NCBI GenBank assembly: GCA_027493955.1 | Contig: JAOSJT010000001.1 | Location: forward strand, 1,971,131 to 2,035,130 | From: Bacteroidia bacterium | GTDB lineage: Bacteria > Bacteroidota > Ignavibacteria > SZUA-365 | Reading direction: 5' to 3' | Length of the DNA stretch: 64,000 bases | Part shown: positions 1 to 64,000 of the stretch, piece by piece | Position numbering within the stretch: the stretch's first letter is position 1 | Layout: the number at the start of each line of letters is the position of its first letter | Notes under the pieces: model-generated | What the model was told of the DNA's origin: nothing | What the model saw: only the letters and a program-made list of their open reading frames with translations | Databases searched by the model: none | Program-made: the position numbers and the translations under genes

Positions 1-647
1 CGGGCTCGAAGCTCGGCGGGGATGGTCTCCGTCTGCAGGCGCCGGAATTCCCGCATTGCACGATCGGGATCGCCGGCGGCGAGATACATGCGTCCGAGCT
101 CGAACTGTGCTTCGGCCCGCACCGCGGATTGCGGATACTCGATAAGGACGGCATTGAGTACGGTACGCGCGTTATCGGTATCACCGGTTCTGAGAAAATG
201 CCTGCTTGCCAGCAACAGCGCTTCAGCGGCTTTGGGACTGCGGGGATGAAAGCTTTTCAGCTTTGCGAGCGCTTGCCCTGCTTCCGGATAATTGTGCTCG
301 GCGGCATAGACTTCCGCAAGATTCCACCAGGCATCCGGTGCCTTGCTGTGATCACTGAAACGCAGGGCGAAGTCCTGGAAGGTGGATTTCGCCTCGCCGT
401 ATTTTTTTGCTTCCTTCTGCAAAAGACCGAGATAGAATCGCGCCTCGATGCTGCTTGCCGAGTTCGGGAAACGATTGATAAAACTCTTGAATTGCTCTTC
501 CGCCTGGCCATAGAGTTTATCGTTGTACAGCCGTACCGCCAGCTTGAAGTCCGCGCTTTCCCGCGTGTCCTGCGCCGGGAGTGCTGCGGTGAGGTGTAAA
601 AGTAAGACGATGGTTGCCAGTATTCCGTGCGCGAAGGATAGGTTCAT
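1..647 (-). CDS. TPR-containing exported protein (3' part outside the window)
   Basis: The minus-strand reading frame opens at ATG 645-647 and runs off the left edge without a stop, giving 215 residues. The N-terminus (MNLSFAHGILATIVLLLHL, then TAALPAQ) is a clear signal peptide. The mature part is built of TPR-like helical hairpins, for example around 'LYNDKLYGQAEEQFKSF', 'KYGEAKSTFQDFALRF', 'NYPEAGQALAKLKSF' and 'GDPDRAMREFRRL'. Proteins of this build (YbgF/BamD-like or generic TPR repeat proteins) act as periplasmic or outer-membrane-associated scaffolds; the specific partner cannot be told here. No clear Shine-Dalgarno sequence precedes the start. The real C-terminus, and any operon partner, lie to the left of the window. 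Confidence 0.8.
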   Translation of the reverse strand, partial: MNLSFAHGILATIVLLLHLTAALPAQDTRESADFKLAVRLYNDKLYGQAEEQFKSFINRFPNSASSIEARFYLGLLQKEAKKYGEAKSTFQDFALRFSDHSKAPDAWWNLAEVYAAEHNYPEAGQALAKLKSFHPRSPKAAEALLLASRHFLRTGDTDNARTVLNAVLIEYPQSAVRAEAQFELGRMYLAAGDPDRAMREFRRLQTETIPAELRA

Positions 648-1311
648 AATCCCGAAAACACTTTGATGAATAAAAAGGAAAAGTACCGAAACCCCGCTGG
701 AGAGACAAGGTGAATCGGTGACGCCATCTGCCGGGAAGGAGGCGATTTATGAATCAACATCGCTGCAACCTGCATTGCACAATCGAGGCATGCGCAGAAA
801 CTGTCTGCCAGGGTGCATGCCCTTCCTCTCGCTCTTTCCTGCCCCCCCCACCGCTGCCCTCGACAATCCACCAATTCCACTCCCGCAATATCTCTCATCC
901 AGCCCGGTAAGGAGAAAATCATGCAGCTCAAAGCTACGCCCGTACCGAGGATTCGATGCATCTCGCCGAATAAAATAGCGCCTGCGGAACACACGATGTC
1001 TCGACGCACTCCCGATCCGCAGCGTATTTCTCGCTCTGTCAAGCGTGTTTGTGTACCATTTTCACTATGCGCGCCACCTCCGATTACAGCGGTGCAGAAC
1101 TTGCAACGCATTGTCATTAAACGACTTAGCAGGCACATGGGTACACTGTTCCCTATTTCTTTCAAAAACGTAATGAAAGTGTAAGCTCCCTGTAATGGAG
1201 AATTCAGTCCTCTGTAAGGTTCGCCCGATAAATTGACCTGTGGATCTTGAATGAACCCGAATGGAAAATCAAGGACACTTCAATCATAATCGAATCGCCC
1301 TGGAGGACACC
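648..1311. other. Non-coding stretch between divergent genes
   Basis: About 660 bases with no convincing gene. Short frames exist on both strands, but their translations are rich in Arg, Cys and Pro and look like noise. One (ATG 921, AAGGAG upstream, 88 aa) has a ribosome-binding-like sequence but no protein-like composition. The right part presumably holds the promoter region for the lipoprotein gene at 1312, including a 21-bp element shared with the region before 39005. Confidence 0.6.
1203..1223 (+). promoter_or_regulatory. Upstream element shared with the SprB-like gene
   Basis: A 21-bp segment with core CAGTCYTCTGWAAGGTTCG matches 38888-38908 at 19 of 21 positions. Both copies sit about 90-97 bp upstream of the start of a long exported-protein gene (1312 and 39005). 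Function unknown; a shared promoter/operator element or 5' leader is inferred. Confidence 0.4.
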
Positions 1312-2427
1312 ATGAACATTCTCAGCAACATCCGCACCCTGACCCGCGCCGCTCTGACGGTGCTCACGCTTTCCGTGCTTCTCACCGCCTGCGGCGAGCA
1401 ACCCGATACCGCTCTCGCACCCGACCAACCCGCCTTCAGCGCCATGAAGCAGGATGCGCCGGGCTTACAACGCGCTATGGAGGTGCAGACCCGCAACACG
1501 GAACGCTTTCTTGAAATGAAAGGCGTCGTGGGTACTGGCACGGGCATGGACGAGGAAGGGAATCCCACCATGATCATTTTCACCGAGCGCGCTCTCGGTA
1601 AGGGAAAGATCCCTGAGCATGTCGAGGATATTCCCGTCCGTGAGGAAGTCGTTGGTGTCGTCGAAGCGCTTTCATGGGGTGGCAAGCCGACGAACTCGAA
1701 AAAAAATCCAACAGGTACTCCCTCCTCCACGACCGGCTCGCCGACTGATCGTCTCTCACGTCCCGTACCCATCGGCTCTGCGACGAGCAACTGGTACGAA
1801 TGCGGTTCCGCCACGCTTGGTGTGCGTGTTCGTCGCGGTGATGCCGTGTTCGTGCTGAGCAACAATCATGTGTTTGGTCGTATGAACAATGCCCTCAGCG
1901 GCGAAATCATTCTCCAGCCGGGGCGCTCGGACGTGAGCTGCACGCAGAACACTACCGACGAGGTCGGACGTGTCGCCGACGTACAGAGCATCGTGTTTTC
2001 CACGTCGTATGACAATCTCATGGACGCCGCCATGGCCTCCACGACGGTGGATCTCATCAGCAACTCCACACCGACCGATGGGTATGGCATCCCTTCGAGC
2101 ACCACGGCCGCCGCATATATCGGTATGCCCGTTCAGAAATACGGTCGCAGCTCGCGACTCACTGAGGGCAAAGTAAGCGCGATCAATGTCATCGTAGGTA
2201 TAAATTACAGCTGTGGTTCAGCTCGCTTCATTAATCAGATCGCGATCCAACCGGCCCGTAAAAACAGCGAATTCGCCATTGCCGGAGATTCGGGATCGCT
2301 CGTGGTAACGGACGACTCCAACGCAAATCCTGTCGGTCTCCTTTTCGGAAAAAGTGGTACAACCGTCTTCGCAACTCCGATCGAAACCGTACTCAATCGC
2401 TTCAACGTGACGATTGACGGAAAATAA
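1312..2427 (+). CDS. Trypsin-like serine protease-fold lipoprotein
   Basis: The start is ATG 1312, preceded by TGGAGGACACC; an in-frame ATG at 1261 is less likely because the lipoprotein signal begins at 1312. The product is 371 aa. Residues 1-30 form a signal peptide ending in a lipobox (LLTAC-G), so the protein is probably lipid-anchored outside the inner membrane. A low-complexity Thr/Ser/Pro linker (around residues 125-150) leads to a chymotrypsin-like domain with a plausible catalytic triad: His186 in SNNHVF, Asp238 in NLMDAAMA and Ser327 in the GDSGS motif. The histidine and serine motifs are intact, so activity is likely, but the substrate is unknown. It is monocistronic: a strong hairpin follows, and the next gene is convergent. 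Confidence 0.8.
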   Translation: MNILSNIRTLTRAALTVLTLSVLLTACGEQPDTALAPDQPAFSAMKQDAPGLQRAMEVQTRNTERFLEMKGVVGTGTGMDEEGNPTMIIFTERALGKGKIPEHVEDIPVREEVVGVVEALSWGGKPTNSKKNPTGTPSSTTGSPTDRLSRPVPIGSATSNWYECGSATLGVRVRRGDAVFVLSNNHVFGRMNNALSGEIILQPGRSDVSCTQNTTDEVGRVADVQSIVFSTSYDNLMDAAMASTTVDLISNSTPTDGYGIPSSTTAAAYIGMPVQKYGRSSRLTEGKVSAINVIVGINYSCGSARFINQIAIQPARKNSEFAIAGDSGSLVVTDDSNANPVGLLFGKSGTTVFATPIETVLNRFNVTIDGK

Positions 2428-2450
2428 AAGTTCTCTTTGCTTCGTGTGAA

Positions 2451-2486
2451 ACGAGGCCGTCCCGGGTGTGTGCGGGACGGCCTCGT
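2451..2486 (+). terminator. Strong hairpin after the protease gene
   Basis: A perfect 14-bp stem (ACGAGGCCGTCCCG, 2451-2464, with 2473-2486) and an 8-nt loop, 23 bp after the stop codon. Only a weak T tract follows (CGTTGT). It probably ends the protease transcript. Confidence 0.7.
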
Positions 2487-2696
2487 CGTTGTATGGTCAC
2501 GTTAAAAACGCCGGGCAGACCCGAATCTGCCAGTTCAGCATGTGGTGGGTATGCGTTGAGGACATCGAACCTCAGGGATGCCAATCTCACGCATCACACA
2601 AGCGCAATCCGCGGAGCGGATTTCTGCACCACCGAATTTACGTACACCCATGGCCCTCCAACACGTCTTTGCAATGCCTGTAGAAGAAATCGGAGT

Positions 2697-3902
2697 CTAC
2701 ATCTTTTTACACAGCAGACCTTTCAGGTAGAGAGACTCCGGCACCGAAAGCGCGGCCGGGTGATCGCCGCTCTGCGTCATCTCGCGCAATACCACGGCAT
2801 CCACACCTGCATCGACAGCGGCATCGGCCACGATTTTTCGGAACAGCGGCGGCACGATGTGACCGCTGCAGGAAAAAGTGAAAAGCAGCCCCCCCGGTCG
2901 TAACAACTTGAACGCCAACAGGTTGATATCTTTGTACCCTCTTGCCGCCTTGTTCACGGCAGCGGCCGTATGCGCGAACTTCGGGGGATCGAGCACAATG
3001 ATGTCGTACGTCTTTCGCGCATCGCGGAAGGACCGAAGCACGCTGAACACGTCGCCCTGCTCCTGGAAGTACGCTGCTGACGCATGAAGACACATCGCGG
3101 TGTTTTCACGGGCCAGCGCAAGGGCATCGGCCGATGCATCGCAATCGAGCACCGACGCGGCGCCGCCCGTAAGCGCTGCGACCGCAAAACCCCCGGTATA
3201 GCTGAAACAGTTCAGCACATCCTTGCCGGCCGCGAATTCTCTGAGCGTCGCGCGATTGTCGCGCTGGTCGAGATAGAGTCCCGTCTTGTGTCCCGTGACG
3301 ACATCGACAAACAGCCGCATGCCGTTTTCTTTGATGAGGATGGCGCTGTCCGGTTGTCCGTCTCCAAGGTCGCCGCTTCGCGGCTCCATCCCCTCCTTGC
3401 CGCGGCTCTCCTCATCGGAGCGCTCGTAGAGGCGCAGCCCCGGGAATTCCTCGCGGAGAGCGTCGAGAATCGCCTCCCGCCAGTGTTCGACTCCCGCGGA
3501 CAAGAATTGACACACCAGCCAATCCGCATAGCGATCGACGATCAAACCGGGAAGCCCGTCGGCTTCACTGAAGACGACGCGATATGCATCAGTAACGGAT
3601 GCATCGATGACAAGCGATCGAAGCGCGGCCGCGTTGCGCAAACGATCGCGAAAGAGTGCGGCATCGGGTGCGGGACTGTCGCCGTACCCCCACATGCGGA
3701 TCCGAATCTGCGATACGGGAGACCATGCGCCGAAGCCGAGTTGAAGCCCCTCCGCGCTGCGCACGAGCACGGTCGCACCTGCTGTGACCTCGCCCGAAAC
3801 GGATGCCACCGCGCCGGAAAATACCCAGGGATGGCGCCGCAGCAACGACTCTTCCCGTCCGCGCTTGAGTGTGACGATGGGAAAGGAATTTTTATTGGAC
3901 AT
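2697..3902 (-). CDS. rlmI: Class I SAM-dependent 23S rRNA methyltransferase, RlmI type
   Basis: Start chosen at ATG 3902 (MSNKNSFPIVTL), preceded by GGAG; a longer frame upstream lacks homologous-looking sequence. The product is 401 aa, matching the about 396 aa of RlmI. An N-terminal PUA-like domain (about residues 5-80, 'LKRGREESLLRRHPWVFSGA') precedes a central RlmI domain and a Rossmann methyltransferase. Motif FSYTGG (233-238) lies in the SAM-binding loop region and DPPKF (305-309) is the catalytic-site motif. RlmI makes m5C1962 in 23S rRNA in E. coli. The exact target here is inferred from family membership, and related family members may modify other positions. Confidence 0.85.
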   Translation of the reverse strand: MSNKNSFPIVTLKRGREESLLRRHPWVFSGAVASVSGEVTAGATVLVRSAEGLQLGFGAWSPVSQIRIRMWGYGDSPAPDAALFRDRLRNAAALRSLVIDASVTDAYRVVFSEADGLPGLIVDRYADWLVCQFLSAGVEHWREAILDALREEFPGLRLYERSDEESRGKEGMEPRSGDLGDGQPDSAILIKENGMRLFVDVVTGHKTGLYLDQRDNRATLREFAAGKDVLNCFSYTGGFAVAALTGGAASVLDCDASADALALARENTAMCLHASAAYFQEQGDVFSVLRSFRDARKTYDIIVLDPPKFAHTAAAVNKAARGYKDINLLAFKLLRPGGLLFTFSCSGHIVPPLFRKIVADAAVDAGVDAVVLREMTQSGDHPAALSVPESLYLKGLLCKKM

Positions 3903-4032
3903 GGTGGCTCCGTGATGCGATTCTCTATTCGGTCTGTACGACAAGGTGATCCGGCCGCCACAGAGTTGCTGCATAAAATACTTCTGATTCCCTCTCGCGG
4001 CAACGTCTGACGACAATGGCAGGTGCAACGCA

Positions 4033-4070
4033 CCGACGCCTCACCGCTTTGAACGGCGGTGAGGCGTCGG
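4033..4070 (-). terminator. Hairpin after the hemerythrin-like gene
   Basis: A perfect 15-bp stem (CCGACGCCTCACCGC, 4033-4047, with 4056-4070) and an 8-nt loop, downstream of the minus-strand gene ending at 4115. No long T tract, but the stem is very stable. Confidence 0.65.
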
Positions 4071-4114
4071 CTGTCCCTTCAGGAGGACGTATGAAACAGA
4101 GACGGAAGGCCGGG

Positions 4115-4789
4115 TCAGGCCGCGGTTTTCAAACCGGCAAGATCCAGCACACGCGCGAGTCGATGTTCATCCACGCTCCGCTCGGCGACGCGCAGGACGA
4201 GATCCACCATCTCTTTCGGAGCGGAAGCCGCCATCCCGCGAAGCATCCCGGCGAGTTCCTGCGGCTGCAACGCCGGAAGCATCCAATACATCCACTCGGT
4301 GTAGCGATCGGCAGGGATGTTTTTCTGGATGTTCATCAGAATGGTCTGCAATTGCTCCTCTGTCAGATAGCGCCAGGTTGCGGGCAGGATCTGTTCCTCC
4401 TCGTGATTCATGTGTGACAGATGACCAGCGACCAGCTGATGGAAGGTACGGCGCACGACGGAGAGCGCTTCATGCCGATCTTCCTTCGGTGCGGACGCGA
4501 ATTGATCGAGCGCCTCCTCTACCTGCGAGGTCAACAAATGCAGTTGGTCATGTTCGCGCTCCACGGCGTTCACGAGTTCACGATCAAACTCCGCGACAGA
4601 TGGAAAGACGTAGGTATCTTCCTTGTCGGCATGTTCATGGAGAAAGGCGAGGCGGTCACGAATGGTGCCGATGAACAACACTACATCTTCATCGTTGTGT
4701 ATATCAAGGTTCTGCATGCGCAGCGCGGCATCGAATAACTGCGCGCGAATAGCCTTATGTATGGCGGTGAACAGGTCTGTGCGAATCAT
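4115..4789 (-). CDS. Hemerythrin-like (HHE) domain protein
   Basis: Start at ATG 4789 (MIRTDLFTAIHKAIR) gives 224 aa; 51 further in-frame codons upstream look non-coding. The sequence carries the spaced His/Glu ligands of a four-helix hemerythrin fold: IHKAIR near the N-terminus, FLHEHADKED, EREHDQLH and HLSHMNHEEEQILP. Such cytoplasmic proteins bind a di-iron centre and sense or buffer O2 or NO. A second helical region (from about residue 135, 'YLTEEQLQTILMNIQKNIP') resembles the C-terminal half seen in longer hemerythrin-like proteins. It is divergent from the sensor kinase at 4982. The di-iron role is inferred from the family; a globin lies 4 kb away. Confidence 0.8.
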   Translation of the reverse strand: MIRTDLFTAIHKAIRAQLFDAALRMQNLDIHNDEDVVLFIGTIRDRLAFLHEHADKEDTYVFPSVAEFDRELVNAVEREHDQLHLLTSQVEEALDQFASAPKEDRHEALSVVRRTFHQLVAGHLSHMNHEEEQILPATWRYLTEEQLQTILMNIQKNIPADRYTEWMYWMLPALQPQELAGMLRGMAASAPKEMVDLVLRVAERSVDEHRLARVLDLAGLKTAA

Positions 4790-4981
4790 GAGTATGCAGA
4801 TCTCCGGAAAGTGAAAAAAAAAATCTTTCGATGATCCGCGCCGTACCCCGCTGCGGGGGAAGCGGTCGCGAAATGCGTTCCTAATGTGGATATAGCATGT
4901 ACGAATTTCACCCTCCGAAGTTTCAGCGCATTGCTCAATCACGATCTACACCGTATATTTTTATCGTTACCATTCAGAGCG

Positions 4982-7936
4982 ATGAACAGACCCCTGATGT
5001 TACGGAGCAAAACCCAGCGACGGCTGCCGGGACACATTCTTGTGCTCACCATCTTCCTAATCTCCGGAAGCCCGGCGCAGCAATTACCGTTTCATACCCT
5101 TTCCGTTCGGGACGGCCTGCTCTCGAATTACATCATGTGCATCGAACAGGATAAAAGCGGACGCTTGTTGATCGGTACACCAGAGGGTGTGAGCGTTTTC
5201 GATGGTGTGAGCTTCACAAATTTCAGCAGCAAAGAGGGACTCGCCGTCGCTTCGGTGACCGCCCTCGCGTGTGATCCGGTGGAAGACGAAACCGTGCTCA
5301 TCGGAACAACCCGCGGCCTGTATATCTTGCGCCAGAACCGTGTCCGGCAGATTCCGAGCAGCGATCCCGGAGCGACCTGGATCACGGATTTGGACACGGA
5401 CCGGGACGGGACTGTGTGGGCAGGGGCTGGAGGTGGTCTGTTTCGCTACCGCAATGGGGATCTGGAGAGAGTTCCTGTTACGGGCAAGGCGCGCACCGTG
5501 ACACGTCTTACCGTTACACCGGATGGTATGGTCTGGATATTGAACGACTTAGGTGTACACCGCTATGATCCCCGACGCGGCATGACGCGCACCATTGACA
5601 GCAGCGGCGCCTACTACACCGGTTCGAATGCCATCATGCACGACGCGAAGGGTGACGTATTTGTCTGCGCGCGCGACAGTTCCATTGTCCAATTCTCTGG
5701 AGGCGTCCTGACGCGCAAGATTGCCGGCGGAGGCGTGCTCCCGATGTTTGTTGTGCAGGACAACCATGGAATCTACTGGGTGGGGACATCCAACGGGCTC
5801 TACGCTTGCGGCTCCGAGAGTCCCGATCCCTCACTTGGTGTCAGATATGACATGGAGAATGGTCTTCCTGCCTCTGCCCTGAATCTCGGATTTTTCGATG
5901 CGGAGAACAATTTATGGTTTGGTACGGAGGGTAAAGGCATCACGCGTCTCGAGGACCGGCATGTTGCGGTGTTTGCCGACGTTGACCTCACCGGTCTGGG
6001 AGTATTCGACAAGCGTGGCGTACTCTGGCTCACCTCGGTGGATGGGATATGGGAATACCGTTCCGCGGGTCAGATGCGTTGGACGCGGACACTGCATCGC
6101 GCCGACAGAGGATGGCCGACGGGATATCCGTATGCCATCGTGCTTGATGCCCAGGGCAGACTCGTCGTCACCTTCGCTTCGGCACGAATAGCCCTCTTTG
6201 ATATCGCACACTACGGAACGCAGCAGCGCGGCCTGCCTGTCCCGACTGTCATCGTCCCGAGAGGAGACGTGCCACCGCCCGACGGATTTACCATTTGTGC
6301 GGATCGCAAGGACAGATTGTGGTGTAACTTCGGCGAAGGACGTCTGGGAGCTGTGTCGCTCAAGGATGGCCGACTGCTCCGGATGTTCTCCGGCATCCCG
6401 CGGGATATACGAAAGATCTACGAGGATCTCTACGGCCGCATATGGGTTGGAGGCTACAATTCCGGCGTCACCATCATCGACGCAAGTGATCTGGGATCCG
6501 CGAGCGTGACACGCGTAAAAGGACTCGAAACCATTAGCACCCGCAATTTTTTCATGGACCGGCGAGGCAGAATGTGGATCGGGACGTTGCTCGACGGTCT
6601 TTTCGTTGTCGACAGGGATACGATCATTCGTTACTCAGAGCGGGACAACCTCCCCAGCAACAAAGTTCATAGCTTCGCCGAGGCGCGCGATGGCACGATC
6701 TGGATCGGAACGCAGACAGGGATGGCCTACGCCCCGGGCGGCGATCCGCCGTTCAGGATAGACCAGGACCTCACCGACAGCCCCGTGTATGGTTGTGCCG
6801 TACGGCAGGACGGGCTTCTGCATATCACCACGCGTTATCAGCTCACGTTGGTTGATCTGACCAAAAGCGCACGCGACACCGTTCCTCCCGTCGTGCGGAT
6901 TACCGGCATGCAGGCGAATGGGAAATTCATTGATCTGCAATCTCCGATTTCGCTCGGGGCCGGTGAAAACAACTGCAGAATAGAATACACTGCGGTTCGG
7001 CTCAGAAGGCCGGCGTCCATTCGTTATCAATACATGCTCGAGGGTGTACACACCTCGTGGAGCGCCCCGACACGCGAGCGGAGCCTCGCCTTTGCGGCTC
7101 TCCGACCAGGCTCCTATACCTTGCTCGTACGCGCCATCAACGGTGAAGGAGTGGTGAGTCGCGAGCCGGCGCGACTGGTGTTCACCATCAACCGACCATA
7201 CTGGCAGCAGTGGTGGTTTATCCTCCTCAGCATTACCGTGATCGGTCTTATCCTCTTCGGCGTTATACGCGGGCGCGTCCGACGGCTCCTGGAAATCGAG
7301 CGCATCCGTGCGCGCATCGCGGCGGATTTGCACGACGACATCGGTTCCGGACTGACACGCATCGCGTTGATGACAGAGGTGATGCAGCGGCAGGTGCATG
7401 GCTTGTCGCGTCAGCAAAAAGTGGATGGAGCACTCGTGCATGAAATCGGTGCGACAATGTCCCGAATCGGCAGCATTTCGCGTGAATTGGTGGAAGGGAT
7501 GAGTGATGTGGTCTGGTCCATAGACCCGCGCAACGATTCACTCGTCCGGCTGATTGATCGCGTCCGTGTATTTGCGTTGGACGTGTGTGAGTCGCAGGAT
7601 GTAGACTTCCGGCTGGAGACGAGGGGCGACACACAACAGCAAACGACGAATTCGGATCTGTCCCGTTGTGTCCTGTTGGTCAGCAAAGAAGCAATCAACA
7701 ATGCCATACGGCACAGCGGAGCGTCACAGATCGGGATGATGGTCCGGGTGGACAATGGCCGCCTACACATTGAAATTCGCGACAACGGTTGCGGCTTCGA
7801 TGAAGCCGCGCTGTCGCGCATCAACGGACTGACCAATATGAGAAACCGGGTCGAGAAGGCAGCCGGCACACTTCACATCATCTCCGCGACCGGAGACGGG
7901 ACCAGCATTCGCGCTGAAATACCACTTCGGGAGTAA
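4982..7936 (+). CDS. Propeller-type sensor histidine kinase (Reg_prop / Y_Y_Y / HisKA_3)
   Basis: Start placed at ATG 4982 (984 aa) because a signal sequence follows (GHILVLTIFLISGSPAQQ); GTG 4886 is possible but poorer. Residues about 45-620 form repeated 'two-component regulator propeller' blades (for example GRLLIGTPEGVSVFDG and GTIWIGTQTGMAYAPGG), probably two seven-bladed periplasmic propellers. A Y_Y_Y-like Ig domain follows, then one membrane helix at about 744-763. The cytoplasmic part has a HisKA_3 dimerisation domain with the H-box ADLHDDIGSGLTR (phospho-His784), an N-box (SKEAINN, 901-907) and a G-box (DNGCGF, 934-939). It should phosphorylate the NarL-type regulator encoded just downstream. 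The ligand is unknown; family members sense polysaccharides or other extracellular cues. Confidence 0.9.
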   Translation: MNRPLMLRSKTQRRLPGHILVLTIFLISGSPAQQLPFHTLSVRDGLLSNYIMCIEQDKSGRLLIGTPEGVSVFDGVSFTNFSSKEGLAVASVTALACDPVEDETVLIGTTRGLYILRQNRVRQIPSSDPGATWITDLDTDRDGTVWAGAGGGLFRYRNGDLERVPVTGKARTVTRLTVTPDGMVWILNDLGVHRYDPRRGMTRTIDSSGAYYTGSNAIMHDAKGDVFVCARDSSIVQFSGGVLTRKIAGGGVLPMFVVQDNHGIYWVGTSNGLYACGSESPDPSLGVRYDMENGLPASALNLGFFDAENNLWFGTEGKGITRLEDRHVAVFADVDLTGLGVFDKRGVLWLTSVDGIWEYRSAGQMRWTRTLHRADRGWPTGYPYAIVLDAQGRLVVTFASARIALFDIAHYGTQQRGLPVPTVIVPRGDVPPPDGFTICADRKDRLWCNFGEGRLGAVSLKDGRLLRMFSGIPRDIRKIYEDLYGRIWVGGYNSGVTIIDASDLGSASVTRVKGLETISTRNFFMDRRGRMWIGTLLDGLFVVDRDTIIRYSERDNLPSNKVHSFAEARDGTIWIGTQTGMAYAPGGDPPFRIDQDLTDSPVYGCAVRQDGLLHITTRYQLTLVDLTKSARDTVPPVVRITGMQANGKFIDLQSPISLGAGENNCRIEYTAVRLRRPASIRYQYMLEGVHTSWSAPTRERSLAFAALRPGSYTLLVRAINGEGVVSREPARLVFTINRPYWQQWWFILLSITVIGLILFGVIRGRVRRLLEIERIRARIAADLHDDIGSGLTRIALMTEVMQRQVHGLSRQQKVDGALVHEIGATMSRIGSISRELVEGMSDVVWSIDPRNDSLVRLIDRVRVFALDVCESQDVDFRLETRGDTQQQTTNSDLSRCVLLVSKEAINNAIRHSGASQIGMMVRVDNGRLHIEIRDNGCGFDEAALSRINGLTNMRNRVEKAAGTLHIISATGDGTSIRAEIPLRE

Positions 7937-7951
7937 AGCATCGCAGCAGAG

Positions 7952-7971
7952 AACTGTACAAACGTACAGTT
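7952..7971. promoter_or_regulatory. 20-bp palindromic operator, site 1
   Basis: AACTGTACAAACGTACAGTT is a perfect 8-bp inverted repeat around a 4-bp centre, 33 bp upstream of the regulator start at 8005. It is the most symmetrical of four related sites (others at 8784, 17164 and 19602). The position next to the regulator's own gene would suit autoregulation; the binding protein is not known. Confidence 0.6.
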
Positions 7972-8004
7972 GAACGAAATCCGTTGGACATCTACATTAC
8001 CGCC

Positions 8005-8658
8005 ATGGAAACAAAACGCAACGACGAAATAATCAGGGTCGCCATCGTTGACGATGACGAGGATATCCGCAACGGATTGCGATGGATGCTGGAGTTTTCC
8101 GAAGGCTATGCCTGTACCGGCGTCTACAAAAATTGCGCTGACGCGATGGAGCATATTGACGAGCAACTCCCCGATGTCGTGCTCATGGATATCGGTCTTC
8201 CCGGGAAAAACGGCATCGAATGCGTTCGCGCCATGAAAGCGTCCTACCCGGAGGTGCAGATTGTCATGCAAACAGTGTATAGCGAAGACGAGAAAATCTT
8301 CGAATCGCTCCGCGCCGGCGCTGTAGGTTACATTCTGAAGAAATCGCAATCCGTGAAAGTGTTGCAGGCCATCAGCGATGCGCACGCGGGCGGTGCTCCC
8401 ATGTCCGGAGAAATCGCGCGACGGGTGTTGCTGTTCTTCCAGCAGCCCCAACCCGCCGACGAAACAGCGGAGCTGTCGGACAGGGAAATCGAAGTGCTCG
8501 AAGCGTTGATCGAAGGACACAGCTACAAGGCCATAGCGGAAAAATTATTCGTCAGCGTCCACACCGTACGTTTCCATCTGCACAATATCTACGAAAAACT
8601 GCATGTCACCTCCCGCGCCGAGGCGGTCGCGAAAGTCATGCGCCAACGCAGAGGGTAG
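8005..8658 (+). CDS. NarL/FixJ-family response regulator with LuxR-type HTH
   Basis: Start at ATG 8005 (METKRNDEIIRVAIVDDDEDIR); an in-frame TTG at 7984 adds only seven residues. The product is 217 aa. The receiver domain (about 10-130) has the acidic pocket VDDDED, phospho-acceptor Asp62 (VVLMDIGLPG), the switch Thr/Ser region (MQTVYSEDE) and the conserved Lys (ILKKSQS). The C-terminal LuxR HTH (about 153-217) contains LSDREIEVLEALIEGHSYKAI and the recognition region SVHTVRFHLHNIYEKL. It lies 68 bp after the sensor kinase and is its probable partner. The promoter region contains palindromic site 1, so it may be separately controlled or autoregulated. Confidence 0.9.
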   Translation: METKRNDEIIRVAIVDDDEDIRNGLRWMLEFSEGYACTGVYKNCADAMEHIDEQLPDVVLMDIGLPGKNGIECVRAMKASYPEVQIVMQTVYSEDEKIFESLRAGAVGYILKKSQSVKVLQAISDAHAGGAPMSGEIARRVLLFFQQPQPADETAELSDREIEVLEALIEGHSYKAIAEKLFVSVHTVRFHLHNIYEKLHVTSRAEAVAKVMRQRRG

Positions 8659-8670
8659 GGTGATAGACGA

Positions 8671-8733
8671 CGTACGATGCACGATGTACGATTTGAAATC
8701 GTACATCGCAATTCGTAATTCGTAAATCCAAAA
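8671..8733. repeat. Phased heptanucleotide repeat with hairpin
   Basis: Nine degenerate 7-bp units in perfect register (cgtacga, tgcacga, tgtacga, tttgaaa, tcgtaca, tcgcaat, tcgtaat, tcgtaaa, tccaaaa). The segment 8682-8708 also folds into an 11-bp perfect stem (CGATGTACGAT/ATCGTACATCG). It lies just after the response regulator stop and may serve as its terminator. The style is like the repeats at 60065-60120 and 60315-60405. Confidence 0.55.
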
Positions 8734-8783
8734 TCCCTTTCCGCCTGTACATTTCCCCCTCCTTTCCCTCCTCGCACGCAATA

Positions 8784-8803
8784 AACCGTACACTTGTCCA
8801 GTT
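8784..8803. promoter_or_regulatory. 20-bp palindromic operator, site 2 (globin)
   Basis: AACCGTACACTTGTCCAGTT aligns without gaps to site 1 and ends 87 bp upstream of the globin start. The flanking sequence (GTCC after the site) is also shared with site 3 at 17164. Confidence 0.55.
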
Positions 8804-8890
8804 GTCCCGCCCTGTGCATGCGGATTAGCTTTGTAGTGTCACTCAAGGACAAAAATCGGAACAGCCTTTTGTATCACTACGGAGCAATCC

Positions 8891-9331
8891 ATGCGCCAGT
8901 CACATATTCACATTGTACAGAGCAGCTTCGCACGCATCCTGCCCATGTCGGAGCGGGTAGCGAAGATGTTTTACAACAATCTCTTCACACTCGATCCCTC
9001 CCTGCGCCCGTTGTTCAGCGGCGACCTCAACGAACAGGGGCGGAAGCTGATGTCGGCACTGACCCTCGTCGTCAAAGGTCTGAATGACCGGCATCAGATT
9101 CTTCCCGCGCTGCACAGTCTCGGTCAGCGTCACGTGCGCTATGGTGTCACCCCGGAACAGTACGCCACGGTAGGTTTGGCACTTCTGCTCACGCTCGAGC
9201 AGGGCTTTGGTGATGAATTCACGCCGGAATTGCGGGAGGCCTGGACTGCGGCATATGAAATGATCGCATCAGCGATGATCAGAGGGGGTGATGCGGCGCA
9301 TGGCGGGGAAGGCACGACGGCGGCGGCATGA
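8891..9331 (+). CDS. Single-domain bacterial globin
   Basis: Start at ATG 8891 after a GGAG-containing leader. The product is 146 aa, the length of a full 3-over-3 globin of the flavohemoglobin/Vitreoscilla haemoglobin type, without the reductase domain. Recognisable features are the N-terminal helix 'VQSSFARILPMSERVAKMFY', the CD-corner Phe42 and the proximal haem ligand His81 in LGQRHVRYGV, followed by TPEQYATVGLALLLTLEQGFG (helices G/H). Such proteins bind O2 and detoxify NO. The gene overlaps the barrel protein gene by 4 bp (ATGA), so the two are translationally coupled. This is unusual company for a globin. Palindromic site 2 lies upstream. The role in NO/O2 handling is inferred from the family. 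Confidence 0.85.
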   Translation: MRQSHIHIVQSSFARILPMSERVAKMFYNNLFTLDPSLRPLFSGDLNEQGRKLMSALTLVVKGLNDRHQILPALHSLGQRHVRYGVTPEQYATVGLALLLTLEQGFGDEFTPELREAWTAAYEMIASAMIRGGDAAHGGEGTTAAA

Positions 9332-10998
9332 GCATGCACAGAGACAATCCGCTCCAGGATCGGCATGTCCGGAAATCACTGCGCCTCCTATCGTTCGTCC
9401 TCGCACTCTGTTTGCTCGCCCTCCTGGCGCTTTCACTCACCGCCGTCTCACAAACACAGCCCGTGCGTCTCAGCGGTTCACTGGGGGTGTCAACCGAGCT
9501 GTACTCCTCGTCGAGCAGCGATCCGCAATGGACACCCCGGTCCGATCAGCACGTCTCCCGCGCTGTGCTCCGCACGACGCTGACGTTGTACGATCAGATC
9601 GATCTGCCCTTCGAAGCGTACATTTCGACACAGTCGTCGGGCTATCATCAACCGTTCAATCAGTTCGGTGTCAGTCCCCTTATCGCCGGATGGCTGCGTC
9701 TGCACGGAGGCTACTTTTCCAGCCGTGTCTCGGAACTGACGTTCGGTGATGAGCGCTTGCTCGGCGGCGGTATCGATATGTCGCCCGGGCCCTGGCGCAT
9801 TACCGCATTGTACGGGCGCGCACGTCAGGGACTGGCGCCCGACACCGCCGCGGGATTCGGAGGGGACTATCGCCGTATGGTCACGGCGGCGAAAGTCGGC
9901 TACGGCAAGGAAGGCGAATTTTTTCTGCATCTGAATGCGATGCGCGCCACCGATGACACAGCGACCTTTCGCGTTGACGAAGGCCGTCTCGCGCCCGCCG
10001 CAAGAGAGAACACGACCGCATCGTTAGGCTTCGGCTTCCCCGTCGGAACGGTCGTACGCATCGCGGGTGAGGCGGCGCTCTCGCATACCATCAATGATCT
10101 GCGCGTACGCAGTCGCGACGGGTACACCGCGCAGGTGGATGGTGCGGCGAAGGTCAATCTGCTCATCATGCCCGCGCAGAGTTGGCAGGTGGCGCTCAAC
10201 AGCAGGTGGATCGGCCCGGGCTACTTCTCGCTCGGCTATGTGCAGCTGCCGAACGACGTCTTCGAATTCACTCTCGCTCCCATGGTGCGTCTCAGCGAGC
10301 AGCGCATGCACGTGCGTGGTTCGCTGGGTGTGATGTTCAACAATCTCCGGAACAACCGGCTCGCACGCACCACCCGTCTCATCGGCTCGCTGTCCGGGTC
10401 CTGGCAGATCAGCGAACAACTCGGGATCAGCACCAACTACAGCAATTACGGAATGCGCTCGACGCATACGAAGGACTCATTGCGCATAGATCACCTCACG
10501 CACTCCCTGTATCTGTCGCCCACGTACACCTTCGATGGATTCGGCGGAGACAATTCCATCAACCTGAATCTGATGGTGCAATCCGCGACGGACGGTAACC
10601 CCGTTACCACAGAAGGCAACAAAAACAGCTCCGAAGCGCTGTCGCTCATGCACACTCTCCTGTTCCCTTCCACGCTTAGTCTGACAACGGGTGTGACGTG
10701 GAACAGCATGGCTTCTTCCTTTTCCGATACGCGTATCCTGAGCTTTACCGAAACAGTGGGCCACAATTTTTTCAACAACACGCTCAGTACGTCACTGACA
10801 GGCGGGTACAATATTGTCAGCACAGCGACCACAGAGGATACGCAATTCAGCCTGCGCCTCTCGCTGGGATACACGATCGAGGATTATGGCACGCTCTCGC
10901 TCGCACTTTCGAATAACAATTACAGCTACGGGCAGTCCGTGGACCGTCCCTCGTACGACGAGTGGTTCGGCAGTCTGCAGTACTCCGTGGGTTTCTGA
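9328..10998 (+). CDS. Outer-membrane beta-barrel protein
   Basis: ATG 9328 overlaps the globin stop by 4 bp. The 556-aa product has an N-terminal basic stretch and hydrophobic signal (LLSFVLALCLLALLALSLTAVSQT). The remainder is alternating amphipathic beta strands rich in Gly, Ser, Thr and Tyr, ending in a strand with C-terminal Phe (GSLQYSVGF), typical of outer-membrane barrels. No specific family is recognised. Position between the globin and the 2020-aa exported protein (21 bp before its start) suggests an envelope module. The barrel might anchor or export its neighbour, but this is inference. Confidence 0.75.
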   Translation: MSMHRDNPLQDRHVRKSLRLLSFVLALCLLALLALSLTAVSQTQPVRLSGSLGVSTELYSSSSSDPQWTPRSDQHVSRAVLRTTLTLYDQIDLPFEAYISTQSSGYHQPFNQFGVSPLIAGWLRLHGGYFSSRVSELTFGDERLLGGGIDMSPGPWRITALYGRARQGLAPDTAAGFGGDYRRMVTAAKVGYGKEGEFFLHLNAMRATDDTATFRVDEGRLAPAARENTTASLGFGFPVGTVVRIAGEAALSHTINDLRVRSRDGYTAQVDGAAKVNLLIMPAQSWQVALNSRWIGPGYFSLGYVQLPNDVFEFTLAPMVRLSEQRMHVRGSLGVMFNNLRNNRLARTTRLIGSLSGSWQISEQLGISTNYSNYGMRSTHTKDSLRIDHLTHSLYLSPTYTFDGFGGDNSINLNLMVQSATDGNPVTTEGNKNSSEALSLMHTLLFPSTLSLTTGVTWNSMASSFSDTRILSFTETVGHNFFNNTLSTSLTGGYNIVSTATTEDTQFSLRLSLGYTIEDYGTLSLALSNNNYSYGQSVDRPSYDEWFGSLQYSVGF

Positions 10999-11019
10999 TC
11001 ACGCAAGGATTACACTACC

Positions 11020-14000
11020 ATGAATCGCATATCGCTTCTCTTTCTCGCTCTTCTGCTCGCCACGCTCTGTGCGTCTGAGGCGGCGGCTCAGGTGACGATG
11101 AATGTGCTCGTGCGCCGTCCCACTCCGACAAGTCTGACGGAATGGCGCCGCGACCCGACCATCGTGCGTCTGACGCTCGCGAACGCGTCACGCGACCGGC
11201 ATGAGAATACTCTCGTTTCCATCGTCATCCGCGACCTGAACAGCGATGCAATCGTTGCGCGGACGCGCGACGACTCGCCCGCCATGCCGCGGTTCACCTT
11301 ACTGCCGGGGCACACACTCGCACTCTCCGGTCCGGACATCATCCGGCAGGAAGCGCTCGAAGTGGATCAGTCGCTGCGCAGCACCGCGATCACGACCGAT
11401 GCGCTGCCCGAGGGCAGTTACGAGTTCTGTGTCCGTTTGCTCGCGAGTGATGGTGTGACAGAACTGGCCGTCATGAGTCCGGTGTGCGCACCGTTCGACG
11501 TGATCATCCCCGATCCGCCGATGCTCATCGCTCCCTGGCAGGAGCAGGTGTTGCCTCTGGCAAGCAATCCTGTATTTCAGTGGACACCCGTGGCGCCTTT
11601 GCCCACATCCATGCGCATCATGTACCGTCTCCGCGTCGTACCGATTTTCACCGGTCAAACGCCGCGTCAGGCCATCGAGAGCAATACAGAGCATGTCGTG
11701 GACAAGCGCATCGCCTCTACATCCATGCCGTACACCCCTGCAGATAAACCTTTTTCCGCATATCCGTCGGCCGTGGCATGGGCATGGCAGGTGCAAGCCC
11801 TCGATGTGAGCAGCAACACCATGGGCGTTCCGGCGGCACGCAATGAGGGTAAAAGCGAAATCGGCGTTTTTTCGTTCGGTTCGTCGAAAGCACAACAGCA
11901 GCAACCCGGAAACATCGTCCAGCACCAGCAGCAGCAGAATGCATCCCCTGATGGCTGCAACGCCGCGTGTATCACACCGCCGCCTTCTGTCATGACACTA
12001 TTTCCGGGAAGTCTGGCCATCGGTGACAGCGTGACAGTGGGATTGTTCACGATGGAACTCACCGAGCTGAGCAATCCGAGTCCGTCAGCATTGAGCGGAA
12101 AAGGGTTGGTGCAGGTACCGTATCTCAAGGCTCGGCTGATCGTGGAGTTCACCGGCATCCGTGTCAACAGCCTCAGGCAGGTGCTCGATCCCGGAATACA
12201 GGCGGTGGTGCAATCGCCTATCTCGATTCCGCAGGCCAACAACATGGCGCAACGCGTGGGAATGAATCCTCAGACCATGCAGGACATTCAGACCTGGCTG
12301 GGACAGAGCGGACGCCTCGTGAGCGCGTTCACCGGCTTGACACCCGTGAATCTCCCCGTTGGAATCGACAACACCATTCCCGGGACGGGGCAGCAGCTCG
12401 TCGTATCACTGATCGGTGCCGTGTTCAATCCGGACGGCGCGCAGTTCAACGCAGTGTGTCAGCTCCCTCTGCCCTTTTTTGGACCGAACGGACGGCTCGG
12501 CTTCGGCGTTAACGGTGTCTGCATGCATCCGGGCGGTATCGGCGCCGGCAACACTCCCGTTCACATGTATTTGATAGATGACTTCGGCTACAATCCCATG
12601 AATGGATCCTGGAGTGTGCAACTGCTGCGCGAACAGAACGGGCAGGGCAGCTATGCCGAAATTGACTGCACGGGTTTCAAAAAACTGCATGTGCACGGCG
12701 AGGTCGGCTTCGCGCGTACAGCCCTGCTGCCGGTACCCGACAATGGACAGACGGTGAAGCTGAATCTGATTACGGATATTCAGAAAGACAATGTCATGAA
12801 CTGGCTCGTACAGCTCAGTACATCGGGGACTTTCGCCCCGACCGCCTTGCCGGATTTCACCATCAACGTGCCCTCCATGTGGATGGATTTCTCCGACACG
12901 CAGAACCCGCCGCAAATGGCGTTTCCGGATGATTATACCGGACCGAACAAGGACAGTCTGAGCTGGCATGGTTTCTTCATGCCCACCGCGACGGTGACCT
13001 TGCCGCAACAATTCAAGACCGGGCAAAATCCCGTCACGGTGAGCATCAACAATATGCTGGTGGATAACACCGGCTTCACCGCCGGCTTGCAGGCCGACGA
13101 TATCATCGCGTATCCCGACATGAATGTCTCTTCCTGGGGGGCGAGTCTGGATCATATTGACGTGCAGATCACCAACAGCTCCTTCAAACATGGTTCGTTA
13201 AACGGGACCTTGCAGATCCCGATCAGCACCCAGCCGCTCGCGTACTCGATGGTGTTGGCGCAGACCGACTCGGGCATGAGTTACCTGTGCAACGTGATTC
13301 CGGGCGCGGACATCGACGTACCGATGTGGGCTCTGACGCTGACAATCGAACCCACATCCATATTTCAGCTTACCGCCAACAGTACCGGTTTCGAGGCCTT
13401 CATCGAGCTTAACGGTATGCTGGGCTTCCAGAAAACAGTCGGAACCATTCCACTCATCAACCTCACGGGGCTGAAGTTCTCCAAACTCAAGCTTACCACC
13501 AACGAGCCGTATTTTGAGCTGGGACAGATGGCGCTGGCATCGCCGCAACACGGCGTCGGTGGTTTCCCGGTGTCATTGACCGGCGTGAAGCCCGTGGTGG
13601 AGGATCTGATTTCCAACAAGCCGAAATTCGGTTTGCAATTCGGCATGGCCCTGAATCTGATGGGCAGCGGGAGCGACGCCTCGGGCATCAGCGGTGAGAC
13701 GCATTTCACAGTGCTGGGCAGTTACGATAAAATCACGCGGACACCCGGCTTCGAGGACGCATACATCGATGACATCACCCTGAGCGCGCAGCTTGGAGCC
13801 GCGGTGAAAATTGACGGAACGATCATTTTCTACCGGAACAACGCCGAGTACGGGAATGGCTTTTTCGGTACCGTGCAGGCGCAGTTTCTGGAGATGGTGG
13901 AGATCAATGCGACGGCGATGTTCGGATCCAAACAGACGAATCAGAACAACTCGTTCCGTTACTGGATGGCCGACGCCAAAGCTATTATTCCGGGAGGCAT

Positions 14001-17000
14001 CCCCCTCGGTGGCGTGATGGTGATCCGAGGGATGGGCATTGGGGCCTGGTACAATATGTCGGCACAAATGCCTGCGCAGAAGCTGACGATTTCCGAAGGA
14101 CATGAGAGCAATTCCGCGTCGGCACAAATCGGTGTCACAAACTCCGGCATCAAGTATACACCTTCGTCGCAGGGCGAATGGGGATTGAAGGCCACCGTGG
14201 TGATCGCCGCACCCTCCGATCAGTTGTTCAATGCGGATGTGGAACTCGGTGCGTCCTTCCTCAATGGGGGGCTTGCGAGCATCTTCCTGAACGGTCAGGG
14301 CTATATGCTGACCAGTCTGTATGATCGCAGCGATCCGTCGGTGTACGGAAGCGTCGGGTTTTTCTATGATAACGTACACAAAGAATTCACCGGGAATCTC
14401 GACATCGCATTCAATGTGTACGATGTAATCACTGGCGGGGGCAATGTCGTTCTCTTCGCAAGTCCCGAGGAGTGGTATCTCTGGATGGGACGCCCGACAC
14501 AGCGCATCAATCTGGAACTCCTGGGCGTGTTCTCGGCAAATTCCTACTTCGAAGTCGGCACCACCATAGACAAGATCGCGGAAATCCCTTCGCAGATCAT
14601 GAGTCACCTCAGCCCCAACCTCAAGTCCAAATTCTCCAACTCCAACCGCCAGAGCGCGGTGGATATGGCCGCGAATTTCGGGGGTGCGGCGTTTGGTGTG
14701 TGGTCCGGCTTCCCGAAGAAAAAATTCACTTTCGGTCCTTTCTATGCATCGCTCGCGGCAGGTTTCGGCTTCGACGCCTCGGTGATGAATTACGGCGATC
14801 TCAAATGCAGCAATACCGACCAGGTGGTCGGACTTGACGGCTGGTATTGTCAGGCGCAGGCTTATGCCTACATCAGCGGCGCTGTGGGTATTTCCGTGGA
14901 TCTCGCCATCATCAGCGGTGATTTCGAGATCCTGGGTGTGGATGCCGGCGCCGCGCTCAAGGCGCAGTTGCCCAACCCCACGTGGCTGGGAGGCGTGATT
15001 TACGGTTCCTACTCGATACTTGGTGGTTTGATCAGCGGAAGCGTGAGCTTCGAGTTCGAGGTTGGCGAGCAGTGTAAACTTCCTCAAAGCAATCCGCTGG
15101 ACAACATCAAGCTCGTGTCGGATTTCCGACCTGATGGTAAGGAAATCGCGGATGTGTATACCATCCCGCAGGCATCGTTCACCTTCCCCGTGCACAAGGA
15201 GTTCGAGCTCCCCGTCACCACGCCCAGCGGTGATCCCTCCACGCGCGTCTTCAAAATCAACATCGATGAGTACCGCATCGAGCGCAAGGACACGAAGGAG
15301 AAGGTTGATGGCATCTGGGCCATACAGGAAGGTGGCGTATCCGCGGTGCTGGTGCCGAAAGCGCAATTGCGGTCGAATACGTATTTCAAAACGCGTATTA
15401 CCGCGTCGGCCTGGGAAAAGAAGAACGGCCAGTTTGTGAAATCACTCTACTCGCAGAATGCGAAAAACGGTACTCCCGGAACGCATATCGTCGAGCGCGA
15501 CAGCGTGATCTTCCGGACCGGGCTGGCACCGAACCATCTCCCCTCCGAGCAGGTACAGTATTCCTGGCCGCTCGACCGGCAGCGCTTTTTCCTGCAGGAT
15601 CAAATCCTGCCCAAGATGGGCTTCATCATTACGCGCATCCATCCCGACGGCCTGTTCACCTACAGTCGCCCAGGTTTCTCCAGTACGTACCTTGCGAAGT
15701 TCCAGCCGCTGAACAATAAAGACAGTATGAGTGTCAAGGAAACGCCGGTATCCTATGTCAACGGCGAGATACGCTTCCCCATCCCCCAGTTGGACAACAA
15801 TACGACCTACAAACTCATGATCGTGCGACGCGACGAAAAACTCACCAGCAATACCACGAGCAATCTCGTCAGCGGCACCAGCGGGCTCGACAAGCTGAAG
15901 ACAACCGTACAGTCCACCATCATCGCGGATTCACGCAGCGATCAGGCGAAAGGCGGAACGACGCTCAGCGAAAAGCAGGGCACCGTGCAAGTCACCGAGG
16001 TCGGAACGTCGAGTTTCAACGCACAGGAGAGGAGCTGGAGCGATCAAAGCTACGGCATCGGTCAGCAACTTGCCTCAAGCACAGTTGCGATCAACCAGAG
16101 CCGACTGCTCGCCAACCTTGTGTCGGGAGGCGACAAGAAGCTCTATGAGATCAACTTCCGCACCAGCACCTACAATACCATGCCGCAAAAAATAAACGCA
16201 GCGACGGTCAAACCCTCGACGTCCGAGACCAACGGGAACAGTGTGCTGGCCAGAGCGAATTTCACCTTGCAGGAGGCCCTGGAGGATTACGAGGTTATCG
16301 GGCATATGTACAAAGGGCAGGTGTTGAAAAACGGACTGTATTACGAGCAGGATATCAATGCGGGTCCCCTGCTGGTCGTGAAATCGGACGAACAGACCAA
16401 ACCCTGGCATACCGGATTCGCGCTGCCGAAGATCTATCAGCCCCAGCAGCAGGTGATCAACGTCATGAAAACCACGAAATCCTCGTATTTCAAGGCGGCA
16501 TTCCGCTACTGGAACAGCTCGTACTATCGCTACTGGCGGGACAACACGCAAACGTTGGTGCACATCGACAGGAAAAAGAGCCGTATCCTCGATGGTCTGT
16601 CGGATAACGAAATCAATCCGCCCGCGCCGAAGGCACCATCATACAGCGGCAAGGATGGCAAGGGGTATTTACCCGGGGGCTACACAGTCCCGCAGCAGAA
16701 TCTCCCTGTCGGTCAGTACTCCAACTTGGTTCTTTCGTCCATGGCGGTCAATTACACCCATGGCGTTGCGGCGGCGCTGGATTACCAGAGCTTCCAGAAT
16801 CGTCTGGCGAAATTCTTTACCGCGAAAGTGTACACAAACAATCAGAATCCCGACGAAAACGGTGACATCGAGTACAGCAAGGGTGGTCCGAAAATCGAGA
16901 AAACCACGGTGTACGAAGTCGGTGACCCAAAGCGCGACTACAGTGGCGCAGTATACACTATGCTCGAATCGCTCTGGAAAACACCGTTCAAGAAGCTCCA

Positions 17001-17082
17001 GAAGGGAACCTATCCCCTGCGCTTCAGCTTCAAGCTGGGCCCCAATGTACAGACGGTGAAGAATACATCCTTCACTTGGTAA
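11020..17082 (+). CDS. Giant exported protein with TANFOR-like N-terminus
   Basis: 2020 aa from ATG 11020. Residues 1-23 are a signal peptide (LLFLALLLATLCASEAAAQ). The first 280 residues, with 'DPTIVRLTLANAS', 'LPEGSYEFCVRL', 'PDPPMLIAP' and 'NPVFQWTPVAP', resemble the domain of large secreted FCB proteins known as TANFOR. Family recognition is from memory and tentative. A Gln-rich linker (about 288-305) leads to a long beta-rich central region of repeated barrel/sheet-like segments, and then a C-terminal part containing FN3-like stretches ('PSEQVQYSWPLDRQRFFL'). I see no T9SS tail; the end is KNTSFTW. It follows the barrel protein by 21 bp and ends at a hairpin. Probably a surface or extracellular structural protein; no enzymatic motif is visible. 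Confidence 0.75.
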   Translation: MNRISLLFLALLLATLCASEAAAQVTMNVLVRRPTPTSLTEWRRDPTIVRLTLANASRDRHENTLVSIVIRDLNSDAIVARTRDDSPAMPRFTLLPGHTLALSGPDIIRQEALEVDQSLRSTAITTDALPEGSYEFCVRLLASDGVTELAVMSPVCAPFDVIIPDPPMLIAPWQEQVLPLASNPVFQWTPVAPLPTSMRIMYRLRVVPIFTGQTPRQAIESNTEHVVDKRIASTSMPYTPADKPFSAYPSAVAWAWQVQALDVSSNTMGVPAARNEGKSEIGVFSFGSSKAQQQQPGNIVQHQQQQNASPDGCNAACITPPPSVMTLFPGSLAIGDSVTVGLFTMELTELSNPSPSALSGKGLVQVPYLKARLIVEFTGIRVNSLRQVLDPGIQAVVQSPISIPQANNMAQRVGMNPQTMQDIQTWLGQSGRLVSAFTGLTPVNLPVGIDNTIPGTGQQLVVSLIGAVFNPDGAQFNAVCQLPLPFFGPNGRLGFGVNGVCMHPGGIGAGNTPVHMYLIDDFGYNPMNGSWSVQLLREQNGQGSYAEIDCTGFKKLHVHGEVGFARTALLPVPDNGQTVKLNLITDIQKDNVMNWLVQLSTSGTFAPTALPDFTINVPSMWMDFSDTQNPPQMAFPDDYTGPNKDSLSWHGFFMPTATVTLPQQFKTGQNPVTVSINNMLVDNTGFTAGLQADDIIAYPDMNVSSWGASLDHIDVQITNSSFKHGSLNGTLQIPISTQPLAYSMVLAQTDSGMSYLCNVIPGADIDVPMWALTLTIEPTSIFQLTANSTGFEAFIELNGMLGFQKTVGTIPLINLTGLKFSKLKLTTNEPYFELGQMALASPQHGVGGFPVSLTGVKPVVEDLISNKPKFGLQFGMALNLMGSGSDASGISGETHFTVLGSYDKITRTPGFEDAYIDDITLSAQLGAAVKIDGTIIFYRNNAEYGNGFFGTVQAQFLEMVEINATAMFGSKQTNQNNSFRYWMADAKAIIPGGIPLGGVMVIRGMGIGAWYNMSAQMPAQKLTISEGHESNSASAQIGVTNSGIKYTPSSQGEWGLKATVVIAAPSDQLFNADVELGASFLNGGLASIFLNGQGYMLTSLYDRSDPSVYGSVGFFYDNVHKEFTGNLDIAFNVYDVITGGGNVVLFASPEEWYLWMGRPTQRINLELLGVFSANSYFEVGTTIDKIAEIPSQIMSHLSPNLKSKFSNSNRQSAVDMAANFGGAAFGVWSGFPKKKFTFGPFYASLAAGFGFDASVMNYGDLKCSNTDQVVGLDGWYCQAQAYAYISGAVGISVDLAIISGDFEILGVDAGAALKAQLPNPTWLGGVIYGSYSILGGLISGSVSFEFEVGEQCKLPQSNPLDNIKLVSDFRPDGKEIADVYTIPQASFTFPVHKEFELPVTTPSGDPSTRVFKINIDEYRIERKDTKEKVDGIWAIQEGGVSAVLVPKAQLRSNTYFKTRITASAWEKKNGQFVKSLYSQNAKNGTPGTHIVERDSVIFRTGLAPNHLPSEQVQYSWPLDRQRFFLQDQILPKMGFIITRIHPDGLFTYSRPGFSSTYLAKFQPLNNKDSMSVKETPVSYVNGEIRFPIPQLDNNTTYKLMIVRRDEKLTSNTTSNLVSGTSGLDKLKTTVQSTIIADSRSDQAKGGTTLSEKQGTVQVTEVGTSSFNAQERSWSDQSYGIGQQLASSTVAINQSRLLANLVSGGDKKLYEINFRTSTYNTMPQKINAATVKPSTSETNGNSVLARANFTLQEALEDYEVIGHMYKGQVLKNGLYYEQDINAGPLLVVKSDEQTKPWHTGFALPKIYQPQQQVINVMKTTKSSYFKAAFRYWNSSYYRYWRDNTQTLVHIDRKKSRILDGLSDNEINPPAPKAPSYSGKDGKGYLPGGYTVPQQNLPVGQYSNLVLSSMAVNYTHGVAAALDYQSFQNRLAKFFTAKVYTNNQNPDENGDIEYSKGGPKIEKTTVYEVGDPKRDYSGAVYTMLESLWKTPFKKLQKGTYPLRFSFKLGPNVQTVKNTSFTW

Positions 17083-17089
17083 ATCTGGT

Positions 17090-17122
17090 CCGGGATGCTC
17101 CCATCAACGTGGAGCATCCCGG
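17090..17122 (+). terminator. Hairpin after the 2020-aa gene
   Basis: A perfect 12-bp stem (CCGGGATGCTCC, 17090-17101, with 17111-17122), 9-nt loop, 7 bp after the stop. No T tract follows. Confidence 0.6.
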
Positions 17123-17163
17123 CCTGTACGGGTGTACAGCCACTTCGGACGCCGTGCGATAAA

Positions 17164-17183
17164 AACCGGACATTTGTGCAGTT
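17164..17183. promoter_or_regulatory. 20-bp palindromic operator, site 3
   Basis: AACCGGACATTTGTGCAGTT, followed by GTCC as at site 2. It lies 126 bp upstream of the FN3 protein start (17310). It matches the consensus AACYGKACANNYRTNCAGTT. Confidence 0.5.
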
Positions 17184-17309
17184 GTCCTGCGTCCGCGTCC
17201 GGAGGTAGATTTCAGAAGTCAATTTCACACGTTTTCTCTCGCAATCCCCTGGTCAACGCAGGGCACTATCAACGACAGAATGATAATGCTATCCAAGGAT
17301 ACACGCTTC

Positions 17310-19439
17310 ATGACACGTCTTCTCTCTCATACTTTGCTTGTCCTCATCCTCACGGCCCTGCCTGCCTCGGCACAGTTCCAGGCGACGGACAGCACCGACG
17401 CTGAACAACCCTCCAACCACGACGCCCGGGTGATGCTTCTCGCAAAGAGAACGGACGAAGGTGTCGTGCTTCGATGGGCGCCGGACAAACCCGGTGCATT
17501 TCACATCCTCAACAGCTACGGCTATATCATCGAACGAGTACGTGTCAATGCGGACGGTTCGATCAGTGACGACGGTGTAAGCACGCTCACACCCGAACCT
17601 CTCCGCCCCTGGTCGTTGGATGAGTGGAAACGCCGCATTATGCAGGACACCTCGCAGATAGCCCTGGCGGTCGCGGCCCAGCTCATGCATGGCACCTTTT
17701 TCACGCCGCCGAAAAATCCGGATGATCAACTCGAAGTATTGCGTAACGGTGTACGCGATGCGGAAAACCGCTTTGGTTTCGCGCTCATGTTGGCGGATAC
17801 TGACCCGCGTATCGCCGAGGGTATGGCGTTGCGCTTCGTGGACAGAGACGTGCGCAGCGGCGAACGTGTCGTGTACCGCATCATGCCGGCACAACAAGCC
17901 AAGGATTACAGCATCGACACTGCGGTGATTGTCGTGGAGGTGGGTGAAATCGAGAGCAATCCCGCACCACAGAACCTGCGCTTCATCAGCCACGATGGCA
18001 GCATTACACTGCAGTGGGATCAACACCCGCTGTCGCCCTACTCCGCCTGGCTCGTCGAGCGATCGGACGATGACGGCCGCTCGTGGTCCATTCGGACAAA
18101 GAATCCGCACATTATCGTCGCACCCGCGGGTGAGGAGCGCTCAATCACTCCCTCCTATCAGGACAACATCGCAGTCACGAATTACATACGCTACCGCTAT
18201 CGCGTCCGCGGAATAAACGCCTTCGGTGAGCGCAGCGAAGCGGCGGAGGTAACAGCATGGTCTGCTGATCAACAAGGGCCCGGCGCTCCTGTGATACGCA
18301 AGGCAAAGCAGATCGCCAGGAACGGAGTGCTCCTCGAATGGGAAGCGGCCTCGGACGCACAGGATTTGCATGGGTATGTCGTCGCCCGGGCGGCGAATCC
18401 CAAAAGCGGAACGCCTTTCACACCACTGCATGAGGGTATTCTGTCTCCGGACACGCGGTTCTTCTTCGATAATGAGGCAAACGACCGAGCAGCGTGGTAC
18501 TCCGTGACAGCCGTCGATACCGCTGGAAATAAAAGCGAATCCATCCGCACCTATGTGCAGATCATTGACTCGTTGCCACCTGCCGCGCCCACCGGGATTA
18601 CGGCACGTGTGGACTCCGCCGGGCTCGTCACCATCCGTTGGACGCGCAACACCGAAGAGGATATCGACGGGTATCGAGTGCTCTGGGCCAATGACCTGTC
18701 CCATGAGTTCTCGCAGCTGACACCGCATATTCATCGGGACACGATGATCACCCATCAGATAACGCTTCAGACCTCCACCCCACACGTGTACTACAAGGTG
18801 CAGGCTGTGGATACGCGCTATATGCACTCCGAACCCTCCGCGGTTGTTGAAGTGCAGCGACCGGACATCCTCCCGCCGGATGCACCGGTGTTCACCGACG
18901 TGCGCGTCAGCGACGCGCAGGTCGAGCTGCAGTGGGCCCGCAGCGGCAGCGAGGATGTCCGCGCGCAACGGCTGGAGCGCAGGAGTACAGGATCAGACTG
19001 GCAGCTGATCGCCACACCCGATACAGCGACCGGCAGCTATGTTGACGTCGACATCGAACGCGGGACGGAATACGAATACCGCATCACCGCGATCGACGTC
19101 TCGGGACTCGAAGCGCACTGCCCACGCACCGTCCGGGGACGTCCCTACGATACGGGCGTGCGCGATGCCGTTCAGTCCTTGCATGCCGCATACGATGAAG
19201 CGCGTGGAAAAGTCATCGTGTCCTGGTCCTATCCCGCCGCCCCCAGGGAGGATTACTGGTTCGTGATTTACCGCGGGGTCGGAAATGAAACACCACAACA
19301 GTATACAACCGCCTCGCATGACAGCAGCGAATGGTCGGAACCTGTTCGTCCCGGCGAGACGTATCACTATGCGGTGCGCGTCAAATCCGGCAGCGGCGAA
19401 TCGCGCATGTCGCCCGTCGCGTCGGTCACTATTCAATAA
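17310..19439 (+). CDS. Exported fibronectin type III repeat protein
   Basis: Start at ATG 17310, preceded by AAGGA; an in-frame ATG at 17280 would add ten residues before the signal peptide (LLSHTLLVLILTALPASAQ). The product is 709 aa. After an N-terminal domain of about 230 residues with no recognised family, it contains about four or five FN3-like modules, visible as 'NPAPQNLRFISHDGSITLQW', 'PGAPVIRKAKQI', 'PPAAPTGITARVDSAGLVTI', 'PPDAPVFTDVRVSDAQVEL' and a last one near 'DAVQSLHAAYDEARGKVIVS'. Such domains mediate protein or carbohydrate binding outside the cell. No T9SS tail is evident. It is probably functionally tied to the preceding 2020-aa protein, which also has FN3-like parts, but has its own operator-like site. 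Confidence 0.8.
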   Translation: MTRLLSHTLLVLILTALPASAQFQATDSTDAEQPSNHDARVMLLAKRTDEGVVLRWAPDKPGAFHILNSYGYIIERVRVNADGSISDDGVSTLTPEPLRPWSLDEWKRRIMQDTSQIALAVAAQLMHGTFFTPPKNPDDQLEVLRNGVRDAENRFGFALMLADTDPRIAEGMALRFVDRDVRSGERVVYRIMPAQQAKDYSIDTAVIVVEVGEIESNPAPQNLRFISHDGSITLQWDQHPLSPYSAWLVERSDDDGRSWSIRTKNPHIIVAPAGEERSITPSYQDNIAVTNYIRYRYRVRGINAFGERSEAAEVTAWSADQQGPGAPVIRKAKQIARNGVLLEWEAASDAQDLHGYVVARAANPKSGTPFTPLHEGILSPDTRFFFDNEANDRAAWYSVTAVDTAGNKSESIRTYVQIIDSLPPAAPTGITARVDSAGLVTIRWTRNTEEDIDGYRVLWANDLSHEFSQLTPHIHRDTMITHQITLQTSTPHVYYKVQAVDTRYMHSEPSAVVEVQRPDILPPDAPVFTDVRVSDAQVELQWARSGSEDVRAQRLERRSTGSDWQLIATPDTATGSYVDVDIERGTEYEYRITAIDVSGLEAHCPRTVRGRPYDTGVRDAVQSLHAAYDEARGKVIVSWSYPAAPREDYWFVIYRGVGNETPQQYTTASHDSSEWSEPVRPGETYHYAVRVKSGSGESRMSPVASVTIQ

Positions 19440-19473
19440 ACTCCCACCTCACACATCCCCCGTTCAATCAGCG

Positions 19474-19500
19474 CATCCCCGGGTCGCTCCGGGGATGTTT
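19474..19500 (+). terminator. Rho-independent terminator after the FN3 gene
   Basis: 9-bp GC-rich stem (CATCCCCGG/CCGGGGATG, 19474-19482 and 19489-19497) with a 6-nt loop, followed by TTTATTT. Confidence 0.75.
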
Positions 19501-19601
19501 ATTTACCCCCCCGCACATCGCCCCGCACACTTTCCTCCGTCCCCTTTCCTCTTTACTCTTTACCCTTGACCCGAATTACTCTATTCGCACAGACTATACA
19601 A

Positions 19602-19621
19602 AACTGTACATCTATCCAGTT
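19602..19621. promoter_or_regulatory. 20-bp palindromic operator, site 4
   Basis: AACTGTACATCTATCCAGTT lies 88 bp upstream of the start at 19710, the same distance as site 2 from the globin gene. The left half-site is identical to site 1. Confidence 0.5.
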
Positions 19622-19709
19622 GATCACGCTGGGGTGATTATATATTTTTTATTTGTCATTCAATCGACGTGAACACACAGTATTATACAATCAGAATTGG
19701 AGAACATCC

Positions 19710-20288
19710 ATGTATTTCCCGTTGAGCACCGTTCATGTACCCATGCGACGCGCGGTCGTCGCCTTGTTTCTACCGACCGCTTTCGTGCTTATGTCGCACT
19801 GCGTACCGGCGCAGCAGGCACGGCTTATCCGTCATGTGATCCCCGCCGCAGGGGTTATCGGCACCGCTATCCGGGCGAGTATCGGACAGACCGTCATCGG
19901 AGCGGCCGGGAATGCGCAGCGCGGCGGCGCTCTCGGGTTCTGGGCCGCCGGAGGGCGCTCCACCACGTCCGCAACCTCGCCTCCGCTGCGTCCCGTGGAT
20001 TTGCACGTGCGGGTTTCCCCCAATCCCTTTCATACGCAGACGACGCTGCACATTGATATGCCTTTCGAAGGCGATGCTCATGCAGACATCCTTGATGCGT
20101 CGGGTCGCGTTGTTTCTTCATTCCGCCTCCCCGGCCTCGCGCAAGGATCGCGCAGTGTTACGTGGGATGCACGTGACCGCGCCGGGGCGGTGCTGCCTTC
20201 CGGGACGTACCGGCTTCTGTTCACTGCGGCGGACACGCACAGCCGCAGTATCAGCAGGACTTCGGTGCTTCTCGTTCTCGTACGATAA
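19710..20288 (+). CDS. Short exported protein with T9SS-type C-terminal domain
   Basis: Start at ATG 19710 after TTGGAGAACATCC; the product is 192 aa. A signal peptide (MRRAVVALFLPTAFVLMSHC, then VPAQQ) leads to a short domain ('RHVIPAAGVIGTAIRASIGQT', 'GALGFWAAGG'). This is a pattern often seen ahead of sorting domains. The C-terminal half ('VRVSPNPFHTQTTLHIDMP', 'DASGRVVSSFRLP', 'AVLPSGTYRLLFTAADTHS') is a type IX secretion sorting/FlgD-Ig-like domain. It probably sits 41 bp ahead of the fibre-like gene in one operon. Function beyond surface localisation is unknown. Confidence 0.75.
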   Translation: MYFPLSTVHVPMRRAVVALFLPTAFVLMSHCVPAQQARLIRHVIPAAGVIGTAIRASIGQTVIGAAGNAQRGGALGFWAAGGRSTTSATSPPLRPVDLHVRVSPNPFHTQTTLHIDMPFEGDAHADILDASGRVVSSFRLPGLAQGSRSVTWDARDRAGAVLPSGTYRLLFTAADTHSRSISRTSVLLVLVR

Positions 20289-20329
20289 CAGATTTCACTC
20301 ATTGTATAACACGTCCAAGGAAGTATTCC

Positions 20330-22900
20330 ATGCGTCAGTATATCTTCTTCTCTCTCATCCTTCTCTCCGCTCTGCTCTGCTCGCCTGACATTCTCGCGCA
20401 GGTGCCGCGTACCATCAGCGTTCAGGGCGTCCTCGTGGATGCGTCGAATTCCCCGTTGCCGGACGGGCAGCATCAGATCCGGATCTCCCTCTATTCCTCA
20501 GCCAACGGCGGCTCCCCGGTGTACACCGACATGCAGTCCACGACACTGAAGGACGGACTGTTCAACCTGGTCATCGGCAACACGACACCCATTCCACAGA
20601 ATCTGAACTTCGACACACAGTACTTTCTCGGTATAAGTGTGGACGGCGGACCTGAAATGACACCGCGCACTCCGTTCACGTCCGTGCCCTATGCGCTGCA
20701 TTCCGCTCGGGCCACGAACGCCGATGTAGCCGACGCCCTCGCGCCGGGCGCCGATGGCGTTGTCGGGTCCATCAACGGTCTGGATGGTGACATCGTCATT
20801 CAGGGCGATGGCGGAACCACAGTTACCAAAAACGGCAATACCATCGTCATTACATCCACCGGCGGCAGCGCGAACGGCATAGCGGGCGTCCAGAATAATG
20901 ACGGGACGCTCGACATCGCCAATCCCACCGGGCCTGTCGCCACGCTTGGCATTGCGGATCAATCCATTGGGAGCACAAAACTCAAGACGGACGCGGTAAC
21001 ATCGGAGAAGATATTCGCCGAAGCCGTTACGACACCGAAGCTCGCCGATGCCGCGGTGCGCACGGAGAAAGTCATGGACGGCGCGATCACCACAGCGAAA
21101 CTGAACGACGAAGCCGTCACGCACGCAAAACTCGCCGACGACGCCGTGGGGACGTCCAAGCTACACGACAATGCCGTCACATCCATGAAACTTGCGGAAG
21201 CTTCCGTAACGACAGCCAAGATTGCGGACAATGCCGTTACCGCGGCAAAGATCGCGAACGACGCGGTGACAACGAACAAGCTTGCCGATGAGTCGGTCAG
21301 CAACGCGAAAATTGCGCCTGGCGCAGTATCGCTGGATAAACTTGCGACGAGCGGCGCACAGGATGGCCAGGTGCCGATGTTCAATGCCGGCAGTATCAAT
21401 TGGGCCGATCTTCCTGCGGGAAATGGGAACGGGAGTGGTTTCTCTATTCCGTACGCCGATACCATGAATCACTGGAAACCAGCCATCTTCGTTGATAATC
21501 TCGGTGGCGATGGTTTGACCGCCCGCGCCATTCCCGGCCGCAATGCCATACGCGGCATCGTGAGTAATGCCGGCGCGTCGTTTTACCTTGATGCGGGAGT
21601 GGCAGGATACGCAATAGACGGACGCGGAGTGGGAGGCACATCGAAGAACGGCGCAGGTGTCGAAGGTTCCTCCGATTTCGGCAATGGCGGGAAATTCACG
21701 ATCGGTTTCGCCAACAACAGTGCCGCCGCCGTCTACGCGACGACGTCAGGCAGCGGCAACGCAGTATATGCGCGGACCAATTCCTCGAGCGGCACCGCCG
21801 CCGCCATCGAAGGCGTCACACAGTCCGCCGACGCGCTCGCAGCCGGCGTCCTCGGACGTGCTGCTGCGACGCAGAGCGCGGCGACGTATGGTGTACGTGG
21901 AATAAACAGCAGTGTGAGCGAGTACGGTGCGGGTGTGTATGGCACGCATGCCGGCAGTGGTATCGGCGTTGAAGGGAAAAGCTCCGGAGGTATAGGTGTC
22001 TATGGCGAAAGCAAGGGCTATCCCGGAGTAAAGGGTTTCAGTGAAACCGGCTATGGCGCCGAGGGATACAGCAAGGGCAATGCGGGTGTGCTCGGCAGCT
22101 CGGAAAGCAACGCCGGAGTCAAAGGCTTCAGCATCACCGCGGCAGGTGTGGAGGGGAGCAGTACACAGGGACCAGGTGTGCGCGCGTATGCAAATGCGAA
22201 CAGTCCCGCAGTCCTCAGCCTCAGTGCCTCGGCACAGCCGGCCCTGCGCGCGGACAATACGAACGTCGGAACGGGCGTGATGGCGAACACTACCACCGGT
22301 GTCGCTGTGTGGGGTTACGCTACCTCCGGTGTGGGTGTTCGTGCGTACAGCGGGACCGAGAATATCATCGAAGCGCATGGCGCCGGAGGAATGTTCGGCA
22401 ATCTGCGATTCCGCGTCCTGCAGGACGGCAACGTGCGCTGCGACGGCGCTTTCACCGGAGGCGGCGCTGATGTCGCCGAGGCCTTCGATTTCGAGGGGAA
22501 GCGCGATCAGTATGAGGCCGGTGATGTGCTTATCGTGTCAACACACAGTGACCGCAAAGTCATGAAATCCACGACCGCGTATTCCACTGCGGTTGCGGGT
22601 GTCTATGCCACAAAGCCCGGCGTCCTGCTTGCTCCCTACGATGCCGAGGAGGATCTGGGGCAATACATTCCCATGGGCATGATGGGTGTCATCCCCACCA
22701 AGGTCACGACGGAGAATGGTCCCATACGTCGCGGAGATCTGCTGGTCACCGCCTCGACTCCGGGCCATGCGATGAAGGCATCTCCTGTCGTCGTAGGAGG
22801 CATCGGCGTGTATCCCACCGGTGCAATTATCGGCAAAGCTCTGCAAAATTTCGACGGCAGCGGCAGCGGTCTGATCGAAGTTCTGGTTAATGTAAAGTAG
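20330..22900 (+). CDS. Exported fibre-like protein with coiled-coil and Gly-rich repeats
   Basis: 856 aa from ATG 20330, preceded by AAGGAAG. The signal peptide is FFSLILLSALLCSPDILAQ. Residues about 25-130 form a beta-sandwich ('TISVQGVLVDASNSPLPDGQ', 'TPFTSVPYALHSA') common at the N-terminus of tail-fibre-like FCB proteins. Residues about 215-335 are 10-12-residue repeats of the type 'DAVTTNKLADESV', typical of trimeric stalks. From about 420 to 690 come Gly-rich repeats of the type GVYG/GVEGSS, then a conserved C-terminal domain ('VAEAFDFEGKRDQYEAGDVL', 'GLIEVLVNVK'). No T9SS tail is present. The C-terminal segment may act as an assembly or autoprocessing domain, as in phage-like fibres; this is inference. 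Confidence 0.8.
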   Translation: MRQYIFFSLILLSALLCSPDILAQVPRTISVQGVLVDASNSPLPDGQHQIRISLYSSANGGSPVYTDMQSTTLKDGLFNLVIGNTTPIPQNLNFDTQYFLGISVDGGPEMTPRTPFTSVPYALHSARATNADVADALAPGADGVVGSINGLDGDIVIQGDGGTTVTKNGNTIVITSTGGSANGIAGVQNNDGTLDIANPTGPVATLGIADQSIGSTKLKTDAVTSEKIFAEAVTTPKLADAAVRTEKVMDGAITTAKLNDEAVTHAKLADDAVGTSKLHDNAVTSMKLAEASVTTAKIADNAVTAAKIANDAVTTNKLADESVSNAKIAPGAVSLDKLATSGAQDGQVPMFNAGSINWADLPAGNGNGSGFSIPYADTMNHWKPAIFVDNLGGDGLTARAIPGRNAIRGIVSNAGASFYLDAGVAGYAIDGRGVGGTSKNGAGVEGSSDFGNGGKFTIGFANNSAAAVYATTSGSGNAVYARTNSSSGTAAAIEGVTQSADALAAGVLGRAAATQSAATYGVRGINSSVSEYGAGVYGTHAGSGIGVEGKSSGGIGVYGESKGYPGVKGFSETGYGAEGYSKGNAGVLGSSESNAGVKGFSITAAGVEGSSTQGPGVRAYANANSPAVLSLSASAQPALRADNTNVGTGVMANTTTGVAVWGYATSGVGVRAYSGTENIIEAHGAGGMFGNLRFRVLQDGNVRCDGAFTGGGADVAEAFDFEGKRDQYEAGDVLIVSTHSDRKVMKSTTAYSTAVAGVYATKPGVLLAPYDAEEDLGQYIPMGMMGVIPTKVTTENGPIRRGDLLVTASTPGHAMKASPVVVGGIGVYPTGAIIGKALQNFDGSGSGLIEVLVNVK

Positions 22901-22918
22901 CCGATCCCGTCGAGAGAG

Positions 22919-22954
22919 CGGAAAGGGCAGGAGCGGCGGCTCCTTCCCTTTCCG
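22919..22954 (+). terminator. Hairpin terminator after the fibre-like gene
   Basis: Stem CGGAAAGGG/CCCTTTCCG plus GGAGC/GCTCC with a small internal loop, 19 bp after the stop, followed by TTGTTC. Confidence 0.7.
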
Positions 22955-23517
22955 TTGTTCTGTACTATACCAGCTCCCGAACCGTTCGGGGCAAAACGTA
23001 GATCGCGTCGGTCACTGTACACTCGCCCCGTACAGGAGAGAAATCGTGATGGCCTACCCTATCCCGGTCTCCGTCGCGTTCCGCATGTTCATTTCCTGAA
23101 CGTTTAGTCGCTCTGCCTGTGGCGAACGATGTGGAATTCGCGGCATCTTCTGTCGGAGCGAGTGAAAACGCGTTGTATCGCGGCTCCCTCTATCGCTGTG
23201 TTTACCGCTACTATGCGAAATACAACGCACCGGAGTGCGCATACGCATTTGCAGACCTTTCGAATTGCTGATGACCTGCATTTCCTCCCTCCAATGCGTG
23301 CATGGAAACGGCGAAGCGGTGCTGCCACGCGCATCAGTGTACCAACAGACGTGTCATTCCGCTTTACTGAGTCACCGACATTTTCCACGGTAGGAGCATA
23401 AAAAGACAAGCGCTTTTGTGACTTAGTCACAGAAGATGTTTCAGGGTATCGGTACTTTCCTTGAAACTTGAAATACTATGCGCCGCATACGGCGTATGAA
23501 ATAGAGATGGAGGTCTC
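22955..23517. other. Long intergenic region with two palindromes
   Basis: 563 bases without a convincing gene; small frames on both strands look like noise. Two inverted repeats stand out: CTGTAC...GTACAG at 23015-23035 (9-bp spacer) and TGTGACTTAGTCACA at 23417-23431. A good ribosome-binding site (GGAGG) lies just before the ATG at 23518. Confidence 0.55.
23417..23431. promoter_or_regulatory. Palindrome TGTGACTTAGTCACA
   Basis: A perfect 7-1-7 inverted repeat 86 bp upstream of the cupredoxin/T9SS gene. It resembles CRP/FNR-family half-sites (TGTGA/TCACA), but with a 5-bp instead of 6-bp spacer. A regulatory role is inferred. Confidence 0.4.
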
Positions 23518-25749
23518 ATGCATTTCAGATACATCCCCGTGCTACTGTTATTGGTCTGCCTTCCCCACACAGGGACGGCTGCGACGCATACTATCGTTGA
23601 TGCAGGGTTGTCCTTCAGTCCGGCAACGTTGAACATCAACGTCGGCGATACGGTCGTCTTCTCCCTTGCCACCATGCACAATGCCGTCGAAGTATCGCAG
23701 ACGACATGGAACAATAACGGCAACACCTCCAACGGTGGGTTCAACCTTCCGTTTGGCGGTGGTACGGTCATCTTCCCCGTCGCGGGCACGTATTACTACG
23801 TTTGCGCACCGCATGCGGGCGCCGGTATGAAAGGCATCATCAATGTGGTACTCACCACCGTCACCACGGGCAGTATCACCCCCACCACCCTGTGCAAGGG
23901 TGCGGCGATTCAAGTGCCCTTTACCGCCACCGGATCGTTCGGCGTCGGCAACATTTTCACGGCGCAACTCTCCGATGCGGGCGGTAGCTTCGCCGCTCCG
24001 ACCAACATCGGCACTCTGGCAGCGACCACGTCCGGACAGATTACCGCTACCGTGCCAACGGGAGCGTCAACAGGCAATGGGTATCGGATTCGCGTCGTCT
24101 CTTCAAGCCCCGCAGTGATCGGTACCAACAACGGTAGCGATCTCAATATCGTAGATGCCGTCACTGCGCAAATCACCCCTGCCGGTGTAACCACATTCTG
24201 CGAGGGCGACGACGTAACGCTGAACGCAAATACCGGTACAGGATACACATATATCTGGAAACGCAACGGCACGGTTATTCCTGGTGCAACCGCGGACAGC
24301 TACGTTGCAGCCCTTGCGGGTTTGTATACCGTGGAAGTGTCCAACGGCTCCTGCACGGCGACCTCCGCCGCTGTACGTGTCACCGTGATTCCCTCCGATC
24401 CCACAACGCTCACCTGGGTGGGCAGCGTCAGCACGGATTGGGCGACCCCGGGTAATTGGGATAATCCCTGCGCCATACCCACTGCCGGCGATACTGTCAT
24501 CATCGGTCCGGGAACAGTTCTTCCGACAGGCATTCCGGCGGTCGCGCTCAACAGACTGACCTTGAACAACAGTACCGGCATCGCGCTGTCCAATGATCTC
24601 CATATCAGTGGCAACCTCACTCTGATGAGCGGCACGATCACTCTCAACAACGCCCACCTGTCGTTCGGAGCCACCGCGAGTATCACCGGGGGAACAGCGA
24701 CAAGTTTTATCGTCACCAACGGGCTCGGCGAACTCCGGCAGGCGGGAATTGGCAGCGGCGGACGCAGTGGGACGATTCTCTTCCCCATCGGACCGAATAC
24801 AAACACCTATACACCCGTACAGATCATGAATTCCAGCACACAGGATGAATTCCGCGTCCGTACGCGCGCGGAAGTCCTGTCAGGAGGAAGCAGCGGCAGC
24901 CAGCTCACTATGGATGTCGTCGGTATCACATGGTTGATCGAGGAGGCCTCAGCGGGAGGCAGCAACGCGACACTGACCTTCCAATGGAACAGTGGAGACG
25001 AGCTCGGTTCCTTCGATCGCGGCGCCTGTTACGTCGGGCATCATGACGGTGCGGATTGGATCGCGCTGCAAAGCCCCGGCGCCGCAGGCGGAAGCGGACC
25101 CTACAACAGAGTCGTCACCGGAGTAACCAGCTTCTCTCCCTTCGCCATCGGGGATGGTGATTCTCCGCTGCCTGTGGAGTTCCGCTCCTTTACCGCGGAT
25201 GTGCATGGAAGCAGTGTCTCCCTTCGCTGGGAAACCGCAAGCGAAGTCAACAATCTCGGCTTCGAGGTGGAACGCCGCCTTGCCGGGAGCCCGGAGTGGG
25301 CGACGATTTCCTTCATCCCGAGCGCCGCTGCCCCAGGTGCCGGCCACGGGTACGTCTATCACGATCATCCACCGGTACAGGGGCAATGGCTGTATCGGTT
25401 GCGTCAGATCGATGTTGACGGCACGGCAGCCTATTCAAGTGTCGTCACCGCATCCGTCACGTCCTCGTTGACCGGATTGGTCATCGAGAGCGTCTATCCA
25501 AATCCGCTCCGCAACACCGCAACGTCGGAAATACTCGTTCGATTCCGTACCGACGCACCGGGAACCGCCAGTATCACCCTGCATGATATGCTGGGACGGC
25601 AGATCGCCAGGGTATTCTCCGGAGTGGCCATGAACAACGGCAGCACGACGGTACGCTTCGATGCGGCTTCGCTCGCAACGGGCATCTATATGCTGCGCCT
25701 CGAGCAGGAGAACCGCGCGACCGCGGCAAAACTTGTCATCCGAAACTGA
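23518..25749 (+). CDS. Exported cupredoxin-domain protein with T9SS sorting domain
   Basis: 743 aa from ATG 23518 with GGAGG 8 nt upstream. A signal peptide (about 1-22) precedes a plastocyanin-like domain (about 23-112, 'SPATLNINVGDTVVFSLATM') with the four type-1 copper ligands in the expected order: His54, Cys96, His99 and Met104. Two or three Ig/PKD-like modules follow ('FCEGDDVTLNANTGTGYTYI'). Next come a beta-rich domain (about 290-540) and an FN3-like 'PVEFRSFTADVHGSSVSLRW' segment typical of T9SS cargo. The C-terminal sorting domain is YPNPLRNT ... DMLGRQIARV ... LATGIYMLRLEQ. It probably carries copper at the cell surface or outside; electron transfer is inferred only from the ligand set. 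Confidence 0.85.
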   Translation: MHFRYIPVLLLLVCLPHTGTAATHTIVDAGLSFSPATLNINVGDTVVFSLATMHNAVEVSQTTWNNNGNTSNGGFNLPFGGGTVIFPVAGTYYYVCAPHAGAGMKGIINVVLTTVTTGSITPTTLCKGAAIQVPFTATGSFGVGNIFTAQLSDAGGSFAAPTNIGTLAATTSGQITATVPTGASTGNGYRIRVVSSSPAVIGTNNGSDLNIVDAVTAQITPAGVTTFCEGDDVTLNANTGTGYTYIWKRNGTVIPGATADSYVAALAGLYTVEVSNGSCTATSAAVRVTVIPSDPTTLTWVGSVSTDWATPGNWDNPCAIPTAGDTVIIGPGTVLPTGIPAVALNRLTLNNSTGIALSNDLHISGNLTLMSGTITLNNAHLSFGATASITGGTATSFIVTNGLGELRQAGIGSGGRSGTILFPIGPNTNTYTPVQIMNSSTQDEFRVRTRAEVLSGGSSGSQLTMDVVGITWLIEEASAGGSNATLTFQWNSGDELGSFDRGACYVGHHDGADWIALQSPGAAGGSGPYNRVVTGVTSFSPFAIGDGDSPLPVEFRSFTADVHGSSVSLRWETASEVNNLGFEVERRLAGSPEWATISFIPSAAAPGAGHGYVYHDHPPVQGQWLYRLRQIDVDGTAAYSSVVTASVTSSLTGLVIESVYPNPLRNTATSEILVRFRTDAPGTASITLHDMLGRQIARVFSGVAMNNGSTTVRFDAASLATGIYMLRLEQENRATAAKLVIRN

Positions 25750-25779
25750 GTCATTCCGCATACGCGGCGCTCATCCGGG

Positions 25780-25818
25780 ACGTCCCGATACTCAAAAGAG
25801 ATCGGGGCGTTCTTTTTT
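25780..25818 (+). terminator. Rho-independent terminator
   Basis: 10-bp stem ACGTCCCGAT/ATCGGGGCGT (one G-U pair, 25780-25789 with 25801-25810) followed by TCTTTTTT, 30 bp after the stop of the cupredoxin gene. Confidence 0.8.
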
Positions 25819-25971
25819 GTGCCTTGCCGTAACCGGTGCATGCAGCGCCCGGACATGCTCCCCACTGATCAGGCGGCGACACAGGAATGCGGCTGCCACC
25901 TCTCTAAAAAATTCCTCTGCGCCTCTGCACCTTTGCGTTATCTTCTCCCCGCCTTCGCGATGCCGACGCCA

Positions 25972-26003
25972 AAAAAAAAGCGGGAGACCGAATCCCCCGC
26001 TTT
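25972..26003 (-). terminator. Rho-independent terminator of the 36-aa gene
   Basis: Read on the minus strand, an 11-bp stem (26003-25993 with 25987-25977, one mismatch) is followed by a run of nine T. It lies 27 bp after the stop of the small membrane peptide gene. Confidence 0.8.
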
Positions 26004-26029
26004 CACGCGCTTCAACTGATATTCGCGAA

Positions 26030-26140
26030 TCAGCCGATAACCAGCTTGATACCGATGATGACCAGACCGGCGACGATGGCGCCGAGCATGATCATAAGAC
26101 CGAGGGGCAGGCCCTTCGCGGTCTGCGTGTCTTCAGACAT
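26030..26140 (-). CDS. Small single-pass membrane peptide (36 aa)
   Basis: ATG 26140 is preceded by CGGAG at a good distance. The product MSEDTQTAKGLPLG plus a hydrophobic helix LMIMLGAIVAGLVIIGIKLV and a final IG is a tail-anchored or single-span peptide. The own ribosome-binding site and the strong terminator downstream make it a real gene despite its size. No family is recognised. A second small membrane peptide of similar flavour occurs at 50728-50913. Confidence 0.65.
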   Translation of the reverse strand: MSEDTQTAKGLPLGLMIMLGAIVAGLVIIGIKLVIG

Positions 26141-26189
26141 AATACTACTCCGTCGTGTACTGTGAAGAAATTCGTGTGTTGAACGATAT

Positions 26190-26528
26190 TCAGCAGAGTA
26201 CCGGAGGAGCCCTTGGAGGGATGAGTGCGTGTTCCGGCGGGGAGGGGCGTTGCGGAGTTTCGCGACACCAAAGCACGGTAACGCCGTGGCGCGGTGCCGG
26301 CGCGACAATTCGTGGAATGTTGCGCAGCTGCCGCTTCGACTGTACAACCGTGGCCGACTGAAGCGGACGTTTACGGCTTTCGGTCTCGGAATTCTGAATG
26401 GGGAGGGCGAGCGGTACGGCGACTATGGAATACTCCCCCGTCCAGGATCGCGTTTCGCGCATGGGCAAGAACAGCGTCGCAAGGACGCTGCACATGAGCA
26501 CAGTTACTATGGCGACTCGGCGTACCAT
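26190..26528 (-). CDS. Possible small exported protein (uncertain)
   Basis: From ATG 26528 the frame encodes 112 aa with a convincing signal-like start (MVRRVAIVTVLMCSVLATLF). The rest is basic and Pro-rich ('ESRKRPLQSATVVQSKRQL') with two Cys residues. No Shine-Dalgarno sequence is visible. It may be real or a chance frame. It is on the same strand as, and 49 bp before, the 36-aa peptide gene. Confidence 0.3.
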   Translation of the reverse strand: MVRRVAIVTVLMCSVLATLFLPMRETRSWTGEYSIVAVPLALPIQNSETESRKRPLQSATVVQSKRQLRNIPRIVAPAPRHGVTVLWCRETPQRPSPPEHALIPPRAPPVLC

Positions 26529-26701
26529 ATTGGAAGATCGGCAACAGCACCGTGAATGGCAAGGGAAATCGGTCCGCCGCATTACTGGCTCTCCCGTTGC
26601 AAAAGTCATGCTATTGCTTTCTTGAATATAAAGGCGTATTATCCGCTACTTGATTGGAACAAAGAGGATCGCCTAATCCCACCGGTAGTACTTCAAGCAA
26701 A

Positions 26702-26770
26702 TAAAAAGCCCCTGAAGAACAGGGGCGAGGCGTGAAGCCTACAGAATAATCTTTATTGTAGTAAGCTTTC
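26702..26770 (-). ncRNA. tracrRNA of the type II-C CRISPR system
   Basis: On the minus strand the sequence begins GAAAGCTTACTACAAT (26770-26755). This pairs with the first 16 nt of the CRISPR repeat read on the minus strand (GTTGTAGTTTGCTTTC): 13 Watson-Crick pairs, one terminal G-U and a 2x2 U-U internal loop, the expected upper/lower-stem bulge. It continues AAAGATTATTCT, a small hairpin AGGC-UUCAC-GCCU, and a terminator hairpin GCCCCTG-TTCTT-CAGGGGC (26726-26708) with TTTTT. A promoter at 26777-26805 puts the start at about 26770, exactly at the first paired base, giving a short RNA of about 69 nt. Ends are predicted, not measured. Confidence 0.85.
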
Positions 26771-26776
26771 GCAGTA

Positions 26777-26805
26777 AACATACAAGAACTCCAATACAAT
26801 GTCAA
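26777..26805 (-). promoter_or_regulatory. tracrRNA promoter
   Basis: Minus strand: -35 TTGACA (26805-26800), 17-bp spacer, -10 TATGTT (26782-26777). It lies between the cas9 ribosome-binding site (AGGAG at about 26811) and the anti-repeat, so tracrRNA and cas9 are divergently transcribed from about 50 bp. Confidence 0.75.
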
Positions 26806-26821
26806 GCACAGGAGATGGGCA

Positions 26822-29800
26822 ATGGGAAAAACGTTAGGACTCGATCTCGGTACAAATTCCGTTGGCTGGTGTTTGGTCGAAGACGGAAAGCAGATCATAG
26901 CATCAGGAGTACGGATTTTCCCCGTCGGAGTAAAGGAAGATGACTACGTCAAGCAAGGGAAGGAGGTCTCTAAAAATGTTGACCGGCGCATAGCGCGTGG
27001 TATCCGGAGACGCAGACACCGATATCTCCTGCGAAGAGCGAGACTTATTGCCCTGCTCGAAAAACACAACATGATGCCTGTGCTCGGTGCGGTCGGGACG
27101 CGGAAACTCTATGAACTCAGACGTACAGCTCTGGACAAGAAAATCCCGCTTGCTGACCTCGGCCGCATACTGCTGATGCTGAACAAACGCCGCGGTTTTA
27201 AAAGCAACAGAAAAACTGCCGTGAGCGATGATGCAAAGAAGGAGGAAGGTGTCGTCAAGGAAGCCATTGGCAAGCTTAAACGTGACATCGAGGAAACGGG
27301 CTGCCGAACTGTCGGAGAATATTTCGCGACCCTCTTCGATGCGACAGACGAGCAAAAACGCTGGCATAACAGCGACGAGCCGATCGAGCGTATTCGTGGG
27401 CGATTCGTCGACAGGTCCATGTACCAGCAGGAATTCGATCTTATTTGGGCGAAGCAGTCACGTTATTATCCCAGCATCCTCACTGACGATCTCCGACACG
27501 AAATTCGCGACAAGGTGATTTATTTTCAGCGTCCACTGAAATCGCAGAAAGGTACTATCGGCCGTTGCCGTTACGAGCCATCAAAGCGATGCGCGCCGAA
27601 AAGTGGGTTTGATTTCCAGGAATTCCGCATATGGCAGCAACTGGGCGCCGTGCGGTATGATCTTGGTACCGAGCTGAATCAACCGCTCACTCTTGAGCAA
27701 AAAGTGCTTCTCGCGGAATACCTGGCCGAGAATCCAAAGCTGACACGTACGAAAGCCCGCACCATCCTCCGCCTGCCGGCAAGCGTACAATTCAATGATG
27801 TTTTCGATTTGCTAGGGAACACTACCGCCGCGCGACTGAAAGAGGCGATTGGCGAAAATACCTACGAGGCACTCTCAGAGGACGCCATGCGTGAGCTGTG
27901 GCACATCATTTCCTTCTGCGATGATGACGAGAAAATGCAGGCGATAATCGAGCGGAAGATTTCCAGGCGTGTTCTTCCTGCACTGAATCCGGAGCAGATA
28001 GAGAACATAATCAACACGAAGTTCGAAGATGGTTACGGCAATCTCTCCACAAAGGCTATCCGGAAGCTTCTACCCCACCTCCGCAGTGACATGAATATGT
28101 ACGACGCGGCGGTCGCCGCCGGCTATGGGGGTGTCGGTCCTGGAACAAAAAAAATACGTGAGCTCGATAAAATCCCGCCATTGAAGCCGAATGAACTGCG
28201 GAATCCGATTGTCCAGCAGATTCTTACCGAGACCTTCAAAGTCGTTAATGCGCTTGTTCGGGAGTACGGTAAACCGGACATGATTCGCGTAGAAATGGCA
28301 CGATCATTGAAAAAGCCGAAAAAACTCCGCGAAGAGGCGCGATACAAAGCACAGGTCAAGCAGCTACAGCGTGAGGAGTATGCAGAGCTGCTCAGCAAGC
28401 ACTTCAAGCGTCGTATCTATGCCAACGATCCCGAAATTCGGAAGTACGAACTATGGCTCGAGATGGGCTGCAAGGATGCGGGATTGAACGATATCGAAAG
28501 CTTTTTCCGAAACGGGAAGATTCGTGATGCCGTGAAATACAGACTATGGAAGGAATGCGACAGAATTTCCCCATACAGCGGAAAAACAATTTCCTTGCGA
28601 AGGCTCTTCAGCGCCGAAATCGAGATAGAGCATATCCTGCCTTACAGCAGGACAATGAACAACGAATTCACCAATCTGTCGCTGTGCGAGTCAGACATCA
28701 ATCGGAGGAAGGGCAATCAGCTCCCCTATCATTTCTTCGCGTCCTTGGGCCCACGTGAACTTGAGAAATTCAAGGAAAGAGTGGCGCAGTTCCGCGGCAT
28801 CAAGCGGCACCGCTTCCTCATGACGGAAATCCCGGAAGATTTCCTAAACAGCCAGCTCACGAACACGAGTTATGCTGCAAGGGAAGCAATGGAGCGGCTC
28901 GAAACGCTGCTCCCGCCTGTTATGAACGACGATGGGACCTGGCACCCTCGCGTACAGGTCATGAACGGGCAGGCCACATCCAACTTGCGCAGATTATGGG
29001 GCCTGAATTCAATCCTTTCAAACGACGAAAATCCGGTCAAGAACCGGGGCGACCATCGACATCACGCAGTGGACGCGCTCGTCATTGCCTGCACCACACC
29101 AAGAATCACACACGATCTCGCACGGTACAGTCAGTTCAACGAACTCAGCGATCTCAGCAACGAACACATAAAAGCGCCATGGCGCAGTTTCCGCACGGAC
29201 GCCGAGAAAGTGATCCACGGTATCATTATCTCACTTCGCAATGACAAACGGTTGGTATCCCGGAAACCCAACAGTATCAAGGTCAAAGCCGGTAAAAAAC
29301 ATCCGGATGGGAAGCTTCGCCAGACGACAGTCTCGATTCGCGGACGACTGCATGAAGAAACGCTGTACGGAAAAATTCAGCAGGGGGGCGAGGATGTGTT
29401 TGTCCACCGCAAACCAATAAACACATTCACGGATGGCAAGCAACTTGAGAAGGTTATAGACAAAAAAGTGCGTGAAGTACTTCAGAAACGTGTGGCGGAA
29501 TTCGGCGGAAATGTCAAACAGGCCTTTTCCGATCTTGAGAACAATCCCGTGTACATGTACTCCAAAACCGGCAAGCGCGTGAAAATCAACAAGGTCCGGA
29601 TAAAAGCGAGCGGACAGCAGCTAAAACTGTTGCGCGAAACCACGAACACCTGGGTTGATACCGGAAACAATTACGCCATCGCAATTTACGAAGACAAGGC
29701 AAGCGGTAAACGTTCGTTCGAAACAATCCCTTACTTTGAAGCTGTCCGCCGGACGCTTAGCGGTCAGAAAGTAGTGCGAGAGTCCTTCGAGGGTAAACCA

Positions 29801-30079
29801 CTGATGCTCAGCCTGAAACAACGAGACATAGTTGTTCGTTATCATCAACACCCTGATGAAATACGCTGGGACGACATCGATGATCTTAGACCCCGATTGT
29901 ACCGTGTTCGCAAATTCGATGTGAAAGGCATAATCTATCTGGACAATCTATACGCCTCCAAACTGGATGAAAAGGACCGTAACAGTCTCTTTTATGCAGT
30001 GACTCCGGGTACGATTAAAGTTATACCCTCACGAGTGAGCATCCTTGGAAAGCTAAGAACCGATAACAGTGATAGGTGA
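26822..30079 (+). CDS. cas9: CRISPR-associated endonuclease Cas9, type II-C
   Basis: 1085 aa from ATG 26822 with AGGAG 8 nt upstream, the size of compact type II-C Cas9 proteins (Neisseria 1082, Campylobacter 984). All nuclease motifs are intact. RuvC-I is GLDLGTNSVGW (Asp8), RuvC-II is IRVEMARS (Glu491), and RuvC-III is DHRHHAVDA (His748, Asp751). HNH is EIEHILPYSRT with His604 and Asn627 in NRRKGNQ; a Glu replaces the usual Asp before the catalytic His. An Arg-rich bridge helix (about 51-82) precedes a short REC lobe. The C-terminal 250 residues are the WED/PAM-interacting region. It should cut DNA guided by crRNA:tracrRNA. The stop overlaps the cas1 GTG start by 4 bp. Confidence 0.97.
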   Translation: MGKTLGLDLGTNSVGWCLVEDGKQIIASGVRIFPVGVKEDDYVKQGKEVSKNVDRRIARGIRRRRHRYLLRRARLIALLEKHNMMPVLGAVGTRKLYELRRTALDKKIPLADLGRILLMLNKRRGFKSNRKTAVSDDAKKEEGVVKEAIGKLKRDIEETGCRTVGEYFATLFDATDEQKRWHNSDEPIERIRGRFVDRSMYQQEFDLIWAKQSRYYPSILTDDLRHEIRDKVIYFQRPLKSQKGTIGRCRYEPSKRCAPKSGFDFQEFRIWQQLGAVRYDLGTELNQPLTLEQKVLLAEYLAENPKLTRTKARTILRLPASVQFNDVFDLLGNTTAARLKEAIGENTYEALSEDAMRELWHIISFCDDDEKMQAIIERKISRRVLPALNPEQIENIINTKFEDGYGNLSTKAIRKLLPHLRSDMNMYDAAVAAGYGGVGPGTKKIRELDKIPPLKPNELRNPIVQQILTETFKVVNALVREYGKPDMIRVEMARSLKKPKKLREEARYKAQVKQLQREEYAELLSKHFKRRIYANDPEIRKYELWLEMGCKDAGLNDIESFFRNGKIRDAVKYRLWKECDRISPYSGKTISLRRLFSAEIEIEHILPYSRTMNNEFTNLSLCESDINRRKGNQLPYHFFASLGPRELEKFKERVAQFRGIKRHRFLMTEIPEDFLNSQLTNTSYAAREAMERLETLLPPVMNDDGTWHPRVQVMNGQATSNLRRLWGLNSILSNDENPVKNRGDHRHHAVDALVIACTTPRITHDLARYSQFNELSDLSNEHIKAPWRSFRTDAEKVIHGIIISLRNDKRLVSRKPNSIKVKAGKKHPDGKLRQTTVSIRGRLHEETLYGKIQQGGEDVFVHRKPINTFTDGKQLEKVIDKKVREVLQKRVAEFGGNVKQAFSDLENNPVYMYSKTGKRVKINKVRIKASGQQLKLLRETTNTWVDTGNNYAIAIYEDKASGKRSFETIPYFEAVRRTLSGQKVVRESFEGKPLMLSLKQRDIVVRYHQHPDEIRWDDIDDLRPRLYRVRKFDVKGIIYLDNLYASKLDEKDRNSLFYAVTPGTIKVIPSRVSILGKLRTDNSDR

Positions 30080-30969
30080 AGAGAACCATTGTCATAAGTC
30101 AACCATGCCGGATCAATATTTCGAATGATCAGTTGGTCTGTGCCAAGAGCGACGAGAGCACATTAAGTGTGTCGTTTGAGGATCTCGGGATTCTCCTTCT
30201 GGAGACATCTCAGTACATTATAACAGGTGCCGCATTGAGCAGACTGATGGAAGCGAAGGTTGCCGTTATAACTTGTACGGATAATCACCATCCTAATGGC
30301 TTGCTCCTCCCTCTCGCCGGAGGTGGCACGCACACGGAGGTACTGCGAACGCAGGTCGAGGCGAGTCAACCTCTCCGGAAACAACTTTGGAAGGTGACCG
30401 TCAAGGCCAAAATCAGCAACCAGGCGGTATTTTCGAAGCAATGGGGAGATCATGCCGATCCCCTCTTCCGCTGGTCCAAAAAGGTCCGCTCAGGCGATCC
30501 TGATAATTACGAAGCCCGCGCAGCTTCCTGGTACTGGAAACGCTTCCTCGGTAAGACACAGAAATTTCTGCGTGACCCCGAAGGCGATCCTCCGAACTCG
30601 CTACTCAACTATGGGTACGCGATTTTACGGGCAGCAATGGCCAGAGCGGTGGTTTCGTCTGGTCTGCACCCTTCGCTCGGCATTCACCACCGTAATCGCT
30701 ACAATCCGTTTTGTCTGGCCGATGATTTGATGGAGCCCTATCGGCCCTTCGTGGATTCGATCGTGCGCGGCCTGTACTTTGAACAAGGCGAGCACTATCT
30801 CAGCAGAGATGCCAAAGCGGCCTTGTTGAGCGTCTTGACAGCTGATGTACTCATAGCAGGAAACAGGCGCCCCCTGCTCCTCGCCATGAGCATGAGCAGC
30901 AGCTCACTCGCAGAGTGCTACGCCGAGAAATCCGCATCACTTACCTTCCCCACGCCTCATGAGAATTGA
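30076..30969 (+). CDS. cas1: CRISPR integrase Cas1, type II
   Basis: 297 aa from GTG 30076, which overlaps the cas9 stop by 4 bp (GTGA), indicating translational coupling. Landmark metal-site residues are present: Glu146 in [10 protein letters not shown], His204/His205 in [13 protein letters not shown] and Asp216/Asp217 in [12 protein letters not shown]. The N-terminal beta-sandwich and the helical catalytic lobe are of normal length. With Cas2 it integrates new spacers into the array. The gene overlaps cas2 by 11 bp. Confidence 0.95.
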
Positions 30970-31288
30970 CGAGTATCGGATCATGTGGGTACTGGTTTTT
31001 TTCGATTTACCCACGGAAACAGCCGCTGAACGAAAGGCCTACGCGGATTTCCGGAAGAAGCTCATGAAAGATGGTTTCGAAATGTTCCAGTTTTCCATCT
31101 ATCTCCGACATTGCATGAGTCAGGAGAATGCCGATGTCCACACAAAGCGCGTCAAAAGCTTTCTCCCGCCACGCGGGAAAGTCGGTATCCTCAGAATCAC
31201 CGACAAACAGTTTGGGATGATGGAAATTTTTTACGAGGCGAAGCCCAGGGCGGTAAAAGCACCTCCGCAACAACTCGAATTTTTCTGA
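30959..31288 (+). CDS. cas2: CRISPR-associated protein Cas2
   Basis: 109 aa; ATG 30959 lies inside the end of cas1. The ferredoxin-like fold is recognisable from [12 protein letters not shown] (conserved Asp of the first strand), '[19 protein letters not shown]' and the C-terminal strand '[13 protein letters not shown]'. It is the structural partner of Cas1 in spacer acquisition. No csn2 or cas4 follows, so the locus has the minimal type II-C gene set. Confidence 0.93.
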
Positions 31289-31354
31289 TTCCGCAACCGT
31301 AGTCTGGATAGGAGACGGAATTTTCGCCACTAAAACGCTTGTGTAAATGCATCC

Positions 31355-31379
31355 TAAGTCATTTATTTTCAATGACTTA
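31355..31379. terminator. Inverted repeat between cas2 and the array
   Basis: 9-bp stem TAAGTCATT/AATGACTTA with a 7-nt loop (TATTTTC), 11 bp before the first repeat, in an AT-rich segment. It could end the cas operon, end crRNA transcripts coming from the right, or be part of the leader recognised during spacer integration. Confidence 0.5.
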
Positions 31380-31390
31380 AGGAACAATAA

Positions 31391-34300
31391 GCTGTTGCTA
31401 CGATAACAAGATCAAGATTTGAAAGCAAACTACAACTTGCTGTCACAGACAGTCCACAGCCCCGCGGCTGTTGCTACGATAACAAGATCAAGATTTGAAA
31501 GCAAACTACAACAGTGTGTGCGAATATATTCAAGACTTTCATTGCTGTTGCTACGATAACAAGATCAAGATTTGAAAGCAAACTACAACTCTCGGCTATC
31601 CTTGCTGTATCGCATACGCGCTGTTGCTACGATAACAAGATCAAGATTTGAAAGCAAACTACAACCTCCAGCAGGGCAATCGCCCGTTCGGCCTGGCTGT
31701 TGCTACGATAACAAGATCAAGATTTGAAAGCAAACTACAACCTCTGCCTCGTAAACATCCGGAGCGCATTTTGCTGTTGCTACGATAACAAGATCAAGAT
31801 TTGAAAGCAAACTACAACAGGCATTGCATTTGATGTGCATGGTGTGCCGCTGTTGCTACGATAACAAGATCAAGATTTGAAAGCAAACTACAACGGATAG
31901 AGCTTGTCGATGTTGCTACGCAGCGCTGTTGCTACGATAACAAGATCAAGATTTGAAAGCAAACTACAACAACACGACCTCGACCTCGTTCGCGCTGCGG
32001 CTGTTGCTACGATAACAAGATCAAGATTTGAAAGCAAACTACAACTTTCCACATTGTCCAGGCGAGCCCGGCTTCGCTGTTGCTACGATAACAAGATCAA
32101 GATTTGAAAGCAAACTACAACTGCCTGATACATCGGGGTCAATGCGGTGGAGCTGTTGCTACGATAACAAGATCAAGATTTGAAAGCAAACTACAACCTG
32201 CTTGCGCGAATGTTTCGTCGCCGTTATGCTGTTGCTACGATAACAAGATCAAGATTTGAAAGCAAACTACAACGCGTACTGTCAATCGTGACGTTGCCGC
32301 CGAGCTGTTGCTACGATAACAAGATCAAGATTTGAAAGCAAACTACAACCGGAAAGCGTCCACAACGATATCCTTCACGGCTGTTGCTACGATAACAAGA
32401 TCAAGATTTGAAAGCAAACTACAACGACCGCGCCGATGGTGTTCCACTGCGTTCCGCTGTTGCTACGATAACAAGATCAAGATTTGAAAGCAAACTACAA
32501 CAGGATGCCAAACAGCTCCTGCACGCTCCGCGCTGTTGCTACGATAACAAGATCAAGATTTGAAAGCAAACTACAACCCGGGACGCTGGGTGCCGCTCAG
32601 GAAGCGCGCTGTTGCTACGATAACAAGATCAAGATTTGAAAGCAAACTACAACTCGCGGATCGACGGGATGCGGAACGTCACGGCTGTTGCTACGATAAC
32701 AAGATCAAGATTTGAAAGCAAACTACAACTCACGCGCGCTGGTACGCATCATCTGCTGTGCTGTTGCTACGATAACAAGATCAAGATTTGAAAGCAAACT
32801 ACAACCATCGAGACATTTGTGGCCTTGAATGTGGAGCTGTTGCTACGATAACAAGATCAAGATTTGAAAGCAAACTACAACTAAGACCAGAGCATATCCC
32901 AACGCTCCTCTGCTGTTGCTACGATAACAAGATCAAGATTTGAAAGCAAACTACAACTAACGCTAAACTGCGCCGTCACCATCTTAAGCTGTTGCTACGA
33001 TAACAAGATCAAGATTTGAAAGCAAACTACAACAAACGGTCGCTCAGAGCGACGCGCGGCTGCGCTGTTGCTACGATAACAAGATCAAGATTTGAAAGCA
33101 AACTACAACCAAGAATCGCGGAGTAAGCAAGATCGCCAGCGCTGTTGCTACGATAACAAGATCAAGATTTGAAAGCAAACTACAACCTGCAACTCCGCGT
33201 ACAGCTCGGACTCGCGGCTGTTGCTACGATAACAAGATCAAGATTTGAAAGCAAACTACAACATCTCGTCGCGCTTGGGCTGCAACTCCATGGCTGTTGC
33301 TACGATAACAAGATCAAGATTTGAAAGCAAACTACAACCATTGGTGGATGACGGGCACGTTTCTTCCGCTGTTGCTACGATAACAAGATCAAGATTTGAA
33401 AGCAAACTACAACTGATCTTCGCCAGGTCCTCGCCGGGTTTGAGCTGTTGCTACGATAACAAGATCAAGATTTGAAAGCAAACTACAACTGGGGCGTCAA
33501 CGGCATCATCATCAGTCACGCTGTTGCTACGATAACAAGATCAAGATTTGAAAGCAAACTACAACAACGCAGCGTATGCGCGGCACACAGCCGACTGCTG
33601 TTGCTACGATAACAAGATCAAGATTTGAAAGCAAACTACAACACGAAGCCCACGGGGTCGGTTGCTAGATTAGCTGTTGCTACGATAACAAGATCAAGAT
33701 TTGAAAGCAAACTACAACCCGTGAGGAGAGCGGCTTATTCTTCGTCAGGCTGTTGCTACGATAACAAGATCAAGATTTGAAAGCAAACTACAACTAAAGG
33801 CGGGGGATTGTCATATCCAAGTATGCTGTTGCTACGATAACAAGATCAAGATTTGAAAGCAAACTACAACATGTAAACATGTTTTATCCTTATTGCTGTA
33901 GCTGTTGCTACGATAACAAGATCAAGATTTGAAAGCAAACTACAACTGACGGGCCAGATGGGTTCGGGTTCGGGTTGCTGTTGCTACGATAACAAGATCA
34001 AGATTTGAAAGCAAACTACAACTACTGCTCTTGCCTTGCGTAGCTTCGGCGCGCTGTTGCTACGATAACAAGATCAAGATTTGAAAGCAAACTACAACTC
34101 TTGATCCTGCTTCATCGCCAACCGCCACGCTGTTGCTACGATAACAAGATCAAGATTTGAAAGCAAACTACAACTTTCGTCCCTTGCGATTCGTCCGGCT
34201 TCACGCTGTTGCTACGATAACAAGATCAAGATTTGAAAGCAAACTACAACAGATGATTGCCGCACCTCATAAAAAAGACAGCTGTTGCTACGATAACAAG

Positions 34301-37300
34301 ATCAAGATTTGAAAGCAAACTACAACTTTACTCGCTTGAGTTGTTGCATTCATCATGCTGTTGCTACGATAACAAGATCAAGATTTGAAAGCAAACTACA
34401 ACCTGTTTGAATAAATGACCTTGCCTACAATAGCTGTTGCTACGATAACAAGATCAAGATTTGAAAGCAAACTACAACGGTTGCACTCTCTCTCCCAGCA
34501 AGTCACGAGCTGTTGCTACGATAACAAGATCAAGATTTGAAAGCAAACTACAACACGCCAGTACAACGTCTCGTCTCTGAGATTGCTGTTGCTACGATAA
34601 CAAGATCAAGATTTGAAAGCAAACTACAACCGCCGTCGTGGTCTTCAATGGGGCCGTCTGCTGTTGCTACGATAACAAGATCAAGATTTGAAAGCAAACT
34701 ACAACAAATGGTGGGAGATTGCTGTAATCGTGCTTGCTGTTGCTACGATAACAAGATCAAGATTTGAAAGCAAACTACAACTGATCAGCTCGATCGCGCG
34801 ATTGTTCGGCTGCTGTTGCTACGATAACAAGATCAAGATTTGAAAGCAAACTACAACTGGTGCGCTGCTTTTGTTCAATACGCCTACGCTGTTGCTACGA
34901 TAACAAGATCAAGATTTGAAAGCAAACTACAACTGGTGCGCTGCTTTTGTTCAATACGCCTACGCTGTTGCTACGATAACAAGATCAAGATTTGAAAGCA
35001 AACTACAACAAGACGCGGTGGAATTGTCCGGCACTGCCTGCTGTTGCTACGATAACAAGATCAAGATTTGAAAGCAAACTACAACAGTCCGGGTCCCACA
35101 CCTGCACATACGTCGGCTGTTGCTACGATAACAAGATCAAGATTTGAAAGCAAACTACAACCGCCTGGTGGCATCGCCTTACCGCACGCGTGCTGTTGCT
35201 ACGATAACAAGATCAAGATTTGAAAGCAAACTACAACCAATCAATATGAACACTACGCAGGCCAAGTGCTGTTGCTACGATAACAAGATCAAGATTTGAA
35301 AGCAAACTACAACAGATCGCCGCTTTCTCCGCATCGTCGCGGGGCTGTTGCTACGATAACAAGATCAAGATTTGAAAGCAAACTACAACCGAGCGATCAG
35401 GTTCTCATTGAAGTACGAAGCTGTTGCTACGATAACAAGATCAAGATTTGAAAGCAAACTACAACCGATTCGTTGTTGTGAACATACGCTATTTTGCTGT
35501 TGCTACGATAACAAGATCAAGATTTGAAAGCAAACTACAACAAGTCGGATATCTTGCCGGTAATCTCTAGTGCTGTTGCTACGATAACAAGATCAAGATT
35601 TGAAAGCAAACTACAACTGTCAGCACCTATTCCGGTAATGTTTGTAGCTGTTGCTACGATAACAAGATCAAGATTTGAAAGCAAACTACAACTCGGCGGT
35701 CCTTCTAATTGACCGTAGAAATGCTGTTGCTACGATAACAAGATCAAGATTTGAAAGCAAACTACAACGGCAACTGGTTGCTTCCCTCTTGTTTCCCTGC
35801 TGTTGCTACGATAACAAGATCAAGATTTGAAAGCAAACTACAACTCTTTGCGGTTCTTCCCTAATTCGTCAGTGGCTGTTGCTACGATAACAAGATCAAG
35901 ATTTGAAAGCAAACTACAACTGATGCACAGAACGCCGAACCGAGAATGGTGCTGTTGCTACGATAACAAGATCAAGATTTGAAAGCAAACTACAACCCGG
36001 ACTTGAACAGACGGATAATTGGACGGCTGTTGCTACGATAACAAGATCAAGATTTGAAAGCAAACTACAACATAATCTTCGATGGATCAAGCTCACAGAT
36101 AGCTGTTGCTACGATAACAAGATCAAGATTTGAAAGCAAACTACAACACCACGGGGGCGCTAGACAAACGAAAGTAGCTGTTGCTACGATAACAAGATCA
36201 AGATTTGAAAGCAAACTACAACTCGGACGCCCGGGATAGTCCGGATTGCGCGGCTGTTGCTACGATAACAAGATCAAGATTTGAAAGCAAACTACAACGA
36301 GTACAGCGCGACTGTCGCGATGCGGATGGCTGTTGCTACGATAACAAGATCAAGATTTGAAAGCAAACTACAACTATGGATGTAAATGCCGCGCAAGCGC
36401 TTGGGCTGTTGCTACGATAACAAGATCAAGATTTGAAAGCAAACTACAACCGTCTTGATCCTGCTTCATCGCTAGTCGCCGCTGTTGCTACGATAACAAG
36501 ATCAAGATTTGAAAGCAAACTACAACTATGGCGAGCAAAAGCCCTCCCGCGCTGGCGCTGTTGCTACGATAACAAGATCAAGATTTGAAAGCAAACTACA
36601 ACAATCCGAGCCGTTTCGTTTCGGCTTTGATCGCTGTTGCTACGATAACAAGATCAAGATTTGAAAGCAAACTACAACATCCCGATGGAGAGACTGCGTA
36701 CTCACTCAGCTGTTGCTACGATAACAAGATCAAGATTTGAAAGCAAACTACAACTAGTAGACAGCCAGGGCGGACTTCCACGGAGCTGTTGCTACGATAA
36801 CAAGATCAAGATTTGAAAGCAAACTACAACACAATTCAGGAGAGTGCGAAATGTTGTATTGCTGTTGCTACGATAACAAGATCAAGATTTGAAAGCAAAC
36901 TACAACACAATTCAGGAGAGTGCGAAATGTTGTATTGCTGTTGCTACGATAACAAGATCAAGATTTGAAAGCAAACTACAACAAGAGACAAAGCCGGGTT
37001 ACCTTCGCGTCTGCTGTTGCTACGATAACAAGATCAAGATTTGAAAGCAAACTACAACGCCCTGCCTTCGGTTGCTCCGTCGTTCTCGGCTGTTGCTACG
37101 ATAACAAGATCAAGATTTGAAAGCAAACTACAACAAAAGGCGTATGTCTCGTATTCAGCCATCGGCTGTTGCTACGATAACAAGATCAAGATTTGAAAGC
37201 AAACTACAACATTGTGACTGTGGGGCTGGCGAAGCACGGTGCTGTTGCTACGATAACAAGATCAAGATTTGAAAGCAAACTACAACATCCCGATGGAGAG

Positions 37301-38722
37301 ACTGCGTACTCACTCAGCTGTTGCTACGATAACAAGATCAAGATTTGAAAGCAAACTACAACTCGACAGCCCAAATGAAGGTACGCCCTTCCGCTGTTGC
37401 TACGATAACAAGATCAAGATTTGAAAGCAAACTACAACTAATCAGGATGTGTTATTTTCATTAAAATAGCTGTTGCTACGATAACAAGATCAAGATTTGA
37501 AAGCAAACTACAACAAGCAGATAAAGTGCCCCACCCACGCCAATGCTGTTGCTACGATAACAAGATCAAGATTTGAAAGCAAACTACAACCCTTCGTCCT
37601 CAACAGGCTTATCGGGTATGGCTGTTGCTACGATAACAAGATCAAGATTTGAAAGCAAACTACAACCTCTATTTACTCGATGTTCTCAGCCGCCTTGCTG
37701 TTGCTACGATAACAAGATCAAGATTTGAAAGCAAACTACAACCATGGTGCATAAGGTCGTCGATTTCATCTGCTGTTGCTACGATAACAAGATCAAGATT
37801 TGAAAGCAAACTACAACCGCTCTGGTTCAACGATGATACACTGGACCGCTGTTGCTACGATAACAAGATCAAGATTTGAAAGCAAACTACAACTCTCTGA
37901 TTCTGCTGCCGTTTGCATTCAGCGCTGTTGCTACGATAACAAGATCAAGATTTGAAAGCAAACTACAACTCTCTGATTCTGCTGCCGTTTGCATTCAGCG
38001 CTGTTGCTACGATAACAAGATCAAGATTTGAAAGCAAACTACAACCGTGATTGCGTTGGCCGCTGGTGATGTTGTGCTGTTGCTACGATAACAAGATCAA
38101 GATTTGAAAGCAAACTACAACCTTTGGCCAGTAAGTGCAGCAATCCGTTCTGCTGTTGCTACGATAACAAGATCAAGATTTGAAAGCAAACTACAACTGT
38201 TGGCGGTGTATTATCGTATAACGGAGAGCTGTTGCTACGATAACAAGATCAAGATTTGAAAGCAAACTACAACAGAGACAAAGCGGGGCTTCCTTCGCGG
38301 CTCGCTGTTGCTACGATAACAAGATCAAGATTTGAAAGCAAACTACAACAGTTTTACGCTTCCGCAATTCGGGCAAGGTGCTGTTGCTACGATAACAAGA
38401 TCAAGATTTGAAAGCAAACTACAACTTGCCATGATCGGGATCCTTCGGGTTCATTGCTGTTGCTACGATAACAAGATCAAGATTTGAAAGCAAACTACAA
38501 CAATCGTTCAATCAGTTGCCTTGCCTCAAACGCTGTTGCTACGATAACAAGATCAAGATTTGAAAGCAAACTACAACATGAGTGATGCGACAATGTCGAG
38601 AACTGTGGCTGTTGCTACGATAACAAGATCAAGATTTGAAAGCAAACTACAACTGCATTCCATCAGATCCTTGTTTCCCGCGAGCTGTTGCTACGATAAC
38701 AAGATCAAGATTTGAAAGCAAA
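31391..38722 (-). CRISPR. Type II-C CRISPR array, 97 repeats and 96 spacers
   Basis: Repeats are 46 nt and appear identical. On the plus strand each starts GCTGTTGCTACGATAAC and ends GAAAGCAAACTACAAC; the crRNA-sense (minus) strand starts GTTGTAGTTTGC. The last copy (38684-38722) keeps 39 nt and then diverges. I traced every unit: 85 spacers are 30 nt, four are 31 nt (2, 5, 23, 29) and seven are 29 nt (8, 26, 43, 56, 61, 63, 84). Spacers 46/47, 72/73 and 86/87 are adjacent duplicates and 70/78 a distant one, leaving 92 distinct sequences. The degenerate repeat at the right end suggests that the acquisition end is the cas2 side. Strand is set by pairing with the tracrRNA. Confidence 0.97.
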
Positions 38723-38738
38723 AATCGGCATCAAAAGC

Positions 38739-38755
38739 AAGAGGCGCATCCTCTT
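38739..38755 (+). terminator. Hairpin just beyond the truncated last repeat
   Basis: AAGAGG-CGCAT-CCTCTT followed by TT, 16 bp after the last repeat remnant. It looks like a small rho-independent terminator on the plus strand, and would stop any plus-strand (antisense) read-through of the array. Confidence 0.45.
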
Positions 38756-38887
38756 TTCAACTAACAGCGTTCGCGAAAAAGGCCTGCGATCTATATAGTT
38801 AGAGGGATGAAATGCGGCGCCCCGGAATCCCCGATTACGCAACCTTACAAAACCGTAATGCTTCTGTAAGGGAATTGTAAGGTTGCG

Positions 38888-38908
38888 TTCAGTCTTCTGA
38901 AAGGTTCG
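38888..38908 (+). promoter_or_regulatory. Upstream element shared with the lipoprotein gene
   Basis: 19 of 21 positions match 1203-1223 (core CAGTCTTCTGAAAGGTTCG here). It ends 96 bp before the start of the SprB-like gene. Confidence 0.4.
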
Positions 38909-39004
38909 GGAGTGCATCTTACCGCTGTAATTCCGAAGTCTCTCATCAGACGCCTGCCGCGGGATTCACATCCACTGATGATGTAACCACAACCGAGGTA
39001 CGAT

Positions 39005-42000
39005 ATGTGCAAGAGCCTTGCTACCGCCTTTGCATTGTCTCTGCTCTGTGTCTGCTGGATGTCCACGGCACACGCACAGCCCTTGCGCACTGATTTCCGC
39101 CAGGCGGCGAACGACGACAGTCCGCACAATCTGGGGAACGTCCACTGGGTGCAGTCCATTCTGCAGCAGAACAATTCGAAATACTATGAGGGAATGTCTG
39201 TACCTCAACGCATTGTCCTGAGTAACGTCCCGAACACACCGGGTAACCAGCACTCCCTGACCTTCAGTCACAAAGCAAGCAAGGGCGGCGTGCATGCGTA
39301 CGATTTTCTCACCTCGTATCAGCAGGCATTGACCTCTGCCAACGCCATAGTTGGTCCCACCGTTCTGCAGCAGCTCAATGAATGCGGAGCGGGTATCGGA
39401 CCGCCGAACACGCTGCAGGGAGCCTGCAACGAAATACGCAGCAACGGATACTCCGTCAGCGTCGAACTTCCCGACGCGATGGGAACTGTGCTCGGAAACA
39501 ACGTCGCCTCGCGTGTCGCGCAGTATGAAAGCCGCTTCCAAAACCGCACTCTCCGCATCTTTGGCAGTGCGGCCATTTCCAACGCATCGCTTACTTTCGA
39601 AGGATATTCTTTTTCCGGTTCGGATGCGATCGCCGACTACACGCTCCGCTGGACCTCCTCCTCGAACACTGTGCTGATCGAATTCGCCGCGCATCTCGCC
39701 CTCGGCAACGATGTCAGCGGTGCCGGCTGGGGGATCGGCTACGGAAGCGGCATGGGAGCCGGAAGCATCAGCGGTGGCCCTTATCACGTTTCTCTCGGTA
39801 AACTCGATAATCGGCCTTTGGGTAGTCAGGACAATCAGATTTCCAGCGCCGCCGTCATTATCGGCATCGAGTGCAGTTCGACGGGACCCAGTCCCGTATG
39901 CGCCGGGACACAAAACACCTACACCTTCAATAGTCAGGTGAGCGGGTTGAGCTACTCCTGGTCGCTGAGCAACAACAGCAGCGGGGCGTCCATCGTTGGT
40001 TCCACGACGGCGCAGTCCGTTCTCGTGGATGCCGGCACAGGACCGGGCTCCTATACCATCACCGCTGTTGTTCGTGACGGTGTGCAAACCGTGAGCTGTC
40101 CCACACAGGTGAGCGTCAATGGTCTGACGGTGAGCGCAACGCCAGAACCCATACTTTGCAACGGCCACAAAACCCCTGTCACCGTCGAGGCATCAGGAGG
40201 AGTGGCACCCTACACCGGTACGGGTGTGTTCCTGCGTCATGCCGGAACGCACAGTTTTACCGTCACCGACAGTCGCGGCTGCAGCAGTACCGTATCGGTC
40301 ACGATCACCGAACCGATGCAGCTCGCCGCGTCGTCCAGCGCGGCGCCGTTGTTGTGCTCTAACGGCACCTCGGCGGTAACCGTCAACGCCAGTGGCGGTC
40401 GCCCGCCGTACGCCGGTATCGGACAATTCCACCGCGGACCCGGTACGTACACGTTCACCGTATCGGATGCGAATTACTGTGTCGCAACGACATCGGTCAC
40501 CATCGCCGCACCACCACAACTCACGGTCAGCGCAACGGCCACCGATCCGCTGTGTTACGGTGGAACTGCTACTGTTACTGTGGATGCGACAGGCGGAACG
40601 CCACCGTATTCGGGTACGGGAACATTCACGCGCGGTGCCGGAAGCTACGCCTTCGTCGTCACCGACGCCAATGGATGCACCGGCAGTGCAACGATGCTGA
40701 TTTCACAGCCGACCGCCGCACTCATCGCGAGCGCGACCGCAGCTCCCATTCTCTGTTTTGGCGGAACTTCGGCTATCACCGTTTCCGCAACCGGAGGTAC
40801 ACCACCGTACTCCGGGATCGGAGCGTTTTCCCGCGCAGCGGGCACCTATACCTTCACTGTAACCGACGCCAATGGTTGCACAGCAACGACGCAGTCGATT
40901 ACGCTCACCCAACCAACGGCGGGTTTGGTGGTGACTGCAGTGCCGACGCAAATTCTCTGTAAAGGCAGCACAGCGACGGTCACCGTGTCCGCAGTCGGCG
41001 GTACGCCTCCGTACTCCGGTACCGGCAACTTCAGCCGCGGAGCGGGTTCCTACACCTTCACCGTCACCGATGCGAATGGTTGCACCGCGACTTCGGCGCA
41101 GATCACGTTGACCGAACCGCCGCTGCTCGTGGTGGACGCCGACGTCACACCCATTTCCTGCCACGGTGGTTCCGCATCGGTCACAATAACGGCAAGTGGA
41201 GGCACGCCCCCGTACACCGGTACAGGGACCTTCGCGCTCGCACCGGGCAATTACTCCTTCACCGTCACCGACGCGAACGGCTGTACTGCGACCACATCCG
41301 CCATAGGAATAAGCGCGCCGCCGCAACTGACTGTTTCGGTTGTCGCTCCTCCGATTCTTTGCAACGGTGGAACATCGAACGTAACCATCACGGCCGGCGG
41401 TGGTACGCCGCCGTACTCCGGTACCGGGACCTTCCCCGTCAGTGCGGGTGCACACAGCTTCACCGTCACCGACGCTAACGGTTGTACCGCGACCTCACAA
41501 ATGATTACGCTCACCGCACCGTCAGCGCTCACCGCGTCCGCAACCGCCGGAACGATACTGTGCAACGGCGGGCAAATACCCGTCACTGTCACCGCTTTCG
41601 GTGGTACGCCTCCGTACTCCGGAACCGGCAACTTCAGCCGCGGAGCGGGCAGCTATACCTTTACCGTGACAGACGCGAATGGCTGTACGGCAACAACGGT
41701 CGCGCTTACTCTCACAGAGCCACCACCCATGGTGCTCACTGTGAACGCATCACCGATTCTCTGTAATGGAAACACCTCCGTTGTCAACGTGTCGGCGACC
41801 GGTGGTACGCCGCCGTATTCCGGGACAGGGACGTTCAATCTTCCCGCAGGCAATTATAGCTTTACGGTCACGGATGCCAACGGCTGCACGGTCACTTCAT
41901 CAGTCACTACTCTGACCAATCCGGCTCCGTTGGTCGTGTCGGTAAGCGCACAGCCGATTTTGTGTCACGGAGACAGTGCGATCGTCACCGTAACGGCGAC

Positions 42001-44701
42001 AGGCGGTACACCTCCCTATTCCGGGACGGGGAACTTCACCCGTGGTCCCGGTTCGTATAGCTTCACAGTGCTCGACAACAATGGCTGCTCGGCTACGAGC
42101 ACATCCATTTCGATTACACAACCACAATTCGCTCTTACAGTTTCCGCTACGGCGACACCCATTCTCTGCTTTGGATCCAGCTCGACAGTGAGCGTCTCCG
42201 CAAGTGGAGGCACGCCGCCGTACTCTGGTACCGGCAACTTCAACCGGACTGCGGGGACGTACAGCTTCACTGTCACCGATGCGAACGGCTGCACCGCAAC
42301 CTCCGCGTCGATCAACATTACTCAGCCTCCGCAATTGCTGGTCAGCGCGACCGCACCGCCGATTCTCTGCAACGGTAACCTCACCACGGTCACCGTGAGT
42401 GCATCGGGTGGGACGCCTCCGTACACCGGAACCGGATCCTACACCCGCGGCGCAGGCAGCTACACGTTCACAGTTACCGACGCCAACGGCTGCACCGCCA
42501 CCTCGTCGGTGACCACAATTCTACAGCCCGCCCTGCTGGTTGTGGATGTCGACGCTCCGCCTATCCTCTGCCATGGCGGCACGTCCATTGTTACCGTAAG
42601 CGCGAGCGGCGGCACCGCACCCTACACCGGAACGGGCAGCTTCAATATGGGACCGGGCAATTACACATTCACCGTTACAGACGCGAACGGCTGTATCGCG
42701 GTTTCCGCAATGATAACGCTGACCGATCCTCCGGCCCTGACCGCAACTTCAGCCGCAACCCCGATTCTCTGCCATGGTGGTACTTCAACGGTTACTGTCA
42801 GCGGCGCGGGCGGCACTCCGCCGTATGCAGGCGTCGGGATGTTCAACCGTGGAGTGGGTACCTACACGTTCGTGGTGACCGATGCGAATGGTTGCACCGC
42901 TTCGACCACTATCACCATCACACAACCGCCCCTTCTCGTGGCTGTCGCAGCTGCGCCTCCACTTGTGTGCGGCAAGGATCTCGCCCCTGTCACCGTTTCG
43001 GCCACAGGCGGCGTCGCGCCGTACAACGGTATCGGCACCTTCCCACGCGGACTGGGCACCCATCTCTTCATCGTCACCGATGCTAACGGTTGCACCGACT
43101 CCGTACGCATCACGGTCACGGGGCCACCGCCCCTCTTCGCTGCAGCGAACGCCACACCAATTCTTTGCAATGGCGGCCTGAGTACGATTACCGTCAGCGC
43201 TTGGGGCGGAACGCCACCGTATACCGGCGTCGGATCCTTCCAGCAAGGGGCGGGCACCTATACGTTTATCGTCAGCGACGCGTACAATTGCCGCGACACC
43301 GTGGTGGTGACACTCACGGAACCACCGGCATTGATTGCAACCGCCGATGCCCCGCCAATACTTTGTGCCGGCGGTACAACGACGGTTACCGTCGCGGCCA
43401 GTGGAGGTACGCCTCCATACACCGGAATCGGGTCGTTCAGCCGCGGTCCGGGAACGTACACCTTTGTTGTGACGGACTACAACGGCTGCACAGCAGTGGC
43501 ATCAGTCAATATCATCGATCCTCCACCGCTCACAGCGGCATCGAGCGCAACCCCCATCCTCTGTTTCGGCGACACGGCCTTCGTTACTGTGACAGCTTCC
43601 GGAGGTACGCCACCGTATCAGGGCACCGGACTATTTCCGGCGTTGGCGGGCACGTTCACCTACGTCGTTTCGGATTCACGGGGCTGTTCGGCTAGCACGA
43701 CAATCACCATAACGCAACCACCCCAACTCTTCGCCACCGCAAACGATCCTTCCGTCGCCTGCGGCCGCGACAGCGCACTCGTGATCATCGGTGCCATAGG
43801 CGGTACTCCGCCGTACAGCGGCGTCGGTAATTACTATCGGACAGGTGGTACGCACATCTTCACCGTGACGGATGCGAACGGCTGCACCGATACCGTCCGG
43901 GTAACCGTGCAGGGTCCGCCGCCGCTGTATGCGACGGCCGGCGCCACGCCGATACTGTGCAATGGCGGCTCATCCATCGTCACCATTTCTGCCTGGGGCG
44001 GCACCCCGCCATACAATGGCGTGGGGAACTTCCAGGTCGGAGCGGGTACGCACAGGTTCGTGGTGCATGATGCGAATTCATGCGCCGACACCGTGATCAT
44101 CACCATCGTCGAGCCGCCTCCTCTCACCGTGGTCTGCAGCCTTTCGGACTGCATAAACGGAATGCGCATTGCTTCCGCCCAGGTCTACGGAGGTACCCCA
44201 CCCTACAGTTACCATTGGATGCCGTTCGCGATGCCGACACCGACTGTGGACGTCCCCTGCAATTTCTTTGGCACAATCACTCTCGTTGTGCGGGATGCCA
44301 ACTGGACACCCAATGATCCGAACAATGCTGCCTGCGAAGCGACATGCACTATTAATGTGTATGCAAAATCCTCCGCCGGCGGATCGGACGGACAGAAATC
44401 TCTCAGCGAATACGCTCTGTTCGAGAACTACCCCAACCCGTTCAATCCTACCACCACGATCAGGTACTATTTGCCAACAACGAGCCATGTACGCCTCGCG
44501 ATTTACAACACCCTTGGTCGCGAGATCGGCACTTTGGTCGACGCGGAGATTCCCGCGGGTTTACATGATGCCACATGGACCATCACGGCCGAGCAAGGCC
44601 GTCAGATACCTTCGGGCAGTTACATCTATCGCCTCAGCGCAAAATCCACAGACGGCAGCAGAGAATTCGTGCAAGAGAAGATGATGCTGCTGCTCAAGTA
44701 G
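39005..44701 (+). CDS. Giant T9SS-exported protein with SprB-like repeats
   Basis: 1898 aa from ATG 39005. A signal peptide (FALSLLCVCWMSTAHAQ) leads to a unique N-terminal domain (about 25-290). One PKD/Ig-like module follows (about 295-375, 'YTFNSQVSGLSYSWSLSN'). Then come 20 consecutive SprB-type repeats of about 66-67 aa (residues about 376-1707), each with ILCNGG...TVTVSASGGTPPYSGTG...FTVTDANGC, and a 21st divergent unit. The C-terminus is a canonical T9SS type A sorting domain starting NYPNPFNPTT (Pro1810-Phe1813). In Flavobacterium, SprB is the gliding adhesin; this protein is much shorter and may be a general adhesin. Two Cys per repeat (ILC and NGC) could form disulphides. Confidence 0.9.
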   Translation: MCKSLATAFALSLLCVCWMSTAHAQPLRTDFRQAANDDSPHNLGNVHWVQSILQQNNSKYYEGMSVPQRIVLSNVPNTPGNQHSLTFSHKASKGGVHAYDFLTSYQQALTSANAIVGPTVLQQLNECGAGIGPPNTLQGACNEIRSNGYSVSVELPDAMGTVLGNNVASRVAQYESRFQNRTLRIFGSAAISNASLTFEGYSFSGSDAIADYTLRWTSSSNTVLIEFAAHLALGNDVSGAGWGIGYGSGMGAGSISGGPYHVSLGKLDNRPLGSQDNQISSAAVIIGIECSSTGPSPVCAGTQNTYTFNSQVSGLSYSWSLSNNSSGASIVGSTTAQSVLVDAGTGPGSYTITAVVRDGVQTVSCPTQVSVNGLTVSATPEPILCNGHKTPVTVEASGGVAPYTGTGVFLRHAGTHSFTVTDSRGCSSTVSVTITEPMQLAASSSAAPLLCSNGTSAVTVNASGGRPPYAGIGQFHRGPGTYTFTVSDANYCVATTSVTIAAPPQLTVSATATDPLCYGGTATVTVDATGGTPPYSGTGTFTRGAGSYAFVVTDANGCTGSATMLISQPTAALIASATAAPILCFGGTSAITVSATGGTPPYSGIGAFSRAAGTYTFTVTDANGCTATTQSITLTQPTAGLVVTAVPTQILCKGSTATVTVSAVGGTPPYSGTGNFSRGAGSYTFTVTDANGCTATSAQITLTEPPLLVVDADVTPISCHGGSASVTITASGGTPPYTGTGTFALAPGNYSFTVTDANGCTATTSAIGISAPPQLTVSVVAPPILCNGGTSNVTITAGGGTPPYSGTGTFPVSAGAHSFTVTDANGCTATSQMITLTAPSALTASATAGTILCNGGQIPVTVTAFGGTPPYSGTGNFSRGAGSYTFTVTDANGCTATTVALTLTEPPPMVLTVNASPILCNGNTSVVNVSATGGTPPYSGTGTFNLPAGNYSFTVTDANGCTVTSSVTTLTNPAPLVVSVSAQPILCHGDSAIVTVTATGGTPPYSGTGNFTRGPGSYSFTVLDNNGCSATSTSISITQPQFALTVSATATPILCFGSSSTVSVSASGGTPPYSGTGNFNRTAGTYSFTVTDANGCTATSASINITQPPQLLVSATAPPILCNGNLTTVTVSASGGTPPYTGTGSYTRGAGSYTFTVTDANGCTATSSVTTILQPALLVVDVDAPPILCHGGTSIVTVSASGGTAPYTGTGSFNMGPGNYTFTVTDANGCIAVSAMITLTDPPALTATSAATPILCHGGTSTVTVSGAGGTPPYAGVGMFNRGVGTYTFVVTDANGCTASTTITITQPPLLVAVAAAPPLVCGKDLAPVTVSATGGVAPYNGIGTFPRGLGTHLFIVTDANGCTDSVRITVTGPPPLFAAANATPILCNGGLSTITVSAWGGTPPYTGVGSFQQGAGTYTFIVSDAYNCRDTVVVTLTEPPALIATADAPPILCAGGTTTVTVAASGGTPPYTGIGSFSRGPGTYTFVVTDYNGCTAVASVNIIDPPPLTAASSATPILCFGDTAFVTVTASGGTPPYQGTGLFPALAGTFTYVVSDSRGCSASTTITITQPPQLFATANDPSVACGRDSALVIIGAIGGTPPYSGVGNYYRTGGTHIFTVTDANGCTDTVRVTVQGPPPLYATAGATPILCNGGSSIVTISAWGGTPPYNGVGNFQVGAGTHRFVVHDANSCADTVIITIVEPPPLTVVCSLSDCINGMRIASAQVYGGTPPYSYHWMPFAMPTPTVDVPCNFFGTITLVVRDANWTPNDPNNAACEATCTINVYAKSSAGGSDGQKSLSEYALFENYPNPFNPTTTIRYYLPTTSHVRLAIYNTLGREIGTLVDAEIPAGLHDATWTITAEQGRQIPSGSYIYRLSAKSTDGSREFVQEKMMLLLK
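40130..44125 (+). repeat. Tandem ~200-bp coding repeats (20 units)
   Basis: Twenty tandem units averaging 199.8 bp encode the SprB-like modules. The most conserved DNA stretch codes for GGTPPYSGTG and FTVTDANGC. Central units 4-14 are closest to each other, outer units more divergent, as expected if expansion happens in the middle. Confidence 0.85.
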
Positions 44702-44736
44702 CGTTGTGTAGCTACGCGTCATTCTCCACTATCACG

Positions 44737-44761
44737 AGGCGGGTGCAGTTTGCACCCGCCT
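44737..44761 (+). terminator. Rho-independent terminator of the SprB-like gene
   Basis: 11-bp stem AGGCGGGTGCA/TGCACCCGCCT with a 3-nt loop, followed by TTTG. Confidence 0.85.
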
Positions 44762-44795
44762 TTTGTATGTATCAGGTAAAAATTTTCCATGATAC

Positions 44796-44825
44796 TTGCT
44801 TTCACGGAATCAATGTTCGTATATT
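44796..44825 (+). promoter_or_regulatory. Promoter of tRNA-Asp
   Basis: -35 TTGCTT (44796-44801), 18-bp spacer, -10 TATATT (44820-44825), about 30 bp upstream of the mature tRNA. The form is sigma70-like rather than the Bacteroidia TAnnTTTG type. Confidence 0.6.
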
Positions 44826-44854
44826 AGAATTCGCATCAAGATTGATGCGGAATT

Positions 44855-44928
44855 GGAGCGGTAGTTCAGTTGGTTAGAATGCCTGCCTGTCACGCAGGAG
44901 GTCGCGAGTTCGAGTCTCGTCCGCTCCG
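44855..44928 (+). tRNA. tRNA-Asp (anticodon GTC)
   Basis: 74 nt. Acceptor stem GGAGCGG/CCGCTCC (44855-44861 with 44921-44927), discriminator G, D-arm TTCAGTTGGTTAGAA, anticodon stem CCTGC/GCAGG with loop CTGTCAC and anticodon GTC at 44889-44891, and T-arm with GTTCGAGTC. CCA is not encoded. Its 3' end (TCGTCCGCTCCG) reappears at 45015 and 50411. Confidence 0.97.
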
Positions 44929-44929
44929 C

Positions 44930-44955
44930 AACAAGGCCTCTTTTGAGGCCTTGTT
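44930..44955 (+). terminator. Terminator of tRNA-Asp
   Basis: 11-bp stem AACAAGGCCTC/GAGGCCTTGTT with TTTT loop, followed by TATTT, directly after the tRNA. Confidence 0.85.
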
Positions 44956-45004
44956 TATTTGGGCTGCTGCGCATACGCAGGAGGTCATCCCGAAGATCGG
45001 TCCT

Positions 45005-45061
45005 CTGCGGCGGATCGTCCGCTCCGCAAAAAGTCCCTCACTTGAGGGGCTTTTTCATTCC
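45005..45061 (+). repeat. tRNA-end/hairpin repeat, copy 1
   Basis: Contains ATCGTCCGCTCCGCA (12-14 nt identical to the tRNA-Asp 3' end) and the hairpin AAAAAGTCCCTCACTTGAGG, then GGCTTTTTCATTCC. A copy with only a few differences lies at 50398-50454. Just upstream, 44976-44987 also repeats ACGCAGGAGGTC of the tRNA anticodon-arm region. It directly precedes the intact GIY-YIG gene. Confidence 0.75.
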
Positions 45062-45083
45062 ATCACAATCAGGGAGATCGGTG

Positions 45084-45314
45084 ATGTTCTTTGTCCATAT
45101 TCTCCAAAGCACCGTGACGAATCGATACTACGTCGCTTCGATGCACGATGTGCGGCTCCGGCTGGCGCATCACAACGATGGCTGGAGCAGATCAACAAAA
45201 ACCGGCAGACCCTGGCGTATCGTATACACCGAGCAGTATCCCGACCGCTCAGGCGCCGTACGACGCGAGCACGAGATCAAGCGACGGAAGAGCAGGAAGT
45301 ACATCGAAGCCTGA
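45084..45314 (+). CDS. Small GIY-YIG nuclease-like protein
   Basis: 76 aa from ATG 45084 with GGGAG upstream. It matches single-domain GIY-YIG proteins (UPF0213-like): FFVHILQS (GIY strand, here HIL), YYVASMHD (YIG strand, here YVA, so the usual Gly is Ala), the Arg-containing helix VRLRLAHHNDGWSRSTKTG, PWRIVYTE and the REHEIKRRKSR helix with the catalytic-type Glu. The signature changes and short length may mean reduced activity. It sits 128 bp (mature tRNA end to end of repeat copy 1) downstream of tRNA-Asp, behind a duplicated tRNA 3' end. A decayed relative occurs at about 50459-50640 behind the same repeat. It may be a homing-type selfish gene or a host DNA-repair-type nuclease. Confidence 0.75.
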   Translation: MFFVHILQSTVTNRYYVASMHDVRLRLAHHNDGWSRSTKTGRPWRIVYTEQYPDRSGAVRREHEIKRRKSRKYIEA

Positions 45315-45381
45315 TCGCCACGCAAGCGAGCAGCGTATAGAAACATCGTTCATTTTGCGGTCTCGCCGGAAGTCATCCACA

Positions 45382-45415
45382 CCGCAAGCCCCTCGTCTGA
45401 GAGGCTTTTTCATTG
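45382..45415 (+). terminator. Terminator after the GIY-YIG gene; third hairpin of the repeat family
   Basis: CCGCAAGCCCCTCGTCTGAG then AGGCTTTTTCATT. The wording (CCGCAA, CCCTC/GAG, CTTTTTCATT) matches the end of the 45005 and 50398 repeats, so it is probably another remnant of the same cassette, and it also works as a terminator. Confidence 0.6.
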
Positions 45416-45459
45416 GGGAGAAATGAATGTGAGACTACAGCTTCCGCTCCTCCGGTTTT

Positions 45460-46718
45460 TCAAAGTTCCCATAACTTGCTGAACGGAACAGCGAACACGT
45501 TCGAGGTAGCGAGGGGAAGGACATCCGTTCCATCGTATAGAAGAAATCCTCCCTGGAAGTTCTTTCCACATTGTCGTGCAAGGTGTTCAAGCCCGCGCCC
45601 GTCTTTTCGGTGTACCGCGCTCGAGGCCTTCACCTCGACTCCCCACGTCTTTTTCCCCCGCGTGATGACCAGGTCCACCTCCAGACCGTCTTTGTCGCGG
45701 TAATGCCAGAAACGGAGGTCCGGGTCTGTCCATTCCGCCTGGGCCACGATCTGCCGGACAACGAAGGACTCGAGCAGGTGCCCCATGCGTTCCCGCTGCT
45801 CGAACCAGTCTGTTGCCGAATAATCCGCCAGCGTTGCCGCAAGACCACTGTCGACCAAATGAATCTTTGGAGATCTGATCAACCGATGCCCGGGATTGTT
45901 ATGCCAGGCCGGCAGCCTCCGGACAAGGAAAAGCCGCTCCAGTACTGCGATGTAATTGTCGATTGTTACCCGGTGCAAGCCGAGTGTACGTGCAATGTCG
46001 CTGGCATTCAGGAGTTCTGCCGTTCGCAATGCGAGAAGTCCGAGCAGTCGCTCCAATTCGTCGCTGTCCTTGATGCGTGCGATGTCGCGGACATCGCGAT
46101 CGATCAGGGATCTGAGATATTGCCTGTGCCAGCGCCGGGCCCGGACCGGAGTCCGGCCGATCGGCTCAGGGTACCCGCCGTAACCAGCCGTTCCGCCAGC
46201 GAAATCGCTTCTTCCCGCTCCGTGCCCATTTCTGATCCCAGCGCACCATCGAGCAGCACGCGAAGGAAGCTCCCCGGATTTCGCTCCTTCTCGGCCTCGG
46301 TCAGCGGATGCAAGTGGACGATTTCCATGCGTCCCGCAAGGGACTCAGCTCCCTGAGGCAGGAATAACAGATTGGCCGATCCTGTCAGCAGGAATCGACC
46401 GGCTCGTCTGTCTTCATCCACCACTCGCTTGATTTCCGTCAGCAGTCCCGGAGCACGTTGCACCTCATCCAGCGTCACTCTGTCCGGAAGTCCACGAATG
46501 AAACCTGCTGGATCGTCGAGTGCAAGATTATTGTAGTTCCGCTCGTCGAGGCTGATGTAGCCACGGTCCGGATCGAGGCTCCGTGCCAGTGTGGTCTTGC
46601 CACTCTGCCTGGGACCCAGCAGACACACCACAGGCGTATCCGCCATCGCCTCGATGAGCACACGTGACAGATGGCGGGGATAGCGGTCGGTGATCTCTGC
46701 TGAGTGCGGGATATCCAT
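45460..46718 (-). pseudogene. AAA/DUF4143-family ATPase, broken by a frameshift
   Basis: The two halves of one gene lie in different frames. The N-terminal half starts at ATG 46718 (MDIPHSAEITD) and has Walker A GPRQSGKT (35-42) and Walker B TLDEVQ (Asp84, Glu85). The C-terminal half has the winged-helix/DUF4143 part ('DIARTLGLHRVTIDNYIAVL') and a PD-(D/E)XK-like motif (LEVDLVITRG...GVEVKAS). After ERLVT the frame needs one extra base. Shifting it near 46175-46181 restores GGYPEPIGRTPVRARRWHRQ and runs straight into the second half. So a single-base deletion or sequencing error separates them. Family members are soluble ATPases of unclear function, often in accessory regions. The second half could be separately translated from ATG 46056. 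Confidence 0.8.
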
Positions 46719-46756
46719 GATCGATGCCTGTATGAAGTTGCAGGGGATGGAATCGT

Positions 46757-46838
46757 CCAACTGTCAGGTACAGCTCCGACCATATGTCGATTATATGTTC
46801 GTCCATATGTCGATTTGAAGACCGTCCATCTGTCGGTT
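46757..46838. repeat. Four direct repeats at exact 23-bp spacing
   Basis: 13-bp units at 46757 (CCAACTGTCAGGT), 46780 (CCATATGTCGATT), 46803 (CCATATGTCGATT) and 46826 (CCATCTGTCGGTT), each 23 bp apart, 39-120 bp upstream of the ATPase pseudogene start. Spacers between units are unrelated. The exact spacing (about two helical turns) points to a cooperative protein-binding site. Confidence 0.65.
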
Positions 46839-47484
46839 ACGATTCTGTGTGCAGTGGACACTGCAATGCTGAATTATGCAAGCACCTCTCTTTGTCGCCG
46901 ACCAAATCAGAACAGATGATCGACCATCCGCCAGGCCACAGAAGCAGAGGAAGCGATGGTGCCGCCTTTGTCCCAAGCCAGCGATCCCGCCGCAACGAGC
47001 AGATGTTTCAGCTGATCAAGATGTTCGAAGATCAAAATCATCTCCACCGGCGGGTCAACACCCGTTGCGGAATAATGCTATGAGGTTCCACGATGCGTAC
47101 TCTGCTGAGTCCTTTTCGTTGGCTCTTTTGCCCCACCAGCACAAACCCAACCGTCTGCATCCGTGAAACAGTTCGCGCGGTCTGAGTCTCCTCCGTATGA
47201 CTGCCCCATCTGAAACGGTCCACGGCATTTCGCAGCGTGCTGGCCGTCTTTCTGCAACGGGTTCGATACCGCGACATCGGGCTATGCTGTTTCTGCATCG
47301 TTCGCATGCGCTGCCACCCGTCCTCAGGGGATGCAAGAGACTCGGGCCACAACCATGGGATTAGAGGTCTAAGCACTTTTCACACCGTCCGCACACACAT
47401 CTCGTGGATGGGCGTTCACAGATCAAATGGGCCTTTTGCCAGCATTTTTCTTGCATTGACGCAAGCGGCGTACAATATTGGCAC
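46839..47484. other. Intergenic stretch without a recognised gene
   Basis: About 645 bases. Frames of 90-110 codons on both strands have noise-like translations. The last 60 bases before 47485 (TTGCATTGACGCAAGCG, then GCGTACAATATTGGCAC) probably contain the promoter of the LytS-type kinase gene, with TACAAT as a candidate -10. Confidence 0.5.
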
Positions 47485-48504
47485 ATGCTGCGATTCAAAG
47501 AGATACTCATACACGCAGGAGCATGGCTGCTGTATTCGGCCAACTCGGTGCTGACGTATCCGGCTGAGTATCTCGAACGATATGGCGTGCAGAGCATCGC
47601 TCTCAAGCAGGGGACATTTTACGCGGTCATGACCGTTGGCTTCTACATCAATTACTTTTTCGTGACACCGAAACTGCTCGCGAAAAAGCAGTACTGGGGT
47701 TTCAGCGCTGCGGTCGCCTTGCTTATCCCTCTGATGCTCGGTCTCTTTCTTCTGCATGCACTATTCCTGGACTGGTATTTCGATGCAGGTACGTTTTTCA
47801 TCGATGATCGCATCCCCGCATTGTCGACCATCGCATTTCAGGTTCTTTTCTTTCTCCTCCTCAGCACCGGCGCTCGATTCACCAGAGACTGGTTTCGTTT
47901 GCAGCGGTTGAGTGCCGAATTGAAGCGCGAGCGCGAGAATGCGGAACTGGCGTTACTCCGTCAGCAGCTCAGCCCACATTTCCTTTTCAACGCACTGAAC
48001 AATATTTATTCGCTTGTCATCAATAAATCAGAAGCGGCACCGCGCGCCATCGTCGTGCTTTCGGAATTGATGCGTGCCCTGCTCCGCACCGTAGACGAGA
48101 ACGAAAGCACCTTACGCGAGGAAATCACGCAGTTGACCAGCTATCTGGATCTCAAACGTCTGCAGTACCCTGACGACAATCGAATAGCCTTCACCGTGGA
48201 TGGAGACATTGATGAGAGAAAGGTCTATCCTCTGCTGTTGCTTCCCTTCGTGGAGAATGCCTTCAAGCATGGCGACCTGCATTCTCACGGAACAACGGTG
48301 AACATCCAACTCCGAGTGCAACCAGACCAGTTGCAGCTGATTGTGGCGAACACTCCGTCCGCAGGCAGGAAGGATGACACCAGCGGCATCGGCCTGCACA
48401 ATGTGCGGAAACGGCTGCGCCTGCTGTACCCCAACCGCCACAAACTGGACATTTCCGCAGAACAGCACTTGTACCGCATCGATCTTATTCTGAAAACATC
48501 ATGA
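47485..48504 (+). CDS. LytS/YehU-type sensor histidine kinase
   Basis: 339 aa from ATG 47485; an in-frame upstream ATG at 47404 would add 27 polar residues before the first membrane helix. About four membrane helices span residues 1-145 (for example 'FYAVMTVGFYINYFF', 'FSAAVALLIPLMLGLFLLHA', 'ALSTIAFQVLFFLLLS'). A linker coiled coil (RLQRLSAELKRERENAELAL) leads to the His_kinase domain with the H-box SPHFLFNALNNIYSLV, and to a HATPase with LLPFVENAFKHG and SGIGLHNVRKRL. It should act with the LytTR regulator that overlaps it by 4 bp (ATGA). No periplasmic sensor domain is present, so it probably senses through its membrane part. Confidence 0.88.
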   Translation: MLRFKEILIHAGAWLLYSANSVLTYPAEYLERYGVQSIALKQGTFYAVMTVGFYINYFFVTPKLLAKKQYWGFSAAVALLIPLMLGLFLLHALFLDWYFDAGTFFIDDRIPALSTIAFQVLFFLLLSTGARFTRDWFRLQRLSAELKRERENAELALLRQQLSPHFLFNALNNIYSLVINKSEAAPRAIVVLSELMRALLRTVDENESTLREEITQLTSYLDLKRLQYPDDNRIAFTVDGDIDERKVYPLLLLPFVENAFKHGDLHSHGTTVNIQLRVQPDQLQLIVANTPSAGRKDDTSGIGLHNVRKRLRLLYPNRHKLDISAEQHLYRIDLILKTS

Positions 48505-49199
48505 CCATTTCTTGCCTTGCCGTTGACGACGAACCCCTGGCGCTTGACGTGATCGAAACCTTTGTGCAGAAAATCAGCTGGCTCACATTGGTCGGCCGCT
48601 GCGGCACATCGATGGAAGCATTGCAGATTCTTCGCTCGCGTGAAATCGATCTACTCTTTCTCGACATTCAGCTTCCCGATCTCACGGGCTTCGAATTGCT
48701 GCGTACGCTGAGCAAGCCTCCGATGGTCGTCTTTACCACTGCCTACGCACATTTTGCCGCTGAAAGCTACACCCTGGATGCGTTGGATTACCTCGTGAAA
48801 CCGTTTACGTTCGAACGTTTCGTACGCGCGGCACAGAAAGCGGCGGAAGAACGTACCGACAGACACGTGCACAACGGCTCGTCGCAGTTTTTCATTCATA
48901 CCGATCAGGGAGATGTCTGTATCGACGTGCATGACATCCTCTACATCAAAGGCCTGAATGAATACGCGATCATTAAAACCGGATTGCGGGAGTTCGTCGT
49001 GCGGGAGTCGTTGCGCGATATCGAAGAACGTATCGCGCACTACGGATATCTCCGTGTGCACAAATCATGGATTGTCTCAATCAAGAGCATCGCGGTGATC
49101 GATCGGACCTTTCTCCGGGTTGGCGATGCCGTAATTCCCATCGGAAGAACCTATCACGAGCGTGTCCGGCAAGTCGTTGAAGAACGACGTCTGGGCTGA
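48501..49199 (+). CDS. LytTR-family response regulator
   Basis: 232 aa; the ATG overlaps the kinase stop (ATGA), so the two are co-translated. The receiver domain has DDEP, phospho-acceptor Asp55 (LLFLDIQLPD), FTTAYAHFA and the conserved Lys in DYLVKPF. The LytTR DNA-binding domain (about 130-232) is typical: 'DILYIKGLNEYAIIKTGLRE', 'RESLRDIEERI', 'YLRVHKSWIVSIKSI'. LytTR proteins bind short direct repeats upstream of their targets. The FISUMP gene 64 bp downstream could be one target. Confidence 0.9.
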   Translation: MTISCLAVDDEPLALDVIETFVQKISWLTLVGRCGTSMEALQILRSREIDLLFLDIQLPDLTGFELLRTLSKPPMVVFTTAYAHFAAESYTLDALDYLVKPFTFERFVRAAQKAAEERTDRHVHNGSSQFFIHTDQGDVCIDVHDILYIKGLNEYAIIKTGLREFVVRESLRDIEERIAHYGYLRVHKSWIVSIKSIAVIDRTFLRVGDAVIPIGRTYHERVRQVVEERRLG

Positions 49200-49263
49200 T
49201 GGCGAAGGAATGAATCTGCAACTCATAGAGTACTTTTCCACGCACATGTACAGGAGAATCGTT

Positions 49264-50214
49264 ATGCGTTTATTGCTCCTCATTGCACTGTTGGTTGTCA
49301 TGCCCGCCGTGATGTTGCACGGACAAGGGCATGCCGGTAGTCCCCTCACCGATGCACGGGACGGCCAGACGTATCGTACAGTTATCATCGGCACGCAAAC
49401 CTGGATGGCCGAGAATCTGAACATCGGATCCGTAATTCCATCCAATGCGCCGGGCTCCCTTATGAAGGACAACGGCGTTATCGAGAAATACTGTTGGGGA
49501 GATGACGAAGGAAACTGCGACGGAACCGGCGGAGTGATGAAACGTGGCGGATTCTATGAATGGCAGGAAGCGATGCAATACTGGAATGGTCAGCCGTCGC
49601 TCCCTGTTCAGGGGATCTGTCCCCAGGGATGGCATATCCCGTCAAATAGCGAATGGAACACCCTGCTCAATTATCTCGGAGGCGCGGGTGCGTATGCCGT
49701 ATTGAACGATGGCGGAGCATCTGGTTTTGACGCCCTGATGACCGGGTATCGCTGCACGATGAACGGAGGCTTTCGCGTCAGCGCCATGTCTTCAGACACG
49801 CGCACCTATTTCTGGACCGCCGAACAGACTGATGCCGGAAATGCCCCCTTCATCGAGTTAGGGAAAAACTCTCTCCAGGCCATCAGCTTCCAGAAATCCA
49901 TCGGGCTTTGCGTGCGCTGCGTCAAGGATGCCGTCAATTCGACCGGCAGGCTGGACGTACCGCGGGATCTTACCATACACTCCCTAACCGTTTCTTCACA
50001 GCGTCTTCTGACGGTGCGGTACACTGCGCAGGCTGGAGTGCTGGATGTGATTGTTGCGGATATTCTCGGTCGCGTCCTGTATCAGGGAACGCGGCAGGCC
50101 CTCCCGGGCGACAATGTTTTGCAGATTGATCTCGGAAACGCCGCCGCGGGTACGTGCATCATTCGACTGTCTGCTCATGGGCAGGCAGAGGCACGCATGC
50201 TACAATTTCCGTAG
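49264..50214 (+). CDS. Exported FISUMP (Fib_succ_major) domain protein
   Basis: 316 aa from ATG 49264, with AGGAG upstream; the frame extends further 5' but that part overlaps the regulator gene. The signal peptide is LLLLIALLVVMPAVMLHGQG. The main domain has the FISUMP hallmarks DGQTYRTVIIGTQTWMAENL, 'CWGDDEGNCDGTGGVMK', CPQGWHIPSNSEW and a final cysteine pair (LCVRCVKD). The last 75 residues ('LTVRYTAQAGVLDVIVADIL', 'RLSAHGQAEARMLQFP') look like a divergent T9SS sorting domain. Such proteins are extracellular or surface proteins of unknown activity. It probably belongs with the upstream two-component genes. Confidence 0.8.
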   Translation: MRLLLLIALLVVMPAVMLHGQGHAGSPLTDARDGQTYRTVIIGTQTWMAENLNIGSVIPSNAPGSLMKDNGVIEKYCWGDDEGNCDGTGGVMKRGGFYEWQEAMQYWNGQPSLPVQGICPQGWHIPSNSEWNTLLNYLGGAGAYAVLNDGGASGFDALMTGYRCTMNGGFRVSAMSSDTRTYFWTAEQTDAGNAPFIELGKNSLQAISFQKSIGLCVRCVKDAVNSTGRLDVPRDLTIHSLTVSSQRLLTVRYTAQAGVLDVIVADILGRVLYQGTRQALPGDNVLQIDLGNAAAGTCIIRLSAHGQAEARMLQFP

Positions 50215-50397
50215 GTGCTACGGACTGGTAATGTCACAGCGCGATAATCATCGGCATTCCTCTGATGATTGTCACCGTTCTTCCCTCACACCTTTCGTAA
50301 TATCGTAAGGGCTACGACAGAGGTAGTACCCTTATCACCAGCGTATCAACGAGGGATTAGGGAGTGTGTATCGCAGTTTCAGCACCAGGCCCCGTGT

Positions 50398-50454
50398 CTG
50401 GCGGCCTATCGTCCGCTCCGTAAAAAGTCCCTCAGTGAGGGACTTTTTCATTCC
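50398..50454 (+). repeat. tRNA-end/hairpin repeat, copy 2
   Basis: TATCGTCCGCTCCGTAAAAA then GTCCCTCAGTGAGGGACTTT and TTCATTCC. It matches copy 1 (45005-45061) over about 48 bp with few differences. It includes 12 nt of the tRNA-Asp 3' end, although no tRNA is present here. Confidence 0.75.
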
Positions 50455-50458
50455 TTCA

Positions 50459-50640
50459 GAATCACGGAAATTGCAAACACAGATTGCCTCCTTCCTGTAG
50501 TGCATCTTGACGAAGAAGTGTGAACCGCTCCGCCGGGGCGATGTACACAGGTGCTGGTTCGGATGGAACAGTGGCCGGAGCAGATCGCCGAAATCGGACA
50601 TTCTCCATCGGCTTGTCGGCAAGGCCGATCGAATGCAAAC
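50459..50640 (+). pseudogene. Decayed GIY-YIG gene behind repeat copy 2
   Basis: No intact frame, but the order matches the intact gene at 45084: a GDVHRCWFGWNSGRSRSPKS stretch aligns with HDVRLRLAHHNDGWSRSTKT. At DNA level GGAGCAGATC and the flanking bases (AACAGTGGCCGGAGCAGATC against ATGGCTGGAGCAGATC) are shared. The N-terminal part is scrambled and the C-terminal part is lost. It lies at the same position relative to the repeat as the intact copy. Boundaries are approximate. Confidence 0.55.
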
Positions 50641-50727
50641 CCGCAGATCAATCCTTTTCCTCACAACACGCCGGAGTCATTATCCATCACCCTGGAACAC
50701 GGAAGCACTGGGGGCTCGGACGTCCGG

Positions 50728-50913
50728 TTATCCCTTCTTTTCGCGCTCGCCGCCCGACTTCCACCCGGCAATGAATTGACGCGCGGCGACCCCTGCGACA
50801 ATGATGCCGATGACCACGGCACCGTTCTTGCTCGCATCGATACCGCCGATGATCAGCACGAGACCCAGGAGTACCGCGACAGCGGTCAGGACCAGACGCA
50901 CATTTCGCGACAT
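50728..50913 (-). CDS. Small two-helix membrane protein (61 aa)
   Basis: ATG 50913 with GGAGG 8 nt upstream. Two hydrophobic helices (VLTAVAVLLGLVLIIGGIDA and AVVIGIIVAGVAARQFIAGW) are joined by a short SKNG turn and followed by a charged tail (KSGGEREKKG). No family is recognised. The ribosome-binding site and membrane-like design support a real gene. Confidence 0.65.
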   Translation of the reverse strand: MSRNVRLVLTAVAVLLGLVLIIGGIDASKNGAVVIGIIVAGVAARQFIAGWKSGGEREKKG

Positions 50914-51291
50914 GACACACCTCCATCCAATAATTCGATAACATTACATATACGACATGCTCACCTCGGAGTTTCGCGCGCGCCACATGAACGAACGATC
51001 CCGGTACACAACTCTTATCCATACTGCGGTGCAATATAACCAATCGCATCCTCCCCCGTCCTCTCCAGCAGTGCACACTCCTTGCCGCGTGACAGCGCGA
51101 TGACGCGTGCCGATGCGAGCCGAAGGTTTTCCTTCCCGCCATGGCGCCCTAGTCCAGCGGTCTGCGACCGGAGTGATACTATTCCTGTGTTCTCAGCCAA
51201 ATGCCGGCAACACCTGTAGCATACTCTGTGCAAAGCTCACCGTAAACCGCTATCTTTGCACGAAATCCCCAAACAACTTCCTGGAACTGCC
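50914..51291. other. Intergenic region between divergent genes
   Basis: 378 bases; presumably holds the promoters of the 61-aa membrane protein and the channel gene. I see no gene, hairpin or repeat in it. Confidence 0.5.
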
Positions 51292-52149
51292 ATGGGCGCA
51301 CTGAAACGGAAAATCTGGGAACTGATCGAAGCGGAGGACAGCGGTTCGAGCAGTCGCATGCGCTACGACTGGGTGGACCTGTTCCTGATGACGCTCATTT
51401 CGCTGAACGTCGTTGCGGTGGTGCTCGAGACGGTTCCGGAGTTGGGCCGCTCCTACGCCGCCGCGTTTCGATGGTTTGAGACGTTTTCCGTGATCGTCTT
51501 CACTGTCGAGTACATTATCCGCATCGCGGTGTGCACGGAGAACCCGCTGTTCAAAGGTGCTCTGCGCGGACGACTCCGCTTCGCTCTCACTCCCTTCGCT
51601 ATCATTGACCTGCTCGCCATCCTGCCTTCCCTGCTGCCGCTGTTCTTCGCGCTCGATCTGCGCATACTCCGCATTCTGCGCATTTTCCGTTTCCTGCGCG
51701 TGCTCAAGCTCGGCCGCTACTCGCATTCCCTGCGGGTGATCGGCAGGGTGCTGGCGGCAAAACGTGCGGATCTCGCTGTCACCATTGTCGTCGTCTTGCT
51801 CTTGCTCACACTTGCGTCGAGCGCGATCTACGTGCTGGAGAGCGACGCGCAGCCGGAGGCCTTTACGAGCATTCCCATGTCCATGTGGTGGGGCATCGCC
51901 ACGCTGACTACCGTGGGTTACGGCGATGTGTACCCCATCACCACGCTCGGAAAAATATTCGCCGCCATCATCGCATTGCTCGGTGTGGGTATCGTGGCTC
52001 TCCCCGCGGGCATACTCGCATCGGGATTCTCGGAGGAAATGAACAGGCGTGGCTCGATGTCCGCAACGACGGTCTGTCCTGTCTGTGGACATCGTTTCAC
52101 CACCGACAACGGCGGGGTTGAGCACGCGCCGGGGCACCTTGAGCCATGA
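51292..52149 (+). CDS. Voltage-gated potassium channel family protein
   Basis: 285 aa from ATG 51292. Six transmembrane helices of a Kv-type channel: S1 'DLFLMTLISLNVVAVVLETV', S2 'WFETFSVIVFTVEYIIRIAV', S3 'FAIIDLLAILPSLLPLFFAL', the Arg-rich voltage sensor S4 (LRILRILRIFRFLRVLKLG), S5, a pore loop with the selectivity filter TTVGYGD (206-212) and S6. The short cytoplasmic tail ends in CPVCGHRF, half a zinc-ribbon, as in some bacterial channels. It lacks an RCK domain. K+ selectivity is inferred from GYG. Confidence 0.92.
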   Translation: MGALKRKIWELIEAEDSGSSSRMRYDWVDLFLMTLISLNVVAVVLETVPELGRSYAAAFRWFETFSVIVFTVEYIIRIAVCTENPLFKGALRGRLRFALTPFAIIDLLAILPSLLPLFFALDLRILRILRIFRFLRVLKLGRYSHSLRVIGRVLAAKRADLAVTIVVVLLLLTLASSAIYVLESDAQPEAFTSIPMSMWWGIATLTTVGYGDVYPITTLGKIFAAIIALLGVGIVALPAGILASGFSEEMNRRGSMSATTVCPVCGHRFTTDNGGVEHAPGHLEP

Positions 52150-52292
52150 TCATGTGACAATTGCGCAAGGAGATTCTGAACACGCAGGTCCCCTGCTTTT
52201 GACATCGGAGGATCCGGATAATGGATGCCATCCGAGATAGGGACCACAATCAAACGCCGGCAGACGCATGTATTCCGACGATGCGACAGCGC

Positions 52293-55151
52293 CTAACGGG
52301 CGACGACGATGCGGGATGTGCTGAGCGCATCGCCACTGTGCACGCAGAGGAGATACACGCCGGCCGCGAGATCATCCACAGCTGCCTGCACGTGCAGCGT
52401 CTCCGCTCCGTGCATTCCGTCGGAGAAGACACGGAGTTCACGTCCGAGAGCGTCGCGCAGCGATACGCGGTGCTGTCCGCTCGTCGGGAAATTGACGGCG
52501 ATGTCGAGTCGTGCCACCACCGGATTGGGCCAGCAGTGGACCCGTATGCTTTGCGGCCGGCCGCCTCGTGCGGCGGGAACGACAAGAACGATATCGCTAA
52601 TCTTTACGACAAACTCATCCGCTTCACCCGCACTTTGCAGCGCGCGTCCCCCGATGCTCGCGCTCTCCTGAAATACACCTCCGGCGTAAACAGCCCCGCT
52701 GCTATCCACCGTGATGCAGGTGATGCCGTCCTGGCCGCTGCCGCCGAGACTCGTTGACCAGCGCGCTACTCCTTTCTCGTCATAGCGGAGGATGAAGCCG
52801 TCGGAAATCCCGCGACTGACGAGGGACTGATCTCCGAAGGCCACTGCTCCAACGAAGGCGCCGGCAAGGAAACAGCCGCCCTCGGGGAGCGCCATCACCG
52901 TCGCTCCGCCATCGATATACACCCCGCCGCCGGATTGCGCCCACAGCGGCTGTCCGTCCGGTGCGAGCTTGATCACCGCTGCATCCTGCATCCCCTTTCC
53001 CTGCAACTGAAGGGGCCCGATGTCGGCGCTCCCCTGGAACACCACAGCGACGTACACATTGCCGCTGCCATCTCTGTTCGCAGACGAACAGGCGTCGTCG
53101 TAGGGACCACCGAGCTGCGTACCCCACAACGGAACTCCATCCGCGGAGTATTGCACGGAAAAACCGTCCTTCCCGCCCTTGCTGGTGAAGGTGATATCCG
53201 ACGCCGACGACGTTTGCGGCCCGGAAGACGGCCCCCCGAACGTGGCAGCGGAGGAAAACAATCCCGACACGAGCGGACCGCCGTCCGTACCGACGCTGAC
53301 ATCTCCGGCGCCATCCTCACCGTCCCCGCCGGCGGCGCTGATCCACAGCAGAGACCCGTCGGGATCATAGAGCGCGATGAAGGCATCCTGCGCTCCCTTA
53401 CTGTTGAGCGTCTTCGATTCGAATGTGGCGGTTTCGCTGAAGGCACCCACGACGACGCACCCGGCGGCGGACACGGCATTTCTGAATGCGCGGTCGAGCC
53501 CCGCTCCCCCGCCCTGTCGCACCCAGAGGAGATTTCCGTGCATGCCGTATTTGGCGAGGAACATATCTGATCCGCCGCGGCTGACGAGGTGCCGTCCGCT
53601 GAATTCCGCGGTAGCGCGGAAATATCCGCTGACGTACACGTTGGATTCGGCATCAACCGAAACTCCGATGGCGTAATCGTCTTCCACGCCTCCGGCCCGA
53701 ACAGCCCACATGACCTCTCCGCTCTGGTCCCGTTTCACGACAACGGCATCGGATTTCCCTGCGCTGCTGACGCTGCGCTTCCCGTAGGATGCGGTATGCT
53801 TGAATGCGCCGGCGCTGTAGGTGAATCCGCGCGTATCCACCGCTACGGAGTATATTTCATCGTATCCTTCGCCGCCGCCCTGGCCAGCCCATGTTTCCTC
53901 CCCTTCCTCCGGTGGCGGCGCAGCATCGAAGTGGAAGATATAGCTCTTTCCGTGCGGACGGAAGTTCCACTGGCTATCCGAAGACGTCGATCCCCCCGCA
54001 ACGAACAGACTCCCGTCCGGACGCCATGCGATACCACTCGATCCTGGACCGAGATAGGTGTTGGCCGGAAAAGTGAACACATCTTCGGGCGCATTCACTT
54101 TCCCGTTTTCCAGATCAATGGTTATCAGCTGCACTTGCCAGGGGTTACTGTTCGGCACGATAGTGTAGTAATGCGCTGTTTTTCCGTTCTGCGAAACAAA
54201 TGGCCAACCGGAGTACGGATACGGACTGCCCGGTGCCAACGTGAAGCTGCGCGATACGGGGTCGACAAACATCAATCCGTACTCGGTGTCGCCTGATATG
54301 GGTCTGTAGACCGGAAGAGCGTAGCGGCCGTCGGCGAGCAGCATTTGGCTCATGGGATATCCGACCGAACAGTAGGTCTGCCAACCGGGATCATCGGCGA
54401 TCAGGGCGTCGGAAACAGTCGTGAACGTGCGTGTTGCGGGATCGAAATACTCGACCTGACTGCCCGGCAACGTTTGTCCGGTATTCGTGAGCCCACCGAC
54501 GACGAGGGCACCTCCGTCCGGTGTTGGAAACACATAGGGCAACGATCGCGGAACGTTTAACGGACCCGTTGCGATGAAGCGGTTTTCCGATGCACGCCAG
54601 AGATCCGGCGTCGTCGCCGAAGCGATATCATACCATCCTCCGACCACCAGCGCGTCTCCACTCGTCAGCAACGCACCGAAGGCATTGAGACGATTTTGCA
54701 AGGGACGCGGCAGCAGAGATGACTGGCCTGTCATGGCGTCGTATATCTCGGCGGTGGTGTCAGGCGAAGCGGTGCCGACTCTGGCCGAACCGCCCACCAG
54801 CATGAATCGCCCGCCGCCGAGAGGAATCACAGCCGCACCATCCCTCGGGCGCTGCAAGGTATGCTGCGCCGCGAAATTGTTCGCTGCCGGATCGTATACC
54901 AATACTGCGGCCTGCCCGATAAATCCTTCCCCATGGCCGCCGATCATGACAATCCTCCCATCCCCGAGAACGACTGTAGTCATGCTCATGCGCGCGACGG
55001 GCATATCCGGTCCGGGCGTGACGCTGCCGCCGTAATTCTGCGCTTTGAGCGCGAATTGCGGGAGCGCGACGAGGAGACACAGCGACGCCGACAGAATATA
55101 CAATAGTTTACGATGCAAATAGCAGGTTAAGGAGGCAGAGGGATTATGCAT
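52293..55151 (-). CDS. T9SS-exported Kelch/beta-propeller protein
   Basis: 952 aa from ATG 55151 with GAGG upstream; further in-frame codons 5' do not look coding. Signal peptide: LLYILSASLCLLVALPQFAL. The first half has Kelch-type repeats (GRIVMIGGHGEG, GRFMLVGGSARV, GDALVVGGWYDI, GGALVVGGLTNT), a beta-propeller. The second half (about 420-860) has SBBP-type repeats of about 50 aa (NVYVSGYFRATAEFSGRHLV, 'DMFLAKYGMHGNLLWVRQGG'), probably another propeller. The C-terminus is a sorting domain (CWPNPVVARLDIAV ... DALGRELRVF ... LAAGVYLLCVHSGD). A binding or structural surface role is likely; no catalytic motif is seen. Confidence 0.85.
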   Translation of the reverse strand: MHNPSASLTCYLHRKLLYILSASLCLLVALPQFALKAQNYGGSVTPGPDMPVARMSMTTVVLGDGRIVMIGGHGEGFIGQAAVLVYDPAANNFAAQHTLQRPRDGAAVIPLGGGRFMLVGGSARVGTASPDTTAEIYDAMTGQSSLLPRPLQNRLNAFGALLTSGDALVVGGWYDIASATTPDLWRASENRFIATGPLNVPRSLPYVFPTPDGGALVVGGLTNTGQTLPGSQVEYFDPATRTFTTVSDALIADDPGWQTYCSVGYPMSQMLLADGRYALPVYRPISGDTEYGLMFVDPVSRSFTLAPGSPYPYSGWPFVSQNGKTAHYYTIVPNSNPWQVQLITIDLENGKVNAPEDVFTFPANTYLGPGSSGIAWRPDGSLFVAGGSTSSDSQWNFRPHGKSYIFHFDAAPPPEEGEETWAGQGGGEGYDEIYSVAVDTRGFTYSAGAFKHTASYGKRSVSSAGKSDAVVVKRDQSGEVMWAVRAGGVEDDYAIGVSVDAESNVYVSGYFRATAEFSGRHLVSRGGSDMFLAKYGMHGNLLWVRQGGGAGLDRAFRNAVSAAGCVVVGAFSETATFESKTLNSKGAQDAFIALYDPDGSLLWISAAGGDGEDGAGDVSVGTDGGPLVSGLFSSAATFGGPSSGPQTSSASDITFTSKGGKDGFSVQYSADGVPLWGTQLGGPYDDACSSANRDGSGNVYVAVVFQGSADIGPLQLQGKGMQDAAVIKLAPDGQPLWAQSGGGVYIDGGATVMALPEGGCFLAGAFVGAVAFGDQSLVSRGISDGFILRYDEKGVARWSTSLGGSGQDGITCITVDSSGAVYAGGVFQESASIGGRALQSAGEADEFVVKISDIVLVVPAARGGRPQSIRVHCWPNPVVARLDIAVNFPTSGQHRVSLRDALGRELRVFSDGMHGAETLHVQAAVDDLAAGVYLLCVHSGDALSTSRIVVAR

Positions 55152-55342
55152 GGCGGGTATCCTCGCAGGTGAGATGCAGGTGCATGGTTGTGGGAAGCGT
55201 GAGGCGGCGCGACGCGCAGCGCTCGGGATGAATCTGTTTCCGTACTGCAAAAATATCGAGGACGCGGACACGGCGCAATGTGTGCAACGTCTGCGTCAAA
55301 CGTTGGCCGCAGCGTGGTATTCCCGTAATACCCGATGGCAGA

Positions 55343-55945
55343 TCAGCCGGCTGAACGTCCCGTAAAGAGTCGCCGCCTGAAACGGATGACGATGATCGTT
55401 CCAAGAATCAGCGCCGCCCCGGCCGCAAACAGCGGTAGCAGGACCGCAAGCACTGTCATCACGGTAGAGCTTCCCAACTCCACCGTTGAAAGTATCGGAT
55501 TCGACAATCCTCCGGAAAGTCCGGTGGAACCGGCGCGCAGCACTGTCGTCCCGGCCTGCACCAGAGCGGCTATACCTCCTCCTCCGATAAGCGCCAGCGA
55601 CCAGCGCAACAGCGGTGACATGTCGCCGACAACGGATGCCGTTGCCATGATGCCGGCCAGGACCGCGAGCGGCCCCGTTATCGTGTCGAGAAGATTGTCC
55701 AGCCAGGGGATGTAGTATGCAGCGATTTCCACCACCGTGGCTGTGCCGAAGGCGATGAGCGCGGGCCAGCTCGCCATCCATGCGAAGCCGTCGCCGAGAC
55801 CGACATGTCCGGCCATCGAAGCGATACTGATACCCAGCAACGGGACAAAGACTCTGAAACCGCACGCCGCGCTCAGTCCCACGCCGAGGGCAACGCTGAG
55901 CAGAATTTCCATGGTCGGGGCATCCGCAAGTCCGGCGACTGTCAT
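55343..55945 (-). CDS. DUF4126 family membrane protein
   Basis: 200 aa from ATG 55945, behind a G-rich ribosome-binding site (GAGGGGGTGGAG). Four or five hydrophobic helices with the family hallmarks SAACGFRVFVPLLGISIASM, 'WPALIAFGTATVVEIAAYYI' and 'DTITGPLAVLAGIMATASV', plus a final helix before a basic tail (RFRRRLFTGRSAG). The function of the family is unknown. Confidence 0.8.
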   Translation of the reverse strand: MTVAGLADAPTMEILLSVALGVGLSAACGFRVFVPLLGISIASMAGHVGLGDGFAWMASWPALIAFGTATVVEIAAYYIPWLDNLLDTITGPLAVLAGIMATASVVGDMSPLLRWSLALIGGGGIAALVQAGTTVLRAGSTGLSGGLSNPILSTVELGSSTVMTVLAVLLPLFAAGAALILGTIIVIRFRRRLFTGRSAG

Positions 55946-56280
55946 CTCCACCCCCTCGCGTTATGGTAGGACTGCGATTTGATAGAGCGATGCTCCGGCA
56001 TGCTCCGCCGGGACGGCGCCGTCCATACATGCTGCGTCTCCGCGTGCACTGCGGAATCAAAAGCCACGGGTTCCTTTACCTCTGATATCTCCTGATACTC
56101 CCCTGTCGGTTGTCCGCCGGAATAAGGGTTTCCGGTCTGTGCCTGCCCCGTACCACCGACACGAAGGCAGACGAGCAACGGGAGCACCACCGGACTGCTA
56201 CCGCCACCCACCGTGGTTATCGGCAAAATTCCCCGAAGATCAGCCACGTTTGTGCTCGCTCTGCGTGCTTGCCATCGCAT
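55942..56280 (-). CDS. Possible small protein upstream of the DUF4126 gene (uncertain)
   Basis: 112 codons whose stop overlaps the DUF4126 start, which would fit an operon. The translation has a short apolar stretch (SSPVVLPLLVCLRVGGTGQA) followed by a polar tail. No ribosome-binding site or family is recognised, so it may be a chance frame. Confidence 0.3.
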   Translation of the reverse strand: MRWQARRASTNVADLRGILPITTVGGGSSPVVLPLLVCLRVGGTGQAQTGNPYSGGQPTGEYQEISEVKEPVAFDSAVHAETQHVWTAPSRRSMPEHRSIKSQSYHNARGWR

Positions 56281-56638
56281 AGTCCTATGCCTTTCTTGTT
56301 TCCTGATGTCACATCGGTTGGCTGCTTCTTCGCGTCATGCGCCTTGTGCTCTATCGGGGTGGCCCCAGACGATGCAGACCGAATTGCTTCGCCGAGAAGT
56401 ACTATCCAGTTCCCTCGAATCTAATGAAATCGTGCCGGAAAAACACAGATTTGCCATGTATTCGACATGGATGTCATGAGTGCACGTTGATGGGAGGAAC
56501 TTGAAACAGGCACTGCGTGTGCGGCGCGAGACGGTAGTGCCGGCGCGGCCAAGTGCTTCATCTTCTGACACGAGCAAGAAAGCATGCAGCCGCCGGGGCT
56601 GATGATCCCGGTCGGCTGCTGTGATCTGTCTACGAGTG
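56281..56638. other. Intergenic stretch
   Basis: 358 bases downstream of the XRE-like gene. I see no convincing gene or structured element. Confidence 0.5.
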
Positions 56639-57247
56639 TTAGTGGTAGTACGGTACGCGCTCGATGCGCATCCCGCAAACGAAAATCTCCTGCTGCTCGA
56701 CAGCTTCATCGTGTACGGCGAGCAACAGCTTCGTCAGCGTTTCACCGAGAAAGCGGTCCAGATCCCGTGTGAGTACGCGTTCCTCGCGATCGGCGAAGCA
56801 CTCGCGCAACGCGCTGAGCGAGCGCGCGGCATCGATGATGAGCCGTCGTTCGCGCTCCTGCCCATGCAGGGTGAAGTCGCGCACCCGCAAGGTGCATCCC
56901 GCGCCGATGGCTTCGAGGTAACGGGCGACATCCACAAATCGGAGTTCACTGTCCTCAGCTTTCTCCATGTCGGTGATCGCCCGTACGCTGCTTCCCATCT
57001 GCATGGCAATGCAATCTTTCGAGTTGCCGAGTTCCTTGCGCATGAATTTCAGCCAATGCGCGAGTCGCCGCGGATGCTCGGCATCGCGGCAGTCGCGCAG
57101 GAATGACTCCTCCGTGCCGGTCGGAATTTCGTCATCGTAGATTGGCTGCCCCGTGTGGTCGACACAGATCATTCGGCGCGACGCATCCTCGTCGTCCGCA
57201 TCGTGACGCGCCGGCGCCTCGGTGTCCGGATTGACGTGTTCATCCAT
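56639..57247 (-). CDS. XRE-like helix-turn-helix regulator
   Basis: 202 aa from ATG 57247, preceded by GGGGAA. An acidic N-terminus of about 60 residues leads to a helical region that fits an XRE-type HTH (LKFMRKELGNSKDCIAMQMG, SSVRAITDMEKAEDSELRFV, DVARYLEAIGAGCTLRVRD). The C-terminal part ('RSLSALRECFADREERVLTR') is helical and of unknown role. It is not paired with an obvious toxin. Likely a DNA-binding regulator; the target may be the T9SS protein gene divergent from it, or itself. Confidence 0.65.
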   Translation of the reverse strand: MDEHVNPDTEAPARHDADDEDASRRMICVDHTGQPIYDDEIPTGTEESFLRDCRDAEHPRRLAHWLKFMRKELGNSKDCIAMQMGSSVRAITDMEKAEDSELRFVDVARYLEAIGAGCTLRVRDFTLHGQERERRLIIDAARSLSALRECFADREERVLTRDLDRFLGETLTKLLLAVHDEAVEQQEIFVCGMRIERVPYYH

Positions 57248-57616
57248 GATATTCCCCTTGTACTATGTTGAACTGCCCCCGCAACTCCCGCGGGGATTCT
57301 GAAAACATACGCATGCCGAGTCGCCACTTCAAGGTAATTGCGTATACCTCATGGAGCGGGGAATGACAGTATCTTTCACGGGAGATTGCGCGCGACACCG
57401 GACATGGTACTCCTGCCGCAAGGGATGTCCGCGGAACGATGCAGCAGTTATCGTTGCCGCCGCGCGCACTTCCCGCGCCTTTCAGACCTACTCCTTGACA
57501 ATGTCCGCATCGCGTGGCATATTGGCGCAATACGCAGAATGGCTCCCGGGCAACGAACCTGGTAAACAGCCGTGGCAACGTCCCGGGTTGCGCATCCGTG
57601 TTACATGGAGGCCGCA
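57248..57616. other. Divergent promoter region
   Basis: 369 bases between the XRE-like gene and the T9SS protein gene. It contains no convincing gene; GC-rich short inverted sequences (CCCGCAACTCCCGCGGGG) occur near 57283. Confidence 0.45.
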
Positions 57617-60049
57617 ATGCAATTGTACGCACCTTCCCGCCCGACACGCGGGCATCATCCCTTGCGCACGCTCCCCGCGACAAAAGTCCTTCTCCTCGTT
57701 CCCGCTCTCCTGCTCGCCCTCACCACCCTGCCGTGTGCGGCGCAGACAGTGTTGGTCGATTTCGGTGCATCGGCGGGAGCCAACAGTTTCGGGCTCGCCG
57801 GCTGGAATACTCTCCTGAAAAGCTCGTCCGTGAACTACACTTCGGATGGTCCCGCCGGGCTTGTCGCCGATGCGTCCGCCGATGAGTATGCGGACTATCA
57901 GGGCGTTCGCGGTCAGGCACGCCAATTCCGGACAAGTGAACGCGTGCTCGTAACCTGGTACAATCGTTCGGATCAACATATCCGCTTTACCTCCCGCATA
58001 AGTTTTACCGATGCAGACGAAGCGGACGGCGGGAATTCGCACGGTCGCTGGTACACCATGCGCAGCGCGGCGCAGTATCGCGATACATGGACGGAGATCG
58101 GTCCCGGTGAAACCGCTCAGACCATGTTCGCGATACGCAATACCGGTGTGCATAAAACAGACAGCGTTTACGGGCTTGTCAACATCAATCTCGCCGTCGA
58201 GTGGGGCATGAGCGACCTCAAGCAGCACCTGGTCTGCAGCAGCATCGAACTGCGGGATGATGCCGACACACAGGCGCCGGCCGCACCCTCAGGCTTGCGT
58301 GTGAGCGACGCGACGGATTCCAAAATCCGGCTTACATGGGATGTGCCATCAGACAATACCGGCGTGTACGATTATCTCGTGTACCTGAACGGCGAAATAG
58401 AAGGCTACAGCAGAGAAAATGGCTATACCTGCGTCTATCTGGAATCGGACACGGAGTATCGTCTGTCGGTGACGGCACGGGATATCATGCTCAACGAAAG
58501 TCCGGCGTCAACGGCAGTAACCACACGTACACAGCCGTACACGGTGAAAGCCACCGTTGTTGCGCCTTCGGGCGTGCACTATCTCGGCGCGTTGCGTCTG
58601 CCTGAAGAATTCTCCTGGGGCGGCGAGGCGGTGGCGTATTATCCCGACGGCGACGGCGGCCCGTCGGGAAGCGGCGCCTCGGACGGTTTCGCCGGATCGT
58701 TGTTCGTGACTGATGTAAATCAACCCGAGCATGGACACGTCGGTGAGGTTGGCATTCCCGCGCCGAGCGTCATCGGAAGCAGTGATATCTCTCTCCTGCC
58801 GCTTGCCCCGATACTCCGCTCGCCTGTGAACATTCGTCCTCCCTCGATCGATGCCTGGGACTTTGTCGACATCTGGCGTACCGGCCTGGAATATCGTGCA
58901 AGCGAAAAGCGTCTGTACAGTTCCTGGAGTGTGCATTATACCGTGACGGGCGAAAAGCATGCCGGACTGAGCTGTACCAACGTGGACGGCATGGCCTCCG
59001 CCGCGCGCTACGGACCCTGGTATCTCGGCAACCCCGCCACACCGCCCATCGACGCGCAGTTCGCGGACTATCTTTTCTCCTTGCCGGAAACGTGGGCCAA
59101 CGCGCACACGGCGGGCAGAAGCATGGTCGTCGGGCGCGCCCGCGATGGCGGCCTCAGCGGATTGGGACCTACCTTGTACGCATTTGCACCAGTGGGGAAC
59201 ACACCTCCCGCCGCCAATACCGCCGTGCAGTTTACGACATTGCTGGAGTACGGGTCCGTCGAGGGGACGGATAATTACCACTTTCCGGATGCTATTGACG
59301 GGTATAAGCATAGCGATGAGTGGCGCGGGGCATGCTGGATCGGCGCCGGGACGCAGGCAGCCGTCGCGGTCATCGGACGGAAGGCACACGGTGATAACTG
59401 GTACGGTTATCATGGCGAGCGCATGCCGCATGACTGGATCATCGCCGACGTGCCGTATTATGCGTTCGATGACACAGATCCCGACGGCAAGGGATGGAGG
59501 GCGCATCGCTTGCGTCCGATGATGCTCTTCTTCGATCCCGCCGATCTGGCCGATGTCGCAGCGGGCACTCTCCCGTCGCATCTGCCTCAGCCCTACGCCG
59601 CCATCAGGTTCGACGAAGCACGGTTTTTCGGTTCCGCGCGGGAAATTTTTTCCACTACATACGACGCGCAGCGCTCCCTGCTGTTCCTCACGGAATTCGT
59701 TCGTGAACACGATGGCGCACTGGTGGTACACGTGTATCGCATAAATGCCGTCGCGGTGGGTGTCGCGGAAGAGTCTCGGCCCAAAACCCCGGAGGTATTC
59801 AGCGCGCCCAATCCCTTTCAATCCTCCACCGACATCACTCTCACGCTCCCGCGTCCCGCGGACGTTCTTTTGTGCGTGTACGATATGCTCGGACGAAGAG
59901 TCGCTGTGTTGAAATCCGACAGATATCCAGCAGGATCTCATCGTGTTCGCTTCAACGCAGCAGAACAAGGCCTTGCGGGTGGCTGCTATATCGCGGTACT
60001 ATCCGTTGATGGCGCCCTTTTCAGCAGGAGGTTGGTCTACAGCAAATGA
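57617..60049 (+). CDS. T9SS-exported FN3 protein
   Basis: 810 aa. ATG 57617 is chosen because GGAGG lies 6 nt upstream; an in-frame ATG at 57605 is possible. Signal peptide: VLLLVPALLLALTTLPCAAQ. Residues about 45-210 are a beta-rich domain ('VDFGASAGANSFGLAGWNTL') like those seen in secreted carbohydrate-related proteins. One FN3 domain follows ('APAAPSGLRVSDATDSKIRL'). The large central domain (about 300-705, 'YLGALRLPEEFSWGGEAVAY') is of a type I do not recognise. The C-terminus is a T9SS sorting domain (APNPFQSSTDITLTL ... DMLGRRVAVLKSDRYPAG ... GGCYIAVLSVDG). Probably extracellular; activity unknown. Confidence 0.82.
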   Translation: MQLYAPSRPTRGHHPLRTLPATKVLLLVPALLLALTTLPCAAQTVLVDFGASAGANSFGLAGWNTLLKSSSVNYTSDGPAGLVADASADEYADYQGVRGQARQFRTSERVLVTWYNRSDQHIRFTSRISFTDADEADGGNSHGRWYTMRSAAQYRDTWTEIGPGETAQTMFAIRNTGVHKTDSVYGLVNINLAVEWGMSDLKQHLVCSSIELRDDADTQAPAAPSGLRVSDATDSKIRLTWDVPSDNTGVYDYLVYLNGEIEGYSRENGYTCVYLESDTEYRLSVTARDIMLNESPASTAVTTRTQPYTVKATVVAPSGVHYLGALRLPEEFSWGGEAVAYYPDGDGGPSGSGASDGFAGSLFVTDVNQPEHGHVGEVGIPAPSVIGSSDISLLPLAPILRSPVNIRPPSIDAWDFVDIWRTGLEYRASEKRLYSSWSVHYTVTGEKHAGLSCTNVDGMASAARYGPWYLGNPATPPIDAQFADYLFSLPETWANAHTAGRSMVVGRARDGGLSGLGPTLYAFAPVGNTPPAANTAVQFTTLLEYGSVEGTDNYHFPDAIDGYKHSDEWRGACWIGAGTQAAVAVIGRKAHGDNWYGYHGERMPHDWIIADVPYYAFDDTDPDGKGWRAHRLRPMMLFFDPADLADVAAGTLPSHLPQPYAAIRFDEARFFGSAREIFSTTYDAQRSLLFLTEFVREHDGALVVHVYRINAVAVGVAEESRPKTPEVFSAPNPFQSSTDITLTLPRPADVLLCVYDMLGRRVAVLKSDRYPAGSHRVRFNAAEQGLAGGCYIAVLSVDGALFSRRLVYSK

Positions 60050-60064
60050 TCGCGATGGTGAGCT

Positions 60065-60120
60065 GTTAAACATGAAACGTGAAACGTTAAACGTTAAACG
60101 TTAAACGTTAAACGTTAAAC
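60065..60120. repeat. Heptanucleotide repeat GTTAAAC
   Basis: Eight 7-bp units in perfect register: gttaaac, atgaaac, gtgaaac, then five more gttaaac. 15 bp after the stop of the T9SS protein gene. Confidence 0.9.
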
Positions 60121-60180
60121 GACATTAACCCGGAGGGCGACATCTTCCATACCCTCCAACGATTGTTGGTGGCCGCACAG

Positions 60181-60311
60181 CACACGCACATCATGGCACA
60201 GCCCACAGGACGACACTTCCTGCAACCTCGCTACTACGGGTCTTCGACGCCAAACTTCAATTGGGGATCGCACACCACACGCACATCACGGCACAGCCCG
60301 CAGGGCGACAC
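60181..60311. repeat. Direct repeat of 36 bp, two copies
   Basis: CACACGCACATCATGGCACA... at 60181-60216 and 60276-60311, 33 of 36 positions identical, with further similarity for about 8 bp upstream. They flank a 59-bp unrelated segment. A weaker related stretch (GGAGGGCGACA) occurs near 60132. Confidence 0.8.
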
Positions 60312-60314
60312 AAT

Positions 60315-60405
60315 CGATTCACGATTCTCGATTCACGATTCTCGATTCACGATTCTCGATTCACCCTTCACCCTTCACCCTTCACCCTTCACCCTTCACC
60401 CTTCA
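60315..60405. repeat. Heptanucleotide repeats CGATTCA/CGATTCT and CCCTTCA
   Basis: Thirteen uninterrupted 7-bp units: seven alternating cgattca/cgattct (60315-60363), then six cccttca (60364-60405). The unit changes, but the 7-bp phase does not. Confidence 0.9.
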
Positions 60406-60427
60406 CCATCAAGCCCGAACCGATGAT

Positions 60428-61144
60428 TCAGCCCAGACCTTCTTCCAGCTTCCCGACTGGAGGCGTACAATCCTCCGCAAAAAATTCGAAGTACAGCGTA
60501 CGGCCCACTTTCTCGATGACGCCACTCTCCTCTATCGTCTCCTGATAGGTGGCATAGCAGGAAAGCGCGGCCTTCATCGCGGCAGTGTCGGCCTCGGTCA
60601 ACGGCATTTCGCAGTCGATGTCTTCCGGAGCCGAGTTCTTCAGACGTATTTTCCCGTTATCGAACGCGGATCCACCGGGATCAGGCAATGTAAGTAATGC
60701 GAGCCGTCGCAATCCGGGAGCACCCTCCTCGCACAACTCCACAAAGACGCGCTTCACCACGGCATGGGTGACAAGATGATCGTGAAAGCCGCTGATGCCG
60801 TGTACGGCATAGGTCACGACAACATCGGGGCCGACATTCACGATATACTCCCGCACCACACGTTCCAGTATTCTTGGATCCAGATCTTTCAACCCGTTAT
60901 CCGGGTAATCGAGTACCGCCATACTCGTCAATCCCAGAACGCGCTCGACATCGAGCATTTCCCTCAGACGCACTTCTCCCATTTCTTCGACACTCAAACC
61001 CAAGCGATGCCGCTGCAACGTCGCGCCACCGCGCGTGAGCGTCAACAAGTGCACCTCGTGTCCTTCGGCGAGCTGGGCATGCATGGCCGCGGCGGGACCG
61101 AAGGATTCGTCGTCGGGATGGGGGAAAATGTATAAAAACTTCAT
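60428..61144 (-). CDS. PIG-L/LmbE-family deacetylase
   Basis: 238 aa from ATG 61144 with AGGA upstream. The zinc-site motif is HPDDE (His9-Glu13), and a second motif GFHDHLVTHAVV (His121-His127) provides further ligands. The fold is the Rossmann-like PIG-L type. Family members remove acetyl groups from GlcNAc-linked substrates such as bacillithiol or mycothiol precursors, glycolipids or antibiotics. The substrate is not deducible here. It runs in the same direction as, and 76 bp upstream of, the LCP-family gene. Confidence 0.88.
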   Translation of the reverse strand: MKFLYIFPHPDDESFGPAAAMHAQLAEGHEVHLLTLTRGGATLQRHRLGLSVEEMGEVRLREMLDVERVLGLTSMAVLDYPDNGLKDLDPRILERVVREYIVNVGPDVVVTYAVHGISGFHDHLVTHAVVKRVFVELCEEGAPGLRRLALLTLPDPGGSAFDNGKIRLKNSAPEDIDCEMPLTEADTAAMKAALSCYATYQETIEESGVIEKVGRTLYFEFFAEDCTPPVGKLEEGLG

Positions 61145-61220
61145 CGACAATTCCTTTCTTAAAAGAGGTCATTGAAGCGGATACGGCCCGGAAACGGTAA
61201 TGTTGCGGTGCTGCGGAGTC

Positions 61221-62561
61221 TCATGGCCGCACTATCGTCGCGACGCCTGGCCGTACTTTCCCCATCATGGAGTATAAAGCGTCCTCGGCCTGCATCATCC
61301 GGAGAATGCTGTCTCTTTCCTCCGTTCTTCCAAGCACGGACAGCGCCGTGATCAGACGACCGGCCATCTCATCCCGCACGGTGCGGCGTCGCCGCTGGTC
61401 GGGCACCTGTAGCCAGACATGCTGTTGGAACGGCGTCCACAGCAATTGGACGGCATCCCCCTCCGTGGCCCGTGCTGCGCGGGCAAGCAACAAGGCGATG
61501 CGCCGTTCCGCATTCACCCTCGCTGCCGGAATCTGCGAACGAATCGGGCCTGCTCCGCGTGCATCCCGGGCAAGATGTCGGTCGTAAGGGCTCAACACGC
61601 GCACATGGATCAACTCCGGACGCTCGGCGACACCGGCATCGCGGAGGAGAAGCGCCAGGCCGTGGCATTGTTCGATGTTGAGATTACTTTTGACGATCTG
61701 CAAGCCCTGCGATATCACTAGTTCGCCCATCGCCTCCCCAAGCAGCGGTAACACCCGACGCAGAGAATTGCCGATGAAGGACGCCTGCACGTAGCTGCGC
61801 GTGTGGTCTCCGTAACGATACCCCTCACGACGACGCAGCATGCGTACATCGCGGTCCGGATCGCGGTAACCGAGTATCTCCAGCACGCCCATCGCGTCGG
61901 AAAAACCGAACTCCATCCAGTATCGGATGCTGTCCCGGCCCGTGAGATGCGCGACGCGACGCAGCAGCGCTTCGCGTCCGCGCAACGGCAGAACATTGGC
62001 AAGTATGTTCCAGGCAGCGCTGTCGTACCCCAAATCCGTCGGTGTGCCGCGGGGTATTCCCATGATGGTCAATGATCGGGTATCTATGTCGATGCTGATC
62101 AACTGCAGTGCGTCGGCACGGCCGCGGCGCTCACCGATGCGGTTGTCGGTACCGATAAGAAGGACGTCAAGCGCCCTGTGTGATGCTCCGTCTTCCGTGC
62201 GTGGCCAGACCCACTCTCGTATTCCTGCCGACAGAATCTGCGCCCGGGCATGTGAACGGTGATGCGGAAACAACGCCAGCGCTTCGTTTCGGGCATGCTC
62301 TGACGCCGCAGGTTGTACGGAGCGGTACAGTTCGTCAACCAGCTCCGTGGTACCGCGAAACGCGCGGGAGACAAGCGCATTCGCAGTCTCTTGGGCCGTC
62401 GTGTACGCAGGGTCGCCGATGAGCATCGGAAGCAGCAGCAGGCACACGAGAATCCCCGTGCCGGCGATCAGCACAGTCGCAGCCGCTTGACGCCGCAAGC
62501 GCTTCGCACGCATACGCGTGAGGAGGAATTTCCTGTGTCTGTCGTACGTGCTGTACATCAT
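61221..62561 (-). CDS. LytR-CpsA-Psr (LCP) family-like membrane protein
   Basis: 446 aa from ATG 62561 (an adjacent ATG at 62558 is equivalent). A basic N-terminus and one membrane helix (AAATVLIAGTGILVCLLLLP) precede an extracytoplasmic domain with LCP hallmarks: VLLIGTDNRIGERRGRADAL, 'SIDIDTRSLTIMGIPRGTPT' and 'FGFSDAMGVLEILG'. LCP enzymes transfer polymers to the cell wall in Gram-positives; in Gram-negatives their role is less clear. The key Arg/Asp positions look partly conserved, so activity is possible. A Gly/Arg-rich C-terminal region is unassigned. Confidence 0.78.
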   Translation of the reverse strand: MMYSTYDRHRKFLLTRMRAKRLRRQAAATVLIAGTGILVCLLLLPMLIGDPAYTTAQETANALVSRAFRGTTELVDELYRSVQPAASEHARNEALALFPHHRSHARAQILSAGIREWVWPRTEDGASHRALDVLLIGTDNRIGERRGRADALQLISIDIDTRSLTIMGIPRGTPTDLGYDSAAWNILANVLPLRGREALLRRVAHLTGRDSIRYWMEFGFSDAMGVLEILGYRDPDRDVRMLRRREGYRYGDHTRSYVQASFIGNSLRRVLPLLGEAMGELVISQGLQIVKSNLNIEQCHGLALLLRDAGVAERPELIHVRVLSPYDRHLARDARGAGPIRSQIPAARVNAERRIALLLARAARATEGDAVQLLWTPFQQHVWLQVPDQRRRRTVRDEMAGRLITALSVLGRTEERDSILRMMQAEDALYSMMGKVRPGVATIVRP

Positions 62562-62930
62562 GGATGGGAATGGAAAATCTGGTGCATAATCCTGCCACCG
62601 ATACCGGCTTCGAAACTGGACAAATCAGACGAAAGAATACATCAGGCGCAGGACTTTTCCGAATGGCCTCGCTCGAAGTGCAGTCCTCCGGAAACGGAGT
62701 ATCACCAGGCGGCTTCGAATACCGGATCAGCAATGCGAAAATCTACACCATCGGGAGATCGACGAGTATAACAGCAGCGGTAAGGGCTGCACCCTCCCGG
62801 CGGAGATAGAAGTTTCATGTACGACGGGGAATGGTGCCGGCAACTACGCGGCAAACGGCGCTTCAACCATCCCGCAGAGTGCATCTCCGTGTGGCCCTGC
62901 ACGCACCCGGCTCGCCGTCGAGCGACTATC
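62562..62930. other. Intergenic stretch between the LysM and LCP genes
   Basis: 369 bases with no convincing gene; short frames on both strands look like noise. Both flanking genes run leftwards, so it should hold the LCP gene promoter and the end of the LysM transcript. Confidence 0.5.
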
Positions 62931-64000
62931 TCACTCGCTGGTGTAATAGGTGAGCTTTTGACCCGTCCTGAGTACATCGCCGAGCTTGTTCCACTTCTGC
63001 AAATCCTGCACGGTCACGTTCAGTGCTTTTGCGATGCTGTAGAGCGTCTCACCGCTCTGAACCACATGTTCCCGTTTTTGCTGTGTCGGGCTTGCCGCGT
63101 CGCTCTGCTGCGTGGGCGCTACATCCTCTTCTCCTTCGGAGGAGGGTGTGGCCGTCTTCGGTTTCGCAGCCGGAGCAACAGCTTTCGTCACGGGACTGCC
63201 GGTTAAAGGCCGGGCGTTATGCTGCGAGACCTCGCGTTGCGCATCGCGGATTTCCAATTCCTGCCCGATGCTGAGTGAGGTCTTCTTGAGGTCATTCCAC
63301 TTCTTGAGATCGGAAACGGAAACGCCATACTCGCGGGCGATGCTGTACAGATTGTCGCCGCGTTGTACGGTATGCGTCACGACAGTGACAGAGCGCCCGC
63401 CACTGCGAACTACCGTGTCGCGGCGTGAAGCGTCGGAGGCCGTGGGGACCGGTGCGGCATCTCTCGGACCGCGAAGTTGCAGCACCTGGCCCGGCTTGAG
63501 ATTGTCATGAGTCAGTTCGTTCCAGGCGCGCAAATCGTGTATGTTTACGCCCGTCGCGCGGGAGATGCTGAAAAGGTTGTCGCCGGCCTGTACCGTGTAC
63601 GAACCGACGCTTGCCTGAGGATTCTCCTTCACCGCAGAGCCCGCGTCCACATTCTTCGTGGCGCTCCGGGACGCTGTGCTGTCGCGGAGTGTGCTGACCA
63701 CGGGCTTCGTCGCGGTCGGCGAAGGTGTCGGCTTTGGGATCACAGAGGTCGATGCCTGCGCCGGGGCCGCTTTTTCACGCGCTGCCGTACGCGCCGTTTC
63801 CTTGACTGCGGCATTGTCCTGCGGGAGCTGCGTCGCTTTCGAAGCGGATGCCGAAGTATTGGATTTCCCCTTCGCGTCCCTGTCAAACAGGAGAAGAGAC
63901 TGACCGACCAATATGTTCTCGTTCGCCAGACCGTTCCATTTCATGACATCCTTCACCGAAAGACCCCGCGCCTGCGCAATGCTGAAAAGGGTCTCACCCT
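62931..64000 (-). CDS. Multi-LysM protein (5' part outside the window)
   Basis: The frame is open through the right edge, so the start lies beyond 64000. Four LysM domains are visible: GETLFSIAQARGLSVKDVMK at the edge, 'YTVQAGDNLFSISRATGVNI', 'HTVQRGDNLYSIAREYGVSV' and a C-terminal 'HVVQSGETLYSIAKALNVTV'. They are joined by low-complexity Ala/Pro/Thr/Lys linkers. LysM domains bind peptidoglycan. The protein ends in a LysM (GQKLTYYTSE) and no catalytic domain is seen in the part present; a peptidase could lie upstream. Its true length is unknown. Confidence 0.85.
   Translation of the reverse strand, partial: GETLFSIAQARGLSVKDVMKWNGLANENILVGQSLLLFDRDAKGKSNTSASASKATQLPQDNAAVKETARTAAREKAAPAQASTSVIPKPTPSPTATKPVVSTLRDSTASRSATKNVDAGSAVKENPQASVGSYTVQAGDNLFSISRATGVNIHDLRAWNELTHDNLKPGQVLQLRGPRDAAPVPTASDASRRDTVVRSGGRSVTVVTHTVQRGDNLYSIAREYGVSVSDLKKWNDLKKTSLSIGQELEIRDAQREVSQHNARPLTGSPVTKAVAPAAKPKTATPSSEGEEDVAPTQQSDAASPTQQKREHVVQSGETLYSIAKALNVTVQDLQKWNKLGDVLRTGQKLTYYTSE

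Follow-up and report, generated by a model that had tools for sequence, protein, structure and literature searches.

The window, as the whole 64,000-nt stretch of DNA analysed here is called, contains a complete, ordinary type II-C CRISPR-Cas9 system. Its protein-coding and array features are as follows.

26822-30079, plus strand: cas9, 1085 aa, with intact RuvC and HNH motifs (D8, E491, H604, D751)
30076-30969, plus strand: cas1 of type II (NMENI), assigned by family match
30959-31288, plus strand: cas2 of type II, assigned by family match
31289-31390, no strand assigned: probable leader, the gap between cas2 and the first repeat, the terminal repeat at the far end of the array being degenerate
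31391-38729, minus strand: CRISPR array of 97 repeats of 46 nt with spacers of about 30 nt, the cas-distal last repeat being degenerate

The Cas9 protein scored 602 bits against the Cas9 equivalog model TIGR01865 (cut-off 100), and the closest solved structures were likewise compact Cas9s, about 1080 aa in size. Only cas1 and cas2 accompany cas9, without csn2 or cas4, and are followed by the leader of about 100 nt and the array (other flanking open reading frames lay outside the family scan). Genes neighbouring the locus carry what we take to be type IX secretion-like sorting domains. Together with the TAnnTTTG promoters and the flavobacterial-type tracrRNAs of genomes assigned to this phylum by the search, they point to the Bacteroidota as the phylum of the host. 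The crRNA-strand repeat reads GTTGTAGTTTGCTTTCAAATCTTGATCTTGTTATCGTAGCAACAGC and is kept nearly identical across the 7.3 kb of the array. Duplicated spacers were present as three adjacent pairs (34815/34891, 36788/36864, and 37851/37927) and one separated pair (36636/37244), pointing to recombination or segmental duplication. The host genome, a single contig of 5.24 Mb, encodes RNase III in one gene.

A tracrRNA gene was identified divergent from cas9, with the following elements.

26800-26805, minus strand: -35 element TTGACA, read directly; its TTG is equally spaced in seven of seven clade loci
26777-26782, minus strand: -10 element TATGTT, 17 nt from TTGACA
26703-26770, minus strand: predicted tracrRNA of 68 nt, with +1 at G26770 and its end at the last T of a T5 run
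26755-26770, minus strand: anti-repeat GAAAGCTTACTACAAT, 16 nt, of which 14 are paired with the 5' end of the repeat
26743-26752, minus strand: 3-bp nexus hairpin AGA-UUAU-UCU, found by co-folding, its pairs invariant in nine relatives
26728-26740, minus strand: 4-bp hairpin AGGC-UUCAC-GCCU, found by co-folding
26708-26726, minus strand: terminator hairpin GCCCCUG-UUCUU-CAGGGGC, followed by T5 at 26707-26703

The promoter TTGACA-N17-TATGTT proposed by an earlier sequence-only reading was borne out by direct inspection of the minus strand. Six bases, TACTGC, separate TATGTT from the predicted +1, and TATGTT with its next two bases (TATGTTTA) matches five of the six fixed positions of the Bacteroidota box TAnnTTTG at -12 to -5, the position at which that box precedes starts in the start-site map of Flavobacterium (PMC9723704). 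The same reading had described a 69-nt tracrRNA with two hairpins, the last followed by T5. Its divergence from cas9 and the T5 tail held; counted as far as the last T the length comes to 68 nt, and to 69 nt only with position 26702 added, and the hairpins number three since the 3-bp nexus had been missed. Both bases of one terminator pair are changed in four sequences. As judged from sequence and conservation, the gene thus has its own promoter and intrinsic terminator. No other sigma-70-like site was found in 26300-27100. Taken alone, both signals are unremarkable in the window, with one promoter match found against 0.6 expected and one terminator match against 0.7 expected. A search of Rfam returned no tracrRNA match, the best entry being JA04 with an E value of 1.3, far under its cut-off, and comparison of the tracrRNA with plasmids returned none.

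Co-folding of the crRNA repeat with the tracrRNA reproduced the proposed pairing of 14 of 16 positions around a 2x2 U-U internal loop. GAAAGCTTACTACAAT and GTTGTAGTTTGCTTTC form 13 Watson-Crick pairs and one G-U pair, arranged as 8 bp, the 2x2 pyrimidine loop, and 6 bp. Complementarity to the first 16 nt of the repeat is itself unremarkable when G-U pairs are allowed, as 44 sites in the window score at least 14 of 16. With Watson-Crick pairs only, the anti-repeat is the sole site outside the array that reaches 13 of 16, and one other reaches 12. Across 56 loci, repeat and anti-repeat covary, with compensatory changes at positions 2, 6, 7, 8, 9, 10, and 12. In the repeats of relatives the pairing part (the first 16-17 nt) is mainly conserved and the other 20-30 nt diverge. 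A second repeat-complementary site lies inside cas9 (26886-26901, plus strand, 15 of 16 with G-U); it is probably due to chance, because it is not conserved in relatives. When folded by itself, the tracrRNA (26703-26770, minus strand) is predicted to pair its anti-repeat with the nexus region, in a form favoured over the open one by about 3 kcal/mol and lying 4 sd below shuffles. Pairing with the crRNA may therefore need Cas9 or refolding.

When 391 genomes belonging to the class of the host were searched with Cas9, six relatives shared 56-59% identity with it and another three shared 45-48%. The tracrRNA is nearly unchanged in those relatives at 56-59% Cas9 identity whose contigs hold it, and the alignment contains 34 invariant columns that begin exactly at G26770. 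Identity amounts to 95% in the 34 nt downstream of this base compared to 43% in the 34 nt upstream. TTG and TANNNT occur at promoter spacing, 6-7 nt before GAAAGC, in all seven clade loci, a placement with a shuffle probability of 0.002-0.02 per locus. At the level of sequence, it is this conservation, not single-site statistics, that settles the reality of the predicted tracrRNA gene. The clade's promoter looks nearer to TTGACA/TATNTT than to TAnnTTTG.

In a tree of 48 Cas9 proteins, built by a quick method and with an arbitrary root, the window clade comprises G000, G165, G118, and G241 with a support of 100, and its duplexes span 16-19 nt. The duplexes of its nearest neighbours range from 17 to 36 nt (G121 17, G176 24, G040 and G030 24-25, G006 34, and G395 36 nt). 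G040 and G030 have an anti-repeat extended upstream by 7-9 nt that also pair with the repeat, and a box lies 6 nt further upstream, perfect in G040 and weak in G030. Short duplexes recur elsewhere on the tree (G692/G151, G869, and G673/G720), which suggests, subject to the quick method and the arbitrary root, that the duplex was shortened repeatedly.

The relation between start and duplex was followed across the Bacteroidota. A covariance model of the window-clade tracrRNA retrieved about 18 further tracrRNAs from this phylum; matches without an anti-repeat (G182, G466, G581, G587, G591, and G119) were terminator look-alikes and were discarded. In this discovery set, the predicted +1 fell at most 3 nt from the duplex edge in nine of ten loci with a perfect box. 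A lenient scoring of duplex extension over-extended into AT-rich promoters and was replaced by stricter values before the test set was retrieved. The test pipeline and statistic were set before the arrays were seen, the tracrRNAs of a second model in 395 other genomes having already been located. Sixty loci were fetched, of which 34 had an array and a credible duplex, and 20 of these carried a perfect box. The test run trimmed up to 3 bases off the 5' end of repeats on account of consensus errors, counted within 2 nt where 3 had been planned, and set aside a single locus whose array was spurious (duplex score below 25); none of these choices favours the result.

In the test set, 18 of 20 perfect-box loci had a predicted +1 no more than 2 nt from the base at which pairing begins, and in 15 the distance was at most 1 nt. 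A fixed anti-repeat anchor reached 3 of 21, and dinucleotide shuffles gave a mean of 0.4 and a maximum of 4 in 300, odds that overstate the significance because the test loci are related by descent. Pairing already stops at +1, although the box edge lies four bases further upstream; the coincidence is thus not merely due to the box blocking further pairing. Most test duplexes measure 21-24 nt, which makes the length variation in this set moderate; the discovery set is wider. Among the exceptions, G176 has a predicted unpaired 5' extension of 12 nt, and G408, G826, G918, and G893 also misfit. Compared in this way, a tracrRNA start at the edge of the anti-repeat looks like a phylum-wide rule of the Bacteroidota, with the window clade at its short end. 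The claim that the window tracrRNA starts at the first anti-repeat base is thereby strongly backed, but the feature is not special to this locus. Two genomes showed unusual arrangements. On contig C38 of G869 (locus L143), tandem tracrRNA genes occur at 71929-72001 and 72034-72106 with differing 3' ends; a perfect TAnnTTTG box lies exactly 12 nt ahead of the anti-repeat in the upstream copy but not in the downstream one. G906 encodes two distinct tracrRNAs on contigs C22 and C2 (loci L153 and L154), suggesting that it carries two type II-C systems.

The reading we prefer, with a probability of roughly 85%, is that of a type II-C tracrRNA gene whose divergent promoter directs initiation to G26770, give or take about 2 nt, at the base where pairing with the crRNA repeat begins, and whose intrinsic terminator would release a 68-nt RNA at about 26703. 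Since the predicted +1 is the first paired base, the primary transcript would already have the 5' end of the dual guide, and because relatives across the phylum obey the same start rule, the window tracrRNA may be made already trimmed. Its anti-repeat would pair directly with the 5' 16 nt of the repeat, and the nexus and the two 3' hairpins would dock on Cas9. We infer transcription from this start and loading onto Cas9 from the sequence comparisons.

On the crRNA side, 52 long Bacteroidota II-C repeats share a TAnnTTTG box (TATCTTTGA-like) 24-25 nt before their 3' end, with a profile of 3.3 compared to a maximum of 2.67 among shuffles of these repeats. From its position, the crRNAs of most Bacteroidia would start 11-12 nt ahead of the spacer, and the conserved box is probably an embedded crRNA promoter. 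The repeats of G121, G241, and G379 have the box 15-16 nt from the end, with predicted starts 2-3 nt before the spacer, and the window repeat shows a weak box (TATCGTAG) at the same position as these relatives. As this box matches only four of six positions, it is at most a candidate embedded promoter; the crRNAs of the window are probably minus-strand transcripts that run toward cas2 from promoters of this kind. In the cas-distal terminal repeat (38687-38729), degeneracy is confined to the stretch that would pair with the tracrRNA, where ACTACAAC is replaced. The remainder is retained, which would fit a repeat whose sole role is that of promoter for the first crRNA. Such embedded promoters are known in Campylobacter jejuni (PMC3656092) and have been suggested in Flavobacterium (PMC8092290), and the authors of the Riemerella study found none in their repeat (PMC5006608).

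Three other readings were weighed. The window tracrRNA could be cut from a longer primary transcript that begins upstream, runs antisense to the 5' end of cas9, and is processed to the edge of the anti-repeat. An additional tracrRNA promoter further upstream (tracr-L) does occur in some type II-A systems (PMC8616872), but upstream of 26770 nothing except the promoter positions is conserved, 26300-27100 offers no second sigma-70-like site, and across the phylum the start point moves with anti-repeat length, which leaves this origin improbable. Least probable of all is a decayed or silent system whose tracrRNA is not made or used. The spacers, none of which matched any of 50,697 phage records, would fit such a state; the intact cas9 with its catalytic motifs, intact cas1 and cas2, the near-identity of the repeats, and the persistence of the tracrRNA at 56-59% Cas9 identity speak against it.

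The third reading accepts the start at 26770 and has RNase III and Cas9 act on the duplex as in C. jejuni, so that the mature tracrRNA would be shorter than 68 nt and depend on RNase III. It bears on an earlier argument that a tracrRNA without a 5' extension needs no RNase III trimming, which is not supported as stated. RNase III cuts within duplexes and does not remove overhangs; it also prefers longer helices. In C. jejuni it shortens the tracrRNA from about 74 to about 62 nt, cutting inside the repeat, and is needed for the 3' ends of crRNAs (PMC3656092). A missing overhang alone therefore exempts no RNA, and this precedent, the RNase III gene of the host, and the relatives G395, G006, G040, and G030, whose duplexes of 24-36 nt are long enough for RNase III cutting, all lend the reading some weight. 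Against it stands the window-clade duplex itself, which comprises only 14 bp interrupted by the 2x2 loop and does not exceed in length the processed duplexes of other systems, such as that of GeoCas9, whose processed guide retains 18 nt of repeat (PMC5681539). Cleavage by GeoCas9 is barely affected by duplex length (PMC5681539), and in C. jejuni longer guide ends or a mutated crRNA RNase III site have little effect on activity (PMC8224270). We regard RNase III-dependent shortening as possible yet unlikely. By this analysis it is plausible that trimming of the window tracrRNA is unnecessary, on account of its short, looped duplex and not of the missing overhang.

The predicted tracrRNA was also said to be one of the shorter natural ones. 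Among 58 Bacteroidota predictions made by one uniform rule, this is correct, as 68 nt falls at the 5th percentile of a distribution with a median of 80 nt and a minimum of 56 nt (G151, probably an early T run called wrongly). More widely it is not supported as worded, the mature tracrRNA of C. jejuni measuring about 62 nt. Measured lengths of other type II-C tracrRNAs are 72-83 nt (DfCas9) and 70-107 nt (CcCas9). The window tracrRNA is short, but neither record-short nor exceptional.

Several known systems resemble the one described here. Neisseria meningitidis II-C has a Cas9 of the same size class, which is among the closest solved structures, and a tracrRNA longer than that of the window; the window differs in its 46-nt repeat with a weak embedded promoter match. 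Repeat-embedded promoters and a dispensable RNase III have been reported for N. meningitidis, as summarised in PMC8616872. C. jejuni II-C shares the minimal three-gene layout and the short tracrRNA, has crRNA promoters within its repeats, as is probable for the window, and differs in its perfectly paired duplex, the shortening of its tracrRNA, and crRNA 3' ends that need RNase III (PMC3656092). In CRISPR1 of Riemerella anatipestifer, also type II-C, a 16-nt anti-repeat upstream of cas9 with a 47-nt repeat has already been reported, together with cas9-cas1-cas2 only and a leader beside cas2 (PMC5006608). Its anti-repeat, TGAAAGCAATTCACAA, is of the fully paired flavobacterial type, whereas the window clade has the 2x2 loop, and neither tracrRNA ends nor promoter were called by the authors (PMC5006608). 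In Flavobacterium columnare and F. psychrophilum II-C, too, the tracrRNA lies next to cas9, and their repeats are suggested to encode promoters (PMC8092290, PMC10309648), while most Bacteroidia Cas9s compared are larger (about 1200-1600 aa) than that of the window. The papers on these two species (PMC8092290, PMC10309648) and on Prevotella intermedia describe a tracrRNA that had not been validated, whose transcription was not known, or for which no promoter could be predicted.

The part of wider interest is the start rule, the window locus itself being ordinary type II-C. No statement of this rule was found in the literature searched, most subscription papers being outside its reach. In other type II systems, too, tracrRNAs start close to the anti-repeat, and the rule may therefore extend further and have been anticipated in part. 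At even odds, we propose that promoters and anti-repeats of Bacteroidota II-C systems evolve as a unit, which would keep the start at the first crRNA-pairing base whatever the length of the anti-repeat (about 14-36 nt), and that several lineages, including that of the window, shortened the anti-repeat until primary and mature tracrRNA became the same, removing RNase III from tracrRNA biogenesis. The rule would allow tracrRNA 5' ends to be called by sequence only in a phylum where published tracrRNA transcription is unresolved, and leads to a clear and cheap prediction on RNase III-independent biogenesis. It would also make a natural 68-nt RNA ready for guide design with a compact Cas9 of 1085 aa.

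Follow-up and report, generated by a model that had tools for sequence, protein, structure and literature searches.

A candidate primary-sigma promoter within the repeats of type II-C CRISPR arrays in Bacteroidota and their relatives

Because a promoter element is conserved in the repeats of related arrays, and no promoter signal stands out in the sequence upstream of such arrays, transcription of each unit from its own repeat, towards cas2, is the best explanation for this family of type II-C CRISPR arrays, and the comparison supports it well. The array that led us to this family lies in a 64 000 nt stretch of DNA (here called the window), and promoters within its repeats, made up of a TTG at repeat nt 9–11 and a TA at nt 32–33 separated by 20 nt, probably drive its transcription. 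II-C repeat promoters were already known; the phylum-specific form described here, and its occurrence in two registers, appear to be new.

The locus and its array

The locus is of type II-C, with cas9, cas1 and cas2, and the host genome belongs to the Bacteroidota group (Table 1). No other gene separates the three from one another or from the array, and neither csn2 nor cas4 was found in the cas9-cas1-cas2 locus beside the array. Of the repeats, 96 are identical and one, at the distal end (start 38684), differs at 5 of 46 positions; an earlier sequence-only reading had ended the array at 38722, which cuts into this distal repeat. The repeat in crRNA sense, on the minus strand, is GTTGTAGTTTGCTTTCAAATCTTGATCTTGTTATCGTAGCAACAGC. 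Most of the 96 spacers are 30 nt long (85), with seven of 29 nt and four of 31 nt. Four spacers are present twice, in the tandem pairs 10/11, 24/25 and 50/51 and the separated pair 19/27 (numbered from the distal end).

Table 1. Features of the II-C locus in the window
Feature	Position	Strand	Remarks
tracrRNA	26703..26770	-	upstream of cas9; ends in GC hairpin and T run
tracrRNA promoter, TTGACA-N17-TATGTT	26777..26805	-	full host-type
cas9, 1085 aa	26822..30079	+	TIGR01865
cas1, type II (NMENI-like)	30076..30969	+	TIGR03639
cas2	30959..31288	+	TIGR01573
Hairpin in leader, between cas2 and last repeat	31353..31382	-	fold of 31300-31390, z = -2.5
Type II-C CRISPR array, 97 repeats of 46 nt, 96 spacers	31391..38729	crRNA sense -	sense strand from anti-repeat
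-10-like TATCGT, repeat nt 32-37	31400..31405	-	cas2-proximal unit shown; off host TAnnTT at position 5
-35-like TTGCTT, repeat nt 9-14	31423..31428	-	cas2-proximal unit shown; in every unit
First (oldest, crRNA-5') repeat	38684..38729	-	changes at nt 2, 3, 5, 6 and 7; promoter-like half retained
Terminator-like hairpin just upstream of array on crRNA strand	38739..38755	-	weak; 0.5 expected by chance

The anti-repeat (26770–26755) pairs with repeat nt 1–16 around a 2 nt internal loop, as in II-C tracrRNAs. Its duplex with the minus-strand repeat was calculated at -19.3 kcal/mol, including weak, short extra pairing near nt 35–40, against -14.6 kcal/mol with the antisense repeat. As the anti-repeat pairs better with the minus-strand repeat, we conclude that the crRNA sense is minus and that transcription would run towards cas2. 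The tracrRNA is predicted to start 7 nt past its promoter box, where the anti-repeat has its first base, so no 5' processing would be needed, and this fits the unprocessed tracrRNA proposed earlier.

Between the array and the next gene there is a strong imperfect palindrome (38830–38905, fold z = -5.0) that may act as a terminator in both directions or be left over from a mobile element. The gene adjoining the array (39005–44701, plus strand) encodes a 1898 aa protein with many near-identical repeats, and its C-terminal motif resembles a type IX secretion sorting signal. A search of 11 further genomes from the same family gave no relative of the Cas9; thus, the locus either arrived here by transfer or disappeared from the others.

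The host consensus and the window repeat

Host promoters were sampled from 1.2 Mb of the genome outside the window together with the window without the array. Genes were called by a simple codon score, giving 463 upstream regions, of which 275 are non-divergent. In the 275 regions, TTG-N20-TAnnTT occurs 44 times in the forward and twice in the reverse direction; gaps of 19 nt (9 forward, 2 reverse) and 21 nt (9 forward, 0 reverse) were also seen. TATAAT is rare in the host upstream regions (2 forward, 1 reverse). At position 5 of the -10 box in TTG-N20-TAnnXT, the forward and reverse counts over all 463 regions were 80 and 13 for T, 15 and 7 for A, 2 and 2 for C and 1 and 3 for G. The host primary sigma factor (locus L003) is presumably of the short Bacteroidota type.

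The sequence-only reading had found TTGCTT (repeat nt 9–14), a 17 nt gap, TATCGT (nt 32–37) and a TG at nt 29–30 on the crRNA strand, and had interpreted them as -35, extended -10 and -10 elements. The motif is there as described. Against the E. coli consensus, TTGACA/TATAAT, the repeat matches at 7 of 12 positions, a score equalled or beaten by approximately 84% of 20 000 full shuffles and likewise reached by the antisense strand. A consensus promoter scan of the array returned no repeat-borne promoter, only four spacer-dependent matches, all on the plus strand, where 10.9 were expected. The E. coli hexamers were rejected as a criterion: they perform at chance level, and theirs is the wrong consensus for this host. 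Nor does the TG carry any weight here, as TGnTAnnnT shows no excess in 160 host upstream regions (18 forward, 18 reverse).

By the host consensus TTG-N20-TAnnTT, which is the one that applies, the window repeat scores 3 of 4, a value reached by approximately 49% of tail shuffles. The gap between the TTG (nt 9–11) and the TA (nt 32–33) is exactly the host spacing. The full TAnnTT box is absent, since TATCGT has a G at position 5, and the base before the TA is a T, which has a frequency of 0.07 in host sites. Taken alone, the motif in the window repeat is at chance level, and its only weight comes from relatives that have the canonical element at the same place. As position 5 of its -10 box is off the host consensus, the window promoter may be weak.

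Elsewhere in the repeat, nt 5–12 of every unit (e.g. 31425–31432, minus strand) read TAGTTTGC, which fits TAnnTT and also TAnnTTGY, the Flavobacterium psychrophilum alternative motif SM5 as given in an excerpt of its description, and the same sequence is found in GTTGTAG-type repeats.

Two registers in related arrays

Related Cas9s were found at 79 loci in a scan of named genomes. A CRISPR array accompanies 56 of these; 22 of the 79 were without an array by script. Of 57 array rows, L154, which is a tandem repeat and no CRISPR array, and L094, with its truncated consensus, were left out, leaving 55 for shuffle scoring. The cluster count used 58 rows, with L094, G295 and G458 added, which form 42 clusters at 85% identity. 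TTG-N19-21-TAnnTT is carried by 27 of the 42 clusters, where 4.0 were expected; on the antisense strand it was found in 4 of 42.

The element occurs in two registers. In the first, which is that of most Flavobacterium, Bacteroidales and Prevotella repeats, the TTG at nt 2–4 (within GTTG) is followed after 19 nt by TAnnTT at nt 24–29, and some of these repeats (L133, L137 and L151) have the full TAnnTTTG. In the second, found in the nearest relatives of the window locus, TAnnTT follows the TTG at nt 9–11 after 19–21 nt. All seven arrays of this nearest group, the window array included, have TA at that distance from the TTG at nt 9–11 (2.4 expected, P 0.0012), and five of the seven have a complete TAnnTT (0.47 expected): TATTTT in L094, TACATT at the end of a 36 nt repeat in L096, TAGATTTG in both L098 and G295, and TATGTT in L102. 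The sixth relative, G458, has TAATGT, which is off consensus at position 5 like the window repeat. The register of these six nearest arrays upholds the location first proposed for the promoter, and its reading as an E. coli-type -35/-10 pair gives way to the host consensus.

A held-out set was fetched later using repeat nt 1–16, and eight loci with fewer than three repeat copies were skipped. The 22 arrays obtained gave 15 clusters once those resembling one another or the first set at 90% or more had been dropped. Eight of the 15 carry TTG-N19-21-TAnnTT in one of the two registers, against 1.5 expected and a maximum of 7 in 3000 shuffles. Clusters without the element (15 of 42 in the wider set and 7 of 15 held out) include many with a TTCTTTGA-type middle, and several are titled Ignavibacteria or Melioribacter.

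Five solo repeats were excluded from the array counts; the full box is found in L222 and TAnnGT in L215 and L217, with neither in L213 and L223. Two arrays from entries titled Alphaproteobacteria, L158 and L169, have 36 nt repeats that end in TGCTACAAT, an E. coli-like extended -10 unlike the Bacteroidota repeats, so the type of promoter seems to follow the host. A Campylobacter-like layout also exists within the group: the 36 nt GTTGTAG repeats of L219 and L242 (G485) have a -10-like TACATT at the very end of the repeat.

The terminal repeats were also compared. The window array has a degenerate crRNA-5' repeat with five changes and an intact last repeat, as in other II-C arrays, and this is the same pattern of end-repeat changes as in Feussner et al. 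2025, where, in the portion of the paper drawn on here, the first repeat is mutated mostly in its first 15 nt and the last repeat is the acquisition site (PMC12080349). An identity threshold had biased the detection of first repeats, and this was redone with ranking by the inner 15 nt. The first repeat is changed in 25 of 37 judgeable arrays, with 74, 49, 41, 20, 12, 1, 6, 3, 6 and 0 changes in successive 5 nt bins, and the last is intact in 56 of 57 arrays. Of 17 degenerate first repeats of site-bearing arrays, 15 keep the -10 in register, and 16 do so when a displacement of one base is allowed; the expectation under a uniform-breakpoint model is 12.6, which makes the excess modest (P 0.036). 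The TTG is lost in 14 of the 17 and kept in three. The pattern weakly suggests a need for the -10 half over the handle, and gives the TTG no support for the oldest spacer. Retention in the first repeat was rejected as a strong test, as its P value is only modest and few of these repeats retain the TTG. In the same portion of that paper, it is suggested that such decay of the first 15 nt may keep an additional crRNA from being made (PMC12080349).

Other explanations, known systems and implications

The repeat promoter could have decayed in the window array, leaving one long precursor made from an unrecognized distal promoter and cut by tracrRNA and RNase III. This is a possibility we consider real though unlikely. 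It would account for the chance-level score of the window repeat taken alone and for its off-consensus TATCGT, whose form, TTG-N20-TAnnGT, is found once forward and three times in reverse in the 463 host regions. However, no host-type promoter points into the array in 38600–39300, the array is immediately preceded on the crRNA strand by a weak terminator-like hairpin, the newest spacers would be more than 7 kb from a distal promoter, and G458 shares TAnnGT at the same place. The leader on the cas2 side has no host-type promoter on either strand. Across the 33 arrays with 200 nt of upstream sequence there is no upstream promoter signal (6 of 33 forward, 7 of 33 reverse), while the repeats of 21 of the same 33 carry the TTG-N19-21-TAnnTT site. 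A host-type distal promoter upstream of the array was rejected on the grounds of the empty 38600–39300 interval and the lack of any excess in the 33 arrays.

The element in the relatives might instead be a by-product of constraints on the RNA, namely tracrRNA pairing and an AT-rich tail, with no promoter involved. In many Bacteroidota the anti-repeat pairing extends to about repeat nt 26–28 and so overlaps the TA of the first register. Even so, when only the repeat from nt 27 onwards, past most of the tracrRNA pairing, was shuffled, the 27 of 42 clusters still compared with 4.0 expected, and the longer TAnnTTTG is found in 9 of 42 clusters against 0.2 expected. At the window locus the pairing stops at nt 16 apart from the weak extra pairing. 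We therefore regard this explanation as improbable.

Recognition of TATCGT by an alternative sigma factor of the ECF type is very unlikely. The genome has 18 matches to sigma-70 region 2, and the SM6 motif of F. psychrophilum ECF promoters has a CGT -10 box according to an extract of the source (PMC9723704), yet CGT has no clear trimer partner upstream of host genes (the best pairs among 512 combinations occur 25–27 times forward against 6–8 in reverse), and most of the nearest relatives have primary-sigma boxes at the same place. Least credible is a -10 at TAGTTT (repeat nt 5–10) with its -35 supplied by the preceding spacer, so that only some units are promoters: the sequence fits TAnnTT and four spacers give TTG at the right distance, but random spacers seldom do, which would leave most of the 96 units without a promoter, and TAGTTT lies inside the tracrRNA-pairing region, which explains it.

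That every repeat has its own promoter, directing transcription towards the cas genes, had been proposed for this array on the strength of the E. coli hexamers and the extended -10. Those grounds fail, and the claim now finds its support in the comparisons (27 of 42 clusters, 8 of 15 held out and no upstream signal). Under per-repeat transcription, minus-strand transcription of the window array would proceed from its distal, oldest end to cas2, with each repeat's promoter recognized by the host Bacteroidota-type primary sigma factor. The off-consensus TATCGT would still have to work, and transcription would probably start near repeat nt 44. The primary transcript would then consist of the last few repeat bases, the spacer and the next repeat, nt 1–16 of which would pair with a tracrRNA starting at its own anti-repeat, and crRNA production would be independent of RNase III.

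In N. meningitidis, II-C arrays reportedly have a promoter in every repeat, and the repeats of this species and Campylobacter jejuni are 36 nt long. The window locus resembles both in its cas9-cas1-cas2 order, an array read against the cas genes, a putative in-repeat promoter and a tracrRNA. It differs in that their repeat is shorter and has an extended -10 at its 3' end, whereas the window repeat is 46 nt, its box lies at nt 32–37 and stops 9 nt short of the repeat end, the consensus that applies is the Bacteroidota one, and the host shows no TGn signal. According to a portion of the C. jejuni study, each repeat holds a promoter, starts are at spacer position 5 and the repeat ends in GGTAAAAT (PMC3656092). 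Passages of two further papers give a promoter in every II-C repeat as a general rule (PMC12080349; PMC13187072); the portion of Feussner et al. 2025 drawn on here identifies neither the promoter sequence nor a match to a host sigma factor (PMC12080349).

Closer at hand, the arrays of Flavobacterium columnare and F. psychrophilum belong to the same phylum-level group and have long repeats like the window array. In excerpts of the reports on them, a repeat promoter is proposed, with TTG 33 or 35 bp upstream of each spacer, and eight array reads are given for F. columnare (PMC8092290, PMC10309648). These excerpts name only the TTG for the repeats, whereas here a matching TAnnTT lies at a fixed distance; among the Flavobacterium repeats examined, its partner is for the most part the other TTG, which belongs to the 5' GTTG. 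For Riemerella, the part of the report consulted states that promoters were not found in the repeats (PMC5006608). No description of a TAnnTT(TG) box inside such repeats was found in the portions of the openly licensed literature searched, and CRISPR is not mentioned in the main text, as far as it was available, of the paper mapping F. psychrophilum start sites.

On balance, we lean slightly towards a general reading in which the II-C repeat of Bacteroidota and their relatives serves three functions, as handle for the tracrRNA, as site of integration and as a complete primary-sigma promoter, with either TTG of its conserved 5' part (nt 2–4 or 9–11) as the -33 element and TAnnTT(TG) 19–21 nt downstream. 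Lineages would switch between registers, and the promoter would follow the host sigma factor and not the Neisseria layout. Transcript 5' ends would then lie about 10 nt before the spacer in the first register, near the boundary in the second and inside the spacer in 36 nt repeats. Such a reading would help to explain the repeat length of 46–48 nt and how promoters were missed in Riemerella with other tools, and would reconcile that report with those naming only a TTG in F. columnare and F. psychrophilum repeats. It would also pinpoint the bases to mutate. When these Cas9 systems are moved into E. coli, their native arrays may be silent there. In the bacteria themselves, crRNA supply across a phylum-level group would be set by a promoter that each new spacer receives automatically, and would not be diluted by array length.
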